This document shows positions 1-64,000 of a DNA stretch of 64,000 nucleotides, piece by piece. This DNA comes from an uncultured Tateyamaria sp. (lineage in GTDB: Bacteria > Pseudomonadota > Alphaproteobacteria > Rhodobacterales > Rhodobacteraceae). Position 1 is the first letter of the stretch, and each line of letters opens with the position of its first letter. The notes beneath the pieces were generated by a model that did not search any database, was not told where the DNA came from, and saw only the letters and a list, made by a program, of their open reading frames with translations. The position numbers and the translations under genes are program-made. The stretch lies in the NCBI RefSeq assembly GCF_947504105.1, contig NZ_CANNGP010000001.1:62001-126000 (forward strand), in the 5' to 3' direction.

Positions 1-263
1 GGACCGGGAACGACGGTTTGGTAACGGGTATGCAGCGCCGCGAAGGTTTGTACCGGGCGCAGACACCACAGGGTTTTCATCTTGAAGCGATCCGCGCTGC
101 ACATGCCGCCCACCCCGGCGGCGCAGCGGATGACGTGGAGGTTGCCCGCGCGCACGGTTTGACTGTTGCCATCGTACCCGGCGACGAGGACAATCTGAAA
201 ATCACTTTGCCTGCGGATTTCGCGCGGGCGGAACGGATCTTGCGAGGGCGCGATGGACATTAG
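1..263 (+). CDS. ispD: 2-C-methyl-D-erythritol 4-phosphate cytidylyltransferase, C-terminal fragment
   Basis: This is the tail of a gene that begins before the window; about 87 residues remain, read in frame from base 3 to the TAG at 261-263. Two conserved IspD stretches are visible: RAQTPQGFH, and [10 protein letters not shown] near the substrate site. IspD makes CDP-methylerythritol from CTP and MEP in the cytosolic non-mevalonate isoprenoid pathway. The stop overlaps the ATG of ispF by 11 bp, the usual ispDF pairing in this group, here as two separate proteins rather than a fusion. The catalytic N-terminus cannot be checked. Confidence 0.9.
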
Positions 264-732
264 ACTGGGCAACGGATTCGATGTGCATGCCTTTGGCCCC
301 GGCGATCATGTGACGTTGTGCGGCGTTCAGGTCCCACACAATCGGGGGCTTGTCGGTCATTCCGATGCGGATGTGGGCCTGCACACGGTCACCGACGCGA
401 TCTATGGCGCGCTGGCGCAGGGTGACATCGGGCAGCATTTCCCCCCATCGGATCCACAATGGAAAGGGGCCGCAAGTGACATATTTCTCAGCCATGCAGT
501 GGGTATGGCGCGCGACATGGGGTTCGATATTTCCAATGTCGACTGCACGCTCATCTGTGAAGCGCCCAAGATCGGGCCACACGCTGCGCAGATGCGGGCC
601 GTGATGGCCAAGATCATGGGGCTGGATGCGAACCGCGTATCGGTCAAGGCAACCACGTCAGAGCGCCTGGGCTTTACCGGGCGGAGCGAAGGCATCGCCT
701 GCATCGCCACAGCCGCATTGGTCAAGCCATGA
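253..732 (+). CDS. ispF: 2-C-methyl-D-erythritol 2,4-cyclodiphosphate synthase
   Basis: IspF cyclises CDP-methylerythritol 2-phosphate to MEcPP with release of CMP, the step after IspE in the MEP pathway. The 159-residue length is normal. The metal ligands are visible as Asp10 and His12 (FDVHAF) and His44 after GHSDAD. The C-terminal signature [14 protein letters not shown] starts near residue 131. The gene overlaps ispD by 11 bp and pgpA by 4 bp (ATGA), so the three are very probably co-transcribed and translationally coupled. Confidence 0.97.
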
Positions 733-1223
733 TTGCCCGTATTCTGAGCACTGTCTGTTTCGTGGGATATCTGCGCCCTGCGCCCGGGACATGGGGATCG
801 TTTGTGGCACTACCCCTGGGGTGGGCACTACATCAGCTCGGTGGCTTTCCGGTGCTGGCATTGGCAGCTGGAGCGTATTTCGTCGCAGCTTGGTGGGCCA
901 CGGCGCAGATGACTGCGGACGGGAGTGATCACGATCCGTCCGAGATTGTCGCTGACGAGGTTGTGGGCCAGTGGATAGCATTGTTCCCGCTAAGCTATGC
1001 GGCGTGGGATCGTGGTTTGGACATTCTGGTCATGTGGCCCGGTTGGATCGCTGCCTTTGTCTTGTTTCGCCTGTTCGATATCTGGAAACCGTGGCTTGTG
1101 GGATGGGCTGATCGGCGTGGCGATGCGCTGGGTGTGATGCTTGATGACGTAATCGCCGGAGTGTTCGCCGCAATCGGCGTGCTGGTTCTGGCCGCATTGG
1201 CACATGGGGTTCTGATGACATGA
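729..1223 (+). CDS. pgpA: Phosphatidylglycerophosphatase A
   Basis: PgpA dephosphorylates phosphatidylglycerophosphate to phosphatidylglycerol in the inner membrane. The 164-residue protein has several hydrophobic segments. It shows the family motifs RPAPGTWGS near the N-terminus, [10 protein letters not shown] in the middle, and FDIWKPW followed by [10 protein letters not shown] near residues 135-145. It starts on the ATGA overlap with ispF and ends on another ATGA overlap with the CinA-like gene, placing it in one tight operon. Confidence 0.93.
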
Positions 1224-1693
1224 GTTTCACATCAGAAGTTATTGATTTAGCTAAAAAACACGAGGTAATGATCGCAACTGCGGAAAGCTGCACGGGGGGC
1301 ATGGTATCAGCTGCTTTGACAGACATCCCGGGCGCGTCTGCCGTGGTGGAACGGGCTTTCGTCACCTATAGCAACCAAGCGAAGATGGATATGCTAGGCG
1401 TGGCGGCTGCCACACTGGAGGCTCATGGCGCCGTCAGCGAGGACGTCGCCGCCGAGATGGCAACAGGTGCGCTAACACGTGCGCCCGTGCAACTGGCCGT
1501 GTCGATCACAGGCATCGCCGGACCAGGCGGATCTGAGTTCAAACCCGAGGGACGGGTGTGTTTTGGCGTTGCCGATGCGACGGGCGTGAGTACCGAGACC
1601 GTGGACTTTGGTGCGCGGGGCCGCGACAGCGTGCGCGCTGCGGCGCGGGATCACGCACTGACGCTGTTGAAGAGCGCCCTTGATACAGCCTAA
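1220..1693 (+). CDS. CinA C-terminal domain protein (PncC-type nicotinamide-nucleotide amidase)
   Basis: The 157-residue protein consists only of the CinA C-terminal domain; the N-terminal molybdopterin-binding-like domain of full-length CinA (about 410 residues) is absent. Family motifs are AESCTGG (residues about 16-22), TYSNQAK, SITGIAGPGGS and GRVCFGVA. By family, stand-alone proteins of this kind hydrolyse nicotinamide mononucleotide to nicotinate mononucleotide in pyridine-nucleotide recycling. It is the last gene of the ispD-ispF-pgpA run. The 5' end is AT-richer than its neighbours, which I regard as minor. Confidence 0.88.
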   Translation: MSFTSEVIDLAKKHEVMIATAESCTGGMVSAALTDIPGASAVVERAFVTYSNQAKMDMLGVAAATLEAHGAVSEDVAAEMATGALTRAPVQLAVSITGIAGPGGSEFKPEGRVCFGVADATGVSTETVDFGARGRDSVRAAARDHALTLLKSALDTA

Positions 1694-1734
1694 GGCTACC
1701 TTTTAAATTTGCACATTTTTTATGCGATATGGCC

Positions 1735-1768
1735 ATTGGTGCGCCTAAAAACAGTGCAATGCACCAAA
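1735..1768. promoter_or_regulatory. Inverted repeat upstream of the ammonium transporter
   Basis: ATTGGTGC at 1735-1742 faces GCACCAAA at 1761-1768 across 18 bp, and GTGCAATGCAC (1754-1764) is itself palindromic. GCACCA/TGGTGC half-sites resemble the core of NtrC binding sites, and nitrogen-limited expression is usual for amt genes. The arrangement is not a textbook site and I found no convincing sigma-54 -24/-12 element. A candidate operator only. Confidence 0.35.
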
Positions 1769-1864
1769 TGCCCGCAGAATTGGCGCGCCTGACCAAACAC
1801 GCCTCTTTTTTTTGCATCACCTGTCAGCCACAGGACCGCGCATATAAAAATTCCGGAGGGGACA

Positions 1865-3046
1865 ATGAACGGAGCCGATACCGCCTGGATCATCGTGGCA
1901 ACCGCACTGGTGCTGCTGATGACGTTGCCGGGCCTTGCGCTATTCTACGGGGGCCTTGTGCGCGCCCGCAACGTGTTGAGCGTTTTCATGCACTGCTACG
2001 CCATTGCGTGCCTGATGAGCATCCTGTGGTTCGTGGCGGGGTATTCCATTGCCTTCGGAGGCGGTGAAAGCGGCCTTTGGGGCGGCTTTGACAAACTGCT
2101 GCTGAGCGGTGTGGATGCTGACAGCCTGTCGGACACCTTGCCCGAGGTGTTGTTCTTTGCCTTCCAGATGACTTTTGCCATCATTACACCTGCCCTGATC
2201 GTCGGTGCCTATGTGGAACGTATCGGCTTTGGTTTTGTCCTGCTGTTTTCGGCCCTGTGGATGCTCTTGTGCTACGCGCCCGTCGTGCACTGGGTGTGGG
2301 GTGGCGGCATGCTGGCTGATGGTGGCATCTTTGGCGACGTTGGGGTCAAGGATTTTGCCGGTGGTATCGTTGTGCACGAAACTGCGGGTATTGCAGCCCT
2401 TGTGCTGGCTGTCTTTCTCGGTGCGCGCAAGAACCACACCACACCACCACACAATCCCGGGATGGTGATGATGGGCGCTGCCCTGCTGTGGGTCGGTTGG
2501 TTCGGCTTCAATGGCGGATCGCAACTGGCCGCTGACGGTGGCGCCGCCATGGCCCTGACCGTCACCCACATCTCGGCCGCGATGGCATCGCTGACCTGGG
2601 CGCTGTGGGAAAGGATCAAGTTCGGCAAGGCGTCCCTTGTTGGTATGGTCACCGGGACCATTGCAGGACTTGCTTCGATCACACCCGCGTCCGGCTTTGT
2701 CGGCCCTGTCGAGGCGATGATCATCGGTGCTGTCGCGGGCATTCTGTGTCAGGAAGCCGTGAACCTGATCCGCAATGTGGTCAAGATCGACGACACGCTG
2801 GACGTGTTCGCCGTTCACGGTGTTGGCGGCATCTTTGGCACCATCATGATCGCCGTCTTCGGCGCGGGCAGCTGGGCTGCGCAGCTCGGGTCGCTGGTCA
2901 TTGTCGGTGTCTTCACGCTGGTCGTCACCATTGTGCTGATCTTCGTGGTGCGTGCCATCACACCGCTGCGCGTGGATGAAGAGACTGAGGTGAATGGCCT
3001 CGACCTCGCTGTGCATGGCGAGCGGGCTTATGACGTCAGCAGCTGA
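1865..3046 (+). CDS. amt: Ammonium transporter, Amt/MEP/Rh family
   Basis: The 393-residue polytopic inner-membrane protein carries out ammonium/ammonia uptake. The paired pore histidines are His171 (GGIVVHETAG) and His318 (FAVHGVGGIFG). The family signature NPGMVMMGAALLWVGWFGFNGGS spans about 197-219. The start follows a strong ribosome site, CCGGAGGGGACA. There is no obvious cleavable signal peptide. No glnK/PII gene is adjacent, unlike the common glnK-amtB pair, so PII control, if any, must come from elsewhere. Its 3' end overlaps the convergent MmgE/PrpD gene by 19 bp. Confidence 0.96.
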   Translation: MNGADTAWIIVATALVLLMTLPGLALFYGGLVRARNVLSVFMHCYAIACLMSILWFVAGYSIAFGGGESGLWGGFDKLLLSGVDADSLSDTLPEVLFFAFQMTFAIITPALIVGAYVERIGFGFVLLFSALWMLLCYAPVVHWVWGGGMLADGGIFGDVGVKDFAGGIVVHETAGIAALVLAVFLGARKNHTTPPHNPGMVMMGAALLWVGWFGFNGGSQLAADGGAAMALTVTHISAAMASLTWALWERIKFGKASLVGMVTGTIAGLASITPASGFVGPVEAMIIGAVAGILCQEAVNLIRNVVKIDDTLDVFAVHGVGGIFGTIMIAVFGAGSWAAQLGSLVIVGVFTLVVTIVLIFVVRAITPLRVDEETEVNGLDLAVHGERAYDVSS

Positions 3047-4275
3047 GCGAAAGCTGACAGGTCATCGTCTTTGATGGCCTGCGCAATCTGATCCGCCCGT
3101 GCGCCCACCAGCGCGCGGGCTTTTTCGTGGATGCGGTTGGCGCGGGTCTCAAACGGAAGAGGCGTGTCGAGGTCATGGAAACGCTCCGCCCCATCCACGA
3201 TCACACGCGCCTGCATTTCGGTCAGGTCATCGACAGGCGACACGGTCACCCGCCCCCGCCACGACACAAGTTGAGGATCTTGCGCACAGGCATCGGTAAA
3301 AGCGCTGATGTTGCCCGTATCCATGCCATACGCTGTCATGGCCAGAACATGGGCGTAGGAGAATTTGGCCCCAAGACCGGTATCAGGCGCAGCTTGATTG
3401 CAGACGGTCATCCACCTTGGATGGGTATGCACCTCAACCCTCGTCGCATCACGCAGCGGAACGTCACGCACCGCTTCAAGAGTGGCATGCAGCCCATGAC
3501 AACAGGCGTGGAACTTGTGGCTGACAGCGCCCATGCGCCACGCAAACGGTACCTCTGCCCCTGCCCCGTGATGCGTGTCACCAAAACCAAGCGCGCCTGC
3601 CAGACCGTCAGGGGCCGCGGTCATGCCCGCTTGGGCCCACAACGCCGCCTCGACACCCGCACGCGCCGCCAGACCCGCGTTCAGCGGTTTGCCCATTGTC
3701 CCGAATTGCGACTTCAGCCCAGACGCCATTGTCGAACATAGCCCGATTGCGTGCCGCATCTTGTCGTTGTCAAGGCCCAGAAGCCGCGCCGCTGCCATCG
3801 TCGCACCGAAGGCTCCCGCCGTGGCGGTCTGATGAAAACCGACCTGGTAGTGATCCCTGCCCAGCCATAACCCAACCGCAACAGACGCTTCCGCACCCAC
3901 GAGCGCCGCATCAACCATGTCTCTTATTGACGCACCTCGCATCTGAGTCACCGCCAGCGCAGCCGGGATCACCGCAACGGACGGGTGTCCAATATGGGCA
4001 AAATGCGTGTCATCGTAGTCCAGCGCATGAGATAGCGTACCATTGACCAACGCTGCCTCAGCCACCGCTCCACCACGTCCGTCAAAACGTGTTGCAGGTC
4101 CCCCCGTGGCCAGCGTCGCAGCCCAAGCATCAAACGCCCCATCACGATGCCCCGCCATACCGCAGGCGGCCCAGTCCAATAGGGACAAACGCATCACCGC
4201 GCGCACATCCTCCGGCGGTTCAGCCTGCGCGTAGGCCAGAAGCAGCGTGGTAATGTCCATACTTCCCTGTTTCAA
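3028..4275 (-). CDS. MmgE/PrpD family protein (2-methylcitrate dehydratase-like)
   Basis: The 415-residue protein matches the MmgE/PrpD fold throughout, with [14 protein letters not shown] near residues 78-91 as the clearest family segment. Characterised relatives include 2-methylcitrate dehydratase PrpD, cis-aconitate decarboxylase and iminodisuccinate epimerase. No prpB or prpC is nearby, so I would not call it a methylcitrate-cycle enzyme. Two starts are possible: a TTG at 4275, 5 bp after GGGGAGG, or the ATG at 4260 preceded by AGGGAAG. It lies 39 bp downstream of the COQ10-like gene on the same strand. Confidence 0.85.
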
Positions 4276-4314
4276 AAAATCCTCCCCGAAGGGCCGCGTT
4301 CAACCGGGTCGGTG

Positions 4315-4758
4315 CTATCCATAAAGCGCGGCCGCACGCCGCTCGAACGCCCTGACAATGCGCTGCATCGCCTCGTTGAATACAACGCCAATAATCCCTT
4401 GCAGAATGGCGTTCCTGAACTCGAAGTCCACGAAAAAGGAAACGTCGCATCCGCCTTCGGCATCTGCGAAAGCCCAATTGGATTTCATGTGGCGAAAGGG
4501 ACCATCCAGATATTCCGTATCAATCTTCTTATCGTCGGGATGCAGCACGACGCGAGAACCGAACCGCTCGCGGAACACCTTGAAACTAATGACAAGATCC
4601 GCCTCCATCACCTGACTGTCCCCTTGCTGCGTGACTGTACGCACGCGCGCTGCGGCACACCACGGGAGGAACTGAGGATATTCGCCCACATCTGCCACCA
4701 GATCATACATCTGTTGTGCGGTGTAAGGCAGGAAGCGGGTTTCGGAATGTGTGGGCAT
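4315..4758 (-). CDS. COQ10/RatA-type START (SRPBCC) domain protein
   Basis: The 147-residue single-domain protein begins with [20 protein letters not shown] and contains [10 protein letters not shown], which marks the coenzyme-Q-binding COQ10/RatA branch of the START superfamily. By family it is a ubiquinone-binding chaperone needed for efficient respiration. The RatA toxin name used for E. coli relatives is not a safe functional label here. It heads a possible two-gene unit with the MmgE/PrpD gene and is divergent from hpt. Confidence 0.87.
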
Positions 4759-4833
4759 TGCGGTAAAGGTGACCTTGGACGAGCGTTGCGCAGGGATGTG
4801 TCGCGGTTGTCATGCAAAATCAAGGGGAAGCGC

Positions 4834-5370
4834 ATGTCAGAGCGGCCATATGTCATAGACCGTATGATCTCGGCCAAGGCGATTGCCGCCCGGATCGAGA
4901 CTCTGTGCGGCGAAATTCAGGACGAGTTTTCAGGCACCGACAAGCTGGTGGTCGTGGGACTGCTGCGGGGCTCATTCGTGTTCATTGCCGATCTTGTGCG
5001 CGAACTGGACTTGCCCATCGAGGTGGATTTTCTTGAGGCGTCATCTTATGGAGACGGGATGGAGAGCAGTCGAGAAGTGCGCATTCTCAAGGATTTACGC
5101 GGCACAATTGAAGGACGTGATGTGCTTGTGGTCGAGGACATTGTCGACACCGGATACACCATGCAGCACGTGATCCGCCTGCTGAAGGGACGCGAACCGG
5201 CAAAGCTGCGCACCATCGCCCTTCTTGACAAGCCCACCCGCCGTGAAGTCGAGGTCAAGGCCGATTGGACAGGTTTCGAAATTCCGGATGAGTTTGTTGT
5301 TGGCTACGGCATCGACTATGCGCAGCGCAATCGTAACCTGCCCTTTATCGGCAAGGTGCGGTTCACTTGA
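4834..5370 (+). CDS. hpt: Hypoxanthine phosphoribosyltransferase
   Basis: This enzyme salvages hypoxanthine (and often guanine) with PRPP to give IMP or GMP. The 178-residue protein has the PRPP-binding motif [11 protein letters not shown] near residues 94-104, the LLRGSFVF loop near 41-48, and the C-terminal segment [18 protein letters not shown]. The ATG at 4834 follows AGGGGAAG; the frame is open much further upstream, but that part is antisense to the COQ10-like gene and is rejected. It ends 8 bp inside the 3' end of a small convergent ORF. Confidence 0.95.
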
Positions 5371-5572
5371 ACAACCGCACGACGCTTTCGCGTTGAACGT
5401 TGCCGTTCAACACCTCTGTCGACAACGCGTATCGTGTCGGCTCATTTCGGGACGTGGCAGAAATCGCGTCAATTGCATCACGCAAATGGGCAATAGCCAC
5501 CTCTTGGGTGCGCGTATCCAAGCAGGAAATCAGCGCCTCCAGCCTTTGGATAGTTCCAGTTGAGTCTCGCAT
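5363..5572 (-). CDS. Small hypothetical protein (69 aa)
   Basis: I do not recognise this protein. The 69-residue reading frame starting at ATG 5572 is preceded by GTGGGAG at a somewhat long spacing; an upstream in-frame extension to 5746 looks like non-coding sequence. The predicted product is amphipathic and helical, with no transmembrane segment or cysteine cluster (one Cys, in [10 protein letters not shown]). It overlaps the end of hpt by 8 bp. It may be real because its composition is protein-like, but support is limited to one genome. Confidence 0.4.
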
Positions 5573-5822
5573 GGGGCGCACTCCCACGTGTGTGTTAATC
5601 CCTTTGATATGTGTGCCAATCCAGAGATGTGTCAAGCGAATTTGACACACGTCCAGGTGGTACGCCGTCCCGACCCCACATCTTGCAACATTCGGGAAAA
5701 CCAGGTCACATAAATGGGTTGCGTGAGGTGGAGGCCCGACGGCCAACTTTGCTGGCAGATGACCAGAGGGCCTGTGTCATAAACACCTAACGCGACAGGA
5801 TCAGCCGACGTTACGCCGACCG

Positions 5823-6770
5823 TCAGGCGAACTTTGCCTGCCGGGCCGCGCGAAGCTGGGCGAAGTCATCGCCTGCGTGATATGACGACCGCGTCAACGG
5901 CGTGGCAGACACCATCAGGAAGCCTTTGCCATAAGCGGCCTTTTCGTAGGATGCGAATTCGTCCGGGTGGACAAAGCGATCCACGTGGTGGTGTTTTGGC
6001 GTGGGTTGCAGGTACTGGCCGATCGTCAGGAAGTCGATGTCGGCTGCTCGCATGTCTTCCATCACCTGGATCACCGATTGCCGATCTTCCCCAAGCCCCA
6101 CCATGATCCCTGACTTGGTAAACATGGTCGGATCCAGTTCCTTGACCCGTTGCAGAAGGCGCAGGCTGTGGAAGTAACGGGCGCCGGGACGCACTTCGGG
6201 ATAGAGGCCCGGTACCGTTTCAAGGTTGTGATTGAACACATCGGGCCGCGCTTCGACCACTGCCTCGAGCACCGAAGGGTCGCATCGGATGAAATCTGGT
6301 GTCAGGATTTCGATTGTCGTATCGGGGCTGCGGTGCCGGATGGCCCGGATGGTCTGCGCAAAGTGGTCCGCCCCGCCGTCTTCGATGTCGTCGCGGTCCA
6401 CTGATGTGATGACCACGTGGTTCAGCCCCAGTTTTTCCACCGCATGGGCCACACGGCCCGGCTCAAACGCATCAAGCGCCTCGGGCGGCTTGCCGGTTGC
6501 TATGTTGCAGAATGTGCAGGCGCGGGTGCAGATCTCACCCATGATCATCATGGTTGCGTGACCCTGGCTCCAGCACTCACCCACATTCGGGCAGCCCGCT
6601 TCCTCGCACACGGTGACAAGACCATTGTCGCGCATGATCTTGTGCGTGTCCTTATACCCTTGGCTGACCGGAGCCTTGACCCGTATCCAATCCGGTTTTT
6701 TAGGCTGCGGATTGTCCGGCCGCCGCGCTTTTTCCGGGTGTCGCTGTTCGGGTATTTTCAGGTCGCGCAT
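5823..6770 (-). CDS. lipA: Lipoyl synthase (radical SAM)
   Basis: LipA inserts two sulfur atoms into octanoyl groups on lipoyl-carrier domains, producing lipoate for pyruvate and 2-oxoglutarate dehydrogenases and the glycine cleavage system. The 315-residue protein has both iron-sulfur motifs: [12 protein letters not shown] for the auxiliary cluster and CTRACTFC for the radical-SAM cluster. The C-terminal [10 protein letters not shown] supplies the conserved Arg-Ser-Ser ligand region. No lipB is adjacent. Confidence 0.97.
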
Positions 6771-6901
6771 GGATCTCTGCCAAATGGTTCAGCGTTAAAC
6801 TTGTTTCTAACATAGATAATCCACCAAAGAATACCACGTGGCGCATGGCCGCTATGCAGCACACAAGAAAAGTGCCTGGTTCCCCCTGTCCTTGTCGTAC
6901 T

Positions 6902-7492
6902 TCAAAACCGATGCCGCAGGCCAAGTACAAAGCCTGTCGAACCAGCATCGACTTCAAACACTCCGTAGCCATCGGAGCGGTGATGCACACGGAGAAAGGC
7001 AGTCCTGTCCGGGTCTGGCGTCGCAAATTCAATCTCGGCCATCCAATGGACGAAAAAGCGCTGGGATGCACCATTGCGATCAATCTCGACCTGTGGGACC
7101 TGCGAGGCATAGGACAATCCCAGACCCGCTCCAACCGACCTGAGCGGCGCCCCTTGATCCGGCACGTAACGCAGGACGACGGGAACGCTCAGTTCAAGAT
7201 GATCCTGTCGACCAAAATGTGCCGCCAACTGTGCTTCGATCCCATAGCGAAAGCGACTGGCGCCGATTCGGCGGTCCCACCCCAGCGCGCCTCCGATCAT
7301 ATAGGAGTCAGCAAATTCCACCTGTTGCGGACGCAGCGCGTCGTGCCACCTGTTTTTGGTTAGCGTACCGACAAAACCCGAGACGTATCTCTGCTGCTCG
7401 GCTTGCGTGGCGGACACACGACAGATCACAAGGAACAAGACCGCCAGCATTGCGCGGGCGTGCACATAGCGCGCCCTCGGTGATTGATGCAT
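6902..7492 (-). CDS. Exported outer-membrane beta-barrel protein, possibly PagL-like
   Basis: The start at 7492 is chosen because GGAGG sits 6 bp before that ATG; an upstream start at 7510 lacks one. The 196-residue product has a signal peptide (hydrophobic MLAVLFLVICRV then SATQA) and alternating polar/hydrophobic strands ending in the aromatic GLRHRF, as expected for an outer-membrane barrel. A HRSDGYGVFE segment near the C-terminus has a His-x-Ser followed by Glu, recalling the catalytic triad of the lipid A deacylase PagL. The Ser-Glu spacing is shorter than I remember for PagL, so the enzymatic assignment is tentative. Confidence 0.6.
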   Translation of the reverse strand: MHQSPRARYVHARAMLAVLFLVICRVSATQAEQQRYVSGFVGTLTKNRWHDALRPQQVEFADSYMIGGALGWDRRIGASRFRYGIEAQLAAHFGRQDHLELSVPVVLRYVPDQGAPLRSVGAGLGLSYASQVPQVEIDRNGASQRFFVHWMAEIEFATPDPDRTAFLRVHHRSDGYGVFEVDAGSTGFVLGLRHRF

Positions 7493-7612
7493 CCAAAACC
7501 TCCGTCGCAAGAACGTTCAAAGTTTTTGACGATGCATTCATGCTTCACCGTCTGCAGAAGTTGATCGACCCGTGCACGGGGTCGGTCGAGTCACAGCTGA
7601 ACTGAAACAAAA

Positions 7613-7646
7613 AAATGGCGCCGCGGGGAGGAGCGCGGCGCCATTT
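7613..7646 (-). terminator. Rho-independent terminator of the DUF6456 gene
   Basis: A perfect 12-bp stem, AAATGGCGCCGC paired with GCGGCGCCATTT, has a 10-base loop. On the minus strand it is followed by a run of seven T residues. It lies 20 bp after the stop codon of the DUF6456 gene. Confidence 0.9.
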
Positions 7647-7665
7647 CGGGAAACAGGGGCGGTTT

Positions 7666-8805
7666 TCAGCCGATCATGCCGCCACCGGGTCCCATCGTTT
7701 CATCATAGTGCTGTTTCAGGCGCATCAGGCCGATGCGCAGCACTATCTTTCCGGAGCGTGCTGACCAGCCCAATTGTTTTTCCGCGCTTTCGAGACCCTC
7801 CAGGTAGCAGCAGCAGCGCAGAACGACATCTGAAAGCCCGGGCCCCAGATCGCGCAGGGCCGCCGCGACGCGGCTACGCGCACCTTCCGGACCGTTGCCC
7901 ACCCCGCTGTCCATCGCAAACCCACCGCGTCCACCGCCGGTCAGAAAACGATCCCAGTTCTGGGCCACGCGAGGGCCCATCTGCGCAAGTTCAAAGTCTT
8001 CGCGCAGGCGTTCGCCCGCCGTGACAAGGTCATCCGACAAAAAAGGCTGCCCATCCTTGTCACGGCGCCGCGCCAGCGCCGTAAGCGGCGATTCCGCAAG
8101 GTTGTAGCGTACCTTGCGTGGCTGGCCCGTGTCTGTGTCACGCACCGTACGCTCACCCCACTGACGGTGTTGGTCTGCAAAAGGTGTCGCGGCCTCGGCA
8201 AAGCCGGGTCGCGCCTCTTCTACCTCTCCCATCATCTCGGACAAGGCCGCGCGGCCACCGGGAGTGATACGGTAGCGCGTGATGCGTCCAGTACTTTCCG
8301 CACTGATCCAGTCCTGCAGGGCCATCGCCTCGGCTATCTTGCGGTCGACAACGGCAGTGCGCGTGCTGCTACCTGTCACGCCATCGCGTACGACGACCGC
8401 CTTTTCCATATCAACCGCGACCGCCAGTACCGCCCCCGTTTCACACAGCCGCCGCAGAATACGAACGGAATCCTGTGTCATCATGGTGGTGTCTGGACCG
8501 TGGTCCCGAGCAAGAGCATTTTGCATTTCCGGATCATCCTTCATGGGCTGAGGTGCAGCCGACGAACGTTTCCGCCCCAGAGAAGCCCCCAATTTGCGCA
8601 GCACCGCATCCACCAGGGGATCATCCCGGCGGGTTTCAAACCGCCGGATCTGGCGGAGCACGGTCGAGGCGTGGCAGCCCGATTTGCGCGCCAATTCACG
8701 GATTGGCAAACCGGCTTCTGTGTGTGCGAGGTAGTGTACGGCACCGTCTGGAACCCAGGCAGGCAGGTTCAGGTCCGTCGAGCAGAGTGCATCGCTGTGG
8801 CGCAT
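7666..8805 (-). CDS. Helix-turn-helix protein with DUF6456 domain
   Basis: This is a 379-residue protein of unknown function. The N-terminal 80 residues contain a helix-turn-helix segment (IRELARKSGCHASTVLRQIRRFE, about 35-57), pointing to DNA binding. The C-terminal third corresponds to what I recall as DUF6456, with ESPLTALARRRDKDGQPFL and AGERLREDFELAQMGPRV. In Rhodobacterales this gene is typically divergent from a DUF6477 gene, as here. A DnaA box and a CtrA-like site lie between them, so cell-cycle-linked expression is a reasonable inference. It has its own strong terminator. Confidence 0.75.
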   Translation of the reverse strand: MRHSDALCSTDLNLPAWVPDGAVHYLAHTEAGLPIRELARKSGCHASTVLRQIRRFETRRDDPLVDAVLRKLGASLGRKRSSAAPQPMKDDPEMQNALARDHGPDTTMMTQDSVRILRRLCETGAVLAVAVDMEKAVVVRDGVTGSSTRTAVVDRKIAEAMALQDWISAESTGRITRYRITPGGRAALSEMMGEVEEARPGFAEAATPFADQHRQWGERTVRDTDTGQPRKVRYNLAESPLTALARRRDKDGQPFLSDDLVTAGERLREDFELAQMGPRVAQNWDRFLTGGGRGGFAMDSGVGNGPEGARSRVAAALRDLGPGLSDVVLRCCCYLEGLESAEKQLGWSARSGKIVLRIGLMRLKQHYDETMGPGGGMIG

Positions 8806-8862
8806 GGCAGTTGTACATCCTTCTTCCCGTTTGGGCCCCGGATGTCATTTGTTTGCATCGGG

Positions 8863-8871
8863 TTATCCACA
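8863..8871 (+). promoter_or_regulatory. Perfect DnaA box (TTATCCACA)
   Basis: The exact nine-base DnaA consensus TTATCCACA sits in the intergenic region between the DUF6456 and DUF6477 genes, 58 bp upstream of the DUF6456 start. It is one of three perfect boxes noticed in intergenic DNA of this window. Confidence 0.6.
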
Positions 8872-8902
8872 AAAACATCCACACAACCTAGAGCTGCATT
8901 GC

Positions 8903-8917
8903 TTACTGGATCGTTAA
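8903..8917 (+). promoter_or_regulatory. CtrA-like box (TTAC-N7-TTAA)
   Basis: TTAC TGGATCG TTAA deviates from the CtrA consensus TTAA-N7-TTAA at one base. It lies 31 bp after the DnaA box, in the shared promoter region of the divergent DUF6456 and DUF6477 genes. Confidence 0.45.
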
Positions 8918-9077
8918 CATTCGTCGATATCCGCAGCATTGTTTCCAAAAGATAAACAGTTGCTAAACGAACGTGCGCGCTCCACTTGGCACACGCAACA
9001 CCCGCTCAGGTTGTGCAATGGTCCTTCTGCTTTCACCCGACGGGGATCGGGTCGACGCCACTCATAGGAGACCGGAA

Positions 9078-9377
9078 ATGCAAGATATTCTGACCATGCT
9101 AAGCGCACTTCGCCGTCCACGCCTGTTGATGCGTGCCGCACGAATCGGAGCAGAGGACTACCGTCGCAACGCGCATTTGCCACGTCTTTTGGGGTATGGG
9201 CAGTTGCCACGCCACGGGGCCGCTCTCATGTGCCTGATGGAAATTGAAGGTGAGCTGAATGCCCAGCGCGTTAACGACGATTCGTCTTATAGCCTACTGC
9301 GTCACATCGACATTCTGATCGCTATTGTGGGCGAAGCGCGCACCTTGCGGGCCGCACAAGGCGAGCCCGCAAGCTGA
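9078..9377 (+). CDS. DUF6477 family protein
   Basis: This is a 99-residue basic, helical protein, which I recall as DUF6477 and as restricted to Rhodobacterales; its function is unknown. The ATG at 9078 follows TAGGAG at a good spacing, and the longer in-frame opening from 8973 has no ribosome site. It contains SALRRPRLLMRAARIG near the N-terminus and LPRLLGYG in the middle, with no membrane segment. It is divergent from the DUF6456 DNA-binding protein. Its TGA is immediately followed by the stop of the convergent MttB-like gene, with no gap. Confidence 0.7.
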   Translation: MQDILTMLSALRRPRLLMRAARIGAEDYRRNAHLPRLLGYGQLPRHGAALMCLMEIEGELNAQRVNDDSSYSLLRHIDILIAIVGEARTLRAAQGEPAS

Positions 9378-10922
9378 TCACATGAAGCTGTCAGGCTCAG
9401 CCGCTTTCTTCTCGGCCACGTAAGCATCCAGCGCCTCGCGTATTGCGGGGTCCATGGCGGGTTGCTGATAATCTGCCAGCAGCTTCTGAACACGAAGCGT
9501 GGCCAGCGCGGCTGTATCCCGCGCGCCCTCGTCTTCCCATGTCTCGAACGGCTTGTAGTCCAGCAGGTCCGACTTCCAGAACGCTGACTTGAAGTTCGCC
9601 TGTGTGTGGGCACAGCCCAGATAGTGCCCACCTGGGCCCACCTCACGTATGGCATCCATCGCTTGCGCGTTTTCGTCAACCTGAACGCCCGCTGCCAAGT
9701 GGTGCAGCGTACCCAGTTGATCCGCATCCATCACGAACTTTTCGTAAGAACTGACAAGTCCGCCCTCGAGCCAACCGCATGAGTGCAGCATGAAGTTCAC
9801 GCCGGCCAGCAGCCCCATGTTCAGAGAGTTCGCCGTTTCATATGCCGCCTGCGCATCCGGGAGTTTCGAGCCACAGAACGATCCGGCGGACCGGAACGGC
9901 AAACCAAGCCGCCGCGCCAGTTGCCCAGCGCCGTACGTGATGTGCGCCGCTTCCGGTGTGCCAAAGGTCGGCGCACCCGAGTTCATGTCGATGGAAGTTA
10001 CAAAAGCCCCCATGATCACCGGCGCTCCGGCCTTGCACAGCTGCGAATAAGCGATGCCGGCAAGCACCTCGGCGAGTACCTGTGTCAGCGTGCCCGCAAC
10101 CGAGACCGGTGCCATGGCTCCGCCTACGATGAAGGGCGAAATGATGCAGGCCTGGTTCGCTTGGGCATAGACCTCAAGCGCGCCCATCATCACGTCGTCG
10201 AAGGTCATGGGCGAGTTGATGTTGATGAGTGAAGTCATCACCGTGTTGTCCCGGACGAAGTCCTTGCCGAACAGGATTTCGGACATCTCGACCGAATCGC
10301 GGGCACGGCTGGGTTCGGTCACCGATCCCATGTAGGGTTTGTCAGACAGCGTCATGTGGGCATACAGCATGTCGAGGTGCCGCTTGTTCACTGCAACGTC
10401 CGTTGGCTCACATACCGTACCGCCGGAATGGTGAAGCCACTTTGACATGTAGCCCAGCTTCACGAAGTTGCGGAAATCTTCCATCGTTGCATAGCGCCGA
10501 CCGCCATCGGCATCGCGGACAAAGGGCGGCCCATAGACAGGGGCCAGAACAAGGTTCCGGCCCCCGACCTCAACCGTCCGGGCCGGGTTTCGCGCGTGCT
10601 GGGTGTAGGAGGAAGGCGCCGTTTCGCACAGTTTGCGCGCCAGACCACGCGGGATGCGCACCCGTTCACCGTCTACATCGGCACCTGCATCCCGCCAGCG
10701 TTGCAAGGCGGCAGGATTGTCAGGGAAGTTCACACCGATCTCTTCCAGTACTTTTTCCGCGTTGTGCTCGATGATTTCGAGCGCCTCTTCTGTCAGCACT
10801 TCGAAGTTGGGAATGTTACGTTCGATGAACTTCGCGGTCTCGAAGGAAACAGCACTGCGTTCCGCCCGCCGCGCGGCTCCGCCGCCGCCGCGCCCTCTTC
10901 TGCGTGTCGGTGCCTCTTCCAT
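9378..10922 (-). CDS. Trimethylamine methyltransferase (MttB) family protein, non-pyrrolysine
   Basis: The 514-residue protein belongs to the MttB superfamily of corrinoid-dependent methyltransferases, which move methyl groups from quaternary or tertiary amines to a corrinoid protein. The start at 10922 follows AAGGGGA. The first 25 residues are Arg/Gly-rich, then the TIM-barrel domain runs to the end. There is no in-frame amber codon, so it is the pyrrolysine-free type; characterised relatives act on glycine betaine, proline betaine or carnitine. No corrinoid protein or reductive activase is adjacent, so the substrate and methyl acceptor cannot be inferred. Confidence 0.88.
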   Translation of the reverse strand: MEEAPTRRRGRGGGGAARRAERSAVSFETAKFIERNIPNFEVLTEEALEIIEHNAEKVLEEIGVNFPDNPAALQRWRDAGADVDGERVRIPRGLARKLCETAPSSYTQHARNPARTVEVGGRNLVLAPVYGPPFVRDADGGRRYATMEDFRNFVKLGYMSKWLHHSGGTVCEPTDVAVNKRHLDMLYAHMTLSDKPYMGSVTEPSRARDSVEMSEILFGKDFVRDNTVMTSLININSPMTFDDVMMGALEVYAQANQACIISPFIVGGAMAPVSVAGTLTQVLAEVLAGIAYSQLCKAGAPVIMGAFVTSIDMNSGAPTFGTPEAAHITYGAGQLARRLGLPFRSAGSFCGSKLPDAQAAYETANSLNMGLLAGVNFMLHSCGWLEGGLVSSYEKFVMDADQLGTLHHLAAGVQVDENAQAMDAIREVGPGGHYLGCAHTQANFKSAFWKSDLLDYKPFETWEDEGARDTAALATLRVQKLLADYQQPAMDPAIREALDAYVAEKKAAEPDSFM

Positions 10923-11112
10923 GCCGCATCCCCTTTCCACGTGAATTGATGCAAAGGTGATTACCTTATCCCACACCCCATCGCGCGCAGTTAGCGGCCC
11001 CCAAGGGAAAAAAGCGACATGCCCGCAGCTTCTGACCAAAAATGCCGGGGCGTCCGGTCCGAGGGCAGGTCCAACGCTTGCCACCCAACCGTCACACGCC
11101 TATTGCACGCGT

Positions 11113-12687
11113 ATGACCGAACAGACCCACGACCGCCTCCTTATCATCGACTTCGGCAGCCAGGTGACGCAACTGATTGCGCGCCGCCTGCGCGAGCTGG
11201 ATGTCTATTGTGAAATCCACCCCTACCAGAACGTCAGTTCTGACCTCATTCGGGATATGGCGCCCAAAGCCGTCATCCTGTCTGGTGGGCCAGACAGCGT
11301 CACACGCGAAGGATCCCCCCGTGCGCCGGAAGCCCTGTTTGAAATGGGCATCCCAATCCTTGGCATCTGCTACGGCCAGCAGGTGATGATGCAGCAGCTG
11401 GGCGGTCTGGTCGAAGGCGGCAAAATCTCGGGTGGCGGCGGCACGGCTGAATTCGGTCGTGCCTTTGTCACGCCAGAGGGGCAGCTTGACCTGCTCGACG
11501 ATTGGTTCGCGAATGGCAAGGAGCAGGTCTGGATGAGCCATGGCGACCACGTGTCAAGGCTTGCCCCCGGGTTCGAAGTCTACGGCACATCCCCGAATGC
11601 ACCCTATGCCATCACCGCTGACAACACGCGTCACTTTTATGCGGTGCAGTTCCACCCCGAGGTGCACCACACGCCCAAGGGTGCCAAGCTGTACGAGAAC
11701 TTTGTAAAGCTGGCAGGGTTTTCCGGCGACTGGACCATGGGGGCCTATCGCGAGGAAGCTGTACAGCGCATCCGCGAGCAGGTTGGCGATAAGAAAGTGA
11801 TCTGCGGTCTGTCCGGGGGCGTTGACAGTTCTGTTGCCGCCGCGCTAATCCACGAGGCTATCGGCGATCAGCTGACATGTGTCTTCGTCGACCATGGTCT
11901 TTTGCGGAAGGACGAAGCCCAAGAGGTCGTGGGCATGTTCCGGGATCATATGAACCTTCAAGTGATCCACGCTGATGAGGCTGAGCTTTTCCTTGGTGAA
12001 CTGGAAGGACAATCCGACCCCGAAACCAAGCGCAAGATCATCGGGCGCCTGTTCATCGATGTCTTTCAAAAATACGCAAATGACATCGAGGGGGCGGCGT
12101 TTCTGGCGCAGGGCACACTCTACCCTGATGTCATTGAGAGCGTCAGCTTTTCTGGCGGCCCCTCTGTCACGATCAAATCGCATCACAACGTGGGCGGTTT
12201 GCCGGAAAAGATGGGCCTCAAACTCGTCGAACCGCTGCGCGAACTGTTCAAGGATGAAGTGCGCGCGCTTGGGCGTGAACTTGGCCTTCCCGATCACTTC
12301 ATTGGGCGCCACCCCTTCCCCGGCCCCGGCCTCGCCATCCGTTGCCCCGGAGAGATCACGCGCGCCAAACTGGATATTCTACGCGAGGCGGATGCCGTCT
12401 ATATCGACCAGATTCGCAAACACGGGCTGTATGACGAAATCTGGCAAGCCTTCTGTGCCATCCTGCCGGTCCGCACGGTCGGCGTGATGGGCGACGGACG
12501 GACCTATGATTATGCTTGTGCACTGCGCGCGGTTACTTCCGTCGATGGGATGACGGCAGACTACTATCCCTTCACGCATGAATTCCTTGGTGAAACGGCG
12601 ACACGCATCATCAATGAAGTCCCGGGGATCAACCGGGTCACCTATGACATCACGTCGAAACCTCCAGGCACCATTGAATGGGAGTAA
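11113..12687 (+). CDS. guaA: GMP synthase (glutamine-hydrolysing)
   Basis: GuaA aminates XMP to GMP using glutamine and ATP. The 524-residue protein has the class I amidotransferase domain first (Cys86 in GICYGQQ, His181 and Glu183 in QFHPEV). The ATP pyrophosphatase P-loop LSGGVDSS follows at about 233-240, and the dimerisation domain with [11 protein letters not shown] comes last. I place the start at ATG 11113 before TEQTHDR; the frame is open back to 10957, but that region is outside the family alignment. The stop overlaps the next gene by 10 bp. Confidence 0.97.
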
Positions 12688-12956
12688 CACTGGACGGGTT
12701 TCTACGCTGTGCATCGGAAGCAGAGGCGACACGTGTGCGCGCCGCGCTGCCAGAGCACGTGCGCCTGACACGGGCCGAACACGGCTGTATCCGGTTTGAC
12801 GTCTTGCCCACGGACGATCCAATGGTTTGGACCGTGTCCGAAGAGTTTACCGATCCCGCGGCCTTTGACGCGCACCAGTCTCGTGCCTCCAAATCTGTCT
12901 GGGCAAAAGAAACAGCAGGTATTGCCCGCGAGTACACAGTCAAAGGCATGCCATGA
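12678..12956 (+). CDS. Antibiotic biosynthesis monooxygenase (ABM) domain protein, putative quinol monooxygenase
   Basis: The 92-residue protein is a single dimeric ferredoxin-like ABM domain, marked by [27 protein letters not shown] and the surrounding strand pattern. Relatives include the YgiN quinol monooxygenase and many proteins of unknown substrate. It overlaps the end of guaA by 10 bp and the following EamA transporter by 4 bp, so it is almost certainly translated from the same mRNA, though no functional link to GMP synthesis is evident. Confidence 0.8.
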
Positions 12957-13822
12957 GCCCGGTCTTCAAGGCGGCGCTTTGGATGACAGGATCCATTGCG
13001 TCCTTTTCGACCATGGCCGTGGCCGGTCGCGAGGTTTCCACAAGCCTCGATACGTTCGAGATCATGATGTATCGCAGCGTTGTCGGCGTGGTGGTGGTTT
13101 GCGCACTCGCATTGGCGACGGGCGCATGGCGCAGTATCAAGACGGACCGCCTTGGCACACATCTGTTTCGCAACGTGGCGCATTTCACGGGCCAGAACCT
13201 CTGGTTCTACGCCGTCACAATCATCCCCCTTGCCCAGGTCTTTGCGCTTGAATTCACGTCGCCCATCTGGGTCATAGTGCTGAGCCCGCTGATCTTGGGT
13301 GAACGGTTAACGCGCGTGCGCGCGCTGACTGCCATCATGGGCTTTATCGGCATCTTGATCGTCGCGCGCCCCGACATGGCCGGGATCAATGCAGGGGTAA
13401 TCACCGCCGCATCCTCGGCCATCTTCTTTGCGCTCACGATCATGCTGACCAAACGCCTGACCCGGCACGAGCGGATCGCATCGATCCTGTTCTGGCTCAC
13501 ATCCATGCAGCTTGTCATGGGAATCACCATGGCGGGTTATGATGGCGACATTGCCTTGCCCGACCTTCAAACCGGGCCATGGGTGTTCCTGATCGGCTGT
13601 GCCGGCCTGTTGGCGCATTATTGCCTAACCAACGCACTCTCAATCGCGCCCGCAACAGTGGTGGTTCCGATCGACTTTATCCGCCTGCCAACCATCGCGT
13701 TGATCGGAATGCTCGCATATGGCGAAGTCATTGATATTTGGGTATTTGTTGGCGCTGCGGTCATCTTTGCGGGCAATTACGTGAACATTCTGGTCGAATC
13801 GCGGCAGTCCAAAACGATGTGA
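12953..13822 (+). CDS. DMT family transporter (EamA domain)
   Basis: The 289-residue inner-membrane protein has about ten hydrophobic segments in two EamA repeats, as in drug/metabolite exporters. The first repeat includes SLDTFEIMMYRSVVGVVVV, and the second begins after residue 145. The substrate cannot be predicted from sequence. It starts on an ATGA overlap with the monooxygenase gene and is the last gene of the guaA run. Confidence 0.85.
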   Translation: MSPVFKAALWMTGSIASFSTMAVAGREVSTSLDTFEIMMYRSVVGVVVVCALALATGAWRSIKTDRLGTHLFRNVAHFTGQNLWFYAVTIIPLAQVFALEFTSPIWVIVLSPLILGERLTRVRALTAIMGFIGILIVARPDMAGINAGVITAASSAIFFALTIMLTKRLTRHERIASILFWLTSMQLVMGITMAGYDGDIALPDLQTGPWVFLIGCAGLLAHYCLTNALSIAPATVVVPIDFIRLPTIALIGMLAYGEVIDIWVFVGAAVIFAGNYVNILVESRQSKTM

Positions 13823-13970
13823 CCCGAATGTCACAAACTTATGACGCTCCGTCACGAGGCCCGATCTGCCCTAGCGTCAATATTGACGCACACCCCTTGA
13901 AAACGGCTTATACACGACCAAAGCGCACCCACTCGACACCCACATGTGCGCTGTTTTGGGAGGAAATAGT

Positions 13971-15110
13971 ATGAAAACCCGTCTTTTGACGGTTGCGGCG
14001 CTTCTGGCGTCCACCGCATCCGCACACGCCGTTGGCCTTGACCGGTCCGCTCGCCCAACGGCCTTCATCTTTGAAGATGGAAACAAACTGCAGTTCTCAG
14101 CAGGTTTTGGTAATCCGAGCATCGAGGGAACCGATGCTGCAAACGTTCAAACAGGTAACATCGGTGACGATTTCACTATTTGGGGCGTTGCCGTCAGATA
14201 CGAGTTGAACGACAAATTGTCATTCGGCCTTATGGTAGACGAACCCTACGGTGCAGATATCCTTTACGGCCCTGAGTCGGCTGTTCTGGGTGGCACTGCG
14301 GCAACAGTAGATTCGAACGCAATCACTGCCTTTGCCCGGTACAAGTTCAACGACCGCTTTTCCGTACATGGTGGCCTGGTGTACCAAAGTGTGAACGCAA
14401 ACGTGACGCTAAGCGGTGCCGGATACGGTGGATTGAGCGGCTACAATGCAAGGTTCAGCAACGACAGCGCACTTGGCTACATGGTTGGTGCAGCCTTCGA
14501 AATCCCGGATATCGCGCTGCGCGTCGCTCTGACTTACCACTCCGAGATTGACCATGATCTGGATACCTCTGAAACTGGCCCGGCAGTTTCTGCGCCATTC
14601 CCATTTGGCTTGGGTGCGGACAGTGTTGAATCCGTAACGCAGGTGACTACCCCCGAAACCGTTCGTTTGGATTTCCAAAGCGGTGTTGCACCGAATACTT
14701 TGGTGTTCGGGCATGTGCGCTTTTCCCACTATAGCGCGACGAGGGTTTCGCCTACCGGCCTGCAACAAATAACCCGCAACCCGGACGCATCTTTGACAGA
14801 CCTTGAGAATGCGTGGGACGCCGCGATTGGCGTTGGCCGGCGTTTCAACGACAAATGGGCCGGTAGTTTGTCCGTTGGTTGGGAGCAAAAAGGTGAAGAT
14901 GATCTGGTCTCGCCACTGGGTTCCACAAACGGGGCAGTTTATCTGGCCGTCGGCGCATCATACCAGGCAACCGACCAAGTCGAAATCAGTGGCGGTATTC
15001 GTTACACAGACTTCGGAAACGCAACTCCAAATGTTGGAGGCACCCCCGTCGGATCCTTCTCTGGCGATTCCGCTATTTCGGCGGGCCTGAGGATACAATA
15101 CAGCTTCTAG
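13971..15110 (+). CDS. FadL/OmpP1/TodX-type outer-membrane transport protein
   Basis: The 379-residue exported protein has a signal peptide (MKTRLLTVAALLASTASAHA, cleavage after residue 20) and the FadL hatch-like start RSARPTAFIFEDGNKLQF. Alternating beta strands end in the aromatic IQYSF. FadL homologues let long-chain fatty acids or other hydrophobic compounds cross the outer membrane. The start is set by GGGAGG just before ATG 13971. It is monocistronic: a 148-bp upstream region separates it from the EamA gene and a strong terminator follows. Confidence 0.9.
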   Translation: MKTRLLTVAALLASTASAHAVGLDRSARPTAFIFEDGNKLQFSAGFGNPSIEGTDAANVQTGNIGDDFTIWGVAVRYELNDKLSFGLMVDEPYGADILYGPESAVLGGTAATVDSNAITAFARYKFNDRFSVHGGLVYQSVNANVTLSGAGYGGLSGYNARFSNDSALGYMVGAAFEIPDIALRVALTYHSEIDHDLDTSETGPAVSAPFPFGLGADSVESVTQVTTPETVRLDFQSGVAPNTLVFGHVRFSHYSATRVSPTGLQQITRNPDASLTDLENAWDAAIGVGRRFNDKWAGSLSVGWEQKGEDDLVSPLGSTNGAVYLAVGASYQATDQVEISGGIRYTDFGNATPNVGGTPVGSFSGDSAISAGLRIQYSF

Positions 15111-15132
15111 CAGTTGTTTCTGAGTAAATACC

Positions 15133-15162
15133 AAACCCCGCCCCTTCGGGCGGGGTTTTTCT
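15133..15162 (+). terminator. Rho-independent terminator of the FadL-type gene
   Basis: An 11-bp perfect stem, AAACCCCGCCC paired with GGGCGGGGTTT around a CTTC loop, is followed by TTTTTCTTT. It begins 23 bp after the FadL-type stop codon. Confidence 0.93.
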
Positions 15163-15213
15163 TTGCGCAAGTTTTGGGTCGTGGCAACGAGGCGCGTCTG
15201 ACAGGGTGCCGAT

Positions 15214-16149
15214 ATGACAGCACAAAAAACCCTCTCAGGACGCGCGTGGTCAGAACTATTGCTTCTCGGTTTGATCTGGGGCGCGTCCTTTCTGTCCATC
15301 CGCATCGCGCTGGACGAAATCGCCCCCCTGACCAGCATAGCACATCGCACATTCTGGGCCATGTGCGCCCTGTGGCTTGTGGTCTGGGCAATGCGCCTGC
15401 CTGTGCCACGCAATCCGCGCGTCTGGGTTGCGTTTCTGGGCATGGGTGTTCTGAATAACGTCATCCCCTTCGGCCTCATGGCTTGGGGGCAGCTGTATAT
15501 TGAAACCGGTCTTACCTCGATCCTGAACGCGGCCACGGCCATTTTTGGGGTGGTTGTAGCTGCGCTTTTCTTCGCGGATGAGCGGATCACGGGGCGCAAG
15601 GCCATTGGCGTGGCCCTTGGTTTCTTTGGTGTAGCGACGGCCATTGGGCTCGAAAACTTCAAATCCTTCGATCTGCGCAGCCTGGCTCAATTGGCCATCG
15701 TTGCCGGTACAGTCAGCTATGCTTTTGCAGGCGCGTGGGCCCGGCACTTTCTGGGTAGTTTGAGCCCCCAGGTCGCGGCGGCAGGAATGTTGACCGGATC
15801 CAGTCTGGTGACAGTGCCACTGGCGTGGGCAGTCGACGGACCGATCAGTCTTAACCTTCAAACTGACACGCTGCTCGCCATTGCGTACTACGCAATCATT
15901 GCAACCGCGGGCGCCTACCTGCTCTACTATCGCGTGCTGGCCATGGCCGGATCCGGCAACCTGATGTTGGTCACACTTGTCATTCCCCCTGTTGCGATCG
16001 TTTTGGGTTCGGTGGTGCGGGACGAAGCACTGAACCCAAACGCATTCATAGGCTTTGCCCTGCTGGCCCTTGGCCTTGCCATCATCGATGGTCGTATCCT
16101 TACCTTATTGCAACGCAGGAACGTTGACCGCCCCAAGCCCCACAGCTAG
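15214..16149 (+). CDS. DMT family transporter (EamA domain), second copy
   Basis: The 311-residue inner-membrane protein has ten predicted helices in two EamA halves; LGLIWGASFLSIRIAL near residue 18 is the typical first-helix pattern. It is clearly different from the EamA protein encoded at 12953, so the two are distant paralogues. The substrate is unknown. The C-terminal tail LQRRNVDRPKPHS is basic and presumably cytosolic. It ends 32 bp before the P-loop ATPase gene on the same strand. Confidence 0.85.
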   Translation: MTAQKTLSGRAWSELLLLGLIWGASFLSIRIALDEIAPLTSIAHRTFWAMCALWLVVWAMRLPVPRNPRVWVAFLGMGVLNNVIPFGLMAWGQLYIETGLTSILNAATAIFGVVVAALFFADERITGRKAIGVALGFFGVATAIGLENFKSFDLRSLAQLAIVAGTVSYAFAGAWARHFLGSLSPQVAAAGMLTGSSLVTVPLAWAVDGPISLNLQTDTLLAIAYYAIIATAGAYLLYYRVLAMAGSGNLMLVTLVIPPVAIVLGSVVRDEALNPNAFIGFALLALGLAIIDGRILTLLQRRNVDRPKPHS

Positions 16150-16181
16150 GACAGCCCAAACCGGAAAACGGCACGGGGACT

Positions 16182-17054
16182 ATGACGACAATGCTTTATC
16201 GCGATGCGGACAGCTGGCGGGCCGCCCCGTCCAAACGTGTGCTTGTTTATGGCATGTCAGGCTTGGGCAAGACTCATATGTCCACGACCCTGCGCGACAG
16301 CGGCAACTGGTTTCACTACTCGATCGATTACAGGATCGGGACACGGTACATGGGCGAGCGCATCACGGACAATGCCAAGGCCGAGGCGATGAAGGTGCCA
16401 TTTTTGCGGGACCTGTTGATGTCCGACAGCATCTATATCGGTTCGAACATCACCTTCCATAACCTCAGCCCTGTCTCGACCTACCTGGGCAAGCCCGGCG
16501 ATCCTGCAAAGGGCGGACTGCCCATCGCCGAGTATCGCAAGAGGCAGGAACAGTTCCGTCTGTCCGAGATTGCAGCACTGAGCGACACCGGTTACTTCGC
16601 CGAACGGGCGCAGCAGCTTTATGGCTACCCCAACTTCATCTGCGATACGGGCGGGTCGATCTGCGAATGGGTGAACCCCGATGATGACAACGATCCTTTG
16701 ATGACCACGCTTAGCTCTGTCGCCTTGCCCATCTGGATCAAGGGAGATGAAGCCCACACAGCCGCCTTGATCGCCCGCTTTGACCGCGCCCCAAAACCAA
16801 TGGCCTACCAGCCAGAATTTCTGCTGGAGTGCTGGCAGACCTATCTGAGCGAAACAGGGCTGGCCGAAGACAAGGTAGACCCGGATGCGTTCGTACGCTG
16901 GACCTATGCACGCGCCCTGGCCCACCGCCAACCAAGATATGAAGCGATGGCACGCTGGGGCGTGACCGTTACCGCGGACGACGTTGCTGCCCTGCGCTCG
17001 GAAGGCGAATTTGTGGACCTTGTCGCTCGGCAACTGTCCAACCGGAAGACGTAG
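16182..17054 (+). CDS. P-loop ATPase of unknown function
   Basis: The 290-residue protein has a clear Walker A, GMSGLGKT (about 24-31). No further named domain is recognised. Other notable stretches are YRIGTRYMGERITDNAK, YLGKPGDPAKGGLP and CDTGGSICEWV, which look conserved and may form the substrate site. I recall annotated homologues, usually just called ATPase, next to metabolic genes in roseobacters, but no function. It precedes metA by 160 bp on the same strand. The reading frame continues open for about 52 codons past its TAG, discussed in the findings. Confidence 0.7.
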   Translation: MTTMLYRDADSWRAAPSKRVLVYGMSGLGKTHMSTTLRDSGNWFHYSIDYRIGTRYMGERITDNAKAEAMKVPFLRDLLMSDSIYIGSNITFHNLSPVSTYLGKPGDPAKGGLPIAEYRKRQEQFRLSEIAALSDTGYFAERAQQLYGYPNFICDTGGSICEWVNPDDDNDPLMTTLSSVALPIWIKGDEAHTAALIARFDRAPKPMAYQPEFLLECWQTYLSETGLAEDKVDPDAFVRWTYARALAHRQPRYEAMARWGVTVTADDVAALRSEGEFVDLVARQLSNRKT

Positions 17055-17214
17055 TTTCGACTGCTGGATCGCGGTGACCAAGATGCTGGTGCCTCTGTAT
17101 TGCGGGATTGTCGGCGTCACCTCGCCGTCAACGTTTGGTTACCAAAGCCTACACATCTGGAAACCCGGGCCATCTACCGCTATCTGATCGCGACCAAAGC
17201 GAAAGATCCGAGCC

Positions 17215-18162
17215 ATGCCTATCAAGTTACCATCGACCCTGCCCGCCTATGACGTTCTGACGAACGAGGGCGTGATGGTGATGGACGAGGAACTGGCCAG
17301 CCATCAGGATATCCGCCCACTCAAGATCGGGCTACTCAATCTGATGCCCAAAAAGATCCAGACCGAAACGCAGTTTGCCCGGCTGATTGGGGCAACGCCG
17401 CTGCAGATCGAGCTGACGCTGATCCGCATGTCAGATCACGAGACAAAGAACACCGCTGCCGAACACATGGAAAGCTTCTACCGCCCCTTTCAAGAGGTGA
17501 AGACCCAGAAGTTTGACGGGCTAATCATCACGGGTGCGCCGATCGAACACCTCGATTTCGAAGATGTCGATTACTGGAGCGAGCTGGAAGAGGTCATGGA
17601 TTGGACCCAGACCAACGTGCATTCCACCTTTGGCGTGTGCTGGGGTGGTATGGCGATGCTGCATCACTTCCACAAGGTGCCCAAGCACCTGCTTGGGTCG
17701 AAACTGTTTGGGGCCTACCGCCACGCAAACCTATCACCTGCCTCACCCTATCTGCGCGGGTTTTCGGACGATTGCGTCGTCCCGGTGTCCCGCTGGACAG
17801 AGGTACGTGCCCCGGAAGTCGCGGCCGCCGGCCTGCCCATTTTGCTTGGATCGGACCTGACCGGTCCGTGTCTGATCGAGGATCCGGCGCACCGCGCGCT
17901 CTATATCCTGAACCACTTCGAATATGACAGCGACACGCTGAAACAGGAATATGATCGCGATCTGGCCAGTGTGCAGGTCGAGGGCGCAGAGATTGCCCTG
18001 CCCGTTGGCTATTTCCCCAGCGACGACCCCACGCAGATGCCCGCCAACCGTTGGCGCAGCCATGCGCATCTTCTGTATGGCAATTGGCTGTCCGAGATTT
18101 ATCTCACCACCCCGTACGATATGAATCGGATCGGGCAGGATCGCACCGATCTGCGGGGGTAA
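17215..18162 (+). CDS. metA: Homoserine O-acyltransferase MetA, predicted acetyl-CoA-dependent
   Basis: MetA acylates homoserine, the first committed step of methionine synthesis. The 315-residue protein has the nucleophile Cys142 (FGVCWGG) and the His234/Glu236 pair (LNHFEYD). The specificity residue is Glu111 in TGAPIEHL; E. coli MetA has Gly here and uses succinyl-CoA, whereas Glu111 enzymes such as that of Bacillus cereus use acetyl-CoA. The residue is seen; the specificity is inferred from that rule. I found no SAM-II riboswitch consensus upstream. Confidence 0.92.
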
Positions 18163-18166
18163 GGAA

Positions 18167-19138
18167 ATGAAGACGTTGTTGGTTCTGTTGGTCGTGCTGA
18201 CCATTGTCGGCATTGGCACCGTGCAATTCTTGGCCCAGAAACGTGAACGCGATGCGGCGGCGCACTATCCGCCTCAGGGTATGTTGATCGATATCGACGG
18301 AGTGACCGTGCATGCCGAACAAATGGGCCAGGGTCCCGACCTTGTGCTGGTGCATGGTGCCTCGGGCAGCACGCGTGATTTCACGTTTGCCTTCGCCGAT
18401 CTGCTGAAGGACCGCTACCGGATCACGATATTGGACCGTCCCGGCCTTGGCTGGACCGACCGTGCCGCACCGCAATATAATCGGGTCTGGAGCAATGCCC
18501 ACGAAGATCCAATCACGCAGGCGCGGCTTTTGCGTGCCGCCACACAGCAACTGGGTGTCGAGAACCCGATTGTTCTTGGCCATTCCTTTGGTGGCATCGT
18601 GGCGCTCGCATGGGCGGTCGAGTTCGACGATCTGGCTGGTGTCGTATCTGTTGCGGGCGTTGCAAATCCCTGGCCAGGCAAGCTGGGCTGGACTTACACC
18701 ATCGGCGGAACTGCTGCAGGCGGTGCGCTGGTGATTCCTCTGCTTTCAGCGTTTGTGCCGCAAACCTATGTCGACGCCACTGTCGCCAGCATCTTCGAGC
18801 CCCAAAGCGCGCCAGACGGATATCTGGTCCATGTCGGGTCAGCCATGACCTTGCGCCGCAATGCAATGCGCGCCAACACGCGTCAAGTGAACTGGCTGCG
18901 CCCGCATGTTGTCGATCTGTCCGCGCGCTATGGTGAGATTGCCGAACCGGTCGAGGTCGTGCACGGCGACGCAGACACGATCGTTCCGTTGGACGTGCAT
19001 TCCATCAAACTGCCCGACCAGATTGGCAGCGCAAACCTGACGGTTCTGCCCGGTGTGGGACATATGCCGCACCATACCCACGCGGGTGAAGTTATTGCCG
19101 CAATTGACCGTATCGCAGACCGTGCGGGTTTGCGTTAA
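18167..19138 (+). CDS. Membrane-anchored alpha/beta hydrolase
   Basis: The 323-residue protein starts with one hydrophobic segment (residues 3-22), probably an uncleaved anchor, followed by an alpha/beta hydrolase domain. The nucleophile elbow is GHSFGG with Ser140. The oxyanion region is LVHGASGS, and the likely acid and histidine lie in HGDADTIVP and GVGHMPHH near the C-terminus. The substrate is unknown. It begins 4 bp after metA with a GGGGTAAGGAA ribosome site, so it is probably co-transcribed, but a role in methionine synthesis is not implied. Confidence 0.83.
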   Translation: MKTLLVLLVVLTIVGIGTVQFLAQKRERDAAAHYPPQGMLIDIDGVTVHAEQMGQGPDLVLVHGASGSTRDFTFAFADLLKDRYRITILDRPGLGWTDRAAPQYNRVWSNAHEDPITQARLLRAATQQLGVENPIVLGHSFGGIVALAWAVEFDDLAGVVSVAGVANPWPGKLGWTYTIGGTAAGGALVIPLLSAFVPQTYVDATVASIFEPQSAPDGYLVHVGSAMTLRRNAMRANTRQVNWLRPHVVDLSARYGEIAEPVEVVHGDADTIVPLDVHSIKLPDQIGSANLTVLPGVGHMPHHTHAGEVIAAIDRIADRAGLR

Positions 19139-19192
19139 CCGTCCGTCTCGCCCATATTACATGTTAAGAGCAGTAACTTGGGGTCTCGGACC

Positions 19193-20062
19193 ATGAGCCT
19201 TCCCTTTGATGGCGCAATCAGTGAATTTTTCGAGACCGGTGCGCCCGATGATATTCGGGACAAGATCCGCACCGCGGACAAGGACGACATCCTGACACCC
19301 ACCTACCCGCACGACGAGCGAATGGGCAAAAAGGCGTATGAGCGCCAGATGGATGCGCTACAGATCGAACTGGTCAAGATGCAGAACTGGGTGTCGAACA
19401 CCGGCGCCCGTGTTGCCTGCATTTTCGAAGGCCGCGACGCGGCTGGCAAAGGCGGCACGATCAAGCGCTTCCGCGAAAACCTGAACCCGCGGGGTGCCCG
19501 CGTCGTAGCCCTGTCAAAACCAACTGAGACGGAGGCGTCGGAATGGTATTTTCAGCGCTACATCCGCCAGATGCCCGCGGGGGGGGAGATCACCTGTTTC
19601 GACCGCAGCTGGTACAATCGCGGCGTTGTCGAACACGTGTTCGACTTCTGCACGCCAAAACAGCGGGAACACTTCTTTGTACAGGTGAACCCGTTTGAAT
19701 CCATGTTGGTGGATGACGGTATTCACGTCTTCAAGTTCTGGCTAAACGTCTGCCGCGGTGAACAGTTGCGTCGAATGATGCAGCGTGAACGTGATCCGCT
19801 CAAGCAATGGAAGCTCAGCTGGATTGATGTTGAGGGCCTGAACAAGTGGGATGCCTACACCAGTGCAATCCGGGAAACCCTTGATCGCAGCAATACCAGC
19901 CATGCACCATGGACCGTGGTCAGGTCAGATGACAAGAAACGTGCGCGTTTGAATGCGATACGTACCGTTCTGCACGGCCTTGATTACACGAACAAAGACC
20001 CACAAGCCATTGGTAAGATAGAAAAAGAAATCTGTGGCGGATCGGATATCTGGGATGCCTAA
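19193..20062 (+). CDS. ppk2: Polyphosphate kinase 2
   Basis: PPK2 enzymes use polyphosphate to phosphorylate nucleoside mono- or diphosphates. The 289-residue single-domain protein has Walker [11 protein letters not shown] (79-88), Walker B-like [10 protein letters not shown] (135-144) and the lid-region [17 protein letters not shown]. The start is placed at ATG 19193; an in-frame TTG at 19178 is possible, but neither has a strong ribosome site. Whether it acts on ADP, GDP or monophosphates cannot be decided from the sequence alone. The stop overlaps the TetR gene by 8 bp. Confidence 0.93.
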
Positions 20063-20672
20063 ACGCGGCTACCACCACGGTAATCTGCGCCAGGCCCTGA
20101 TCGAAGCTGCCCTGCAGTTGATCGAACACAAGGGCCCCACCGGGTTCACGCTGTCCGAGGCGGCCAAGCAGGCGGGCGTAACCCCAGCCGCTGTCTATCG
20201 TCATTATGAAGGGCGTGAGGATCTGATCGCGGAATGCGCACGCCAGGGCTATGGGATTTTTGCAGATCTGATGGAGCACGCGTACCAGTCAGGGCAACCG
20301 TCGGCACTGGCGGCTTTCGAAGCCACCGGGCGTGCCTATCTTGCCTTTGCCCGTCGTTTTCCCGGCCACTACATTGCCATGTTCGAAAGTGGTATTTCGA
20401 CCAATCGCACACCCGAACTGGCGGATGTGGTCACACGTGCGAACCACGTATTGGAAAAGGCGGCTGCGGATCTCTCCGAGCATATCCCAGAGGACAAGCG
20501 CCCACCCGCGTCGATGTTCTCGGCCCATATCTGGGCTTTGAGCCACGGGGTGGTTGAACTGTTTGCACGCAACTCACCCGGCACAACATCGCCCTTCCCG
20601 CCCGAGGATTTGCTGGAAACCGGGATCGGTATCTACCTACGTGGGCTTGGCCTGATCCGGCCGGACAGCTAA
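20055..20672 (+). CDS. TetR/AcrR family transcriptional regulator
   Basis: The 205-residue protein has an N-terminal TetR DNA-binding domain: [19 protein letters not shown], then the helix-turn-helix [22 protein letters not shown] (about 34-55). The remainder is a helical ligand-binding domain with a WHG-type segment near 160. ATG 20055 overlaps ppk2 by 8 bp; an upstream in-frame GTG at 20034 is possible. Its effector and targets are unknown. A palindrome at 22114-22127, in the promoter region of the LLM oxidoreductase and acyltransferase genes, is one possible target. Confidence 0.87.
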
Positions 20673-20715
20673 GGCGTCGCTTTTACGCCAACAAGAGCAA
20701 CGCCTGCAAGCAAGC

Positions 20716-21897
20716 CTATTCCGCTGGCTCGTTGGTGTGCCGGGCCTCTTTCTCGGCAGCGTATTTGGCCTGTGCCGTCTCGACAGCTTTCATGTGAATG
20801 TCCGCCAGTTCTGGGCGCAGCTTTTGCGCACGCATGGCTGCATTCATGGTGGACAGATGCTGGCCCTGGAAATGTGGGAACACTTCACGCGTGATCAGGT
20901 CGTAGGACTTTTTGGTCGCTTCGAAATTGGCCCAATTGTGCGCGAGCATCAGGTAAGCACCAAAGCCACCATTCGACTGTTTCCAGAGCCGATCAATTTG
21001 CGCTTTGCACATTTCCGGTGTGCCGATGGCACCAAAGCCGCTGTCGTTGATGAAGTCGATCATCTCTTTTGCGTTCTGCCCTGGCATCGACATTTGCGGG
21101 AACGCCGCGATTTCCTGGAAATAGTTGAACCAGTGTTCAATCCCGTATTCCACGTCGCGCCGCGCCTGTTCTGCAGTCTCGGCAATGTGGCACAACCCCA
21201 CCAGGCGCCATTTTGAGCGGTCGGGTGTGTGGCCGTGATGTTTGGCCTCCTCCTCAATCACATCCCAATGCAGGGCCAACGCGTCGAATCCGGCAGCCGT
21301 TGTGGCCCCGATCGAGATCAGGCCGGTGCCGTATTTACCGGCCAGTTTCGGTCCGGTGGGCGAGGCAACCGCAGCCGTCGCAAGGTCTAAGTTAGAATAG
21401 GGCCGCAGATGCAGGCGCGCGTCTTTCAACACCCACCTGTCATTTTCAAAATTGACAGGCTCATCCAAACGCAGCAGCCGGGTGATGACATCCAGGCCAT
21501 CAGCAAGCAAGCCACGGGTGTCCTTCTGGCTGAGACCGATCATTGCCGCATCGGTGGGCAGTGACCCGGGCCCAAGGCCAAGCATCGCACGTCCGCGGGT
21601 AAGGTGATCAAGCTGCACGATCTTTTCAGCCACCCACAAGGGGTTGTGATAGCTGACCGATACAACACCCGTGCCCAGCTTGATCCGGCGGGTACGAGGT
21701 GCTGCCGTTGCGATCATGAGCTCGGGGCTGGCCGAAATTTCGGAACCGGCAGAGTGGTGTTCACCAAACCAGGCCTCGTCATAGTCGCACCGATCGAGCC
21801 ATTGAACCAATTCAAGATCCTGTTCGAGCGCGAGTGTCGGATTGATGCCCGGCTTGTGAAACGGGGCAAGAAAGATGCCAAAGCGCATCCGGTCCAT
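20716..21897 (-). CDS. LLM class flavin-dependent oxidoreductase
   Basis: The 393-residue TIM-barrel protein belongs to the bacterial luciferase-like superfamily. Signs are MRFGIFLAPFH at the start, YDEAWFGEHHSAG, RIKLGTGVVSVSYHNPL and GRAMLGLGPGSLPTDAAMIG. Members use reduced FMN or F420; limonene monooxygenase-like proteins are the nearest I recall, but the substrate is undefined. The start at 21897 has GGGAGG 8 bp upstream. It converges on the TetR gene and is divergent from the broken acyltransferase. Confidence 0.87.
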   Translation of the reverse strand: MDRMRFGIFLAPFHKPGINPTLALEQDLELVQWLDRCDYDEAWFGEHHSAGSEISASPELMIATAAPRTRRIKLGTGVVSVSYHNPLWVAEKIVQLDHLTRGRAMLGLGPGSLPTDAAMIGLSQKDTRGLLADGLDVITRLLRLDEPVNFENDRWVLKDARLHLRPYSNLDLATAAVASPTGPKLAGKYGTGLISIGATTAAGFDALALHWDVIEEEAKHHGHTPDRSKWRLVGLCHIAETAEQARRDVEYGIEHWFNYFQEIAAFPQMSMPGQNAKEMIDFINDSGFGAIGTPEMCKAQIDRLWKQSNGGFGAYLMLAHNWANFEATKKSYDLITREVFPHFQGQHLSTMNAAMRAQKLRPELADIHMKAVETAQAKYAAEKEARHTNEPAE

Positions 21898-22205
21898 GGT
21901 GTTTCCTCCCAGATAGAATTTTGGTGACGTTGGGTCAGCGTACGGCAGTGTACCTTCCTCGCAAAACCAATTCTGGGTTGTAGGCCGACTTTCGCGAGCC
22001 ACAACCACGGTGCGGGTGTACGCCGGACGCAACCATTATCGGCGGGCAGCGCCACTGTGTTACTGCTCAAATTGGCACGACTTCAGGTTCTGATCAGCAA
22101 TGCTCTGCCGGCAAAGCACGCGTGCTTCGGCCAGCCCTTGCCCGACACAGTAGTTTTACAAAGCTGTCACTCACCTGTCGTGAAACAGCGATCAAAGCTG
22201 CATGC
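21898..22205. other. Intergenic region with a 14-bp palindrome
   Basis: No gene is supported in this 308-bp stretch between divergent genes. At 22114-22127 lies a perfect palindrome, AAGCACGCGTGCTT, a plausible operator for a dimeric repressor. Nothing else of note is seen. Confidence 0.4.
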
Positions 22206-23078
22206 ATGAAAGAGCGCTTGGACCCGTTGGTAGCTGAACGCGCCCCATGGCTGTTCCGCTCCGGAACAGTCAATCGATTTGCGCGGCGCACACTAATGTC
22301 TCTGTTGCGCTATGATCGGACAATTGATCTGGCATCGGATTTGCAGCACCAAAAGGCCAATGCATTGATGCTGCACGTCGGAGATTTACTGGCGCAAGAT
22401 GTGAAGGTGGCGGGTTTACACAATGTGCCACGGACCGGATCGGCCATCGTCGTCGCAAACCACCCGACCGGCATTGCAGACGGTATCATGCTGCATCATG
22501 CGCTGGCCCCCTTGCGCCCGGATATGTTCTTTTACGCAAATGCCGACATTCTGCGCGTGTTGCCACAATTGTCCGAAATGATTGCGCCAGTTGAGTGGCG
22601 CAAGGACAAGCGGTGTTACAGCAGGACGCGCACAACGATGACCTATACCCGCGAGGCCGTGGCGCGGGACCGATTGGGCATCATATTTCCTTCGGGCCGC
22701 TTGGCAAAACGGCGAGGCTTGCGGCTGTACGAGCGTCCGTAGATGGCGTCGGCCGCCATGATTGCCCGGAAATACGATTTACCGGTGATCCCGATCCATA
22801 TCCATGCCAGCAATTCCGCGCTGTTCTACATTCTGGATCTCATCCACCCGACCTTGCGCGACATCACCCTGTTTCACGAGACACTGAACAAGGACCAACA
22901 GCCGTTTCGGATCACGGTGGGCGCGCCCATTCCAGCCGCCAGTCTGCCCCGCAACTCGGAAGACGGCATTGCGCTGTTGCGCCGAGAGCCCCTTATGCTC
23001 GGAGTCGACCCGACCGGAAGTGTTGAAGTGCGCCCGCGTTGGTACGTTGCGCGCAAGGCGACAGCACAGGTTTATTAA
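22206..23078 (+). pseudogene. PlsC-type 1-acylglycerol-phosphate acyltransferase interrupted by an amber codon
   Basis: Two consecutive pieces in the same frame, residues 1-178 and the part after the TAG at 22740-22742, together form one protein of about 290 residues. The first piece has the acyltransferase motif NHPTGIAD (His-x4-Asp) and the second family block FPSGRLAKRRGL. The sequence then reads YERP-stop-MASAAMIARKYDLPVIPIHI; related proteins as I recall them have Trp at that point (TGG to TAG). The ATG just after the stop could allow re-initiation. The likely role of the ancestral protein is phospholipid or lipid acylation. A sequencing error must be excluded. Confidence 0.75.
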
Positions 23079-23084
23079 AACCAA

Positions 23085-23110
23085 AAAAGCCGCCCCGAAG
23101 GACGGCTTTT
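23085..23110 (-). terminator. Terminator after rpsI, probably bidirectional
   Basis: AAAAGCCGCCC pairs with GGACGGCTTTT around a short CGAA-type loop, with one mismatch. On the minus strand it is followed by T residues, 20 bp after the rpsI stop. The A/T runs on both sides would also let it end the acyltransferase transcript. Confidence 0.85.
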
Positions 23111-23130
23111 CCAGTGATTTGATCGCCAGC

Positions 23131-23619
23131 TTAACGCTTGGAGAACTGGAAGCTCTTACGCGCTTTGGCTTTACCGTATTTCTTACGCTCGACCACACGG
23201 CTGTCGCGGGTCAGGAAGCCCGCGGCTTTCAGCGCACCGCGCAGGGCGGGATCATAGAGCTGCAGCGCTTTCGAGATGCCGTGCTTGACTGCGCCGGCTT
23301 GACCCGACAGGCCGCCGCCCTTGACGGTAGCAGTCACGTCGAACTGGTCCTCGACACCCGCAACCTGGAAAGGCTGGCGCAGGATCATCTGCAGCACGGG
23401 GCGTGCAAAGTAGGTGTTCAGCTCTTTGCCGTTTACGGTGACCTTGCCGGAACCGGGCTTGATCCAAACACGGGCAACCGCATCTTTCCGTTTGCCGGTG
23501 GCGTAGGCGCGGCCAAACTCGTCACGGACGGGTTCGCGTGGCGTCATTTCGACTTCGACCGGGGCAGCGTCGCCAGCAACGGCTTGCAGGTCTTCGAGTG
23601 TGTTGATTTCGTCAGCCAT
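23131..23619 (-). CDS. rpsI: 30S ribosomal protein S9
   Basis: The 162-residue S9 has an N-terminal extension of about 35 residues, usual for this group, then the conserved core [18 protein letters not shown], and ends in the tRNA-contacting tail [11 protein letters not shown]. It starts 2 bp after the rplM stop with GGAG upstream; the in-frame TTG at 23625 is less likely. The universal rplM-rpsI operon order is kept and a terminator follows. Confidence 0.97.
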
Positions 23620-23621
23620 CT

Positions 23622-24083
23622 TCAAGCGCTCCGGGTGTTTTTCTTGTTCATGGACTTCACGTCCAGAACTTCGGGGCTTTGTGCCTCATGCGGGTGCTCG
23701 GCACCGGCATAGACACGCAGGTTGGTCATAATCTGGCGGCTCAGACGGTTGCCGGGCAGCATCCGCTTGACGGCCAGGGTCACCACGCGTTCGGGATGCG
23801 CACCTTCAAGGATCTGTTCCTTGGTGCGCGACTTGATCCCGCCGGGGTGGCCGGTGTGCCAGTAGTGATGTTCCTGGCGCTTGTTGCCAGTCAACTGGAT
23901 CTTGTCCGCGTTGATGATGATCACGTTGTCGCCACAGTCCATGTGGGGTGTGAACGACGGCTTGTGCTTGCCACGCAGACGCATGGCGACGATCGAAGCA
24001 AGGCGGCCCAGAACAACGCCCTCGGCGTCGATCAGGATCCATTTCTTGTCGATGTCCGCAGGTGTTGCGGTATAGGTTTTCAT
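23622..24083 (-). CDS. rplM: 50S ribosomal protein L13
   Basis: The 153-residue L13 begins [15 protein letters not shown] and contains the family stretch [19 protein letters not shown] and [12 protein letters not shown]. Start 24083 is set by the family N-terminus; a longer in-frame opening to 24140 is not part of L13. It heads the rplM-rpsI operon. Confidence 0.97.
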
Positions 24084-24247
24084 ATGAGTGAATCCCTTGA
24101 AGGGTGGAATTTCGGATTGCGTGGTTATACAGCAGGGCAAATCTGCGTCAACGGCAGTAGGACGGTTTTAATCGAGCAGAATCATGTACTTGAAAATAAG
24201 GTATCAAAATACCCCATGCTGCAACTTGGATATTCGATATTGTGTTG

Positions 24248-24559
24248 ATGGAACTGGCCGCACCTGCCCTTGCGGCTTTGGCTCTGTTGGTCTGTGCCAC
24301 CGCTATCGGTACGCCCGCCATGCGCAAACTGATCACCGTCTATGAAGCCAAGCATGAACTGAAGCATGGGTCAGCTGGCTGGCTGCGATCGATCCGAGGT
24401 TGGTCGATGGTTGCATTCTGGCTGATGACCACTTGGTTCGTCGCCACCATCATTGGGGATTGGGCTTTGAATGGCGATCTCGGGGGGGCAATCGATCGCG
24501 GATGGCTGCGCCTGCGTATTTTGCTTGAGATTGCCATGGCCATCATGGAGTCCGACTGA
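24248..24559 (+). CDS. Small membrane protein (103 aa), unknown function
   Basis: The 103-residue protein is not one I recognise. Residues 3-24 form a hydrophobic N-terminal segment (ELAAPALAALALLVCATAIG), and a second membrane segment covers about 54-70 (WSMVAFWLMTTWFVATIIGDW), joined by a basic loop. Its TGA shares a base with the ATG of the zinc-ribbon protein that follows, so the two are translationally coupled and may form a membrane complex. Confidence 0.6.
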   Translation: MELAAPALAALALLVCATAIGTPAMRKLITVYEAKHELKHGSAGWLRSIRGWSMVAFWLMTTWFVATIIGDWALNGDLGGAIDRGWLRLRILLEIAMAIMESD

Positions 24560-25605
24560 TGCACGACCTCAGCGCCGCGCAGTCCGAACTGCAATGCGCC
24601 AATTGCGCCGGGCAGTGTGTATATGACCCTGCGCAACAAGCATTGGTCTGCACCAGCTGCGCGACTCGGTTCGGGCTGGAGACCGACAATGATGATCGCG
24701 CCGCGCAAGAGTTCGATTTCGATCCCGACGCGTCAGAGGACGACGTGCCCGTCGTAGCCGAGACGCGCGCCCACCATTGCCAGACCTGCGGCGGAGACGT
24801 TGTATTTGTAGGCCAGACCTTGTCCGAGAGGTGCGCATATTGCGACGGACCGGTGATCCTGGCGACAAGTGACACAGGATACCAGACCAAGGCGCTGATC
24901 CCGTTTCGCGTCCCCGAATGCGATGCTCAAGCCGCCGCAGTGGGCTGGGTTGCAAGGCGGTGGGCCGCGCCATCCGACCTGAAGACTGTTGTGGCCAAAG
25001 CACGCGTGGCCGGGCTTTACGTCCCGTTCTGGACCTTCGACAGCAACGAAGCAGTGAACTATTGGGCCAAGTACAAGGTGCGCCGAAACAAGCGGACAGT
25101 TGTGCGGAAAACCTCCGGCGCGCTGCGCATCACCTTTGATGATCTGCTGGTCCCCGCCTCGCCCCATGTCACGCCACTGATCCGCGACGGCATCCTGCAC
25201 GATTTTGAACCACGTCGCCTGCGTCCCTACCGCCCCGGTTATCTGGCCGGATTCGGAGCGGAGCGTCACCACCAATCCGTGGCCGAGGGGCTGGCGGAGA
25301 ACGCCGATGACAAGGACCTGCTGATCCGCAACCGGATCAAGGGACATGTCGGAAAGTCAGGCGTACACGACGTACGTTACATCACCGACACGAGCGGCGT
25401 CCGATACAGGCGCATTCTATTGCCTGTCTGGATCTTGCATTACCAATACAAGGGCAAAGCCATGAAGGTCGTTGTTTGCGGAATGCAGGGACGCACCTAT
25501 GGTGAACGTCCGTTTTCGTGGTCAAAGCTTGCGGGCTATGCAGCAGCTTTGTCGGCGCTGACCATTGTTTTTGGCCTCGGGTGGGGTGCTGGCGGACTGC
25601 TTTAG
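24559..25605 (+). CDS. Zinc-ribbon membrane protein, unknown function
   Basis: The 348-residue protein has two Cys4 zinc ribbons in the first 100 residues: CANC with CTSC, then CQTC with CAYC. A soluble middle domain with YVPFWTFDSN follows, and one C-terminal transmembrane helix (about 325-345) ends it. The ribbons resemble those in proteins loosely annotated as PriA-like or TFIIB-type, but there is no helicase motif. The upstream membrane protein is coupled to it by a 1-bp overlap. It converges on the MocR regulator with a 4-bp overlap. Confidence 0.65.
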   Translation: MHDLSAAQSELQCANCAGQCVYDPAQQALVCTSCATRFGLETDNDDRAAQEFDFDPDASEDDVPVVAETRAHHCQTCGGDVVFVGQTLSERCAYCDGPVILATSDTGYQTKALIPFRVPECDAQAAAVGWVARRWAAPSDLKTVVAKARVAGLYVPFWTFDSNEAVNYWAKYKVRRNKRTVVRKTSGALRITFDDLLVPASPHVTPLIRDGILHDFEPRRLRPYRPGYLAGFGAERHHQSVAEGLAENADDKDLLIRNRIKGHVGKSGVHDVRYITDTSGVRYRRILLPVWILHYQYKGKAMKVVVCGMQGRTYGERPFSWSKLAGYAAALSALTIVFGLGWGAGGLL

Positions 25606-27017
25606 ACCCCGATCTGATCTGGTGGGTTGTCGAGCAGGTCGCGCAACCGCTCGATTGCGGCTTCGAAGGATTGCAGGCTGACTCCGGCGTTGATGGCGAT
25701 GCGCACAGCGTGCGGCGTGCGGGCGTCACGGCAGGCGTAGTCTTCGGCTGCGCGTATACCGACGCCCTGCTGGGACGCCGCCTGCACAAATGCACCAGCG
25801 CGCCAGCCCTCGGGCAACCGCAGCCACAGGAATGGCACGTCCTTGCGCCACACGATGTCATATCCGCCCAGAACATTGACTGCCCGCTGCACATACGTAC
25901 CGATGCCCTTACGTGCGCTCGCCATGAGGTCGGGCAGTTCGGGATGCACAAGCAACAACGCGAACAGGTCCGTCATTGGCGTTGCCAGACCGAAAAAGGA
26001 ATACTCTGCCGTGCGCCGCAGGACATTGGCGCGCCCCTTTGGCGCCACGGCAATGCCAAGGCGCAAGGCAGGTGTGATGGATTTCGAGATCGACGAAATG
26101 TACCAAGTCCGCTCCGGTACAATCATGCGGTAGCCTGGCGCCTGCGCCTGCCCCAGCCTGTAACAATCATCTTCAAGGATCTGCAGATCATGGCGCCGAG
26201 CGACGTCGGCAAGCTCCTCGCGCCGGGCCTGCGGGGTGAAACCGCATGTGGGATTGTGCACTTCGGGCGAGGTGCAAAAGACTTGTGCATCATGTCCCTT
26301 GGCTGCAGTTTCTAGTGCCTCCGGAATGACACCATGCGCGTCCATTGCGACGGGCACTGCGTCCGCACGCAGCAACTCGGCGGCCCGTCGAAAGCCCGGA
26401 TAGGCCAGATCTTCGACCAGGATTGCCGGGCGTCGCCCCTTGAGAAGAGCCTGAAGGATCAAGAGAATCGCATTCTGCCCGCCATTCGCCAAAACGATGT
26501 CATCCGGTCCAAAAGATCCAATTGGCGCCCCTGCCAGCCACGCCGCCGAGGCCGTGCGCGCCTGCGCGCCGCCTGCCCGCGTCGGGTAATGCATGACGCC
26601 GGACGGAGGGTCTTGGGCCACATTGGCCAGAAGCCTGCGGATCAGGGTCGCCTGTCCGACACTTGGAAGATGGGGAGAGAACAGGTTGACGTTCCAGGTC
26701 TGAGCTTCGGCATTGTGCGTCGCGCTATCTACCTCTAGCGGGACGTCGGCATAAAGCGGCCCCTTTTCATCGGGTTGCGCCACGAAGGTGCCTCGCCCGA
26801 CCTCTGCCGTCAGGGTCCCGTCATCAGTCAAAAGCGTGTAGGCGCGCGCCACCGTGCCGGGGGTAATCCCTAGGCTCCACGCCAAATCCCGGACAGGCGG
26901 CAGCTTGTCCCCCGGCGTCAAATCATGATCGGAAATGCGTTGACGGATGACGTGCATCACCGCCTTGTATTTCGGTCCCTGCCCATCCAGCAGTTCCGGT
27001 GACCAAATTGTACCCAT
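25602..27017 (-). CDS. MocR/PdxR-type GntR regulator with aminotransferase-like domain
   Basis: The 471-residue fusion has an N-terminal GntR winged helix (LPPVRDLAWSLGITPGTVARAYTLL, about 39-63) and a C-terminal fold-type I aminotransferase domain. The PLP lysine lies in SISKSITPALRLG, near residue 318. MocR proteins sense PLP or amino compounds and control a divergent target; here that target is a DUF1127 gene. I know this divergent pair from other Rhodobacterales, so the usual name PdxR (pyridoxal synthase control) is probably not apt. Confidence 0.87.
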   Translation of the reverse strand: MGTIWSPELLDGQGPKYKAVMHVIRQRISDHDLTPGDKLPPVRDLAWSLGITPGTVARAYTLLTDDGTLTAEVGRGTFVAQPDEKGPLYADVPLEVDSATHNAEAQTWNVNLFSPHLPSVGQATLIRRLLANVAQDPPSGVMHYPTRAGGAQARTASAAWLAGAPIGSFGPDDIVLANGGQNAILLILQALLKGRRPAILVEDLAYPGFRRAAELLRADAVPVAMDAHGVIPEALETAAKGHDAQVFCTSPEVHNPTCGFTPQARREELADVARRHDLQILEDDCYRLGQAQAPGYRMIVPERTWYISSISKSITPALRLGIAVAPKGRANVLRRTAEYSFFGLATPMTDLFALLLVHPELPDLMASARKGIGTYVQRAVNVLGGYDIVWRKDVPFLWLRLPEGWRAGAFVQAASQQGVGIRAAEDYACRDARTPHAVRIAINAGVSLQSFEAAIERLRDLLDNPPDQIGV

Positions 27018-27096
27018 TACAATGTTTCCGTAGCGTTACTTGCTTTCGCATTGTATCATTAAACCATGGCAATACCGCCACATTGTGTCAATACAA
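27016..27096. promoter_or_regulatory. Putative MocR operators between the divergent genes
   Basis: CATTGTATC at 27049-27057 and CATTGTGTC at 27081-27089 are direct repeats 32 bp apart, about three helical turns. Inverted copies are seen at 27018-27024 (TACAATG) and just after the second repeat (TACAAT, 27092-27097). Spaced direct repeats of this kind are typical of MocR targets. Confidence 0.6.
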
Positions 27097-27110
27097 TTTA
27101 GGAGATTCCC

Positions 27111-27344
27111 ATGACACATCACACGCAAACGCCCGCCTCGCACCTGGCTTACCTGACTGCGCAAAACCGCATTCCGGCGACCTCGGTTGTCGCGCTGCGC
27201 ATTGCTGTGATGCTGTCGAAATGGGCAGAGCGTCGTCGTAGCCGCCTGGCTTTGCGCCAGTTGGATCCACACTTGCTGCGCGACGTGGGACTGACACCCG
27301 CCGAGGCTGACTACGAGTCCTGGCGCGTGTTCTGGCGGGCGTGA
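27111..27344 (+). CDS. DUF1127 domain protein
   Basis: The 77-residue basic protein ends with the DUF1127 pattern SRLALRQLDPHLLRDVGLTPAEADYES. Small DUF1127 proteins in alphaproteobacteria have been linked to phosphate and RNA-degradation phenotypes; a precise role for this one is unknown. The ATG follows TTAGGAG. It is divergent from the MocR gene and probably its regulatory target. A strong terminator 34 bp after the stop makes it monocistronic. Confidence 0.85.
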   Translation: MTHHTQTPASHLAYLTAQNRIPATSVVALRIAVMLSKWAERRRSRLALRQLDPHLLRDVGLTPAEADYESWRVFWRA

Positions 27345-27377
27345 CATCCCCGTGGCACCTGCCAGACCTCTTCCTTA

Positions 27378-27405
27378 CGGCCGGGCTTGTCCCGGCCGTT
27401 TTTTA
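27378..27405 (+). terminator. Rho-independent terminator of the DUF1127 gene
   Basis: ACGGCCGGG and CCCGGCCGT form a perfect 9-bp stem with a CTTGT loop, followed by TTTTTT. The T tract touches the 3' end of the convergent thioesterase gene. Confidence 0.93.
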
Positions 27406-27840
27406 AGCTTGCAAGTCAACGCCTTGAGGCGGAATAGCATAGGTCAAGCTCGCCCGCGCAACGGGCTTATCATCCCCCTCTGAAAACAGAAGCGCATCCG
27501 TTACAGATAACTGCTTGCCAAGCTTCAACAGGCGCCCACGGGCGATCAGGTCAACGCCCGCCTTGGGTTTACGCATGAAATCAATGGAGCAGTTGGTTGT
27601 CACGGCAAGTGCCCGCGGCCCGATACGCGCCAGCGTCACCATGTAGGCGGTCACATCCGCCAACCCGAACATCGCTGGTCCAGAGATTGTGCCACCCGGC
27701 CGCAAATGCCGCTCTTGTACCAAGAGGCGCAATACGACCCCCTCTTCCGTCACCTCTTCGACATGGAATTCGCCCGCAACTTCCAAAAACACCTTTTGCA
27801 GGAACGCGTTCATCTCAGACGCGGTCATCACAACTGTCAT
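27403..27840 (-). CDS. PaaI-type hot-dog thioesterase
   Basis: The 145-residue protein is a single hot-dog domain. LRPGGTISGPAMFGLADVTAYM contains the helix with the conserved Gly and the Asp expected at the thioesterase active site, and TTNCSIDFMRKP gives the following strand. PaaI relatives hydrolyse acyl-CoA thioesters. It is divergent from an enoyl-CoA hydratase gene, so a role in acyl-CoA turnover fits, but the substrate is not known. Confidence 0.85.
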   Translation of the reverse strand: MTVVMTASEMNAFLQKVFLEVAGEFHVEEVTEEGVVLRLLVQERHLRPGGTISGPAMFGLADVTAYMVTLARIGPRALAVTTNCSIDFMRKPKAGVDLIARGRLLKLGKQLSVTDALLFSEGDDKPVARASLTYAIPPQGVDLQA

Positions 27841-27897
27841 GCTTTTCCTTCCCTTATCCCTGCCCTAGGGTGAGACGCAAAGACGCTGGAGGGCAAG

Positions 27898-28683
27898 ATG
27901 GCAATTCTGGAACGTGAGGTCACGGGCGCCGTGGTACATTTGCGCATGAACGCGCCCGACAGGTTGAACGCACTGTCCGACGAGATGATTGCCGAAGTGC
28001 ATGGTGCCCTCGACGACGTGGCCAACGATAGCTCTGTGCGGGCCGTGGTGCTGTCAGGCGCAGGCAAAGCATTTTGTGCGGGACATGACCTGAAACAGAT
28101 GACAGCCGGGCGTCAGGCGGTCGATGGCGGCACAGCCTATTTCAAGGATTTGTTCGATCGCTGCGCTGCGATGATGGCGCGCGTCCAGTCCCTACCCCAG
28201 CCAGTCATTGCGCAAGTTCACGGCATCGCGACTGCGGCCGGGTGCCAACTGGTGGCAACATGTGACCTGGCTGTTGCTGCACATGGGACACGGTTTGGTG
28301 TCAATGGCGTGAATATCGGTCTCTTCTGCTCAACTCCCATGGTGGCGCTGAGCCGAAACATTCCACGCAAACAGGCGTTCGAGATGTTAACCACGGGCGA
28401 GTTCATCGAAGCCGCGCGCGCCGTCGAGCTGGGTCTTGTTAACCATGCCGTGCCGATAGAAGAACTGCCAGATACAGCGCACCGCCTTGCCACCCGGATC
28501 GCCGACAAGCTTGGCAGCGCGGTCAAAGTCGGCAAGCAGGCGTTCTATGAACAACTGCAGATGCCGATAGGCCAAGCCTATGCGTATACAGGCGAAGTGA
28601 TGGTGACCAACATGATGAACCCGGATACTATCGAAGGCATTGACGCGTTTATTGAAAAGCGTCCACCGGACTGGTCGCAATAA
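27898..28683 (+). CDS. Enoyl-CoA hydratase/isomerase family protein
   Basis: The 261-residue crotonase-fold protein has the CoA/oxyanion stretch SGAGKAFCAGHDL near 58-70 and the second oxyanion motif HGIATAAGCQLVATCDLAVA near 105-124. At the position where classical hydratases keep the second Glu, FCSTPMVALSRN lacks it, so it may belong to the ECHDC3-like branch rather than act as a true beta-oxidation hydratase. It starts after GGAGGGCAAG and is alone on its strand. Confidence 0.87.
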   Translation: MAILEREVTGAVVHLRMNAPDRLNALSDEMIAEVHGALDDVANDSSVRAVVLSGAGKAFCAGHDLKQMTAGRQAVDGGTAYFKDLFDRCAAMMARVQSLPQPVIAQVHGIATAAGCQLVATCDLAVAAHGTRFGVNGVNIGLFCSTPMVALSRNIPRKQAFEMLTTGEFIEAARAVELGLVNHAVPIEELPDTAHRLATRIADKLGSAVKVGKQAFYEQLQMPIGQAYAYTGEVMVTNMMNPDTIEGIDAFIEKRPPDWSQ

Positions 28684-28817
28684 CCCTGCAAAAGCGGATA
28701 AAATCCGATACGACTTTTGGTTGTTTCCAAATCGTGCACCGACTATTTCCAAGTTACGACTGGCAATTTGGGCGGAAATGAGGCACAAATTGGACACGGT
28801 TAACAAACCGATGACGA

Positions 28818-28896
28818 TTTTGGGTCGCCGAGTGCGGAAGGTCCCTCCAGGTCAGCCTCTCTCTGACCGACCATCCCCGCAGCGGCGACCCCAAAA
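28818..28896. other. Long imperfect hairpin, candidate structured RNA
   Basis: TTTTGGGTCGCCG (28818-28830) pairs with CGGCGACCCCAAAA (28883-28896) with one bulged G. Inside, TGCGG (28833-28837) pairs with CCGCA (28877-28881). Innermost, GGTCAG (28850-28855) pairs with CTGACC (28863-28868). The nested order suggests an RNA element about 80 nt long. It lies in a gene-free region after the enoyl-CoA hydratase. No known family was recognised, and its strand is undecided. Confidence 0.5.
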
Positions 28897-28948
28897 GCCT
28901 TCCTGAAAAATCCAAGATACTTCCCGAGCCACCGATAGGCGCCTTTCC

Positions 28949-29101
28949 TTAAGTGACCGGTCCGCAATTACCGGGTGGTGCCACGATTACAGGATCCTCG
29001 GGGCCACATGGCTCGCCGCTGATCGGATAGCGATCAGGCTCCTCACATGCTTGCAGCGCAAGGAGCGCCGAAACCACAAAACCTAGTCTGAGAAGTGTCA
29101 T
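28949..29101 (-). CDS. Small lipoprotein (50 aa)
   Basis: A 50-residue frame starts at ATG 29101, with AGGA 7 bp upstream. The product begins MTLLRLGFVVSALLALQAC, a lipoprotein signal with lipobox LQAC and Cys19 as the lipidated residue. A mature peptide of about 32 residues follows, rich in Pro and acidic residues, with two further cysteines (Cys32, Cys46) that could form a disulfide. Function unknown. It is divergent from trmFO. Confidence 0.65.
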   Translation of the reverse strand: MTLLRLGFVVSALLALQACEEPDRYPISGEPCGPEDPVIVAPPGNCGPVT

Positions 29102-29229
29102 TTTTCTGTCCTGTGTTGTTGTACCTCCTGCTTAAATACGGCCAGATACGCTCGCATTGATCTTTGTCAAACTCCGCGGCCACCAGCACATGGATTGCGT
29201 GCTCGTCCCGCATGCCCTACATCCCCGCC

Positions 29230-30582
29230 ATGACACAGATCCTTCACATCGTTGGCGGCGGCATGGCCGGGTCAGAAGCGGCCTGGCAGGCGGCAAGTAT
29301 GGGCGTTCAGGTGGTGATCCACGAAATGCGGCCAAATGTGGCAACATTTGCGCATCAGACGGGGCTGCTTGGCGAAATGGTCTGCTCAAACTCGTTCCGG
29401 TCGGATGACAGCGAACAAAACGCTGTTGGCCTTCTGCATTGGGAAATGCGCCAAGCCAACGGGTTAATCATGCAAACTGCGGACAAACATCGTTTGCCGG
29501 CAGGTGGGGCGCTGGCGGTGGATCGCGATCCCTTTGCGCAAACAGTGACTGATACTCTGATGGCGCACCCGAACATTTCGGTCGAATACGGAGAGATCGC
29601 CGCCCTGCCCGATGACGGCCACTGGATCATCGCCACGGGCCCGCTAACATCGACGGCATTGGGTCAAGCAATTGCAGATGAGACCGGCGCAGAAGCACTG
29701 GCCTTTTTCGACGCCATTGCCCCCATCGTCTATTTCGACTCGATCAACATGGACAAGGCGTGGATGCAATCGCGCTATGACAAGGGCGAGACCGAGGAAG
29801 AGCGAACCGCCTATCTCAACTGCCCCATGACCAAGGACCAGTACGACAATTTCATCGATGCCCTGCTGGCCGCCGACAAGACAGAGTTCCACGAGGGCGA
29901 AACAGCTGGCTACTTTGATGGCTGTCTGCCCATTGAAGTGATGGCCGAGCGCGGCCGCGAAACACTGCGGCATGGCCCGATGAAGCCCGTGGGCCTGACC
30001 AATCCACACCAACCTGACGTCAAGGCGCACGCCGTCGTACAACTGCGGCGCGACAACAAGCTTGGCACGCTCTATAATATCGTCGGCTTCCAGACCAAGA
30101 TGAGGTATGGCGCGCAGGCCGATGTTTTCAAAAGCATTCCAGGCCTTGAGGACGCGCGTTTCGCACGTCTCGGCGGGATTCACCGTAATACGTTCCTGAA
30201 CTCACCCACATTGCTGACGGCCGATATGCGTTTGAAATCGCGCCCCAACGTCCGCTTTGCCGGACAGATTACCGGGGTCGAGGGATATGTCGAATCCGCG
30301 GCCATGGGTCTACTGGCGGGCCGCGCAGCGGCTACCGAACTCCTTGGTGGATCGCTAGACATGCCACCGCCCACCACAGCCATGGGCGCGTTGATCACAC
30401 ACATCACAGGTGGCGCGGAGGCCAAGACGTTCCAGCCGATGAACGTCAACTTCGGCCTGTTTCCTCCGGTCGAAGGGCTGCGGGGCGGTCGGCGTGGACG
30501 CAAGGACCGCTACAAGGCCTACACGGATCGGGCCAAGGCCGATTGGCAAGCCTGGCTCGCCCCACAGGCCGTCGCAGCCTAG
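29230..30582 (+). CDS. trmFO: tRNA (uracil-54-C5)-methyltransferase, folate/FAD-dependent
   Basis: TrmFO makes ribothymidine 54 in the T-loop of tRNA using methylene-tetrahydrofolate and FADH2. The 450-residue protein has the dinucleotide-binding start [15 protein letters not shown], the cysteine of [10 protein letters not shown] near residue 54, and [11 protein letters not shown] near 200. The ATG at 29230 is chosen from the family N-terminus; the frame is open back to 29164. It is upstream of a small methyltransferase and of gluQRS, another tRNA-modifying gene. Confidence 0.95.
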
Positions 30583-30622
30583 ACACTGGACGGACGCGGC
30601 AGTGACCAGTTATCCTACTGGC

Positions 30623-31228
30623 ATGACGAAATTTCTGGACAGGGCCTACCAGGCGCGCGACGCGACCTCGACCCGGGCGCTCTATGATAATTGGGCCGCC
30701 AGCTACGAGGCCGAGGTGGCCGAGAACGGCTATGCCACGCCGGGCCGCTGCGCAGATGCGTTGAAGAAGTATGTATCCGATGTCTCTGCCCCGATCCTCG
30801 ACTTTGGCTGTGGTACGGGGCTTTCCGGCCTTGCGCTGAAGCTTGCCGGGTTTCAAGCCATTGATGGCGTAGACCTCTCTGCCGAGATGCTTGAGGGTGC
30901 GCGGGCCAAGGGTGTTTACCGGCATCTTGACCAGATTGAAGCAGATAGTGGGTTGCCACGAAATGGCTATGCAGCCATGGCAGCGATCGGGGTCATCGGC
31001 GCCGGGGCCGCACCGATCGATGTTCTTCACACGCTGATGCGCGCGCTGCCCAAGGGCGGCAAACTGGTGTTCTCTTTCAATGACCACGCGCTGGAAGATC
31101 CCGCAAACGAAGGCGGTATCGCCGCGTGGACCGACTGCGGCGCGGCGCGCTTACTGTTCAAGGAACACGGCGATCACTTGCCTGGCATCGACTTGAACTC
31201 AACCGTATACGTGCTTGAAAAAGCGTGA
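30623..31228 (+). CDS. SAM-dependent class I methyltransferase
   Basis: The 201-residue protein has a Rossmann methyltransferase motif I ILDFGCGTGLSGLAL near 58-72, with GVDLSAEMLEGA as the acidic post-I segment. The stretch STRALYDNWAASYEAEV at the start is typical of UbiE-like and WBSCR27-like proteins. The substrate is unknown. It lies 40 bp after trmFO and overlaps gluQRS by 4 bp (GTGA). Confidence 0.83.
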   Translation: MTKFLDRAYQARDATSTRALYDNWAASYEAEVAENGYATPGRCADALKKYVSDVSAPILDFGCGTGLSGLALKLAGFQAIDGVDLSAEMLEGARAKGVYRHLDQIEADSGLPRNGYAAMAAIGVIGAGAAPIDVLHTLMRALPKGGKLVFSFNDHALEDPANEGGIAAWTDCGAARLLFKEHGDHLPGIDLNSTVYVLEKA

Positions 31229-32151
31229 CCTTTACAAACCGGTTTGCACCATCCCCGACGGGACCTTTGCACCTTGGGCATGCGTATTCCGCGATGATCG
31301 CGCACGACATGGCGCGGGCTGAGAATGGTGTTTTCCTGCTGCGGATTGAGGACATCGATCAATCGCGCGCGCGCCCTGAATGGGAGGCCCAGATATATGA
31401 CGATCTGCGCTGGCTGGGTATCGGCTGGGATGGGACAATACTGCGCCAATCAGACAACTTGCCCGCTTATGGCCGGGCACTTGATGAACTCTGGGATCGC
31501 GGTCTGATTTATCCCTGCACATGCAACCGCAAGGACATTCTGGCAGCGGTGTCGGCCCCACAAGAAGGCGCCCTGCTGGTCGGTCCGGATGGTGTTGTTT
31601 ACCCCGGGACCTGCCGCAATCGTACACCTCTGCCCCGTCACACGACGCCGAGGCCAGACAACACCGCCCTACGTCTTGATTTGGGGCAGACACAGTTCGC
31701 CAGAAAAGAGTTCGATCACCGGATCACGCCAGACAAACCCCATGACAGACTTGCTGTGTCATTCATGGAAACCGGCTCTGGTCCAGACTGCCAAACAGGG
31801 CAGATCGACGTCTACTTGCATGATATGCAACACGGGATCGGGGACGTAGTCTTGGCGCGCAAGGACATGGGGACATCCTATCATCTCAGTGTGGTTCTGG
31901 ATGACGCGGCTCAGGGCATTACACATGTGGTACGTGGCCAGGATCTTTTTGACGCGACCGCCATCCATGTCTTGCTCCAACGTCTGCTGGACCTCCCCAC
32001 CCCCATATACCACCACCACCGCTTGATCCGAGACGACGCAGGCAAACGGCTCGCAAAGCGCGACGACGCGCGCGCCATCTCGAAATACCGAGCCGAGGGC
32101 GCCACTCCGAACGACATCAGGCAGATGGTTGGCCTTCATCCTGTCCAGTGA
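31225..32151 (+). CDS. gluQRS: Glutamyl-queuosine tRNA(Asp) synthetase
   Basis: GluQRS attaches glutamate to queuosine-34 of tRNA(Asp). The 308-residue protein has only the GluRS catalytic domain: FAPSPTGPLHLGHAYSA carries the HIGH motif and GKRLAKRDDARA the KMSKS-like motif. The anticodon-binding half is absent, as expected. Zinc-site cysteines appear in CTCNRKD and TCRNR. The start is a GTG overlapping the methyltransferase stop. Confidence 0.93.
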   Translation: MTFTNRFAPSPTGPLHLGHAYSAMIAHDMARAENGVFLLRIEDIDQSRARPEWEAQIYDDLRWLGIGWDGTILRQSDNLPAYGRALDELWDRGLIYPCTCNRKDILAAVSAPQEGALLVGPDGVVYPGTCRNRTPLPRHTTPRPDNTALRLDLGQTQFARKEFDHRITPDKPHDRLAVSFMETGSGPDCQTGQIDVYLHDMQHGIGDVVLARKDMGTSYHLSVVLDDAAQGITHVVRGQDLFDATAIHVLLQRLLDLPTPIYHHHRLIRDDAGKRLAKRDDARAISKYRAEGATPNDIRQMVGLHPVQ

Positions 32152-32158
32152 GCGGACG

Positions 32159-32521
32159 CTAACCCATCGGTGCCATCAACTCGATCTCGGCCCCATCGGT
32201 CACATCCGTGTAAAAACAGGTGCGCCGCCCTGTATGGCAAGCGGGTCCTGACTGATTAACCTGCATCAACAGACAATCGCGATCACAATCCACGCGTAGC
32301 GACACCAGCACTTGCACGTTGCCAGAGGTTTCGCCCTTCACCCAGAAGGCCTGACGCGAGCGCGACCAATAGGTGACACGGCCCGTCTCCAAGGTGTGCG
32401 CCACAGCTTCGGCATTCATCCACGCCATCATCAGCACCTCGTGACTGTTGGCATCCTGCGCAATGGCAGGGACCAGTCCCTGGTCGTTGTATTTCAGGCT
32501 GTTGGGATCGAAATCCGACAT
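32159..32521 (-). CDS. hisI: Phosphoribosyl-AMP cyclohydrolase
   Basis: HisI opens the adenine ring of phosphoribosyl-AMP in histidine synthesis. The 120-residue protein is the stand-alone form (no HisE fusion). It shows WSRSRQAFWVKGETSGN, the Mg/Zn site DCDRDC and the second zinc cysteine in PACHTGRRTC. ATG 32521 matches the family start; the frame continues to 32671 without support. It is divergent from the IscU-like gene and away from other his genes. Confidence 0.95.
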   Translation of the reverse strand: MSDFDPNSLKYNDQGLVPAIAQDANSHEVLMMAWMNAEAVAHTLETGRVTYWSRSRQAFWVKGETSGNVQVLVSLRVDCDRDCLLMQVNQSGPACHTGRRTCFYTDVTDGAEIELMAPMG

Positions 32522-32596
32522 GGCAAAACCTTTTGCATCTGTGTCCGAGCCGCTTATGTAGGGGGAAACGACACACGACACCAGAGCGGAGGGGCC

Positions 32597-33049
32597 ATGC
32601 CCGCCGATACCGACCTGATCAAGCTTTATTCCAGCCGCATTCTTGGGCTGGCTGCTGATATCCCACACCATGTACGGCTGGCCGATCCTCAGGCTACGGT
32701 CAAGAAACGATCGCCCCTTTGCGGCTCCACCGTGACCATCGATGTAGCGGTGGAAGACGGACGTATCACTGCCTTTGGTCAGGACGTCAAAGCATGCGCC
32801 TTGGGACAGGCTGCGGCTGCCGTCACAGGCGGGGCAGTCATAGGCTGCACACTGGACGAAGTGCTCGCTGCGCGCGATGCCTTGCGCGCAATGTTGAAAT
32901 CAGGCGGCCCAGTCCCGCCCGCCCCGTTTGACGGGTTCGAAGTGTTGGAACCTGCGCGCGACTACAAGAATCGACATGCGTCAATCCTGTTGAGTATCGA
33001 AGCCACGGCCGAGGCTATGGAACAGGCATTACAGTCAGATTGTGCCTGA
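32597..33049 (+). CDS. IscU/NifU-like iron-sulfur scaffold family protein lacking the third cysteine
   Basis: The 150-residue protein has the IscU fold, with Cys42 (SPLCGSTV) and Cys68 (ACALGQAA). At the third cluster-ligand position, where IscU has HCS, it reads RHASI with Ala128. A third cysteine elsewhere (Cys83) is not equivalent. The family label is safe, but ordinary [2Fe-2S] scaffold activity is doubtful; a modified role in Fe-S transfer is possible. The ATG follows GCGGAGGGG. No other isc/suf gene is adjacent. Confidence 0.82.
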   Translation: MPADTDLIKLYSSRILGLAADIPHHVRLADPQATVKKRSPLCGSTVTIDVAVEDGRITAFGQDVKACALGQAAAAVTGGAVIGCTLDEVLAARDALRAMLKSGGPVPPAPFDGFEVLEPARDYKNRHASILLSIEATAEAMEQALQSDCA

Positions 33050-33253
33050 CATCGGCTCTGGGCACAGCTCGACGAGTTCGGTAGCAACTCTGTGTCTCTG
33101 CTAAACCAGTTGAGGTTCCAAGGAGCCTGGACCGCCCATATTTCAAAAGCATCTATCCCCCGACATCACCACGATTTTGCGCACTCGAACGGGTGAATGC
33201 CCTGAGACATGGCATGGCGCCTGGACTGAACGGGAGCGTTTGCACCGCACTCG
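33050..33253. other. Gene-free region
   Basis: No coding region, repeat or promoter could be supported between the scaffold gene and the terminator at 33254. Reading frames here lack ribosome sites and protein-like composition. Confidence 0.4.
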
Positions 33254-33290
33254 CAAAAAAAAGCGCCGCACATCCGGGCGGATGGCGGCG
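33254..33290 (-). terminator. Rho-independent terminator, minus strand
   Basis: CGCCGC-A-CATCCG pairs with CGGATG-GCGGCG with a single bulged base. On the minus strand it is followed by eight T residues after one C. It ends the transcript of the small membrane peptide gene about 140 bp upstream. Confidence 0.85.
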
Positions 33291-33432
33291 CGAGGAAAGC
33301 GTCTCTTGCGTGGGACAGATCCAAACCCCGCGGGAAACGGGGCGCGTTCAGGCGGCAGGCAGAGCCGGTGAAACGCGGGACAGCACCTGGGACGGGCGCG
33401 GTATGGGATCAAGCAAGATCGCAGGCAGAAAC

Positions 33433-33561
33433 TCAGATCAAAGACGGCAGGTGCAGCCCCACAACCAGCATCACAGTCAGGGCAGCAGCGCCCGCAGCAT
33501 CCTGAAGCAACGTGGCTTCGGCGCGGGAGGCGATATCCTTGATTTGGCGCAACGTGGTCAT
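33433..33561 (-). CDS. Small single-span membrane protein (42 aa)
   Basis: The frame from ATG 33561, preceded by GGAG 8 bp upstream, gives a 42-residue peptide with a charged first half (TLRQIKDIASRAEATLLQD) and a hydrophobic second half (AAALTVMLVVGLHLPSLI). It probably inserts as one helix. An alternative start at 33600 would add 13 residues. I recall similar peptides in roseobacters but no function. About 140 nt of untranslated RNA separates it from its terminator. Confidence 0.6.
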   Translation of the reverse strand: MTTLRQIKDIASRAEATLLQDAAGAAALTVMLVVGLHLPSLI

Positions 33562-33661
33562 ATCGGCATCTCCATCTTCGAGTTGCCTCTTTGTTCTCAT
33601 ATTCTTAACGATGTGTAAAGAACTTTTTGAGAACATTTGCGAACTTTTCGGAACAAAACGC

Positions 33662-38010
<4,349 letters not shown>

Positions 38011-38730
38011 CTAAGCGCCTATGGCCATTGGCGTGTTGTCCGTCATCTCCGATGGTTCGGGATCGCGCAGCACGTATCCACGGCCCCAGACGGTTTCGAT
38101 ATAATTCTGACCACCCGTTGCATTGCTGAGCTTCTTGCGCAGTTTGCAGATAAACACATCAATGATCTTGAGTTCCGGTTCATCCATCCCGCCATAAAGA
38201 TGGTTCAGGAACATCTCTTTCGTCAGCGTGGTGCCCTTGCGCAGGCTGAGCAGCTCAAGCATCTGGTATTCCTTGCCGGTCAGATGCACCGTCTTGTTAT
38301 CAACGCTGACCGTCTTGGCATCCAAGTTCACCGAGATATCGCCGGTGTCGATGACCGACTGCGAATGTCCCTTGGACCGGCGGATGATTGCATGAATACG
38401 TGCCACCAACTCTTCTCGGTGAAATGGCTTTGTCAGGTAGTCATCGGCGCCAAAGCCGAACCCTTTAATCTTGTTTTCGGTATCATCCGCGCCGGACAAG
38501 ATCAGGATCGGTGTTTCGACACGTGCCAGACGCAGCTGGCGTAGTACCTCGTGACCATTCATATCAGGCAGGTCAAGATCGAGAAGGATTAGGTCGTAAT
38601 CATAGAGCTTGGCCAGATCGATTCCCTCTTCCCCCAGGTCTGTCGCATAGACGTTCAGGTTCGCATGGGTCAGCATCAGTTCAATGCTTTTCGAGGTTGT
38701 CGGGTCGTCTTCTACAAGCAATACGCGCAT
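38011..38730 (-). CDS. ctrA: Cell-cycle response regulator CtrA
   Basis: CtrA is an OmpR-type response regulator that in alphaproteobacteria controls cell cycle, motility and, in Rhodobacterales, gene-transfer-agent and flagellar genes. The 239-residue protein has the receiver phosphorylation site Asp51 ([11 protein letters not shown]), acidic pocket VEDD, switch Lys in DDYLTKPF, and a winged-helix DNA-binding domain ([12 protein letters not shown] to [13 protein letters not shown]). A CtrA-like box lies upstream, consistent with autoregulation, and sciP precedes it on the same strand. Confidence 0.95.
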
Positions 38731-38787
38731 TCTTCGGATCTCCACACAAGGGCGTTCGGGTGTTGAACTGAACGTGAACCGAAAAGG

Positions 38788-38802
38788 TTAACCACACGTT
38801 AC
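38788..38802. promoter_or_regulatory. CtrA-like box upstream of ctrA (TTAA-N7-TTAC)
   Basis: TTAA CCACACG TTAC matches the CtrA consensus except for the last base. It lies 58 bp upstream of the ctrA start and suggests autoregulation. Confidence 0.55.
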
Positions 38803-38828
38803 CCTTGATGCAGTCGTATAATAACAAC

Positions 38829-39107
38829 CTAAAGTTGTCTATATTTTTGTAACGTTGTTGCCTTCAACGCCTCCTCTCCGTGCGTCGAAACGGCGCGAAT
38901 CCATTCATGGAATTCTTCTTCGCTTAACCCGTAGCGGTCGAGTGCAGCCTCCTGCGTGAGAAGGCCATAAAGCACACCGCGCACGACAGCCGCTTTGCGT
39001 GACGCGACCCACCGCCGTGTCGTGGCAGGAGGTAGATCCGCCTGCGTCAACACAGTTCCATCCGGCAGGGTTACAGCTCGTGGACCATCCACTTTCTTCA
39101 AATACAT
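38829..39107 (-). CDS. sciP: SciP-type CtrA inhibitor (DUF1153)
   Basis: SciP binds CtrA and blocks its recruitment of RNA polymerase, giving cell-cycle timing in Caulobacter and gene-transfer-agent control in Rhodobacter. The 92-residue protein begins MYLKKVDGPRAVTLPDG and contains the Trp/Arg-rich helix ATTRRWVASRKAAVV and LSEEEFHEWIRAVSTHG, which define DUF1153. A longer start at 39128 (MNNERCV) is possible. It lies 98 bp upstream of ctrA on the same strand. A perfect CtrA box sits about 50 bp before its start. Confidence 0.9.
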   Translation of the reverse strand: MYLKKVDGPRAVTLPDGTVLTQADLPPATTRRWVASRKAAVVRGVLYGLLTQEAALDRYGLSEEEFHEWIRAVSTHGEEALKATTLQKYRQL

Positions 39108-39156
39108 CACACACCGCTCATTATTCATGTTTGAGCAGAGCTTGGAGCGATTGCGT

Positions 39157-39171
39157 TTAATGCGCCGTTAA
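39157..39171. promoter_or_regulatory. Perfect CtrA box (TTAA-N7-TTAA) between sciP and mnmA
   Basis: TTAA TGCGCCG TTAA is an exact consensus CtrA site in the divergent promoter region of sciP and mnmA. It indicates CtrA control of its own inhibitor. Confidence 0.72.
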
Positions 39172-39234
39172 ACGGGGCCTTGAGACTATTTCGGATTTTC
39201 ATATATATGCGCCCAATCCCCTCGGAGATCTCCC

Positions 39235-40374
39235 ATGCTTGACCAAAGCGGTCCGCTCAACTCATTGGGCTTTGCCAAAGCCCCAACTGACACTCGTGTC
39301 GTCGTCGCCATGTCTGGCGGCGTGGACAGTTCTGTTGTTGCGGCCGAACTGAAAAGCCAAGGCTATGATGTAGTGGGCGTGACATTGCAGCTTTACGATC
39401 ACGGTGCAGCCCTTGCCAAAAAAGGCGCCTGCTGCGCGGGGCGCGACATCCATGATGCGCGCCGGGTGGCCGAAGAGATGAGCTTTCCCCACTATGTTCT
39501 CGACTACGAAAACGTATTTCGTGACGCGGTGATCGACGAATTTGCCGATAGCTATTTGGGTGGCGCCACGCCTGTGCCTTGCATTCGCTGCAACGAACGG
39601 GTGAAATTCAAGGATCTGCTTGAAACTGCTAAGGATCTCGAGGCTGACTGCATGGCAACCGGCCACTATATCCAACGCAAAATGGGTGCGCACGGGCCAG
39701 AGCTTCATTCTGCTGCGGACGCAGGTCGTGACCAAAGCTATTTCCTGTTTTCAACCACCGCGGAACAGCTGGACTACCTGCGTTTTCCACTGGGTCACCT
39801 TCCGTCCAAAGACGACACGCGCGCCTTGGCCGCAAAATACGGGTTGGGCGTAGCCGACAAGCCTGACAGCCAGGACATCTGTTTCGTGCCAAATGGCGAT
39901 TACGCCTCTGTCATCCGCAAGCTGCGGCCCGAAGCGGCGGCGCCGGGTGACATTGTCGATCACAACGGACGCGTCCTGGGCAATCATGAGGGTGTGATCA
40001 ACTACACGATTGGGCAACGGCGCGGTCTGGGCATCGGCGGCTTGGCAGACCCGCTTTTTGTCGTGAAGCTGGACGCTGAAAATCGGCAAGTTGTTGTCGG
40101 GCCAAAAGAGATGTTGGCCACCCGCACCATTCCCGTACGCGAAGTGAATTGGCTGGGTGACACCCGATTCGACAGCAAGGATGAATGGCATGTGGCCGTC
40201 AAAGTCCGATCCACCCGTCCGCCAACCGACGCTGTCATCCGCCCAATCAGTGCAACCGAAGCCACTGTAGAGCTTGCGGCAGCAGAAGCGGGCGTGTCCC
40301 CCGGGCAGGCCTGTGTGTTCTATGACCGCGACGGCAGTCGAATTTTTGGTGGTGGTTGGATCCACAAAGGATAG
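39235..40374 (+). CDS. mnmA: tRNA-specific 2-thiouridylase MnmA
   Basis: MnmA forms 2-thiouridine at the wobble position of tRNA(Lys), tRNA(Glu) and tRNA(Gln). The 379-residue protein has the PP-loop [12 protein letters not shown] (25-36), the catalytic cysteine in PCIRCNE and the persulfide cysteine in [22 protein letters not shown] is also present. The ATG at 39235 follows GGAGATCTCCC. It is divergent from sciP across a CtrA box. Confidence 0.95.
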
Positions 40375-40440
40375 CCCCGTTGCCTTGTCAGAGGACGTTG
40401 CTTCCGGTTAACTGAACACATGTTCATATTTTAACGGGGA

Positions 40441-41205
40441 ATGGCTCGCATGAAACTCGACACAACCATGGCGGTCGTCACTGGCGGTGCGTCCGGACTT
40501 GGCGAAGCGACAGCGCGCCATTTCTCGGCACAGGGTGCGCGTGTGACACTGCTGGATCGGGATGCGCACCGTGGCCCGGAAGTCGCAAAAGAGATTGGCG
40601 GGCACTTTGCAAAAACCGATGTGACTGACGAGGCTTCTGTCGCCGCAGCGATAAACCTGGCTCGGGACAAGATGGGTGGGATCAACGCGGCGGTGAATTG
40701 CGCCGGTATCGCTGTAGGCATCAAGACGGTGGGCCGCGACGGCCCGCACCCTCTTCCCGCCTTTCAAAAGACGATCGACATCAATCTGGTCGGCAGCTTC
40801 AATGTCGCGCGTCTGTCCGCTGCCGCCATGGCCGACAACGTTCCCGAATCGGACGGTGCACGTGGCGTGATCATCAACACCGCTTCCATTGCAGCCTTTG
40901 ACGGGCAGAAAGGGCAAGCCGCCTATGCCGCATCGAAGGGTGGCGTTGTGGGGATGACATTGCCGATGGCACGCGATCTTGCAGCGTCGGGGGTGCGGGT
41001 GATGACGATTGCGCCGGGTATCTTCAAGACACCAATGCTTGCGGGCCTGCCCGAGGATGTGCAGGCCGCGCTGGCCGCCGATGTGCCCAACCCGCCCCGT
41101 TTGGGTGATCCGAACGAATATGCGCGGCTGGCAGCCTTTATCGTCGAGATGGGATATCTGAATGGCGAGGTCATCCGACTGGATGGCGCGCTGCGGATGC
41201 GCTGA
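40441..41205 (+). CDS. Short-chain dehydrogenase/reductase (HSD10-like)
   Basis: The 254-residue SDR has the NAD-binding motif [10 protein letters not shown] (15-24), [12 protein letters not shown], and the catalytic Ser and Tyr-x3-Lys in [22 protein letters not shown]. The overall pattern, with [21 protein letters not shown], resembles type II 3-hydroxyacyl-CoA dehydrogenases (HSD17B10). The start may be ATG 40441 or 40450; GGGGA fits the second slightly better. Its stop shares a base with the acetyltransferase start. Confidence 0.87.
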
Positions 41206-41750
41206 TGCCAACCGAGCGGGAAAAGATGGATGCTCGTGACTGGTACACCTGTCTTGATGACACGTTGGAAGAGTTGCGAATGGTGGCGTTGAACGCCGTA
41301 CACGCGCACAACCATTTGCCGCCATCAGAACGCCGGACGCTCAGCGTGCCGCTGCGTGGGCTTTTTGCCGATGCGGGCAAGGATTGCCTGATCGAAGCAC
41401 CCTTTCATTGTTCATATGGTCGCAACATCCACCTTGGGACCGAGGTGTTCATCAATAGTGGTTGCGTGATCCTCGACAGCGCACCGGTTCGGATTGGGGA
41501 TGGCACCATGATTGGCACAGGCGCACAGATCCTGTGTGCGGATCACCATCGCGACCCGGTCAAGCGGCGGGCCGGTATAGAACGGGCCTTGCCCGTAACG
41601 ATTGGTGCGGATGTCTGGATCGGGGCCGGTGCGATCATCATGCCGGGCGTCACGCTCAAAGACCGGGTGATCGTGGGCGCTGGTGCTGTTGTGACCAAAG
41701 ACGTTTCACAGGGTGAAACTGTCGTGGGCGTCCCTGCCCGCCCGGCCTAG
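41205..41750 (+). CDS. Sugar O-acetyltransferase, hexapeptide-repeat (LacA/Maa type)
   Basis: The 181-residue protein has an N-terminal Mac domain (ARDWYTCLDDTLEELR) and a left-handed beta-helix of hexapeptide repeats. The catalytic His lies in CADHHRDPVKRRAG, the LacA/Maa signature. VTIGADVWIGAGAIIMPGVTL gives the final turns. Relatives acetylate maltose, galactosides or Nod-factor sugars. It is coupled by a 1-bp overlap to the SDR gene and overlaps the convergent ABC-F gene by 4 bp. Confidence 0.88.
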   Translation: MPTEREKMDARDWYTCLDDTLEELRMVALNAVHAHNHLPPSERRTLSVPLRGLFADAGKDCLIEAPFHCSYGRNIHLGTEVFINSGCVILDSAPVRIGDGTMIGTGAQILCADHHRDPVKRRAGIERALPVTIGADVWIGAGAIIMPGVTLKDRVIVGAGAVVTKDVSQGETVVGVPARPA

Positions 41751-43558
41751 GCGTCGGCCTTTTCCTCGAGTGTCAGCCACTCCTCTTCTGCCGCATCCAG
41801 CTTTTCCTGCCGCTCGGCAAGCGCCTCGGTCGCCTTGCGGAACTTGACCGGCTCGCGGGCGTAGAGATCGGGATCGGACAGCAACTCTTGCAGCTTGGCC
41901 ATCTCGGCCTCGAGCCGCTCAATCTCGGCTGGCAGGGCTTCGAGCCGGTGCTTCTCTGTAAAGGACAGGCCAGCCTTCATTTCTTGCTTTGACTTGGGCG
42001 CGATCGCCCCCGTTTTCCTTACGGTTTCAACGGGTTGAGCCGTCTCTCTGGGACCGCGCTGGGATTGATAATCACTCCAGCCACCGGCATATACGGTGGC
42101 CTTGCCATCACCTTCCATCGCGATCGTCGTCACGGCCACGCGGTCAAGGAAATCCCGGTCGTGACTGACCAGCAACACGGTCCCGTCGTATTGACCAAGC
42201 AAGTCCTGCAAGAGATCCAGCGTCTCGACATCCAGATCGTTGGTGGGTTCGTCGAGCACCAGCACATTGGACTGCCGCGCCATGATGCGCGCAAGCAGCA
42301 GACGCGCCTTTCCCCCCCCTGAAAGAGACCGGACAGGCGCACGGGCCTGCGCTTCGTCAAACAGGAATTCCTTTAGGTATCCAACGACATGCTTCGGATT
42401 GCCACGCACCATGACCTGATCGGCCTTGCCGCTGACACGCATGTCCGGATCACTTGTCAGACTGTCCCAAAGGCTCGCATCCGGGTCGAGCTTCGACCGA
42501 GCCTGATCAAAGACAGCCAATTCCAGATTGGTGCCCATTGTGACCGTGCCGGTGTCGGGCGCCACCTCACCGATCAGCATCTTGAGCAAAGTGGTCTTGC
42601 CCACGCCGTTCGGGCCGACAAAGGCGATGCGATCGCCGCGCTGCACCTTGAGCGAGAATGGTTCGAGGATCACCTGCCCATCGTACGACTTTGAAATACC
42701 ATTTGCTTCCAGAACCTTGCGACCAGACTTGGGCCCTGCATCCAAGGCCATGGCTGCCGCCCCTTGGCGCTTGATCTGGGACGCCCGTTCCCAGCGCAAA
42801 TCCTGCAGCGCACGCACCCGACCCATGTTGCGTTTGCGGCGGGCACTGATGCCTTCGACAGCCCACCGCGCCTCCGCCTTGATCTTGCGGTTCAGTTTGT
42901 GGCGGGCAGTGTCTTCTTCATCCCAGACCGTGTCGCGCCACGCTTCAAAGGCGTCAAAACCTTTTTCTTGACGGCGCACACTTCCCCTGTCTATCCAAAG
43001 GGTTGCACGGGTAAGTTCACGCAAAAACGCACGGTCATGAGAGATGAGGACGAAACCGGCGCGCGTGGTCTTCAACTCGGTCTCGAGCCAGGCAATGGCT
43101 TCGATATCGAGATGGTTCGTAGGCTCGTCCAACAGCATAAGATCAGGCGCTTCGGCCATGAGCCGCGCCAGCGCGGCCCGGCGGCGCTCCCCGCCCGAGG
43201 CGGTGTTCACAGGGCGCGCCGGGTCGAACTTCAGCCCTTCACCTGCACGTTCGACTTTGTAGAGATCGGAGGGCTCCAAGCCGTGGATCGCAAAGTCGCC
43301 GAGTGTGGAAAACCCTGCCATTTCAGGATCTTGCTCCATGTATCCCACGCTCACTCCGGGCCCAGGCACGACCTCTCCCTTATCCGGCTCGACAAGCCCA
43401 CCCATCACTTTCATGAGCGTCGACTTGCCCGATCCATTGCGGCCGACAAGGGCGACACGATCACCGGGTTGGACGACCAAAGACAAGTCATCAAAGATCG
43501 GATCGCCGCCGAATGTGAGCGAGATATCGGAGAGCTGAAGCAGAGGAACACGAGCCAT
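41747..43558 (-). CDS. uup: ABC-F ATPase, Uup type
   Basis: The 603-residue protein has two ABC domains on one chain and no membrane domain. Walker A motifs are GRNGSGKST (about 39-47) and GPNGVGKTT (about 315). Signature motifs are SGGERRRAALA and SGGGKARLLLA, and both Walker B segments read LLDEPTNHLD-like. A charged coiled-coil C-terminal domain (from about 540) is the Uup-type DNA-binding region. ABC-F proteins act on ribosomes; Uup also affects DNA-junction stability. No export role is expected. Confidence 0.9.
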   Translation of the reverse strand: MARVPLLQLSDISLTFGGDPIFDDLSLVVQPGDRVALVGRNGSGKSTLMKVMGGLVEPDKGEVVPGPGVSVGYMEQDPEMAGFSTLGDFAIHGLEPSDLYKVERAGEGLKFDPARPVNTASGGERRRAALARLMAEAPDLMLLDEPTNHLDIEAIAWLETELKTTRAGFVLISHDRAFLRELTRATLWIDRGSVRRQEKGFDAFEAWRDTVWDEEDTARHKLNRKIKAEARWAVEGISARRKRNMGRVRALQDLRWERASQIKRQGAAAMALDAGPKSGRKVLEANGISKSYDGQVILEPFSLKVQRGDRIAFVGPNGVGKTTLLKMLIGEVAPDTGTVTMGTNLELAVFDQARSKLDPDASLWDSLTSDPDMRVSGKADQVMVRGNPKHVVGYLKEFLFDEAQARAPVRSLSGGGKARLLLARIMARQSNVLVLDEPTNDLDVETLDLLQDLLGQYDGTVLLVSHDRDFLDRVAVTTIAMEGDGKATVYAGGWSDYQSQRGPRETAQPVETVRKTGAIAPKSKQEMKAGLSFTEKHRLEALPAEIERLEAEMAKLQELLSDPDLYAREPVKFRKATEALAERQEKLDAAEEEWLTLEEKADA

Positions 43559-43723
43559 ATCCGGGCAGCTAGTGGGTCAATCCGGGGGCGTCAACCGGGG
43601 TGTCACCCCCCGTGCAGCATCCGTACACCCCCTGTGCACCCCCAACGCGCGCTGAAATGCCTTGGTGCGCAACAGGGGCAGACCGCCTTGACTTATAAGC
43701 ACTTTGGTCTCGACGTGCTGAAA

Positions 43724-44446
43724 TCAGCCGACGACCGCGCGTAGCAGCTTTTTTCGCGCTGGAGGAATGGACCCGATTTCGACCCCGGTAAAAACGTGCA
43801 GCGTGTTCATCTTGTCATCAACCACCGCATGGTCGCTGACCCACCCGCCCATCATCAGATAGGTCCGCAGCAAGGGCGGCATGCGCAGCATCGCCTTTTT
43901 CGCATCCGGCTTGCGGCGCAGACGCGCGGCATATTTGAAGACTTTTGGCGCCTTGACCCGCGGCAACCAGCGTTTGGGGGCAAGGTGGCGGGCCTTGAGC
44001 ATCGCGAAGGCATCCAGATATTCTGCCGTCTCGGTGCCCGAGAACGACGAACAGCCAAAAAGCAGTTCGACCCCTTCGTCATCCACATATGCGGTCATTG
44101 CCCCCCAAGCGACACGCAGGATGTCCGGGTCCGCCGCAGCGGGATCGACACAAAAACGGCCCATCTCGACCATCTTGCCATCAAAAGCTTCCAGCGCAGT
44201 GAGTTCATAGTACTGGGCCGAATAGCTGTGCGAGATTGTGGCCCCGGTGAGAGGCAGCATCCGGAAGCAGCAGACAAGCGCGTCATCCGCGATTCGGTGG
44301 ATCAAGATATGCTTGCACCGGTCATCAAAGACATCCGCATCCGACACCAGCCCAAAACAACGGGCGCGCAACCTCTTGGCAGCTTCGATGTCAGCAAGGC
44401 CCTCGGCTTGCCGCGCCACATACCGCCCTTTTTTCAACCTGATCAT
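43724..44446 (-). CDS. olsB: L-ornithine N(alpha)-acyltransferase OlsB
   Basis: OlsB attaches a 3-hydroxy fatty acid from ACP to ornithine, producing lyso-ornithine lipid. The 240-residue GNAT-like protein contains RLRARCFG, DRCKHILI, MVEMGRFCVDP and LLFGCSSFSGTE, which I associate with the OlsB family. The partner acyltransferase olsA, often adjacent, is not found next to it. Ornithine lipids replace phospholipids under phosphate limitation in this group. Confidence 0.85.
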   Translation of the reverse strand: MIRLKKGRYVARQAEGLADIEAAKRLRARCFGLVSDADVFDDRCKHILIHRIADDALVCCFRMLPLTGATISHSYSAQYYELTALEAFDGKMVEMGRFCVDPAAADPDILRVAWGAMTAYVDDEGVELLFGCSSFSGTETAEYLDAFAMLKARHLAPKRWLPRVKAPKVFKYAARLRRKPDAKKAMLRMPPLLRTYLMMGGWVSDHAVVDDKMNTLHVFTGVEIGSIPPARKKLLRAVVG

Positions 44447-44521
44447 CGGTTCAGCCTCCTGCCCAAGCCATATGTTGCCCCGATAACATGGAGCACATGA
44501 CGTGCGGATGAACCCAAAAGA

Positions 44522-44974
44522 TCAGAGGACGCCCTGTGGCCCGATGCGGCCGATATTGCCCAAAAGCTGACGCAAGAAGCTGGTGTCGGTTACACCGCTT
44601 TCGGTCACACGACGCGACAGAGCAACCACACGTCCGTCTTCAAGGCCAAAGCGTTCGATGTTCTGCAACACACCATCGGCATCGAAAGTAATTGCTAAAA
44701 CCTGACGTTCTACAACTTCTGGGCGGCGTGGCCCGAATGTGCGCACCTTGCTGCGAATATAGAAGTAATCCCCGCCTTCTAGAACACCGCCTGCTGTTGG
44801 TGGTCCAACCACATCTTCGACCGATGCGCGTGTGTCGATGCCGACGACGAGTTCCGCAAGATCTTCCTCGGGTGGGACATATCCGTGATTGCGGAACGTG
44901 GGCGAGCATCCCGCGACACCAAGCGAGACGATCAGGGCAAGCCCTGCAGCGGATAGTGGTGTAAAGGTCGCCAT
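44522..44974 (-). CDS. bamE: Outer-membrane assembly factor BamE
   Basis: The 150-residue lipoprotein has a signal with lipobox VAGC (Cys24 from the 44974 start), then the BamE pattern VGIDTRASVEDVVGPPTAGGVLEGGDYFYI. BamE assists BamA in inserting outer-membrane barrels. ATG 44974 is preceded by AAGGGGGG and is preferred over the in-frame start at 44998. The gene is divergent from yceD, a conserved arrangement in these bacteria. Confidence 0.9.
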   Translation of the reverse strand: MATFTPLSAAGLALIVSLGVAGCSPTFRNHGYVPPEEDLAELVVGIDTRASVEDVVGPPTAGGVLEGGDYFYIRSKVRTFGPRRPEVVERQVLAITFDADGVLQNIERFGLEDGRVVALSRRVTESGVTDTSFLRQLLGNIGRIGPQGVL

Positions 44975-45075
44975 CTGACCCCCCTTGTTATAAGCCACCC
45001 CTTGCTCAGGGCGCGTGGTGCTTTTATCTCGACTTACTCAAGCTTTGGCCTTGGTTCAAGAAACGAAAGCGATCC

Positions 45076-45630
45076 ATGTCACAGACGCCCCCTTCCACCA
45101 CTGCGCTACGCGTCAGTGGTTTGGCGCAAAACGCCTCAACACCGTTCCAGATTTTGCCGGATGCCAAAGCAATGGCAGCCTTGGCGGACGCATTGGAGTT
45201 GAGCGGACTGCGCAAGTTGCGGTTCGAAGGGCAGATCGAAGCCCATGGTGCAACAGATTGGCTGCTGACCGGCACGCTTGGCGCAACGGTCACGCAGCCC
45301 TGTGCAGTGACGCTGAAGCCAGTGACCACGCGGATCGATTTGCCTGTTCGCCGTCTGTATGTGCGCGACTATGAAGAGATCGATACGCCGGAGGCAGAAA
45401 TGCCAGAAGATGACGAAGTTGAACGCCTAGGCAACTGGATCGACCCCGAGACCGTCATGATCGAATCCCTGAGCCTTGCCATCCCGGATTTCCCACGGGC
45501 CGACGGTGCCGAGTTGGGTGAGATGGTGCTGACCGAACCGGGTGTTGCGCCCCTGACAGACGAAGCTGCCAAACCCTTTGCCGGTCTGGAGGATCTGAAG
45601 TCGCAGTTGAGCGACGAAAAAGACGACTGA
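45076..45630 (+). CDS. DUF177 (YceD) family protein
   Basis: The 184-residue protein belongs to DUF177/YceD, a family in front of rpmF in most bacteria and linked to 23S rRNA processing in some. It contains [20 protein letters not shown], with the conserved Cys, and an acidic middle [12 protein letters not shown]. The rpmF gene follows after a 191-bp gap, keeping the usual yceD-rpmF-plsX-fabH order. Confidence 0.88.
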
Positions 45631-45821
45631 TTTGCCCTTGCGTCCCGGCCAAGGATGCGTATTTTGCCGCCCTCACGAGATTTTGGGTTGGACATGGCGT
45701 GGCGCTTTGCCTAAACGCTGCTCAACCCGTACTTGGAAGACCAAACACCCGATCCGGGACCACGAAACACCTCGCATCCGCGCACGATACGCGGCGCTGC
45801 CCGAACCAAAGGCCCACTTCA

Positions 45822-46028
45822 ATGGCTGTACAACAGAATAAAGTGTCGAAATCGCGCCGCAACAACCGCCGCGCCCACGACAGCTTGACCCCCGCCAACC
45901 CCAACGAATGCCCCAACTGCGGTGAGCTGAAGCGCCCGCACCATATTTGCGCGGCATGCGGTCATTACGACGACAACGAGATCGTCGCCATGACCGAAGA
46001 GGTTGATCTGGAAGACGACGCGGCCTGA
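45822..46028 (+). CDS. rpmF: 50S ribosomal protein L32
   Basis: The 68-residue L32 begins [20 protein letters not shown] and carries the zinc-ribbon pairs CPNC and CAAC. The 3' end is acidic (VDLEDDAA). The ATG at 45822 is fixed by the family N-terminus; no clear ribosome site is seen close by. It is followed by plsX 35 bp later. Confidence 0.96.
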
Positions 46029-46063
46029 GTGGCGTCACAGGCGACAAGGCAAGACAGCGCGCA

Positions 46064-47155
46064 ATGACGGCCCCTTCCACAGACCCGGCCGACGCGGCAG
46101 CAGAGCTTGCCTTTCCCATTATTCTTTCGGTCGACACGATGGGCGGGGACATGGGCCCCGCCGCAGTCGTGTCCGGCTGTTCGACATCTGCGAAAAAGAA
46201 TCCAAAGCTGGGCTTTATCCTGCATGGTCCGCGGGAAGAGCTGGAAACGCTGATTGGCCGCCGCAAAAATCTTGTGGGTCGATGCGTGATCCGTGACGCC
46301 GCGGGCGTTGTGACAATGGACGACAAACCCAGTCACGTGGTGCGCAATGGCAAGGGCACCTCGATGTGGTCCGCCATCGAATCTGTGCGCGCGGGCGATG
46401 CGGACGTGGCTGTGAGTTGCGGAAACACCGGCGCGTTGATGGCATTATCGATGATCCGCCTGCGCAAGCTGCCGGGTGTGAACCGCCCCGCCATTGCAGT
46501 CCTGTGGCCCAGCCGGAACCCGCAAGGCTTCAACGTGATGCTGGACGTAGGCGCAGATGTGCGCGCCGACGCAGATGATTTGCTGCGCTATGCTCTGATG
46601 GGCGCGTCCTATGCCCGGAATGGCATGGACCTGCCCCGTCCTCGAATCGGCCTGCTAAACGTAGGTACCGAGGAACATAAGGGCCGCGCGGAGCTGAAAG
46701 AGGCATACGAACTGATTGGTGCACAGGCCGATGCCGCAGAGTTTGATTTCGTGGGCTTTGTCGAAGGTGGTGACATTCAGGGCGAGGTTGCAGATGTGAT
46801 CGTCACGGATGGTTTTACCGGAAACGTCGCCATCAAGACCGGCGAAGGCACTGCCAGCCTGATCGGTGATCTTCTGCGGGAAGCGTTCAAGTTCACCCCC
46901 CTGTCGCGCCTGGCCTATCTGCTGGCCTTTACGTCGATGCGACGGCTGCGCAAACGCATTGATCCGCGCCGTGTGAATGGCGGTGTTTTCCTTGGTTTGA
47001 ACGGAACGGTTGTCAAATCGCACGGCGGAGCAGATGCTACGGGTGTTTCGGCGGCCATAAAACTGGCAGCCCAATTGTCCGAACAAGGCTTTAACGACAA
47101 GCTCGCCGCCCGGGTCGCCCGGGCCACGCAGCGGGCAGAGGAGAGCAATAGATGA
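46064..47155 (+). CDS. plsX: Phosphate acyltransferase PlsX
   Basis: PlsX converts acyl-ACP to acyl-phosphate for phospholipid synthesis. The 363-residue protein shows SVDTMGGDMGPAAVV near the N-terminus, SCGNTGALMALS, ARPNRPAI-like RLRKLPGVNRPAIAVLWP, and GFTGNVAIKTGEG. It overlaps fabH by 4 bp (ATGA). It is in the conserved lipid/ribosome operon after rpmF. Confidence 0.96.
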   Translation: MTAPSTDPADAAAELAFPIILSVDTMGGDMGPAAVVSGCSTSAKKNPKLGFILHGPREELETLIGRRKNLVGRCVIRDAAGVVTMDDKPSHVVRNGKGTSMWSAIESVRAGDADVAVSCGNTGALMALSMIRLRKLPGVNRPAIAVLWPSRNPQGFNVMLDVGADVRADADDLLRYALMGASYARNGMDLPRPRIGLLNVGTEEHKGRAELKEAYELIGAQADAAEFDFVGFVEGGDIQGEVADVIVTDGFTGNVAIKTGEGTASLIGDLLREAFKFTPLSRLAYLLAFTSMRRLRKRIDPRRVNGGVFLGLNGTVVKSHGGADATGVSAAIKLAAQLSEQGFNDKLAARVARATQRAEESNR

Positions 47156-48123
47156 CGCTTCGTGCGGTGGTCCGTGGCGTGGGGCATTACCTGCCCGAAC
47201 GCGTGGTCGAGAATGCCGAATTCGAGGCAACGCTCGACACATCCGATGAATGGATTCGATCCCGTTCGGGGATCGAGCGGCGCCACTTTGCAACCGAAGA
47301 CGATACGACATCGTCCATGGCGACAGCAGCGGCGCAGGCCGCTCTTACGGATGCCGAGTTGGTTGCAGACGATATTGACGCAATTGTGCTGGCCACATCG
47401 ACCGCAGACCTGACCTTTCCCTCTGCCGCAACGATGGTGCAGGCCAAGCTGGGGATGACCGGCGGATTTGCGTTCGATGTGCAAGCGGTATGCGCTGGCT
47501 TTGTCTATGCCTTGTCAAACGCCAATGCCCTCATCGTATCAGGTCAGGCCAAACGTGTGTTGGTCATCGGGGCCGAGACCTTTTCCAAGATCATGGACTG
47601 GACCGACCGCAGCACATGTGTGCTGTTCGGCGACGGCGCAGGCGCGTTGGTTCTTGAAGCCGGTGAAGGCACGGGCACTGCCGCAGATCGTGGGATTTTG
47701 GCAACGGACCTGAATTCCGACGGACGGCACCGAGACCTATTGTACGTCGATGGGGGCGTCAGCACGGGCACGAGCGGGTACCTACGCATGCAGGGCAACC
47801 AGGTGTTCCGTCATGCCGTGGAAAAATTGGCGGCCACGGCCGAAACGGCCATGGAACGCGCGGGTGTGACAGCAGATGACGTCAACTGGGTTGTGCCGCA
47901 CCAAGCCAATATCCGCATCATTCAGGGCACCGCCAAGAAGATGGGAATCGAAATGGACCGTGTCGTCGTAACGGTTCAGGATCATGGCAACACCTCTGCT
48001 GCCTCAATCCCCCTGGCTTTGTCGGTGGGCCGCGCGAACGGGCAGATCAAGGATGGCGATCTTGTGGTGACTGAAGCCATTGGCGGCGGCCTGGCTTGGG
48101 GCGCAGTCGTGCTGCGCTGGTAG
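47152..48123 (+). CDS. fabH: Beta-ketoacyl-ACP synthase III
   Basis: FabH starts fatty-acid synthesis by condensing acetyl-CoA with malonyl-ACP. The 323-residue protein has the Cys-His-Asn triad: Cys114 in QAVCAGF, His in VPHQANIRI near 248, and Asn in DHGNTSAAS near 278. SGIERRHFA gives the N-terminal pattern. It is coupled to plsX; downstream the expected ihfA is separated by an AraC-type gene on the opposite strand. Confidence 0.96.
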   Translation: MTLRAVVRGVGHYLPERVVENAEFEATLDTSDEWIRSRSGIERRHFATEDDTTSSMATAAAQAALTDAELVADDIDAIVLATSTADLTFPSAATMVQAKLGMTGGFAFDVQAVCAGFVYALSNANALIVSGQAKRVLVIGAETFSKIMDWTDRSTCVLFGDGAGALVLEAGEGTGTAADRGILATDLNSDGRHRDLLYVDGGVSTGTSGYLRMQGNQVFRHAVEKLAATAETAMERAGVTADDVNWVVPHQANIRIIQGTAKKMGIEMDRVVVTVQDHGNTSAASIPLALSVGRANGQIKDGDLVVTEAIGGGLAWGAVVLRW

Positions 48124-48212
48124 CTGATTTAGCAGCGCGCATTACCAACAGAATCACCTTACAGAATCCTACACCCGCCGGAACGTCTGGCGCACGGTAC
48201 AAACGGTGCCGT

Positions 48213-48653
48213 TCAGGCCAGCGACACCCGCAATGCCTGAGGCCTGACACCGAGTGTGTCCAAGAACGCATCGGTGAGTCTATGCTGCGTTTCAAAGCCC
48301 GTCACAAAGGCGATTTCGCTCAAATCGAAACGCGTATCGATCAAAAGTCGTACCGCCATATCAACGCGCAACCATGTCAGGAAATGCATCGGCGGCATGC
48401 CGGCATGTGCCTTGAAGGCGCGACGAAACGCATGTTTGCGCATTGGGCCAAGCGCACAGATCATCTCTTCGGTGATGTGTTCATCGATGCGCGCACGCAT
48501 CCATGAGACGATCCGATCGTACGTCTTTTTACTCAATGACTGCCCCCGTCGTTCACGTGTCCGAATGCCACCACCTGCAGCACAGGGATCAGAAGCGGGT
48601 GAGATTGAGGAAATGTGTGAAATGTCGTTCAATACGGCAGCTTGATGCGGCAC
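48213..48653 (-). CDS. AraC-type helix-turn-helix regulator, short form
   Basis: The 146-residue protein has an AraC C-terminal DNA-binding domain as its recognisable part: MRKHAFRRAFKAHAGMPPMHFLTWLRVDMAVRLL, then DLSEIAFVTGFETQHRLTDAF. There is no room for the usual sensor domain. The start at GTG 48653 is well supported by GGGAGGAG upstream; the longer frame to 48878 looks non-coding. It interrupts the conserved fabH-ihfA junction in the opposite direction, suggesting recent insertion. Confidence 0.75.
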   Translation of the reverse strand: MPHQAAVLNDISHISSISPASDPCAAGGGIRTRERRGQSLSKKTYDRIVSWMRARIDEHITEEMICALGPMRKHAFRRAFKAHAGMPPMHFLTWLRVDMAVRLLIDTRFDLSEIAFVTGFETQHRLTDAFLDTLGVRPQALRVSLA

Positions 48654-48937
48654 GGTTTCTCCTCCCGATGCGTAATCATAGGTTGAATTTACACGAGATC
48701 GGTTGCCCCGTCTTTCGTGATCTGGTGCCTGTTTTTCGGCATCGCAACTTTTCCGCGGATTTTCGCCTACCTTCGGGATACGATAGCGTTTGGCCGACTC
48801 TTCGCGACAACAACCAGCGGAAATGCAGGAAAAGCGGACCTGACCGGCTATAAAATGTACATCCGGTGTCATGGCCAAGGTCTTGATATTGACTCGGAAT
48901 TTCCCCCCGCCCTATGCTTCGCCAAAGGGGAGAGCTT

Positions 48938-49240
48938 ATGACTGATAAGACTTTGACGCGCATGGATTTGAGCGAAGCCGTATTTCGCGAGGTTGGATTG
49001 TCGCGGAATGAAAGTGCGCAACTGGTAGAAAGCGTGCTGGATCACATGTCGGATGCGCTTGTGCGTGGCGAGCAAGTCAAGATTTCTTCCTTCGGGACAT
49101 TCTCTGTGCGGGACAAGTCTGCCCGCGTAGGTCGAAACCCAAAAACAGGAGAAGAGGTGCCGATCAACCCACGCCGTGTCCTGACCTTCCGGCCCTCGCA
49201 TCTGATGAAAGATCGCGTGGCCGTGGGCAACAAGTCCTGA
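48938..49240 (+). CDS. ihfA: Integration host factor alpha subunit
   Basis: IHF bends DNA at specific sites. The 100-residue protein has [20 protein letters not shown] at the N-terminus, [14 protein letters not shown], and the DNA-intercalating arm [26 protein letters not shown] 48938 follows GGGGAGA. The merR-type gene follows after 4 bp in the usual order. Confidence 0.96.
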
Positions 49241-49244
49241 ACAG

Positions 49245-50357
49245 ATGACCAAGTCCGCGGACGCCTTTCGCACAATTTCGGAAGTTGCCGAGTGGTTGGG
49301 CGTTCAAACCCATGTACTGCGCTTCTGGGAAAGCAAGTTCACGCAAGTCAAACCGGTCAAACGTGCGGGTGGCAGGCGATACTATCGCCCAAGCGACATG
49401 CTGCTGCTGGGTGGTATCCGCAAGCTACTGCATGAAGACGGGCTTACCATCAAAGGCGTGCAGAAGATTCTTCGCGAAGAAGGCATGGCGTATGTCGCTG
49501 ACCTGTCGCCGCCGCTAGATGCAGAAACGGACGCTCAATTGGACGCGGACCTGACCGCACGTATGGACGAAGATGTCGAGCCGCAGCCGGTGGAGGCAGA
49601 CGTCTTGCCGTTTGAGGCGCCATCAGAACCAACTGCAGCGTCTACCTTGGCGGACGACATATCAGAGGACGTCGAACCGAACCCGGAAGCACCGGAGGCT
49701 GAACCAACGGACGTCCCTCTGCCCTCTTTCCTGAAAACGCCGACACCCGCATCCGACACAGTCGAGCCAGACGTGGACGACCACCCCGGTCTGCCCTACC
49801 CGCCGCTTGTCGAGGACGTCCTGGCGCCGGAACAAGAAGACATAGCAGACAAGGATGCCCCGGCCCTGACGGAGGACCTTTCAGATGCAGAGCCGGAAGA
49901 ACAACTTTCGGCCTCTGCATCGGACGATACATCTCAGGACGATACTGCTGCTCCGCCAGAGACAGTAGCTGAGGCTGAGGCTGAGGCATCAGAATCGGAG
50001 ACGGAACAAGCACAGGCGCCTGAGGACGGGAGCGGGGAGATCAAGCAGGACGCGGAGCCTGTTGCAACGCTGCCGTCGTTCCTGTCGGACTACTCTGGAA
50101 CCACGGAAACCGAAGATGAGCCGGACGCGGCCCAAGCGCAGGACACTGAACCTGCGGCGGCAACACCAAGCCCACGGATTGTCAACGTTCCCGATGATCC
50201 TGCGCCCGATAGCATTCCCGTCTCTCCGTCCGCATTGAGTAAAACAGCAAGCCTGACACATCTAAGCGATGCGCAGCGCAACATGATCCGCCCTCTGTTG
50301 GCGCAGCTGACCGCGTTGCGCGATCAGATGGTAAGTAACCGGCGTGAGCCGCGGTAA
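49245..50357 (+). CDS. MerR family regulator with long acidic tail
   Basis: The 370-residue protein has an N-terminal MerR domain: [25 protein letters not shown] and [28 protein letters not shown]. After residue 85 it becomes a long low-complexity region rich in Glu, Asp, Pro and Ala. It ends in a short conserved helix ([25 protein letters not shown]). The ihfA-merR order is typical for alphaproteobacteria. No metal-binding Cys cluster is seen, so it is not a mer-type metal sensor. Confidence 0.87.
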
Positions 50358-50426
50358 GAAGAACGCGATCCTCGTGCAAATCCCCTCTTGCCCCCGGCCA
50401 GAAATCGGGTATGACACCCCACACGT

Positions 50427-50503
50427 CGGGCTATGGCGCAGCCTGGTAGCGCGTCCGTCTGGGGGACGGAAGGTCGCAGGTTCGAGTCCTGCTAGCCCGA
50501 CCA
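50427..50503 (+). tRNA. tRNA-Pro, anticodon GGG
   Basis: The 77-nt cloverleaf has acceptor arms CGGGCTA and TAGCCCG with an encoded CCA end. The anticodon stem TCCGT/ACGGA encloses the loop CTGGGGG, giving anticodon GGG (proline CCC/CCT). The T arm is GCAGG-TTCGAGT-CCTGC. Confidence 0.96.
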
Positions 50504-50570
50504 CTAAACACCGCCCCGGCGCTACGGGGTCGCTGGCCGCAGGCCCCACACAACCACGCGAGGGGGCGAT

Positions 50571-51653
50571 ATGATCGGCGTACTTCCCGATACGGAACTC
50601 AAGGCGATGATCGAACGCGGTGAAATTACCGCAGAGCCAGTTGTGATTCCCGCACAAGTGCAACCCGCGAGCCTCGATCTCCGCGTGGGCACTGTCGCCT
50701 ACCGGGTGCGTGCGTCGTTTCTTGCCGGCCATGATGCGCGCGTCAGCGACCGCCTGGCGGAATTCCAGATGCATGAGGTCGATCTGTCAGGCGGCGCCGT
50801 GTTGGAAAAAGGCTGCGTCTACGTTGTACCCTTAATGGAAGCGTTGGACCTGCCCGAGGGCGTACAGGCCGTGGCCAATGCCAAAAGCTCGACCGGGCGG
50901 TTAGATATTTTGACTCGGACGATCACCGATGGCGGGACCGAGTTTGACCGCATCCCGCCCGGTTACACCGGCCCGCTCTATGCAGAGATTTGCCCCCGCT
51001 CCTTCTCGGTTCTGGTGCGGCCCGGCATGCGTTTGAATCAGATTCGTTTTCGCGCGGGCCAAGCGGTGCTGAGTGACGATGCGCTGAGCAAGCTGCATGA
51101 TGACACACCGCTGGTAAACGGGACCGCCGTCATTGATGATGGCCTTGGGTTTTCTGTCGATCTGCGCCTGCAGGATACAACGTTGGTGGGGTACCGGGCC
51201 AAGCCGCATACGGGTGTTATCGATCTAGACCGGATTGGACACTACGATCCGGCCGAATACTGGGAAGAGGTGCACGCGCGCGACGGCCACATCATTCTGG
51301 ACCCGGGTGCGTTCTACATTCTGGTCAGCCGCGAGGCCGTCCATATCCCGCCGGACTATGCCGCCGAAATGGCGCCGTATCTGGCAATGGTTGGAGAATT
51401 CCGCGTGCACTATGCCGGGTTCTTCGATCCCGGTTTTGGACATGACGCGGCAGGCGGCACCGGGTCGCGCGGCGTGCTTGAAGTGCGCTGTCACGAAGCG
51501 CCTTTCGTGCTTGAACATGGGCAGATTGTTGGCCGTCTGATTTACGAGCGGATGGCGGCACAGCCAGAGCAGCTTTATGGCGCGGGGATTGCGTCGAACT
51601 ACCAGGGCCAGGGTCTGAAGCTGTCAAAGCACTTCGCAGCGCCGAAAACCTAA
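50571..51653 (+). CDS. dcd: dCTP deaminase, bipartite long form
   Basis: Dcd deaminates dCTP to dUTP, feeding thymidylate synthesis. The 360-residue protein is about twice the E. coli enzyme because two trimer-fold domains are joined in one chain, a form known in alphaproteobacteria. Conserved stretches are QPASLDLRVGTVAYRV, ANAKSSTGRLDI and DRIPPGYTGPLYAEI in the first half, and a degenerate second domain around IILDPGAFYILVSRE. The ATG at 50571 lies after a GAGGGGG site. Confidence 0.9.
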   Translation: MIGVLPDTELKAMIERGEITAEPVVIPAQVQPASLDLRVGTVAYRVRASFLAGHDARVSDRLAEFQMHEVDLSGGAVLEKGCVYVVPLMEALDLPEGVQAVANAKSSTGRLDILTRTITDGGTEFDRIPPGYTGPLYAEICPRSFSVLVRPGMRLNQIRFRAGQAVLSDDALSKLHDDTPLVNGTAVIDDGLGFSVDLRLQDTTLVGYRAKPHTGVIDLDRIGHYDPAEYWEEVHARDGHIILDPGAFYILVSREAVHIPPDYAAEMAPYLAMVGEFRVHYAGFFDPGFGHDAAGGTGSRGVLEVRCHEAPFVLEHGQIVGRLIYERMAAQPEQLYGAGIASNYQGQGLKLSKHFAAPKT

Positions 51654-52882
51654 CCGTCCTGTGCGGGTTGGGCTTCGACGTCACCGTTTTGCGTGGCGGA
51701 CGGGTCAGGTTTGAAAATACGCTTGCCCGCCGACTGGATCGAGGCAAAAGCGTCTTCGGCCATGAAGCCTGACAGGAAGGCAATAAAGGCCACCGTGTAA
51801 GGACTGAGTTCGACGTCGTTGGCAGGCCCGCTGCCCTGTGTCAGGGCCAACATCCCTGCCCCGGAAAACAGGAAGATGGCGATTGCGGCAGCAATCCCCT
51901 CACCCACATTCACGAAAAGCCGGGACAGGGTCAGCGTATCGGCATGCTTCGATGAATAGTAACGGCGCGAGAATGCAACGACCGTGCCCAATCCCCCCGA
52001 TGCGATGGTCACGATCAATGTCAGGAAAATGGTGGGAAAGCTGACAAAGCGCATCAGGATGTCGGGAAAAATCGGAAAGTTGAGCGACAGCGCCGACAGG
52101 CGTGCACGCGCAGGATCACCGGGCCCCAACGTGTCTTGTAGTGCAAGGATCTGATCGTTGTGACCAGCCCAGCGTTGCCGCAACTCATCAATTTGGGCTT
52201 GCATGGCCGTTTTTTCAGCCTTGATCACTAGCGAGGCACTGTTTGCGGCCTCGACTTCGTTGGACAAAATATCAAGTGCACCGATAGCCTCGTCATGCAA
52301 AGCCGTGAACCTGTCCGTGGTGTCCAGATCAACATCGCTGTTCTCAAGTCCGTCGCCCAGCGTCCGCATCAATGCACGCAATTGCAGCTCGGCAGTCTTG
52401 GCCCTCAGGGTTGGCTGCGCGGTCGATACGGTCGCGTACAAGGTGTCGAGCGTGGTGTCATATACAAGCCGTTGCGGCCCAGCCAATGCGAACTGGTACT
52501 CGGACAGTTTGCCCAAGGTCGCGTCGACCTCGGCCCGCAAAGCTGACTTGGCAACCGAAATTGCACCAAAAGACCGGCTGTATCTGGCTTCGATATCCGA
52601 CATCCTGGCGGCGTGGATTTGGATATCTTGCGTGACATATGTTTTGGCCCGCTCCAAATCCTGCTCGCGCTTGATGATGAACAGCAAGTTGTCGATGTCC
52701 GCCACCAGCGTTTGGTGTTCCTGCGGGGCAGACAGCGCGACCGGTTCGGCCTGCCACGCCGTACGATAGATGTAGCTGCCAAAGCCAATGGTGACGAACA
52801 AGACGAATATCACGTACAGTCCGATGACCGTGACACCCAAGGAAATCGAAGATACAAAAAGGCTAGGCTTGGTATGTGCCAT
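51650..52882 (-). CDS. Multi-span membrane protein with coiled-coil domain, unknown function
   Basis: The 410-residue protein is not one I recognise. A transmembrane helix (about 14-36) is followed by a helical, probably coiled-coil region (about 60-250). Three further hydrophobic segments near 280-305, 330-350 and 365-385 precede a short polar tail ending PAQDG. SGGLGTVVAFSRRYY lies in the membrane part. It ends with a 4-bp overlap into dcd on the other strand. Confidence 0.6.
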   Translation of the reverse strand: MAHTKPSLFVSSISLGVTVIGLYVIFVLFVTIGFGSYIYRTAWQAEPVALSAPQEHQTLVADIDNLLFIIKREQDLERAKTYVTQDIQIHAARMSDIEARYSRSFGAISVAKSALRAEVDATLGKLSEYQFALAGPQRLVYDTTLDTLYATVSTAQPTLRAKTAELQLRALMRTLGDGLENSDVDLDTTDRFTALHDEAIGALDILSNEVEAANSASLVIKAEKTAMQAQIDELRQRWAGHNDQILALQDTLGPGDPARARLSALSLNFPIFPDILMRFVSFPTIFLTLIVTIASGGLGTVVAFSRRYYSSKHADTLTLSRLFVNVGEGIAAAIAIFLFSGAGMLALTQGSGPANDVELSPYTVAFIAFLSGFMAEDAFASIQSAGKRIFKPDPSATQNGDVEAQPAQDG

Positions 52883-52983
52883 AAAAAAATCCCCCAGAAC
52901 AATGAGGGTTACGCTACGGCACCAAATTTATGCAATCAACGGTGGTTTTCCCCACCTTATTGCCCAATTGAGCAAATAAGTGG

Positions 52984-53214
52984 CTATTTTCGGGACCCTT
53001 TTGCCGCTTGCCGTGCCTGACGCGCTGCGCGTTTGGCACGCCTTTGCTCGCGCACTTCGGCCTGTGTTGGACCATCATGATCGTCCAATTGATCCTGTCG
53101 CTGAGGCTGCTGCCGACCGCGCGTGGCGCGGTTCACCCCGGCATCAATACCCTTGCTGATCGCTTTGCGCATGATGATGCGCATGATCATGTTTATGATC
53201 TGGTTTGCATTCAT
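52984..53214 (-). CDS. Small basic protein (76 aa)
   Basis: The 76-residue protein starts with a hydrophobic, Ile/Met-rich helix (NANQIINMIMRIIMRKAI) and continues with a very basic, Gln/Arg-rich tail (REQRRAKRAARQARQAAKG). I recall similar proteins in other Rhodobacteraceae, all uncharacterised. It may bind nucleic acid or membranes. It lies 72 bp downstream of scpB on the same strand. Confidence 0.6.
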   Translation of the reverse strand: MNANQIINMIMRIIMRKAISKGIDAGVNRATRGRQQPQRQDQLDDHDGPTQAEVREQRRAKRAARQARQAAKGSRK

Positions 53215-53286
53215 GGGACTGCTCCGCCCTGTTCGCTCGGATCCAATATAGCGATAAATACGTCAACTTTCAGACCCAATGTTCCC

Positions 53287-53949
53287 TCAATCTTCGAAAA
53301 GCTCGGACTGGCCCTCTTCGCTTTCGTCTTCGGCGTCGGTTTCAGGACCGGGCAGTGCGCCGGGCGGGGGTCGGTTTTCCAGCAACCCCGCAGCGCGCAG
53401 TTCCTTGAGACCCGGCAGATCACGGGCGTTTTCAAGCCCGAAGTGATCCAGAAAGGATTGTGTGACCACGAAAGTGACGGGCCGTCCCGGTGTCATTTTG
53501 CGGCGACCAAAGCGAATCCATTCCAATTCCAGCAGTTGGTCCACCGTACCTCGGCTGACACTGACGCCCCGGATCTCTTCAATCTCGGCCCGCGTGACGG
53601 GTTGATGATAGGCGATGATGGCCAGCGTCTCGATGGCAGCACGGGACAATTTGCGCGTCTCGACCGTTTCCTTTTGCATCAGGAACCCAAGGTCGGCAGC
53701 GGTGCGGATCGCCCAGGCGTCACCGACCTTCATCACCTGAACGCCCCGTCCTTCGTAACGTTTGCGCAGATACACCAACGCCTCGGCCGCATCGCAGCCA
53801 TGCGGCATACGCGCTTCCAGCTCGCGCGTGGTGACAGGCTCTGTCGTGGCGAACAGGATGGCCTCGACCATGCGTTCCTGTTCGGCCATGGGTGGCGCTT
53901 CGAACAGGCTTTCTTCTTGATCTTCAGTTGCTTCGGTCACTTTGTCCAT
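53287..53949 (-). CDS. scpB: Segregation and condensation protein B
   Basis: ScpB is a winged-helix kleisin partner of the SMC condensin complex, needed for chromosome organisation. The 220-residue protein contains MVEAILFATTEPVTTREL, KETVETRKLSRAAIETLAIIAYHQPVTRAEIEEIRGVSV and LGRKKTPGRP-like RRKMTPGRPVTFVVT. The chosen ATG 53949 follows AAGAGAG and overlaps scpA by 26 bp. The C-terminus is acidic. Confidence 0.93.
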   Translation of the reverse strand: MDKVTEATEDQEESLFEAPPMAEQERMVEAILFATTEPVTTRELEARMPHGCDAAEALVYLRKRYEGRGVQVMKVGDAWAIRTAADLGFLMQKETVETRKLSRAAIETLAIIAYHQPVTRAEIEEIRGVSVSRGTVDQLLELEWIRFGRRKMTPGRPVTFVVTQSFLDHFGLENARDLPGLKELRAAGLLENRPPPGALPGPETDAEDESEEGQSELFED

Positions 53950-54727
53950 CTCTCTTGCGCAGCTGAATAGGCGCAAATGTTTCGGATTGCCGGATCTCGA
54001 GGTGCCCCTCCTTCACCAGTTCCAAGCTGGCGGCAAACGTGGCCGCGGTGGCCGAGCGGCGCTTAGTCGGGTCCATTTCCCAACCCTCGGGCAGATAGGA
54101 CAATATGTCAGTCCAATCCCCGGCAAAGCCGATCAATCCCCGCATCCGATCCAACGCTTGTTCCATGGTGAAAACCGCGTCACGGTCCATGACAAAGGGA
54201 CGGAACTCGTCACGCGTACGAATGCGGGCGTAGCCCTGCATCAGATCAAGCAGCGTAGCGGTATATGTCACCTTGCGCACCCGTGTGACCATCTCGGATT
54301 GACCGCGGGCAAAGAAATCCCTGCCCAGTTGGTCACGCGCCATCAGGCGCGCTGCAGCGTCACGCATGGCCTGCAAGCGTTCGAGTTGGAAGGCAAGATG
54401 AGCGGCCAGCTCTTCGCCCGATGGTCCGTCTTCCGTCGGATCCGGAGGCAACAGCAAGCGCGACTTGAGGAAGGCCAGCCAAGCCGCCATCACAAGATAG
54501 TCAGCCGCCAGTTCGAGCCGCAGCTGCTTGGCCTTCTCGACGAAGGCCAGATATTGATGTGCCAGTTGCAGAACCGAAATCTTGCGCAAGTCGACCTTCT
54601 GGGTGCGACTGAGGGTCAGAAGCAGGTCGAGCGGCCCCTCAAAGCCGTCGACATCGACAATCAGTGCCTCCGCCGCAAGGCGGTCAGCTACCGATACGCG
54701 GTCTTCCTCGAATGTGTCTTCAGCCAT
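53924..54727 (-). CDS. scpA: Segregation and condensation protein A
   Basis: ScpA is the kleisin of the SMC-ScpAB condensin. The 267-residue protein has the N-terminal signature VDVDGFEGPLDLLLTLSRTQKVDL and AADYLVMAAWLAFLKSRLLLP. The C-terminal winged-helix region lies beyond 200. It overlaps nagZ by 8 bp upstream and scpB by 26 bp downstream in a tight operon. Confidence 0.94.
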   Translation of the reverse strand: MAEDTFEEDRVSVADRLAAEALIVDVDGFEGPLDLLLTLSRTQKVDLRKISVLQLAHQYLAFVEKAKQLRLELAADYLVMAAWLAFLKSRLLLPPDPTEDGPSGEELAAHLAFQLERLQAMRDAAARLMARDQLGRDFFARGQSEMVTRVRKVTYTATLLDLMQGYARIRTRDEFRPFVMDRDAVFTMEQALDRMRGLIGFAGDWTDILSYLPEGWEMDPTKRRSATAATFAASLELVKEGHLEIRQSETFAPIQLRKRDGQSDRSN

Positions 54728-55727
54728 GCCCCTGCCCGCTCAAAAGCGCTTCAAGTTCGGCGTTGAGCTCGGCAATGTCAATGTCGTCGGGGGTTTGCCG
54801 TGCGGCAAGGGCCGCCTCTGCCCGTGTTTGGGCGGCGTCCGTCATTTCACCAGCAGCGTTGGCCGATGCGACACGATCAGTAAGCGGCGCGTTGCAGTGC
54901 AGGATCACATCACAGCCTGCATCGAGCGCGCGGCGCGCAATCTGGTCTGGTGTGCCATCGAGCGCTTTCATCCCGATATCATCGGTCATGATCAACCCGT
55001 CAAAGCCGATGTCGCTGCGGATCAGCGCCATGGTGTCAGCGGACAGTGTTGCAGGCGTTTCATCCACCGCCTCGTAGACCACATGGGCCGTCATCCCCAT
55101 GGGGAGATCGTTCAGAGCGCGGAACGGTGCGAAATCCGTTTCGTGCAAGGTATCAAGGCTCACATCCACGCGTGGCAGATCGTGGTGGCTGTCCAGATCG
55201 GTGCGACCGTGACCGGGAATATGTTTCAGGACAGGCAGCACGCCACCATCCAGATGTCCCTGAGCTGCAGCGCGGCCTAAGACAGCGATATCACCCGGCG
55301 AGGTTCCATAGCAGCGGTTGCGCAGGAAGTCGTGAGTTTCCTTGACCACGAGGTCGACCATCGGGGCGCAGTTACTGTCAATGGACAGCGCTTTAAGTTC
55401 ATATGCTATGTATCTGTAACGTAAATATATTGCGCGTTCAGCATCATCGCCCGCTGCATGAATAAACTCCAGTGGCGGCGACCATTCCGTCCAGGTCGGG
55501 CCGCGCAGGCGCTGCACGCGCCCGCCCTCTTGATCAATGGTGATCGGCGCATCGCGCCCGACGGCCTCGCGAAACTCGGAACACAGGCCATAGACCTGAT
55601 CTGGCATGTCGATATTGCGGGCGAACAGGATAAAGCCAAACGGATCGGCGTCGCGGAAAAACGCCTTTTCATCCTTGGTCAAACGCAGACCATCCGCGTC
55701 GAGGATGGTCGCGCCAAAGTTGCTCAT
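54720..55727 (-). CDS. nagZ: Beta-N-acetylhexosaminidase NagZ
   Basis: NagZ removes N-acetylglucosamine from muropeptides in cell-wall recycling. The 335-residue glycoside hydrolase family 3 protein has KHIPGHGRTDLDSHHDLP with the catalytic Asp/His dyad near 170-187, and the nucleophile Asp in MTDDIGMKAL. TIDQEGGRVQRL is the other family motif. The start 55727 is set by the ATGA overlap with the SPOR gene. Confidence 0.93.
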   Translation of the reverse strand: MSNFGATILDADGLRLTKDEKAFFRDADPFGFILFARNIDMPDQVYGLCSEFREAVGRDAPITIDQEGGRVQRLRGPTWTEWSPPLEFIHAAGDDAERAIYLRYRYIAYELKALSIDSNCAPMVDLVVKETHDFLRNRCYGTSPGDIAVLGRAAAQGHLDGGVLPVLKHIPGHGRTDLDSHHDLPRVDVSLDTLHETDFAPFRALNDLPMGMTAHVVYEAVDETPATLSADTMALIRSDIGFDGLIMTDDIGMKALDGTPDQIARRALDAGCDVILHCNAPLTDRVASANAAGEMTDAAQTRAEAALAARQTPDDIDIAELNAELEALLSGQGHG

Positions 55728-56716
55728 CGTGTGACGACCGGAATGCAGTCTGCCCCTTCGGCCACAAGGGCTGAACAAAAGCGACGCGCGTCACTGAGGT
55801 CTGCGAAGCCATGGGCACGCAACCTGTAGAAGGTGCGGCCACCTGATTGCGCCTGCTGCACGATACGATCCTTGTCACGCAAGAGATCTCCAAAGCGTCC
55901 TTGCATCTTGTCCCATTCCGAGCGCGCTACCTCGGGGCTGTCGAAAGCGCCAAGCTGCACCAATCGTGTCCCCGCGGGGACGTTTGTTGCGTCGAGATCC
56001 GTGGTTTGCGGTTCTGCCCGTGCAGCGGGTGTCGGCACAACGGTTTGCGGCGCGGATGCGGGGCGCAGCTGGGGCCGCTTCGACGCCTTTGGCCCCGGTC
56101 CTTTCACGACCGCCGGAACGGGCGTTGGCGCCTCTGGCAGGTCGGCGGTTGTGACACTGGCGAGCACCGGCTCTGCTTCAACTGCGTCGGCATCAATGGT
56201 GTCGACACCGCTTGTCAGTTGCCTGACCAACTCATCGATATCGCCATCGCCAAGTGTGGCTGCCACGTCGACCTGCGCGGCCTCCAGGCTCGCGGCGACA
56301 TTCAGCGGTTCGGGCTGTTGCACGGGTGCCACCGTTTGGGCGGGGATCGGCTGATCTTCTTCCGTTAACTCGACAGGGCGCGGTGCAAGAACCACCTGAT
56401 CCACGGGGCCGGATGCCTCGCCCGCAGCAGCCACTTCGTTCACGGCCAGACCTGTATTTCGGGCGAGCTGCCCACCGGGATCTTGGGGACGTACACGCAT
56501 CTCGCCCTCGGCGGCGCGGACAACCGGTATGCCGGACACATCCCGCATCACCAGCTTGTAACCCCAAACCGACACCCCGGCGATCAGTGCCAGAGATACG
56601 GCGGCGCCCGCAAAGTTCGTAAGGTTTTTCAACATGTTCGAGGGCGGCACTGGCGCTTCTTCATGTGCGCCATAGCCCCCGTGACCCAAGTCGTGGGAAT
56701 AATGCATATCTGCCAT
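55724..56716 (-). CDS. SPOR domain membrane protein
   Basis: The 330-residue protein has a short cytosolic start, one transmembrane helix (about 34-54, FAGAAVSLALIAGVSVWGY), and a long Pro/Ala/Val-rich periplasmic linker. A C-terminal SPOR domain follows (GTRLVQLGAFDSPEVARSEW to FYRLRAHGF, about 248-328). SPOR domains bind denuded septal peptidoglycan, so a division role is likely. The start at 56716 follows GAGG. It lies between argS and nagZ. Confidence 0.88.
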   Translation of the reverse strand: MADMHYSHDLGHGGYGAHEEAPVPPSNMLKNLTNFAGAAVSLALIAGVSVWGYKLVMRDVSGIPVVRAAEGEMRVRPQDPGGQLARNTGLAVNEVAAAGEASGPVDQVVLAPRPVELTEEDQPIPAQTVAPVQQPEPLNVAASLEAAQVDVAATLGDGDIDELVRQLTSGVDTIDADAVEAEPVLASVTTADLPEAPTPVPAVVKGPGPKASKRPQLRPASAPQTVVPTPAARAEPQTTDLDATNVPAGTRLVQLGAFDSPEVARSEWDKMQGRFGDLLRDKDRIVQQAQSGGRTFYRLRAHGFADLSDARRFCSALVAEGADCIPVVTR

Positions 56717-56828
56717 CTGTTGCCTCGTTGCCCGCGCGGATACGTGCCCACGCAAGTCGTCTTGTTGATTATGCCCGCCCGGTGGCGCGCCTTGGGATAT
56801 GTGCCTGTGTGCCCCTTTTGGCGGAGCG

Positions 56829-58571
56829 TTAACGCAACTCTTCGGCTGGTTTCACCCCAAGAATACCAAGGCCCGCTGCAATTACAACGGCGGAGGCACG
56901 CGCCAGCGCGATTTTTGCCTGAGAGGTTGCGACATCGTCCTGCAGGAAGCGCAATTCGGGTAGGTCATTCCCCCGGTTCCACAAACCGTGGAACACGCCC
57001 GCCAGATCATAGAGGTAGAATGCGATCCGATGCGGTTCGTTGGTCCGGGCGGCCGTTTCGACCAGCCGCGGCCATTCAGCCAGCTTGGCGGCCAGCGCCA
57101 GCTCTGCCTCGTGATCCAGCTTGGACAGGTCAGCAGCCGCAAGCGTTGCATCATCCACCTCGACGCCTGCCTCGGCCGCCTTGCGCAGAACCGACTTCAC
57201 CCGCGCATGCGCGTATTGAACGTAGAACACCGGGTTTTCCTTGGACTGCTCAAGCGCGGCGTCCAGATCAAAGTCGAACATCGCGTCGTTCTTGCGCGTC
57301 AGCATCATGAAGCGAGTCACATCGGGGCCAACCTCGTCCACCACGTCGCGCAGAGTGACAAAGGTCCCTGCCCGCTTGGACATCTTGAATTCCTGCCCGT
57401 CCTTGAACAGCTTCACCAGTTGGGTGAGCTTGACGTCCAGCGGCACCTTGCCATCGGACAACGCACTCACAGCCGCCTTCATCCGTTTGACATAGCCGCC
57501 GTGATCCGCACCAAACACGTCGATCAGCGCATCGAACCCGCGCTGCACCTTGTCGTAGTGATAGGCAATGTCAGGCGCAAAATAGGTCCATGACCCGTCC
57601 GACTTCATCACAGGGCGGTCCACATCGTCACCATGATCCGTGGATTTGAAAAGGGTTTGCTCGCGTGGCTCCCAATCCTCAGGCTTCTTGCCCTTCGGCG
57701 GCTCCAACACACCCTCATAGATCAGGCCTTTGCCGCGCAAATCATCCAGCGCCGCCTCGATCCGGCCCGTGCCGTACAGCGACTTTTCGGAGTAAAAGAC
57801 ATCCATCTCAACCCCGAGCGCCGCAAGGTCATCCCGGATCAGGTCCATCATGGCTTCGGTCGCAAACTCGCGCACCTCGGCCAGCCAGAACTGTTCACCC
57901 TTGCCAACAAAGGCATCGCCGACCTTGTCCTTGAGCGCTTCACCCACTCCGATCAGGTAGTCACCGGGATATGTGCCATCCTCAAACGCAACCTCCTGCC
58001 CGTGCGCCTCGAGATAGCGGAGGTAGACAGACCGGGCGAGAACATCGACCTGCGCGCCGCCGTCATTAATATAGTATTCGCGCGTGACGTCGTGGCCCGC
58101 GAAGTCCAACAGCGAGGCCAGCGCATCGCCAAAAACCGCGCCGCGCGTGTGACCGACATGCAGGGGGCCGGTGGGGTTGGCCGACACGTATTCGACATTG
58201 ACCTTCTGACCAGTACCCAGACCGGACCGGCCATACTCCGTGCCAGCGGCCAGCACTGCACCAACAACCCCCTGCCAGACCGATGGCGCAAGCCGCAGGT
58301 TCAGGAAGCCGGGCCCAGCCACTTCGGCACTGGTGATGCGGTCGTCTTCCGCGAGACGCTTGGCCAAGGCTTCGGCAATGTCGCGCGGCTTCATCTCGGC
58401 AGGTTTGGCCAGCACCATTGCCGCGTTTGTCGCCATGTCACCATGCGCTGCGTCGCGCGGCGGCTCGACCGTCACGTTGTGCGTCGCCAAATCGGCAGGC
58501 AGTTCCCCCGCCTCGGCCATGGCGGCGAGGTTGGTCAGCACAAGAGCGCGGATATCGGCAAAAAGGTTCAT
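56829..58571 (-). CDS. argS: Arginyl-tRNA synthetase
   Basis: This is a class I synthetase of 580 residues. HIGH motif: [20 protein letters not shown], near 125. [22 protein letters not shown], near 380. The N-terminal Add-1 domain and the C-terminal DALR anticodon-binding domain ([16 protein letters not shown] onwards) are present. The start is taken at ATG 58571 ([11 protein letters not shown]); the frame's longer opening to 58625 is not needed. Confidence 0.96.
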
Positions 58572-58631
58572 GAGGGGCCTATTCATTGGATGCGCGGGGT
58601 GTATCACGCGCACCCCAAGCGTCAAGCATGA

Positions 58632-59765
58632 CTACCCGATCAGACGGGCGTGTTCCTGCAGGGCAAAGCGATCCGTCATGCCCGAGATATAGTCGGACAC
58701 GCTGCGGGCCAGTGCCACCTCATCCCGTGCATCGACATTGCGGCGCCATTCCGAGGGCAGCAGGTCAGGCTTGGACAGGAACAGTGGGAACAGATCGTTG
58801 ATGATGCAAGTCACTTCTTCGCGTTTCACCATGACCGAGGGGGCGCGGTACATGTTAGTGAACAGGAACGTTCGGATCTGTTGCAGATCTGCCCAAAGCG
58901 CATCTGAAAAGCGGACTACGGGGCGGCCAAGATGGCGGATGTCATCAACTGATTTTGCGCCGCTTTCCTTGAGCAGATGGCGCGATGTATGCACGACATC
59001 CGTCACCATGGCTGCGAAGACGCGCCGCAGCCCTTCGTGGCGCCGCCGCATCGGTTCGAGATCAGCATGCATCGCATCAATCTCGGCAAAGGCCGGGCCA
59101 ATCATGGGCAGGTGACAGATGTCGGCTTCGTCAAACAGCCCGGCTCGCAGACCGTCATGCAGGTCATGGTTGTTGTATGCGATGTCATCAGACAGCGCCG
59201 CAACCTGTGCTTCTGCACTCGCATGGGTGCCAAGTTCAAGGTCGTGTTCGGAATCGTACTCGGCCAGCGCATAAGGCAGATCACCAATGACTGGACCATT
59301 ATGTTTCGCAATACCTTCAAGGGTTTCCCAGGTGAGGTTCAACCCATCGAAATCGGCGTAGTGGCATTCCAGCCTGGTCACAATCTTGATCGCCTGAGCG
59401 TTGTGATCGAACCCGCCATAGGGGGCCATGAGTGACTGCAGCGCATCCTCTCCGGTGTGTCCGAACGGTGGATGGCCAAGATCATGCGCCAACGCCACAG
59501 CTTCGGTCAGGCAATCGTTCAGACCCAAGGCTCCCGCGATCGTACGCGCCACCTGCGCAACCTCGATCGAATGGGTCAGGCGCGTGCGGTAGTAATCGCC
59601 CTCGTGCTCTACAAAGACCTGTGTCTTGTGCTTGAGCCGACGAAAGGCAGAGGCATGGATGATCCTGTCCCGATCCCGCTGGAACGGCGAACGGAATGAC
59701 ATCTCTTCCTCCGGCCAGCGCCGTCCGCGGGCACGGGCAGGATCAGAAGCATATGCGGTTGGCAT
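58632..59765 (-). CDS. dgt: Deoxyguanosinetriphosphate triphosphohydrolase-like protein
   Basis: The 377-residue HD-domain protein hydrolyses dNTPs to nucleosides and triphosphate. The N-terminal FRSPFQRDRDRIIHASAFRRLKHKTQV is the family signature. The metal-binding histidines and Asp are in RTRLTHSIEVAQVAR and ALAHDLGHPPFGHTGEDAL. It matches the short dGTPase-like type 2 form common in alphaproteobacteria. It is divergent from the IscA-type gene. Confidence 0.92.
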   Translation of the reverse strand: MPTAYASDPARARGRRWPEEEMSFRSPFQRDRDRIIHASAFRRLKHKTQVFVEHEGDYYRTRLTHSIEVAQVARTIAGALGLNDCLTEAVALAHDLGHPPFGHTGEDALQSLMAPYGGFDHNAQAIKIVTRLECHYADFDGLNLTWETLEGIAKHNGPVIGDLPYALAEYDSEHDLELGTHASAEAQVAALSDDIAYNNHDLHDGLRAGLFDEADICHLPMIGPAFAEIDAMHADLEPMRRRHEGLRRVFAAMVTDVVHTSRHLLKESGAKSVDDIRHLGRPVVRFSDALWADLQQIRTFLFTNMYRAPSVMVKREEVTCIINDLFPLFLSKPDLLPSEWRRNVDARDEVALARSVSDYISGMTDRFALQEHARLIG

Positions 59766-59845
59766 TTCCGGTGATCCTTGTCGGCTGTCTCAGCTGCGCA
59801 TATATTGCACACGCAGCACGATGAAAACCGTCCGGAGCAGATGCG

Positions 59846-60169
59846 ATGCAATTGCCACCCAAAGTCACAGAACGCGCCTTTGAACGCCTGGCCGAGATCG
59901 GAGCCGCCGACCAAGGGCAAGCCTTGCGCGTTGCTGTCGAGGGTGGCGGCTGTTCGGGCTTTCAATACGAAATCGCGCTGGACGACCCAAAGGCGGACGA
60001 CCTTGTTTTAGAGGGTGCGGGCCAGAAGGTCGTCGTGGACAGCATCAGCCTGCCCTTCCTGTCGAACGCGGTGATTGATTTCTCCGAAGAACTGATCGGC
60101 GCGCGCTTCGTCATCGAGAACCCGAACGCCACCAGCTCTTGCGGCTGCGGCACGTCGTTTTCCATGTAG
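59846..60169 (+). CDS. IscA/ErpA-type iron-sulfur carrier
   Basis: The 107-residue A-type carrier has the three cluster cysteines: Cys36 in GGGCSGF and Cys99, Cys101 in SCGCGTSF. It carries Fe-S clusters to apoproteins. The divergent dgt neighbour is a conserved arrangement in this group. I cannot separate ErpA from IscA/SufA on sequence alone. It ends 3 bp before the convergent DUF6902-like gene. Confidence 0.92.
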   Translation: MQLPPKVTERAFERLAEIGAADQGQALRVAVEGGGCSGFQYEIALDDPKADDLVLEGAGQKVVVDSISLPFLSNAVIDFSEELIGARFVIENPNATSSCGCGTSFSM

Positions 60170-60172
60170 CGG

Positions 60173-61228
60173 TCAGGCGCGCGCAAACAGCTCGAAGAAC
60201 GGTTCGAACTGGCTGGTTGACGCAATCGTCGTTTCAAGAACAAACGCCGCATCATCGTCCAGCAGATCAAAGATATAGTCACGCATTTGACCCCAGTCGC
60301 AATTGCGCGTTTGTGCAGCGCCGAGTAACGCGGCAGAGACCCCACGCAATGCGCTGGGTCGTTCAACACTTTGTTTGAAAATCGCCGGTCCGTAGGGCAC
60401 TGCGCCTCCGATATCGTCAAAGCCAAGCGCGCGCATGGCCCAGGATGCCACCAGGTATTCATGATAGTCGTCAGCCACCGGCCCGGCCGGTTCAGTGACG
60501 ATCTCAAATCCTGCCAGAGATTTGCGCACCGCATCAATCCAGATCGGAGCGGGCTGTTGCCCCGCCTGCAGCAGAGCTACGCAAACCTCGGCCAGCAGAT
60601 CGATATTCTGCTCCAGATAGGCCAGTATCCCCACATATTCGAGGCTGCGCAGGGTCATCGCATCCAGACCGGGATCGCGACGGCCATATTCAGACAAGTA
60701 AAAGACGATATGCGTCAGTTCATAGGCCGCCTTCTTGTTGGGCAGCGCAAATGTCTCGTGTCGTGCTGTGAACGCGCGCAATCGGTCATCCAATCCGGCA
60801 TCGGCGGCGGCGCAGTTCACGCCCCGCCGCGCCAGCAAACGTCGTGCTTCCGCCCGCTGCAGATCGCTGAGTTCGGCATCCACCACCCCCTGTTGCGCAA
60901 CCCAGTGGCAAAGCTCTTCCATCTGTGTCCCCGGCACGCCGAGGTCTTCAAGATCCAGACCAATGGACAGCAGGAAGCGATAGTACTGCGGAAAGAACTG
61001 CAGGCGCTCTGCAAGCTTGTTATAAAAGTCATGATGCGGGGCAAGTGCATTGGCACAAACGGGCGTGCCAGTGCACTCCAGAATACTCAGTAGCTCCGCA
61101 TTTTCCTTGAGCCAGAACACGTCATCTTGAAGTCGGCGCTGAGTTGCGAACAAGTCAATCAACCCTTCCGCCCGCTCATCAAGACGCTGTCGGCGCGGCG
61201 GGACGTTCAGTGCAATAACATTTGACAT
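60173..61228 (-). CDS. DUF6902-like helical protein, partner of the repeat protein
   Basis: The 351-residue protein is not an enzyme family I can name; from memory it resembles what is catalogued as DUF6902. It is all-helical, without signal peptide or transmembrane segment. Two notable segments are RLQFFPQYYRFLLSIGLDLEDLG (76-97) and AAYELTHIVFYLSEYGRRDPG (168-187); the second resembles the Thr-His-x-x-Phe-Tyr pattern of some alpha/alpha-toroid proteins. It begins 48 bp after the repeat protein on the same strand with GGGG before the ATG, so the two form an operon. Confidence 0.65.
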   Translation of the reverse strand: MSNVIALNVPPRRQRLDERAEGLIDLFATQRRLQDDVFWLKENAELLSILECTGTPVCANALAPHHDFYNKLAERLQFFPQYYRFLLSIGLDLEDLGVPGTQMEELCHWVAQQGVVDAELSDLQRAEARRLLARRGVNCAAADAGLDDRLRAFTARHETFALPNKKAAYELTHIVFYLSEYGRRDPGLDAMTLRSLEYVGILAYLEQNIDLLAEVCVALLQAGQQPAPIWIDAVRKSLAGFEIVTEPAGPVADDYHEYLVASWAMRALGFDDIGGAVPYGPAIFKQSVERPSALRGVSAALLGAAQTRNCDWGQMRDYIFDLLDDDAAFVLETTIASTSQFEPFFELFARA

Positions 61229-61276
61229 TTTATGTTTACCCCTTTGTCTGCTGCATAATCGTCCCGCCGCCCGTCA

Positions 61277-61582
61277 TCAGGATCCTGACGAGAACAGGCT
61301 TGTCAGGTCACCACGTAGGGTCGCGCCAGCACCCAAAGAGATCACCTTGGAGGCATCTCCAGGCGCGCTGCTGGTCGAGAACAGTTCGACACCATCCCCA
61401 GCTGTTGTTTCATGCGCATTGGGTGCACTGCAGGTGGAAAACATCTCGACACCTTCACCGGCAGCAACGTCGCATGACGTCGGCGTACTGCTGGTCGAGA
61501 ACATTTCAACCCCTTCACCCGTGTGCAGACCGCTGATCGAAGTGGTGTCCAGAGCGATGTGTGTTTTGCGTAGAGCCGTCAT
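61277..61582 (-). CDS. Small protein with three 20-residue repeats, possible peptide precursor
   Basis: The 101-residue protein has a 21-residue leader (MTALRKTHIALDTTSISGLHT), then three tandem units beginning at 22, 42 and 62: GEGVEMFSTSSTP, GEGVEMFSTCSAP and GDGVELFSTSSAP. Each is followed by a variable 7-residue spacer. The tail SLGAGATLRGDLTSLFSSGS completes it. Ser/Thr and acidic residues dominate; Cys occurs only at 37 and 51. There is no signal peptide. The ATG follows AGGGAAG. Leader-plus-repeated-core layout is typical of ribosomally made, modified peptides, but this is inference. Confidence 0.7.
   Translation of the reverse strand: MTALRKTHIALDTTSISGLHTGEGVEMFSTSSTPTSCDVAAGEGVEMFSTCSAPNAHETTAGDGVELFSTSSAPGDASKVISLGAGATLRGDLTSLFSSGS
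61346..61519 (-). repeat. Three tandem 60-bp coding repeats
   Basis: The three 20-codon units of the repeat protein (61519-61460, 61459-61400, 61399-61346) differ at the DNA level more in the spacers than in the GEGVE-F-ST core. They are old, selected repeats, not recent duplications. Confidence 0.75.
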
Positions 61583-61682
61583 TGCAGCTTCCCTTTCATC
61601 TTTTGGTTGTGGTGACCAAAGCGTTGCTCGTTAAAAGAGATTTACAAAGGAAAAATTCTTGTTAAAAGCGAGTTCCGTCTGG

Positions 61683-61691
61683 TTATCCACA
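61683..61691 (+). promoter_or_regulatory. Perfect DnaA box
   Basis: TTATCCACA, exact consensus, in the AT-rich region upstream of the repeat-protein operon. Confidence 0.65.
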
Positions 61692-61759
61692 TAAGGAAAA
61701 CCACAGAAGCGTTTGCGCGCACCCAGCTTCACCCCAGAACATTTTTGGAACAAAAAATC

Positions 61760-61768
61760 TTATCCACA
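61760..61768 (+). promoter_or_regulatory. Perfect DnaA box
   Basis: TTATCCACA, exact consensus and same orientation as the box 77 bp away. Confidence 0.65.
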
Positions 61769-61837
61769 GCACTGTTTTTGCTGCGATTTTCCTGCATTGC
61801 ACTTGGCAGTAATCGCAATTTAACCCGAATCAATTAG

Positions 61838-61852
61838 TTAAGAAATAGTTAA
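61838..61852. promoter_or_regulatory. Perfect CtrA box upstream of xth
   Basis: TTAA GAAATAG TTAA matches the CtrA consensus exactly, 89 bp before the xth start. Confidence 0.65.
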
Positions 61853-61940
61853 TTCAGCACCCCAACCGCCAGAACCGTTGGCTCTTGCCCAGAGCAGCAG
61901 GATGCGCGACACCAGCGGTGCAGGAGAAACGGGAGCAACC

Positions 61941-62723
61941 ATGAAAATCGCAACCTTCAACATCAACGGCATCAAAGCCCGCCTCGAAGCCCTGCCCCGC
62001 TGGCTGGAAGCTGCAAACCCGGATGTTGTACTGCTGCAAGAGATCAAGTCTGTCGACGAAAACTTCCCCCGGGAGCTGTTCGAAGATCGTGGTTATAACG
62101 TCGAAACACACGGACAGAAGTCCTTCAACGGGGTGGCGATCCTGTCAAGGCTGCCGCTCGAGGATGTCACAAGTGGCCTGCCCGGCGACGAAGATGACGA
62201 ACAGGCCCGATACATCGAAGCGACGGTCGTGGGCGATACGCAAGCAGTTCGACTGTGCGGGCTGTACCTGCCAAACGGCAATCCGGTGCCCGGACCGAAA
62301 TATGACTACAAGCTGGCCTGGATGAAGCGTTTACGGCAACGCGCGATCCACCTTCTGGCCGAAGAAACGCCCTTCTTGATGGCGGGCGATTATAACATCA
62401 TTCCGCAGGTCGAGGATGCAAAACGGCCCGACGTGTGGCGCGAGGATGCGTTGTTTCGAATGGAAAGCCGCTCTGCCTTCCGCAAGCTGTTGAACCTGGG
62501 TCTGACCGAAGCCTTCCGCGCACGCAGCTTTGGACCCGGGCATTATTCTTTCTGGGACTATCAGGCGGGGGCGTGGAACAAAGATGACGGCATCCGTATC
62601 GACCACTTCCTACTCAGCCCGAACTGCGCCGACATGATGACGGATTGTCAGATCGACAAGGCCGTGCGGGGCGAGGAAAAGCCATCCGACCACGTGCCGG
62701 TCTGGATCAACCTGGCCGCCTAG
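61941..62723 (+). CDS. xth: Exodeoxyribonuclease III
   Basis: Xth is an AP endonuclease and 3'-5' exonuclease of base-excision repair. The 260-residue protein has the family motifs MKIATFNINGIKARL at the start, LLQEIKS, LYLPNGNP, AGDYNIIPQ and KPSDHVPVWINL at the end with the catalytic His. ATG 61941 follows GGGAGC. The divergent promoter region holds a perfect CtrA box. Confidence 0.95.
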   Translation: MKIATFNINGIKARLEALPRWLEAANPDVVLLQEIKSVDENFPRELFEDRGYNVETHGQKSFNGVAILSRLPLEDVTSGLPGDEDDEQARYIEATVVGDTQAVRLCGLYLPNGNPVPGPKYDYKLAWMKRLRQRAIHLLAEETPFLMAGDYNIIPQVEDAKRPDVWREDALFRMESRSAFRKLLNLGLTEAFRARSFGPGHYSFWDYQAGAWNKDDGIRIDHFLLSPNCADMMTDCQIDKAVRGEEKPSDHVPVWINLAA

Positions 62724-62744
62724 CCCTGTTCACGAAACGCCGCC

Positions 62745-63308
62745 CTACATAATCAGTGCGCCCCGCGATTCCTCGGTGAAGACGCGGATGTAGTCCCCTG
62801 GTGACGACCCTGCCCAATACACCCACAATCGTGTTGGCAGGTTCTCATCGATCCAGACGTAGTCGCCCTGTTCCAGTCCCCGTAACTCGGTGCTGAGGTA
62901 GGTTACCCCTGTATCGGCCAGAAAATCTGTCGCCGCCATCGTGTCCTGAAAAGCTGCTACTCCTAGAATAGGCGCATCAAAATCCACATAGCCTGTGTGA
63001 ACCCCGGACAGGCTATCGAAAAACACGTAGTGGCTTGCCACAACCGTTCCTGCCGGAATCCACCCCTTTTCACTGCCAATGTCGACACGGATCGGCTCGA
63101 CCAAAGTGATATTCTGATCTTCGTCGAACCCATAGAGATTGTCGTCGTCAAACGTGTCGGCCCCAACGGCAAATGAGGTCTCAGTGTCCAGCAAAACAAA
63201 CTGCCCTGCCCCCGCCTGACGAACGATCTTGCCCTGCAGGATCTGTGCAGACACGGGGTGCGCGCATATCAACGCGGCTAAGCCTAGGGCAATCAGAGTA
63301 TGGCGCAT
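62745..63308 (-). CDS. Exported protein of unknown function (187 aa)
   Basis: The first 21 residues (hydrophobic LIALGLAALICA then HPVSA) form a signal peptide. The mature part is acidic and beta-rich, with no recognised domain; AFQDTMAATDFLADTG and LRGLEQGDYVWI are the most distinctive segments. It is probably periplasmic. It lies 21 bp after the convergent xth gene. Confidence 0.65.
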   Translation of the reverse strand: MRHTLIALGLAALICAHPVSAQILQGKIVRQAGAGQFVLLDTETSFAVGADTFDDDNLYGFDEDQNITLVEPIRVDIGSEKGWIPAGTVVASHYVFFDSLSGVHTGYVDFDAPILGVAAFQDTMAATDFLADTGVTYLSTELRGLEQGDYVWIDENLPTRLWVYWAGSSPGDYIRVFTEESRGALIM

Positions 63309-63463
63309 GCCGTCTGTTTACCCGACACCCGCCGGTAGCGCATGGTCAGGCAGATCACGAGCACGTGAGGGCGCAATTCAATTGGCCGAATACATCATCA
63401 TGGAATGGACCACCACGACCCCATAACGACTTTCGGATTCTCCAAAATCGAGACGCTGGTCTC

Positions 63464-64000
63464 TCAGGCCTCCAACTCGGCATCCCAATACAGGAAGTCC
63501 ATCCAGCTTTCGTGCAAATGGTTGGGTGGAAATTTACGACCCATATTGCGCAATTCCTCCGCCCCCGGCTGGCGCGGCGGTTTGCGCAGGGCCATTCCCG
63601 TGCGGTGCAACGCCTTGGACCCTTTGCGCAGGTTGCACGGGCTGCACGCAGCCACCACGTTTTGCCAACTGGTCACACCGCCGGATGCGCGCGGCACCAC
63701 GTGATCAAAGGTCAGATCGCCCCGCGCGCCGCAATACTGGCAGCGGAATTCGTCCCTCAAAAATAAATTAAAGCGCGTGAAGGCCACGCGCTTTTGAGGT
63801 TTTACATAGTCTTTGAGGACCACGACAGAAGGTATTCGGATCTCGGTACTCGGGGACCTGACAACCTCGTCATACTCGGCAACGATATCGACCCGATCCA
63901 GCCACGCGGCCTTGATCGCCTCCTGCCAGGGCCATAGCGAAAGCGGGTAATAGCTAAGCGGCCTATAGTCGGCATTCAGCACCAAAGCGGGGTGCTGTTT
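63464..64000 (-). CDS. HNH endonuclease, truncated at the window edge
   Basis: The gene runs off the right end of the window; its N-terminus lies outside. The visible part has LVLNADYRPLSYYPLSLWPWQ and the HNH domain CQYCGARGDLTFDHVVPRASGG with CSPCN. This is the widespread stand-alone HNH protein type found in alphaproteobacteria. The true N-terminal Met was not seen: an in-frame GTG at 63985 is internal, since the frame continues to the edge. Confidence 0.9.
   Translation of the reverse strand, partial: KQHPALVLNADYRPLSYYPLSLWPWQEAIKAAWLDRVDIVAEYDEVVRSPSTEIRIPSVVVLKDYVKPQKRVAFTRFNLFLRDEFRCQYCGARGDLTFDHVVPRASGGVTSWQNVVAACSPCNLRKGSKALHRTGMALRKPPRQPGAEELRNMGRKFPPNHLHESWMDFLYWDAELEA

Follow-up and report, generated by a model that had tools for sequence, protein, structure and literature searches.

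The question raised by this locus is whether a small protein built of tandem repeats and the larger protein encoded directly after it are a peptide precursor and the enzyme that modifies it. Both genes lie in the window, i.e. the whole stretch of 64,000 nucleotides from an uncultured Tateyamaria sp. that was analysed. Two open reading frames 48 bp apart, of 101 and 351 amino acids, had been described in an earlier note; both were confirmed, on the minus strand, the repeat gene coming first. The pair is flanked by an erpA-like gene (59846-60169, plus strand) and an exonuclease III-like gene (61878-62723, plus strand). In many marine bacteria of the Roseobacter group, this pairing of a repeat gene with a gene for a probable peptide-modifying enzyme appears to represent a family of modified peptides that has not been described before. 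The two genes and the parts of the repeat gene are:

61277..61582, minus strand: multi-core repeat (precursor-like) gene, 101 aa, ATG start, recognised by its open reading frame, its repeats and its homologues upstream of DUF6902
61520..61582, minus strand: leader, residues 1-21 (MTALRKTHIALDTTSISGLHT), ahead of the first repeat
61487..61519, minus strand: repeat 1, conserved half and core, GEGVEM-FSTSS, starting at residue 22
61427..61459, minus strand: repeat 2, conserved half and core, GEGVEM-FSTCS, starting at residue 42
61367..61399, minus strand: repeat 3, conserved half and core, GDGVEL-FSTSS, starting at residue 62
61280..61312, minus strand: degenerate fourth copy, GDLTSL-FSSGS-COOH, residues 91-101, forming the C-terminus
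60173..61228, minus strand: DUF6902 partner, 351 aa, ATG start, proposed maturase (PF21843, E 1.8e-150; PF21836, E 3.1e-23)

Repeats 1 to 3 are 20 residues each and consist of GEGVEMFSTSS, GEGVEMFSTCS and GDGVELFSTSS plus their spacers. The repeat score of the 101-aa protein, 11 identities out of 14 at one lag, was equalled in none of 5000 shuffles of the protein. The leader of 21 residues and the three 20-residue repeats reported earlier therefore stand; the degenerate fourth copy at the C-terminus had been overlooked. The cores of the window are not uniform (FSTSS twice, FSTCS and FSSGS), which makes it a mixed case. In the named loci that were read, the leaders of relatives start similarly (MTAQRK, MTALRK, MNAQRK). 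The repeat protein matched none of the NCBIfam models at E ≤ 10. Against PHROGs it gave nothing better than E 0.03 and the partner gave no match; the partner also had no match among plasmid proteins at 1e-5, and neither protein had a PADLOC match at E ≤ 1. On these PHROGs, plasmid and PADLOC results a phage, plasmid or defence origin of the pair was rejected.

The partner is a full-length member of DUF6902 (PF21843), with a score of 501.2 bits against a gathering cut-off of 27. It also exceeds the cut-off of DUF6895 (PF21836; 83 bits against 23.8), far below its DUF6902 score. A Pfam scan of the partner at E ≤ 10 returned only these two families and a sub-threshold DUF3541 match; domains of known lanthipeptide, ATP-grasp or radical SAM enzymes were not among the matches. 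Profile alignment of DUF6902 with three DUF6895 proteins gave a probability of 93.9% over 178 columns; judged from the sequences, the kinship of the two families is remote. DUF6902 is a Pfam family without a described function, and our literature search found it named in no paper; five core strings were likewise found in none. The accessible part of PMC12710340 names neither DUF6902 nor DUF6895. Searched by sequence, solved structures yielded no match to the DUF6902 profile at E ≤ 10, and the three matches obtained with the single protein (E 0.26-0.36) were taken as chance.

DUF6902 was present in 108 of the 394 sampled genomes of Rhodobacteraceae. Across the class, five of 385 genomes had a match; four were over the cut-off, and those four all belong to Rhodobacteraceae. 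Comparison of the two sets by script placed the repeat profile in 99 of the 394 family genomes, all 99 within the DUF6902-positive 108 and none in the remaining 286. The co-occurrence that the earlier note had proposed as a check was borne out, and the repeats were not found to be widespread without the partner. The profile missed diverged repeats (MMCCS, MMSCS, LSPSC, LMPTSN, MAQSFSAP, YIAGL). By eye or by script, a repeat gene was seen upstream in 105 of the 108 DUF6902 loci. All 108 were read, and only G058 and G687 lack the gene; the locus in G540 is cut by a contig end. The script had flagged G687 because of a chance frame, and reading of all frames showed no repeat. G493 has plain repeats, yet fell just over the script threshold (p 0.03). 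A short precursor-like protein with leader and core beside the proposed modifying enzyme, the arrangement expected of RiPPs, is therefore found in 105 of the 108 loci. The layout of leader, repeated cores and adjacent modifying enzyme, put forward in the earlier note, is supported by this linkage and co-occurrence of the genes.

In a scan of named genomes, 351 stretches encoding DUF6902 relatives were found, and the best 80 of these 351 were used as named loci. They come from Tateyamaria, Ruegeria, Roseovarius, Shimia, Sulfitobacter, Phaeobacter, other Rhodobacteraceae and uncultured bins. The closest relatives of the DUF6902 protein of the window have at most 77% identity, the best named one being that of Tateyamaria omphalii (76%). 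The repeat gene was detected in 77 of these best 80 loci by script and in one more (L097) by reading; in the other two (L075 and L080) the contig begins 200 and 460 bp upstream. The survey of neighbours covered those of the window and the stretch after DUF6902. Found nearby among the best 80 of 351 were erpA (74 loci), xth (73), dgt (74) and argS (66), all ordinary genes. Elsewhere in the window, positions 62745-63308 on the minus strand encode a 187-aa protein without a Pfam match, which is present in 3 of the 80 related loci (best 80 of 351).

The cores vary in a characteristic way. After correction of 14 labels by hand, 48 different cores were counted across 105 genomes; the repeat consensus given earlier fits the window and is too narrow for the family. 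With the same hand-set labels, the enzyme tree requires a minimum of 66 core changes, compared with a shuffled mean of 79.9, so related genomes tend to share cores, though not strongly. All cores were identical in 66 of the 101 parsed genomes (at least two copies each) and 35 had more than one core form, while 91.1% of the copies equalled the majority core of their own genome. Mean identity of the core was 0.969 within genomes and 0.475 between them, as against 0.694 and 0.438 for the preceding conserved half and 0.534 and 0.194 for the spacer; these means keep the rows of a few proteins that the parser mis-registered (majority cores SGSAP, RGDVT and GEAAG; shifted registers SPSCA, MPTSN and AQSFS). 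Between 2 and 17 copies per locus were present in the 77 named loci handled by script (from the best 80 of 351), counted with a pattern that wrongly included VSTTT in L039 and missed the last copies in some proteins. In the family set, up to 20 copies were parsed in one genome. The earlier expectation of a varying repeat number with a conserved core holds within a genome; across homologues it does not, the core there differing by species.

Identical cores could be the result of recent copying. We therefore examined synonymous codons in 698 pairs of copies whose spacers match at 3 or fewer of 9 places (G727, G591 and G682 left out). The core was the same in 558 of these 698 diverged-spacer pairs. 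At least one synonymous codon difference was present in 526 of the 558 pairs with identical cores, and their fourfold sites agreed at 811 of 1920. Selection, and not recent copying, thus holds the amino acids of the core, and recent duplication as the source of identical cores was ruled out. This pattern bears on an unlikely alternative, in which the repeat protein is not covalently modified and serves as a multivalent scaffold or ligand with DUF6902 as its binding partner. The regular spacing of the repeats (20-21 residues) would suit such a protein, as would the missing protease (the two-gene unit as read contains no protease gene) and the fact that no product is known. One would, however, expect the binding face of a scaffold to stay constant from species to species, whereas here the core changes along the tree and is uniform within genomes.

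A putative active site could be recognised in the partner. The residues concerned are:

60680..60724, minus strand: motif Y169-E-L-T-H173-I-V-F-Y177-L-S-E-Y-G-R of DUF6902; H173 and Y177 kept in 105 of 107
60587..60601, minus strand: motif D210-L-L-A-E214 of DUF6902; D210 kept in 105 of 107, E214 in 106 of 107
60461..60466, minus strand: Y255-H256 of DUF6902; kept in DUF6895 too

DUF6902 and DUF6895 have in common [ST]-H (H173), D-x-x-x-E (D210 and E214) and Y-H (Y255-H256). H173, Y177 and D210 are all retained in 105 of the 107 readable DUF6902 enzymes. They are lost only in G687 (replaced by R, H and S, respectively) and in G058 (Q, Q and L), and these are the same two loci that have no repeat gene, a coincidence with a chance of 1.8e-4. 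H256 is missing in G058 and is unreadable or altered in G582, G719 and G768, where the genes are split at contig ends. Both G687 and G058 lack a box (see below) within 300 bp upstream, and in neither does a transporter gene follow the enzyme. On the enzyme tree G687 sits among repeat-bearing relatives, at a weakly supported fork; G058 is a remote member with 26% identity and may be a different protein altogether. The locus of G687 (L133), with a DUF6902 protein that lacks H173, Y177 and D210 and without repeat gene, box or transporter, appears as a decayed form and a natural control. The earlier suggestion that the partner is the modifying enzyme gains support from the joint absence of putative active site and repeat gene in two loci, and from membership of the related families DUF6902 and DUF6895, one member of which is called a peptide epimerase in the title of a paper. 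The other earlier suggestion, a binding partner of a repeat scaffold, is weakened, also because DUF6902 retains the polar residues common to DUF6895, whose members likewise adjoin short peptides.

The pairing of DUF6902 with the repeat protein as enzyme and substrate is well supported, and we consider it highly probable that the repeat gene encodes a precursor and DUF6902 its maturase. The precursor would open with a leader of about 20 residues; the rest would be a series of units, each made of a conserved half, G-[DE]-x-[VT]-x-[MLA], and a five-residue core that is mostly uniform across the copies of one genome and differs between species. DUF6902 would read the conserved half and modify the neighbouring core, copy after copy. 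The likeliest reaction would be epimerisation at Calpha, turning a core residue from L to D. H173 and H256 would act as the bases, and D210 and E214 would be the acidic residues paired with them; release of the product by cleavage is presumed. We favour this reaction with moderate confidence because of the kinship with DUF6895, of which one protein is called an epimerase in lasso-peptide modification in the title of Shi et al. 2026 (cited in PMC13352647), and because MslH, which epimerises lasso peptide MS-271, uses two His/Asp pairs for catalysis according to the available part of PMC10406935. Given a precursor and its maturase, epimerisation has a somewhat better than even chance; the reading as a whole, in which DUF6902 matures a multi-core RiPP-like precursor and is most likely a Calpha epimerase, we regard as evenly balanced. 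Several observations speak against an epimerase maturase. No product has been seen as yet, and the copies in the window, like those in 35 of the 101 parsed genomes, are not uniform. The unit as read has no protease, and in the window the transporter is missing. One of the two repeat-less loci, G058, may, at 26% identity, be a different protein. The core is so variable that no shared residue stands out as the target: no residue is common to every core (compare FSSGS, MMCCS, LSPSC and LMPTSN).

The same precursor and maturase could also be joined by another reaction, such as dehydration, cyclisation or acylation, on a core that is rich in Ser, Thr and Cys in the parsed family proteins. This is possible, if rather less probable than epimerisation. 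The abundance of these three residues would be expected for such chemistry, and the evidence for an epimerase comes from a remote kinship to DUF6895 and a report known by its title; the two families may share fold and peptide binding but not chemistry. On the other hand, the His and acidic residues common to both families fit acid-base chemistry, and the domains of known lanthipeptide, ATP-grasp and radical SAM enzymes were not detected by Pfam in DUF6902.

In 77 of 107 family loci the DUF6902 gene is followed, on the same strand, by a transporter gene of the EamA type, an assignment based on a scan of three of the 77 downstream genes, all EamA. Four of the 30 family loci without it stop within 250 bp at a contig end. 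Among the best 80 of 351 named loci, 45 have the EamA gene, and its ATG overlaps the DUF6902 stop in 27 of these 45. The gene was absent from this site in 20 of 20 genomes without DUF6902. It is also absent from the window, where erpA is directly next, so the window contains a shorter form of the usual operon of precursor, DUF6902 and transporter. EamA relatives in the genome of the window are only remote, the top match having 29% identity at best. In most relatives, the EamA-type transporter may export the product, and the lineage of the window manages without it at this site. A transporter gene next to the enzyme in 77 of 107 loci is a further argument against the scaffold. A further element of the locus is located upstream of the repeat gene:

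61683..61691, plus strand: TTATCCACA, DnaA-box-like site upstream of the repeat gene
61760..61768, plus strand: second TTATCCACA site, 77 bp from the first

We take TTATCCACA to be the DnaA-box consensus. The spaced pair of TTATCCACA sites is unique in the whole genome of the window, at this locus. Boxes were counted over an upstream stretch of 300 bp in each of 100 loci: 97 whose repeat gene could be parsed, and also G663, G687 and G058. The upstream stretches contained 95 TTATNCACA sites (3.17 per kb), compared with a density of 0.009 per kb on the downstream side of the gene start; at least one upstream site was present in 60 of the 100 loci and none in 40. The sites cluster between -200 and -175 (40 of 95) and between -125 and -100 (42 of 95), with a spacing of 76 or 77 bp in 17 of the 26 loci that have two sites on the strand of the gene. 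The boxes had suggested that the locus might be oriC. This was ruled out, as none of 20 genomes without DUF6902 had a box in up to 1.5 kb before xth, while erpA was found there in 17 of the 20; the GC skew also opposes it, being negative to either side of the locus in a relative assembled as a single contig (a noisy measure from 20 samples of 20 kb). Control of the unit by DnaA would fit the paired sites, and another factor may read the box sequence.

DnaA-box-like sites as part of the unit, together with a small protein and a larger partner, recall a replication- or stress-linked toxin-antitoxin-like pair under DnaA. We consider this very improbable: no PADLOC match was obtained at E ≤ 1, cores that are species-specific and uniform within a genome are unexpected for a toxin with a conserved target, and DnaA control is silent on what the product does. 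A wider and doubtful extension of the epimerase reading is a new class of multi-core ribosomal peptides in roseobacters, matured by a dedicated enzyme from an unstudied epimerase family, exported by EamA where present, switched by DnaA and thereby tied to chromosome replication, with each species making many copies of a five-residue, D-residue-containing signature of its own. Such a signature could serve self or kin recognition. If the maturase reading is true, DUF6902, with its presence in 108 of 394 sampled family genomes, would obtain a function, and a compact peptide system with a maturase outside the well-known classes would be added. A core that is kept within a genome and differs between species suggests that the exact sequence of the product is important and varies from one species to the next, and through the DnaA-box-like promoter a link between peptide production and replication becomes directly testable.

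Among known systems, the FxSxx-COOH peptides matured by FxsB resemble the present one in that many cores read F-x-S-x-x, though not all, and many proteins (58 of 101 parsed) end at the core, that of the window ending in FSSGS. The system described here differs in its internal repeats, the lack of a co-occurring FxsB and the lack of an NCBIfam match. It is extremely unlikely that the repeat protein is a cyclophane peptide of the FxSxx-COOH kind that depends for its maturation on a radical SAM enzyme of the FxsB type encoded elsewhere, with DUF6902 as an accessory, although the form of the cores and C-termini and two FxsB-like genes elsewhere in the genome of the window would fit. FxsB-like matches at E ≤ 1e-60 occurred in only 2 of 394 family genomes, none over the cut-off of the model. 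As a general explanation FxSxx/FxsB was rejected on this co-occurrence. Moreover, both FxsB-like genes lie in apparent peptide clusters of their own, and the repeat protein had no NCBIfam match at E ≤ 10.

The genome of the window has 13 radical SAM matches, one of which lies in the window (5823-6770, lipoyl-synthase-like), far from the pair. On contig C9, the peptide-like cluster (L224, 3504-8156) comprises an FxsB/YhhB-like radical SAM enzyme (6642-7790), an M17 aminopeptidase (4197-5666), a 341-aa protein without a Pfam match and a 99-aa open reading frame (7857-8156) with HARSL four times. On contig C10 (L225, 478-2768), the second YhhB/FxsB-like radical SAM gene is directly followed by a gene for an aKG-HExxH-type peptide beta-hydroxylase (TIGR04267, E 4.3e-18).

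DUF6895 is the closest comparison. The partner exceeds its Pfam cut-off, [ST]-H, D-x-x-x-E and Y-H are shared, and short peptides are encoded beside the enzyme in both; it is a separate Pfam family, and its three genes that were read adjoin W-[FY]-rich peptides, unlike the tandem five-residue cores proposed as substrates of DUF6902. The short open reading frames near these three genes (L122, L123 and L029) are related to each other, two pairs with E about 1e-6 and 4e-8 when compared with compositional correction off, carry W-[FY]-rich stretches such as GPWFVL, and are possible DUF6895 substrates. In L122 there are two (754-948 and 1153-1347); L123 has two copies in one short frame, and the frames of L123 and L029 are on the reverse strand. 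As to a lasso-peptide gene context, the neighbours that were identified are housekeeping genes and the EamA transporter. No sequence relation of the partner to MslH or YmdB appeared in the Pfam scan at E ≤ 10. If our proposal is right, MslH would be alike in having two His with acidic partners and alpha-proton transfer; according to the available part of PMC10406935, it is similar to YmdB, and its target is a single C-terminal Trp. The multi-core graspetides of the microviridin type depend on an ATP-grasp enzyme, a domain that Pfam did not detect in the DUF6902 partner. As described in the available part of PMC5934393, the microviridin precursor AMdnA carries three cores that are served by the ATP-grasp ligase AMdnC. 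One enzyme with several cores per chain is also what we propose here; the difference lies in the enzyme class and in the number of cores, three in AMdnA and up to about 20 copies in the present family.
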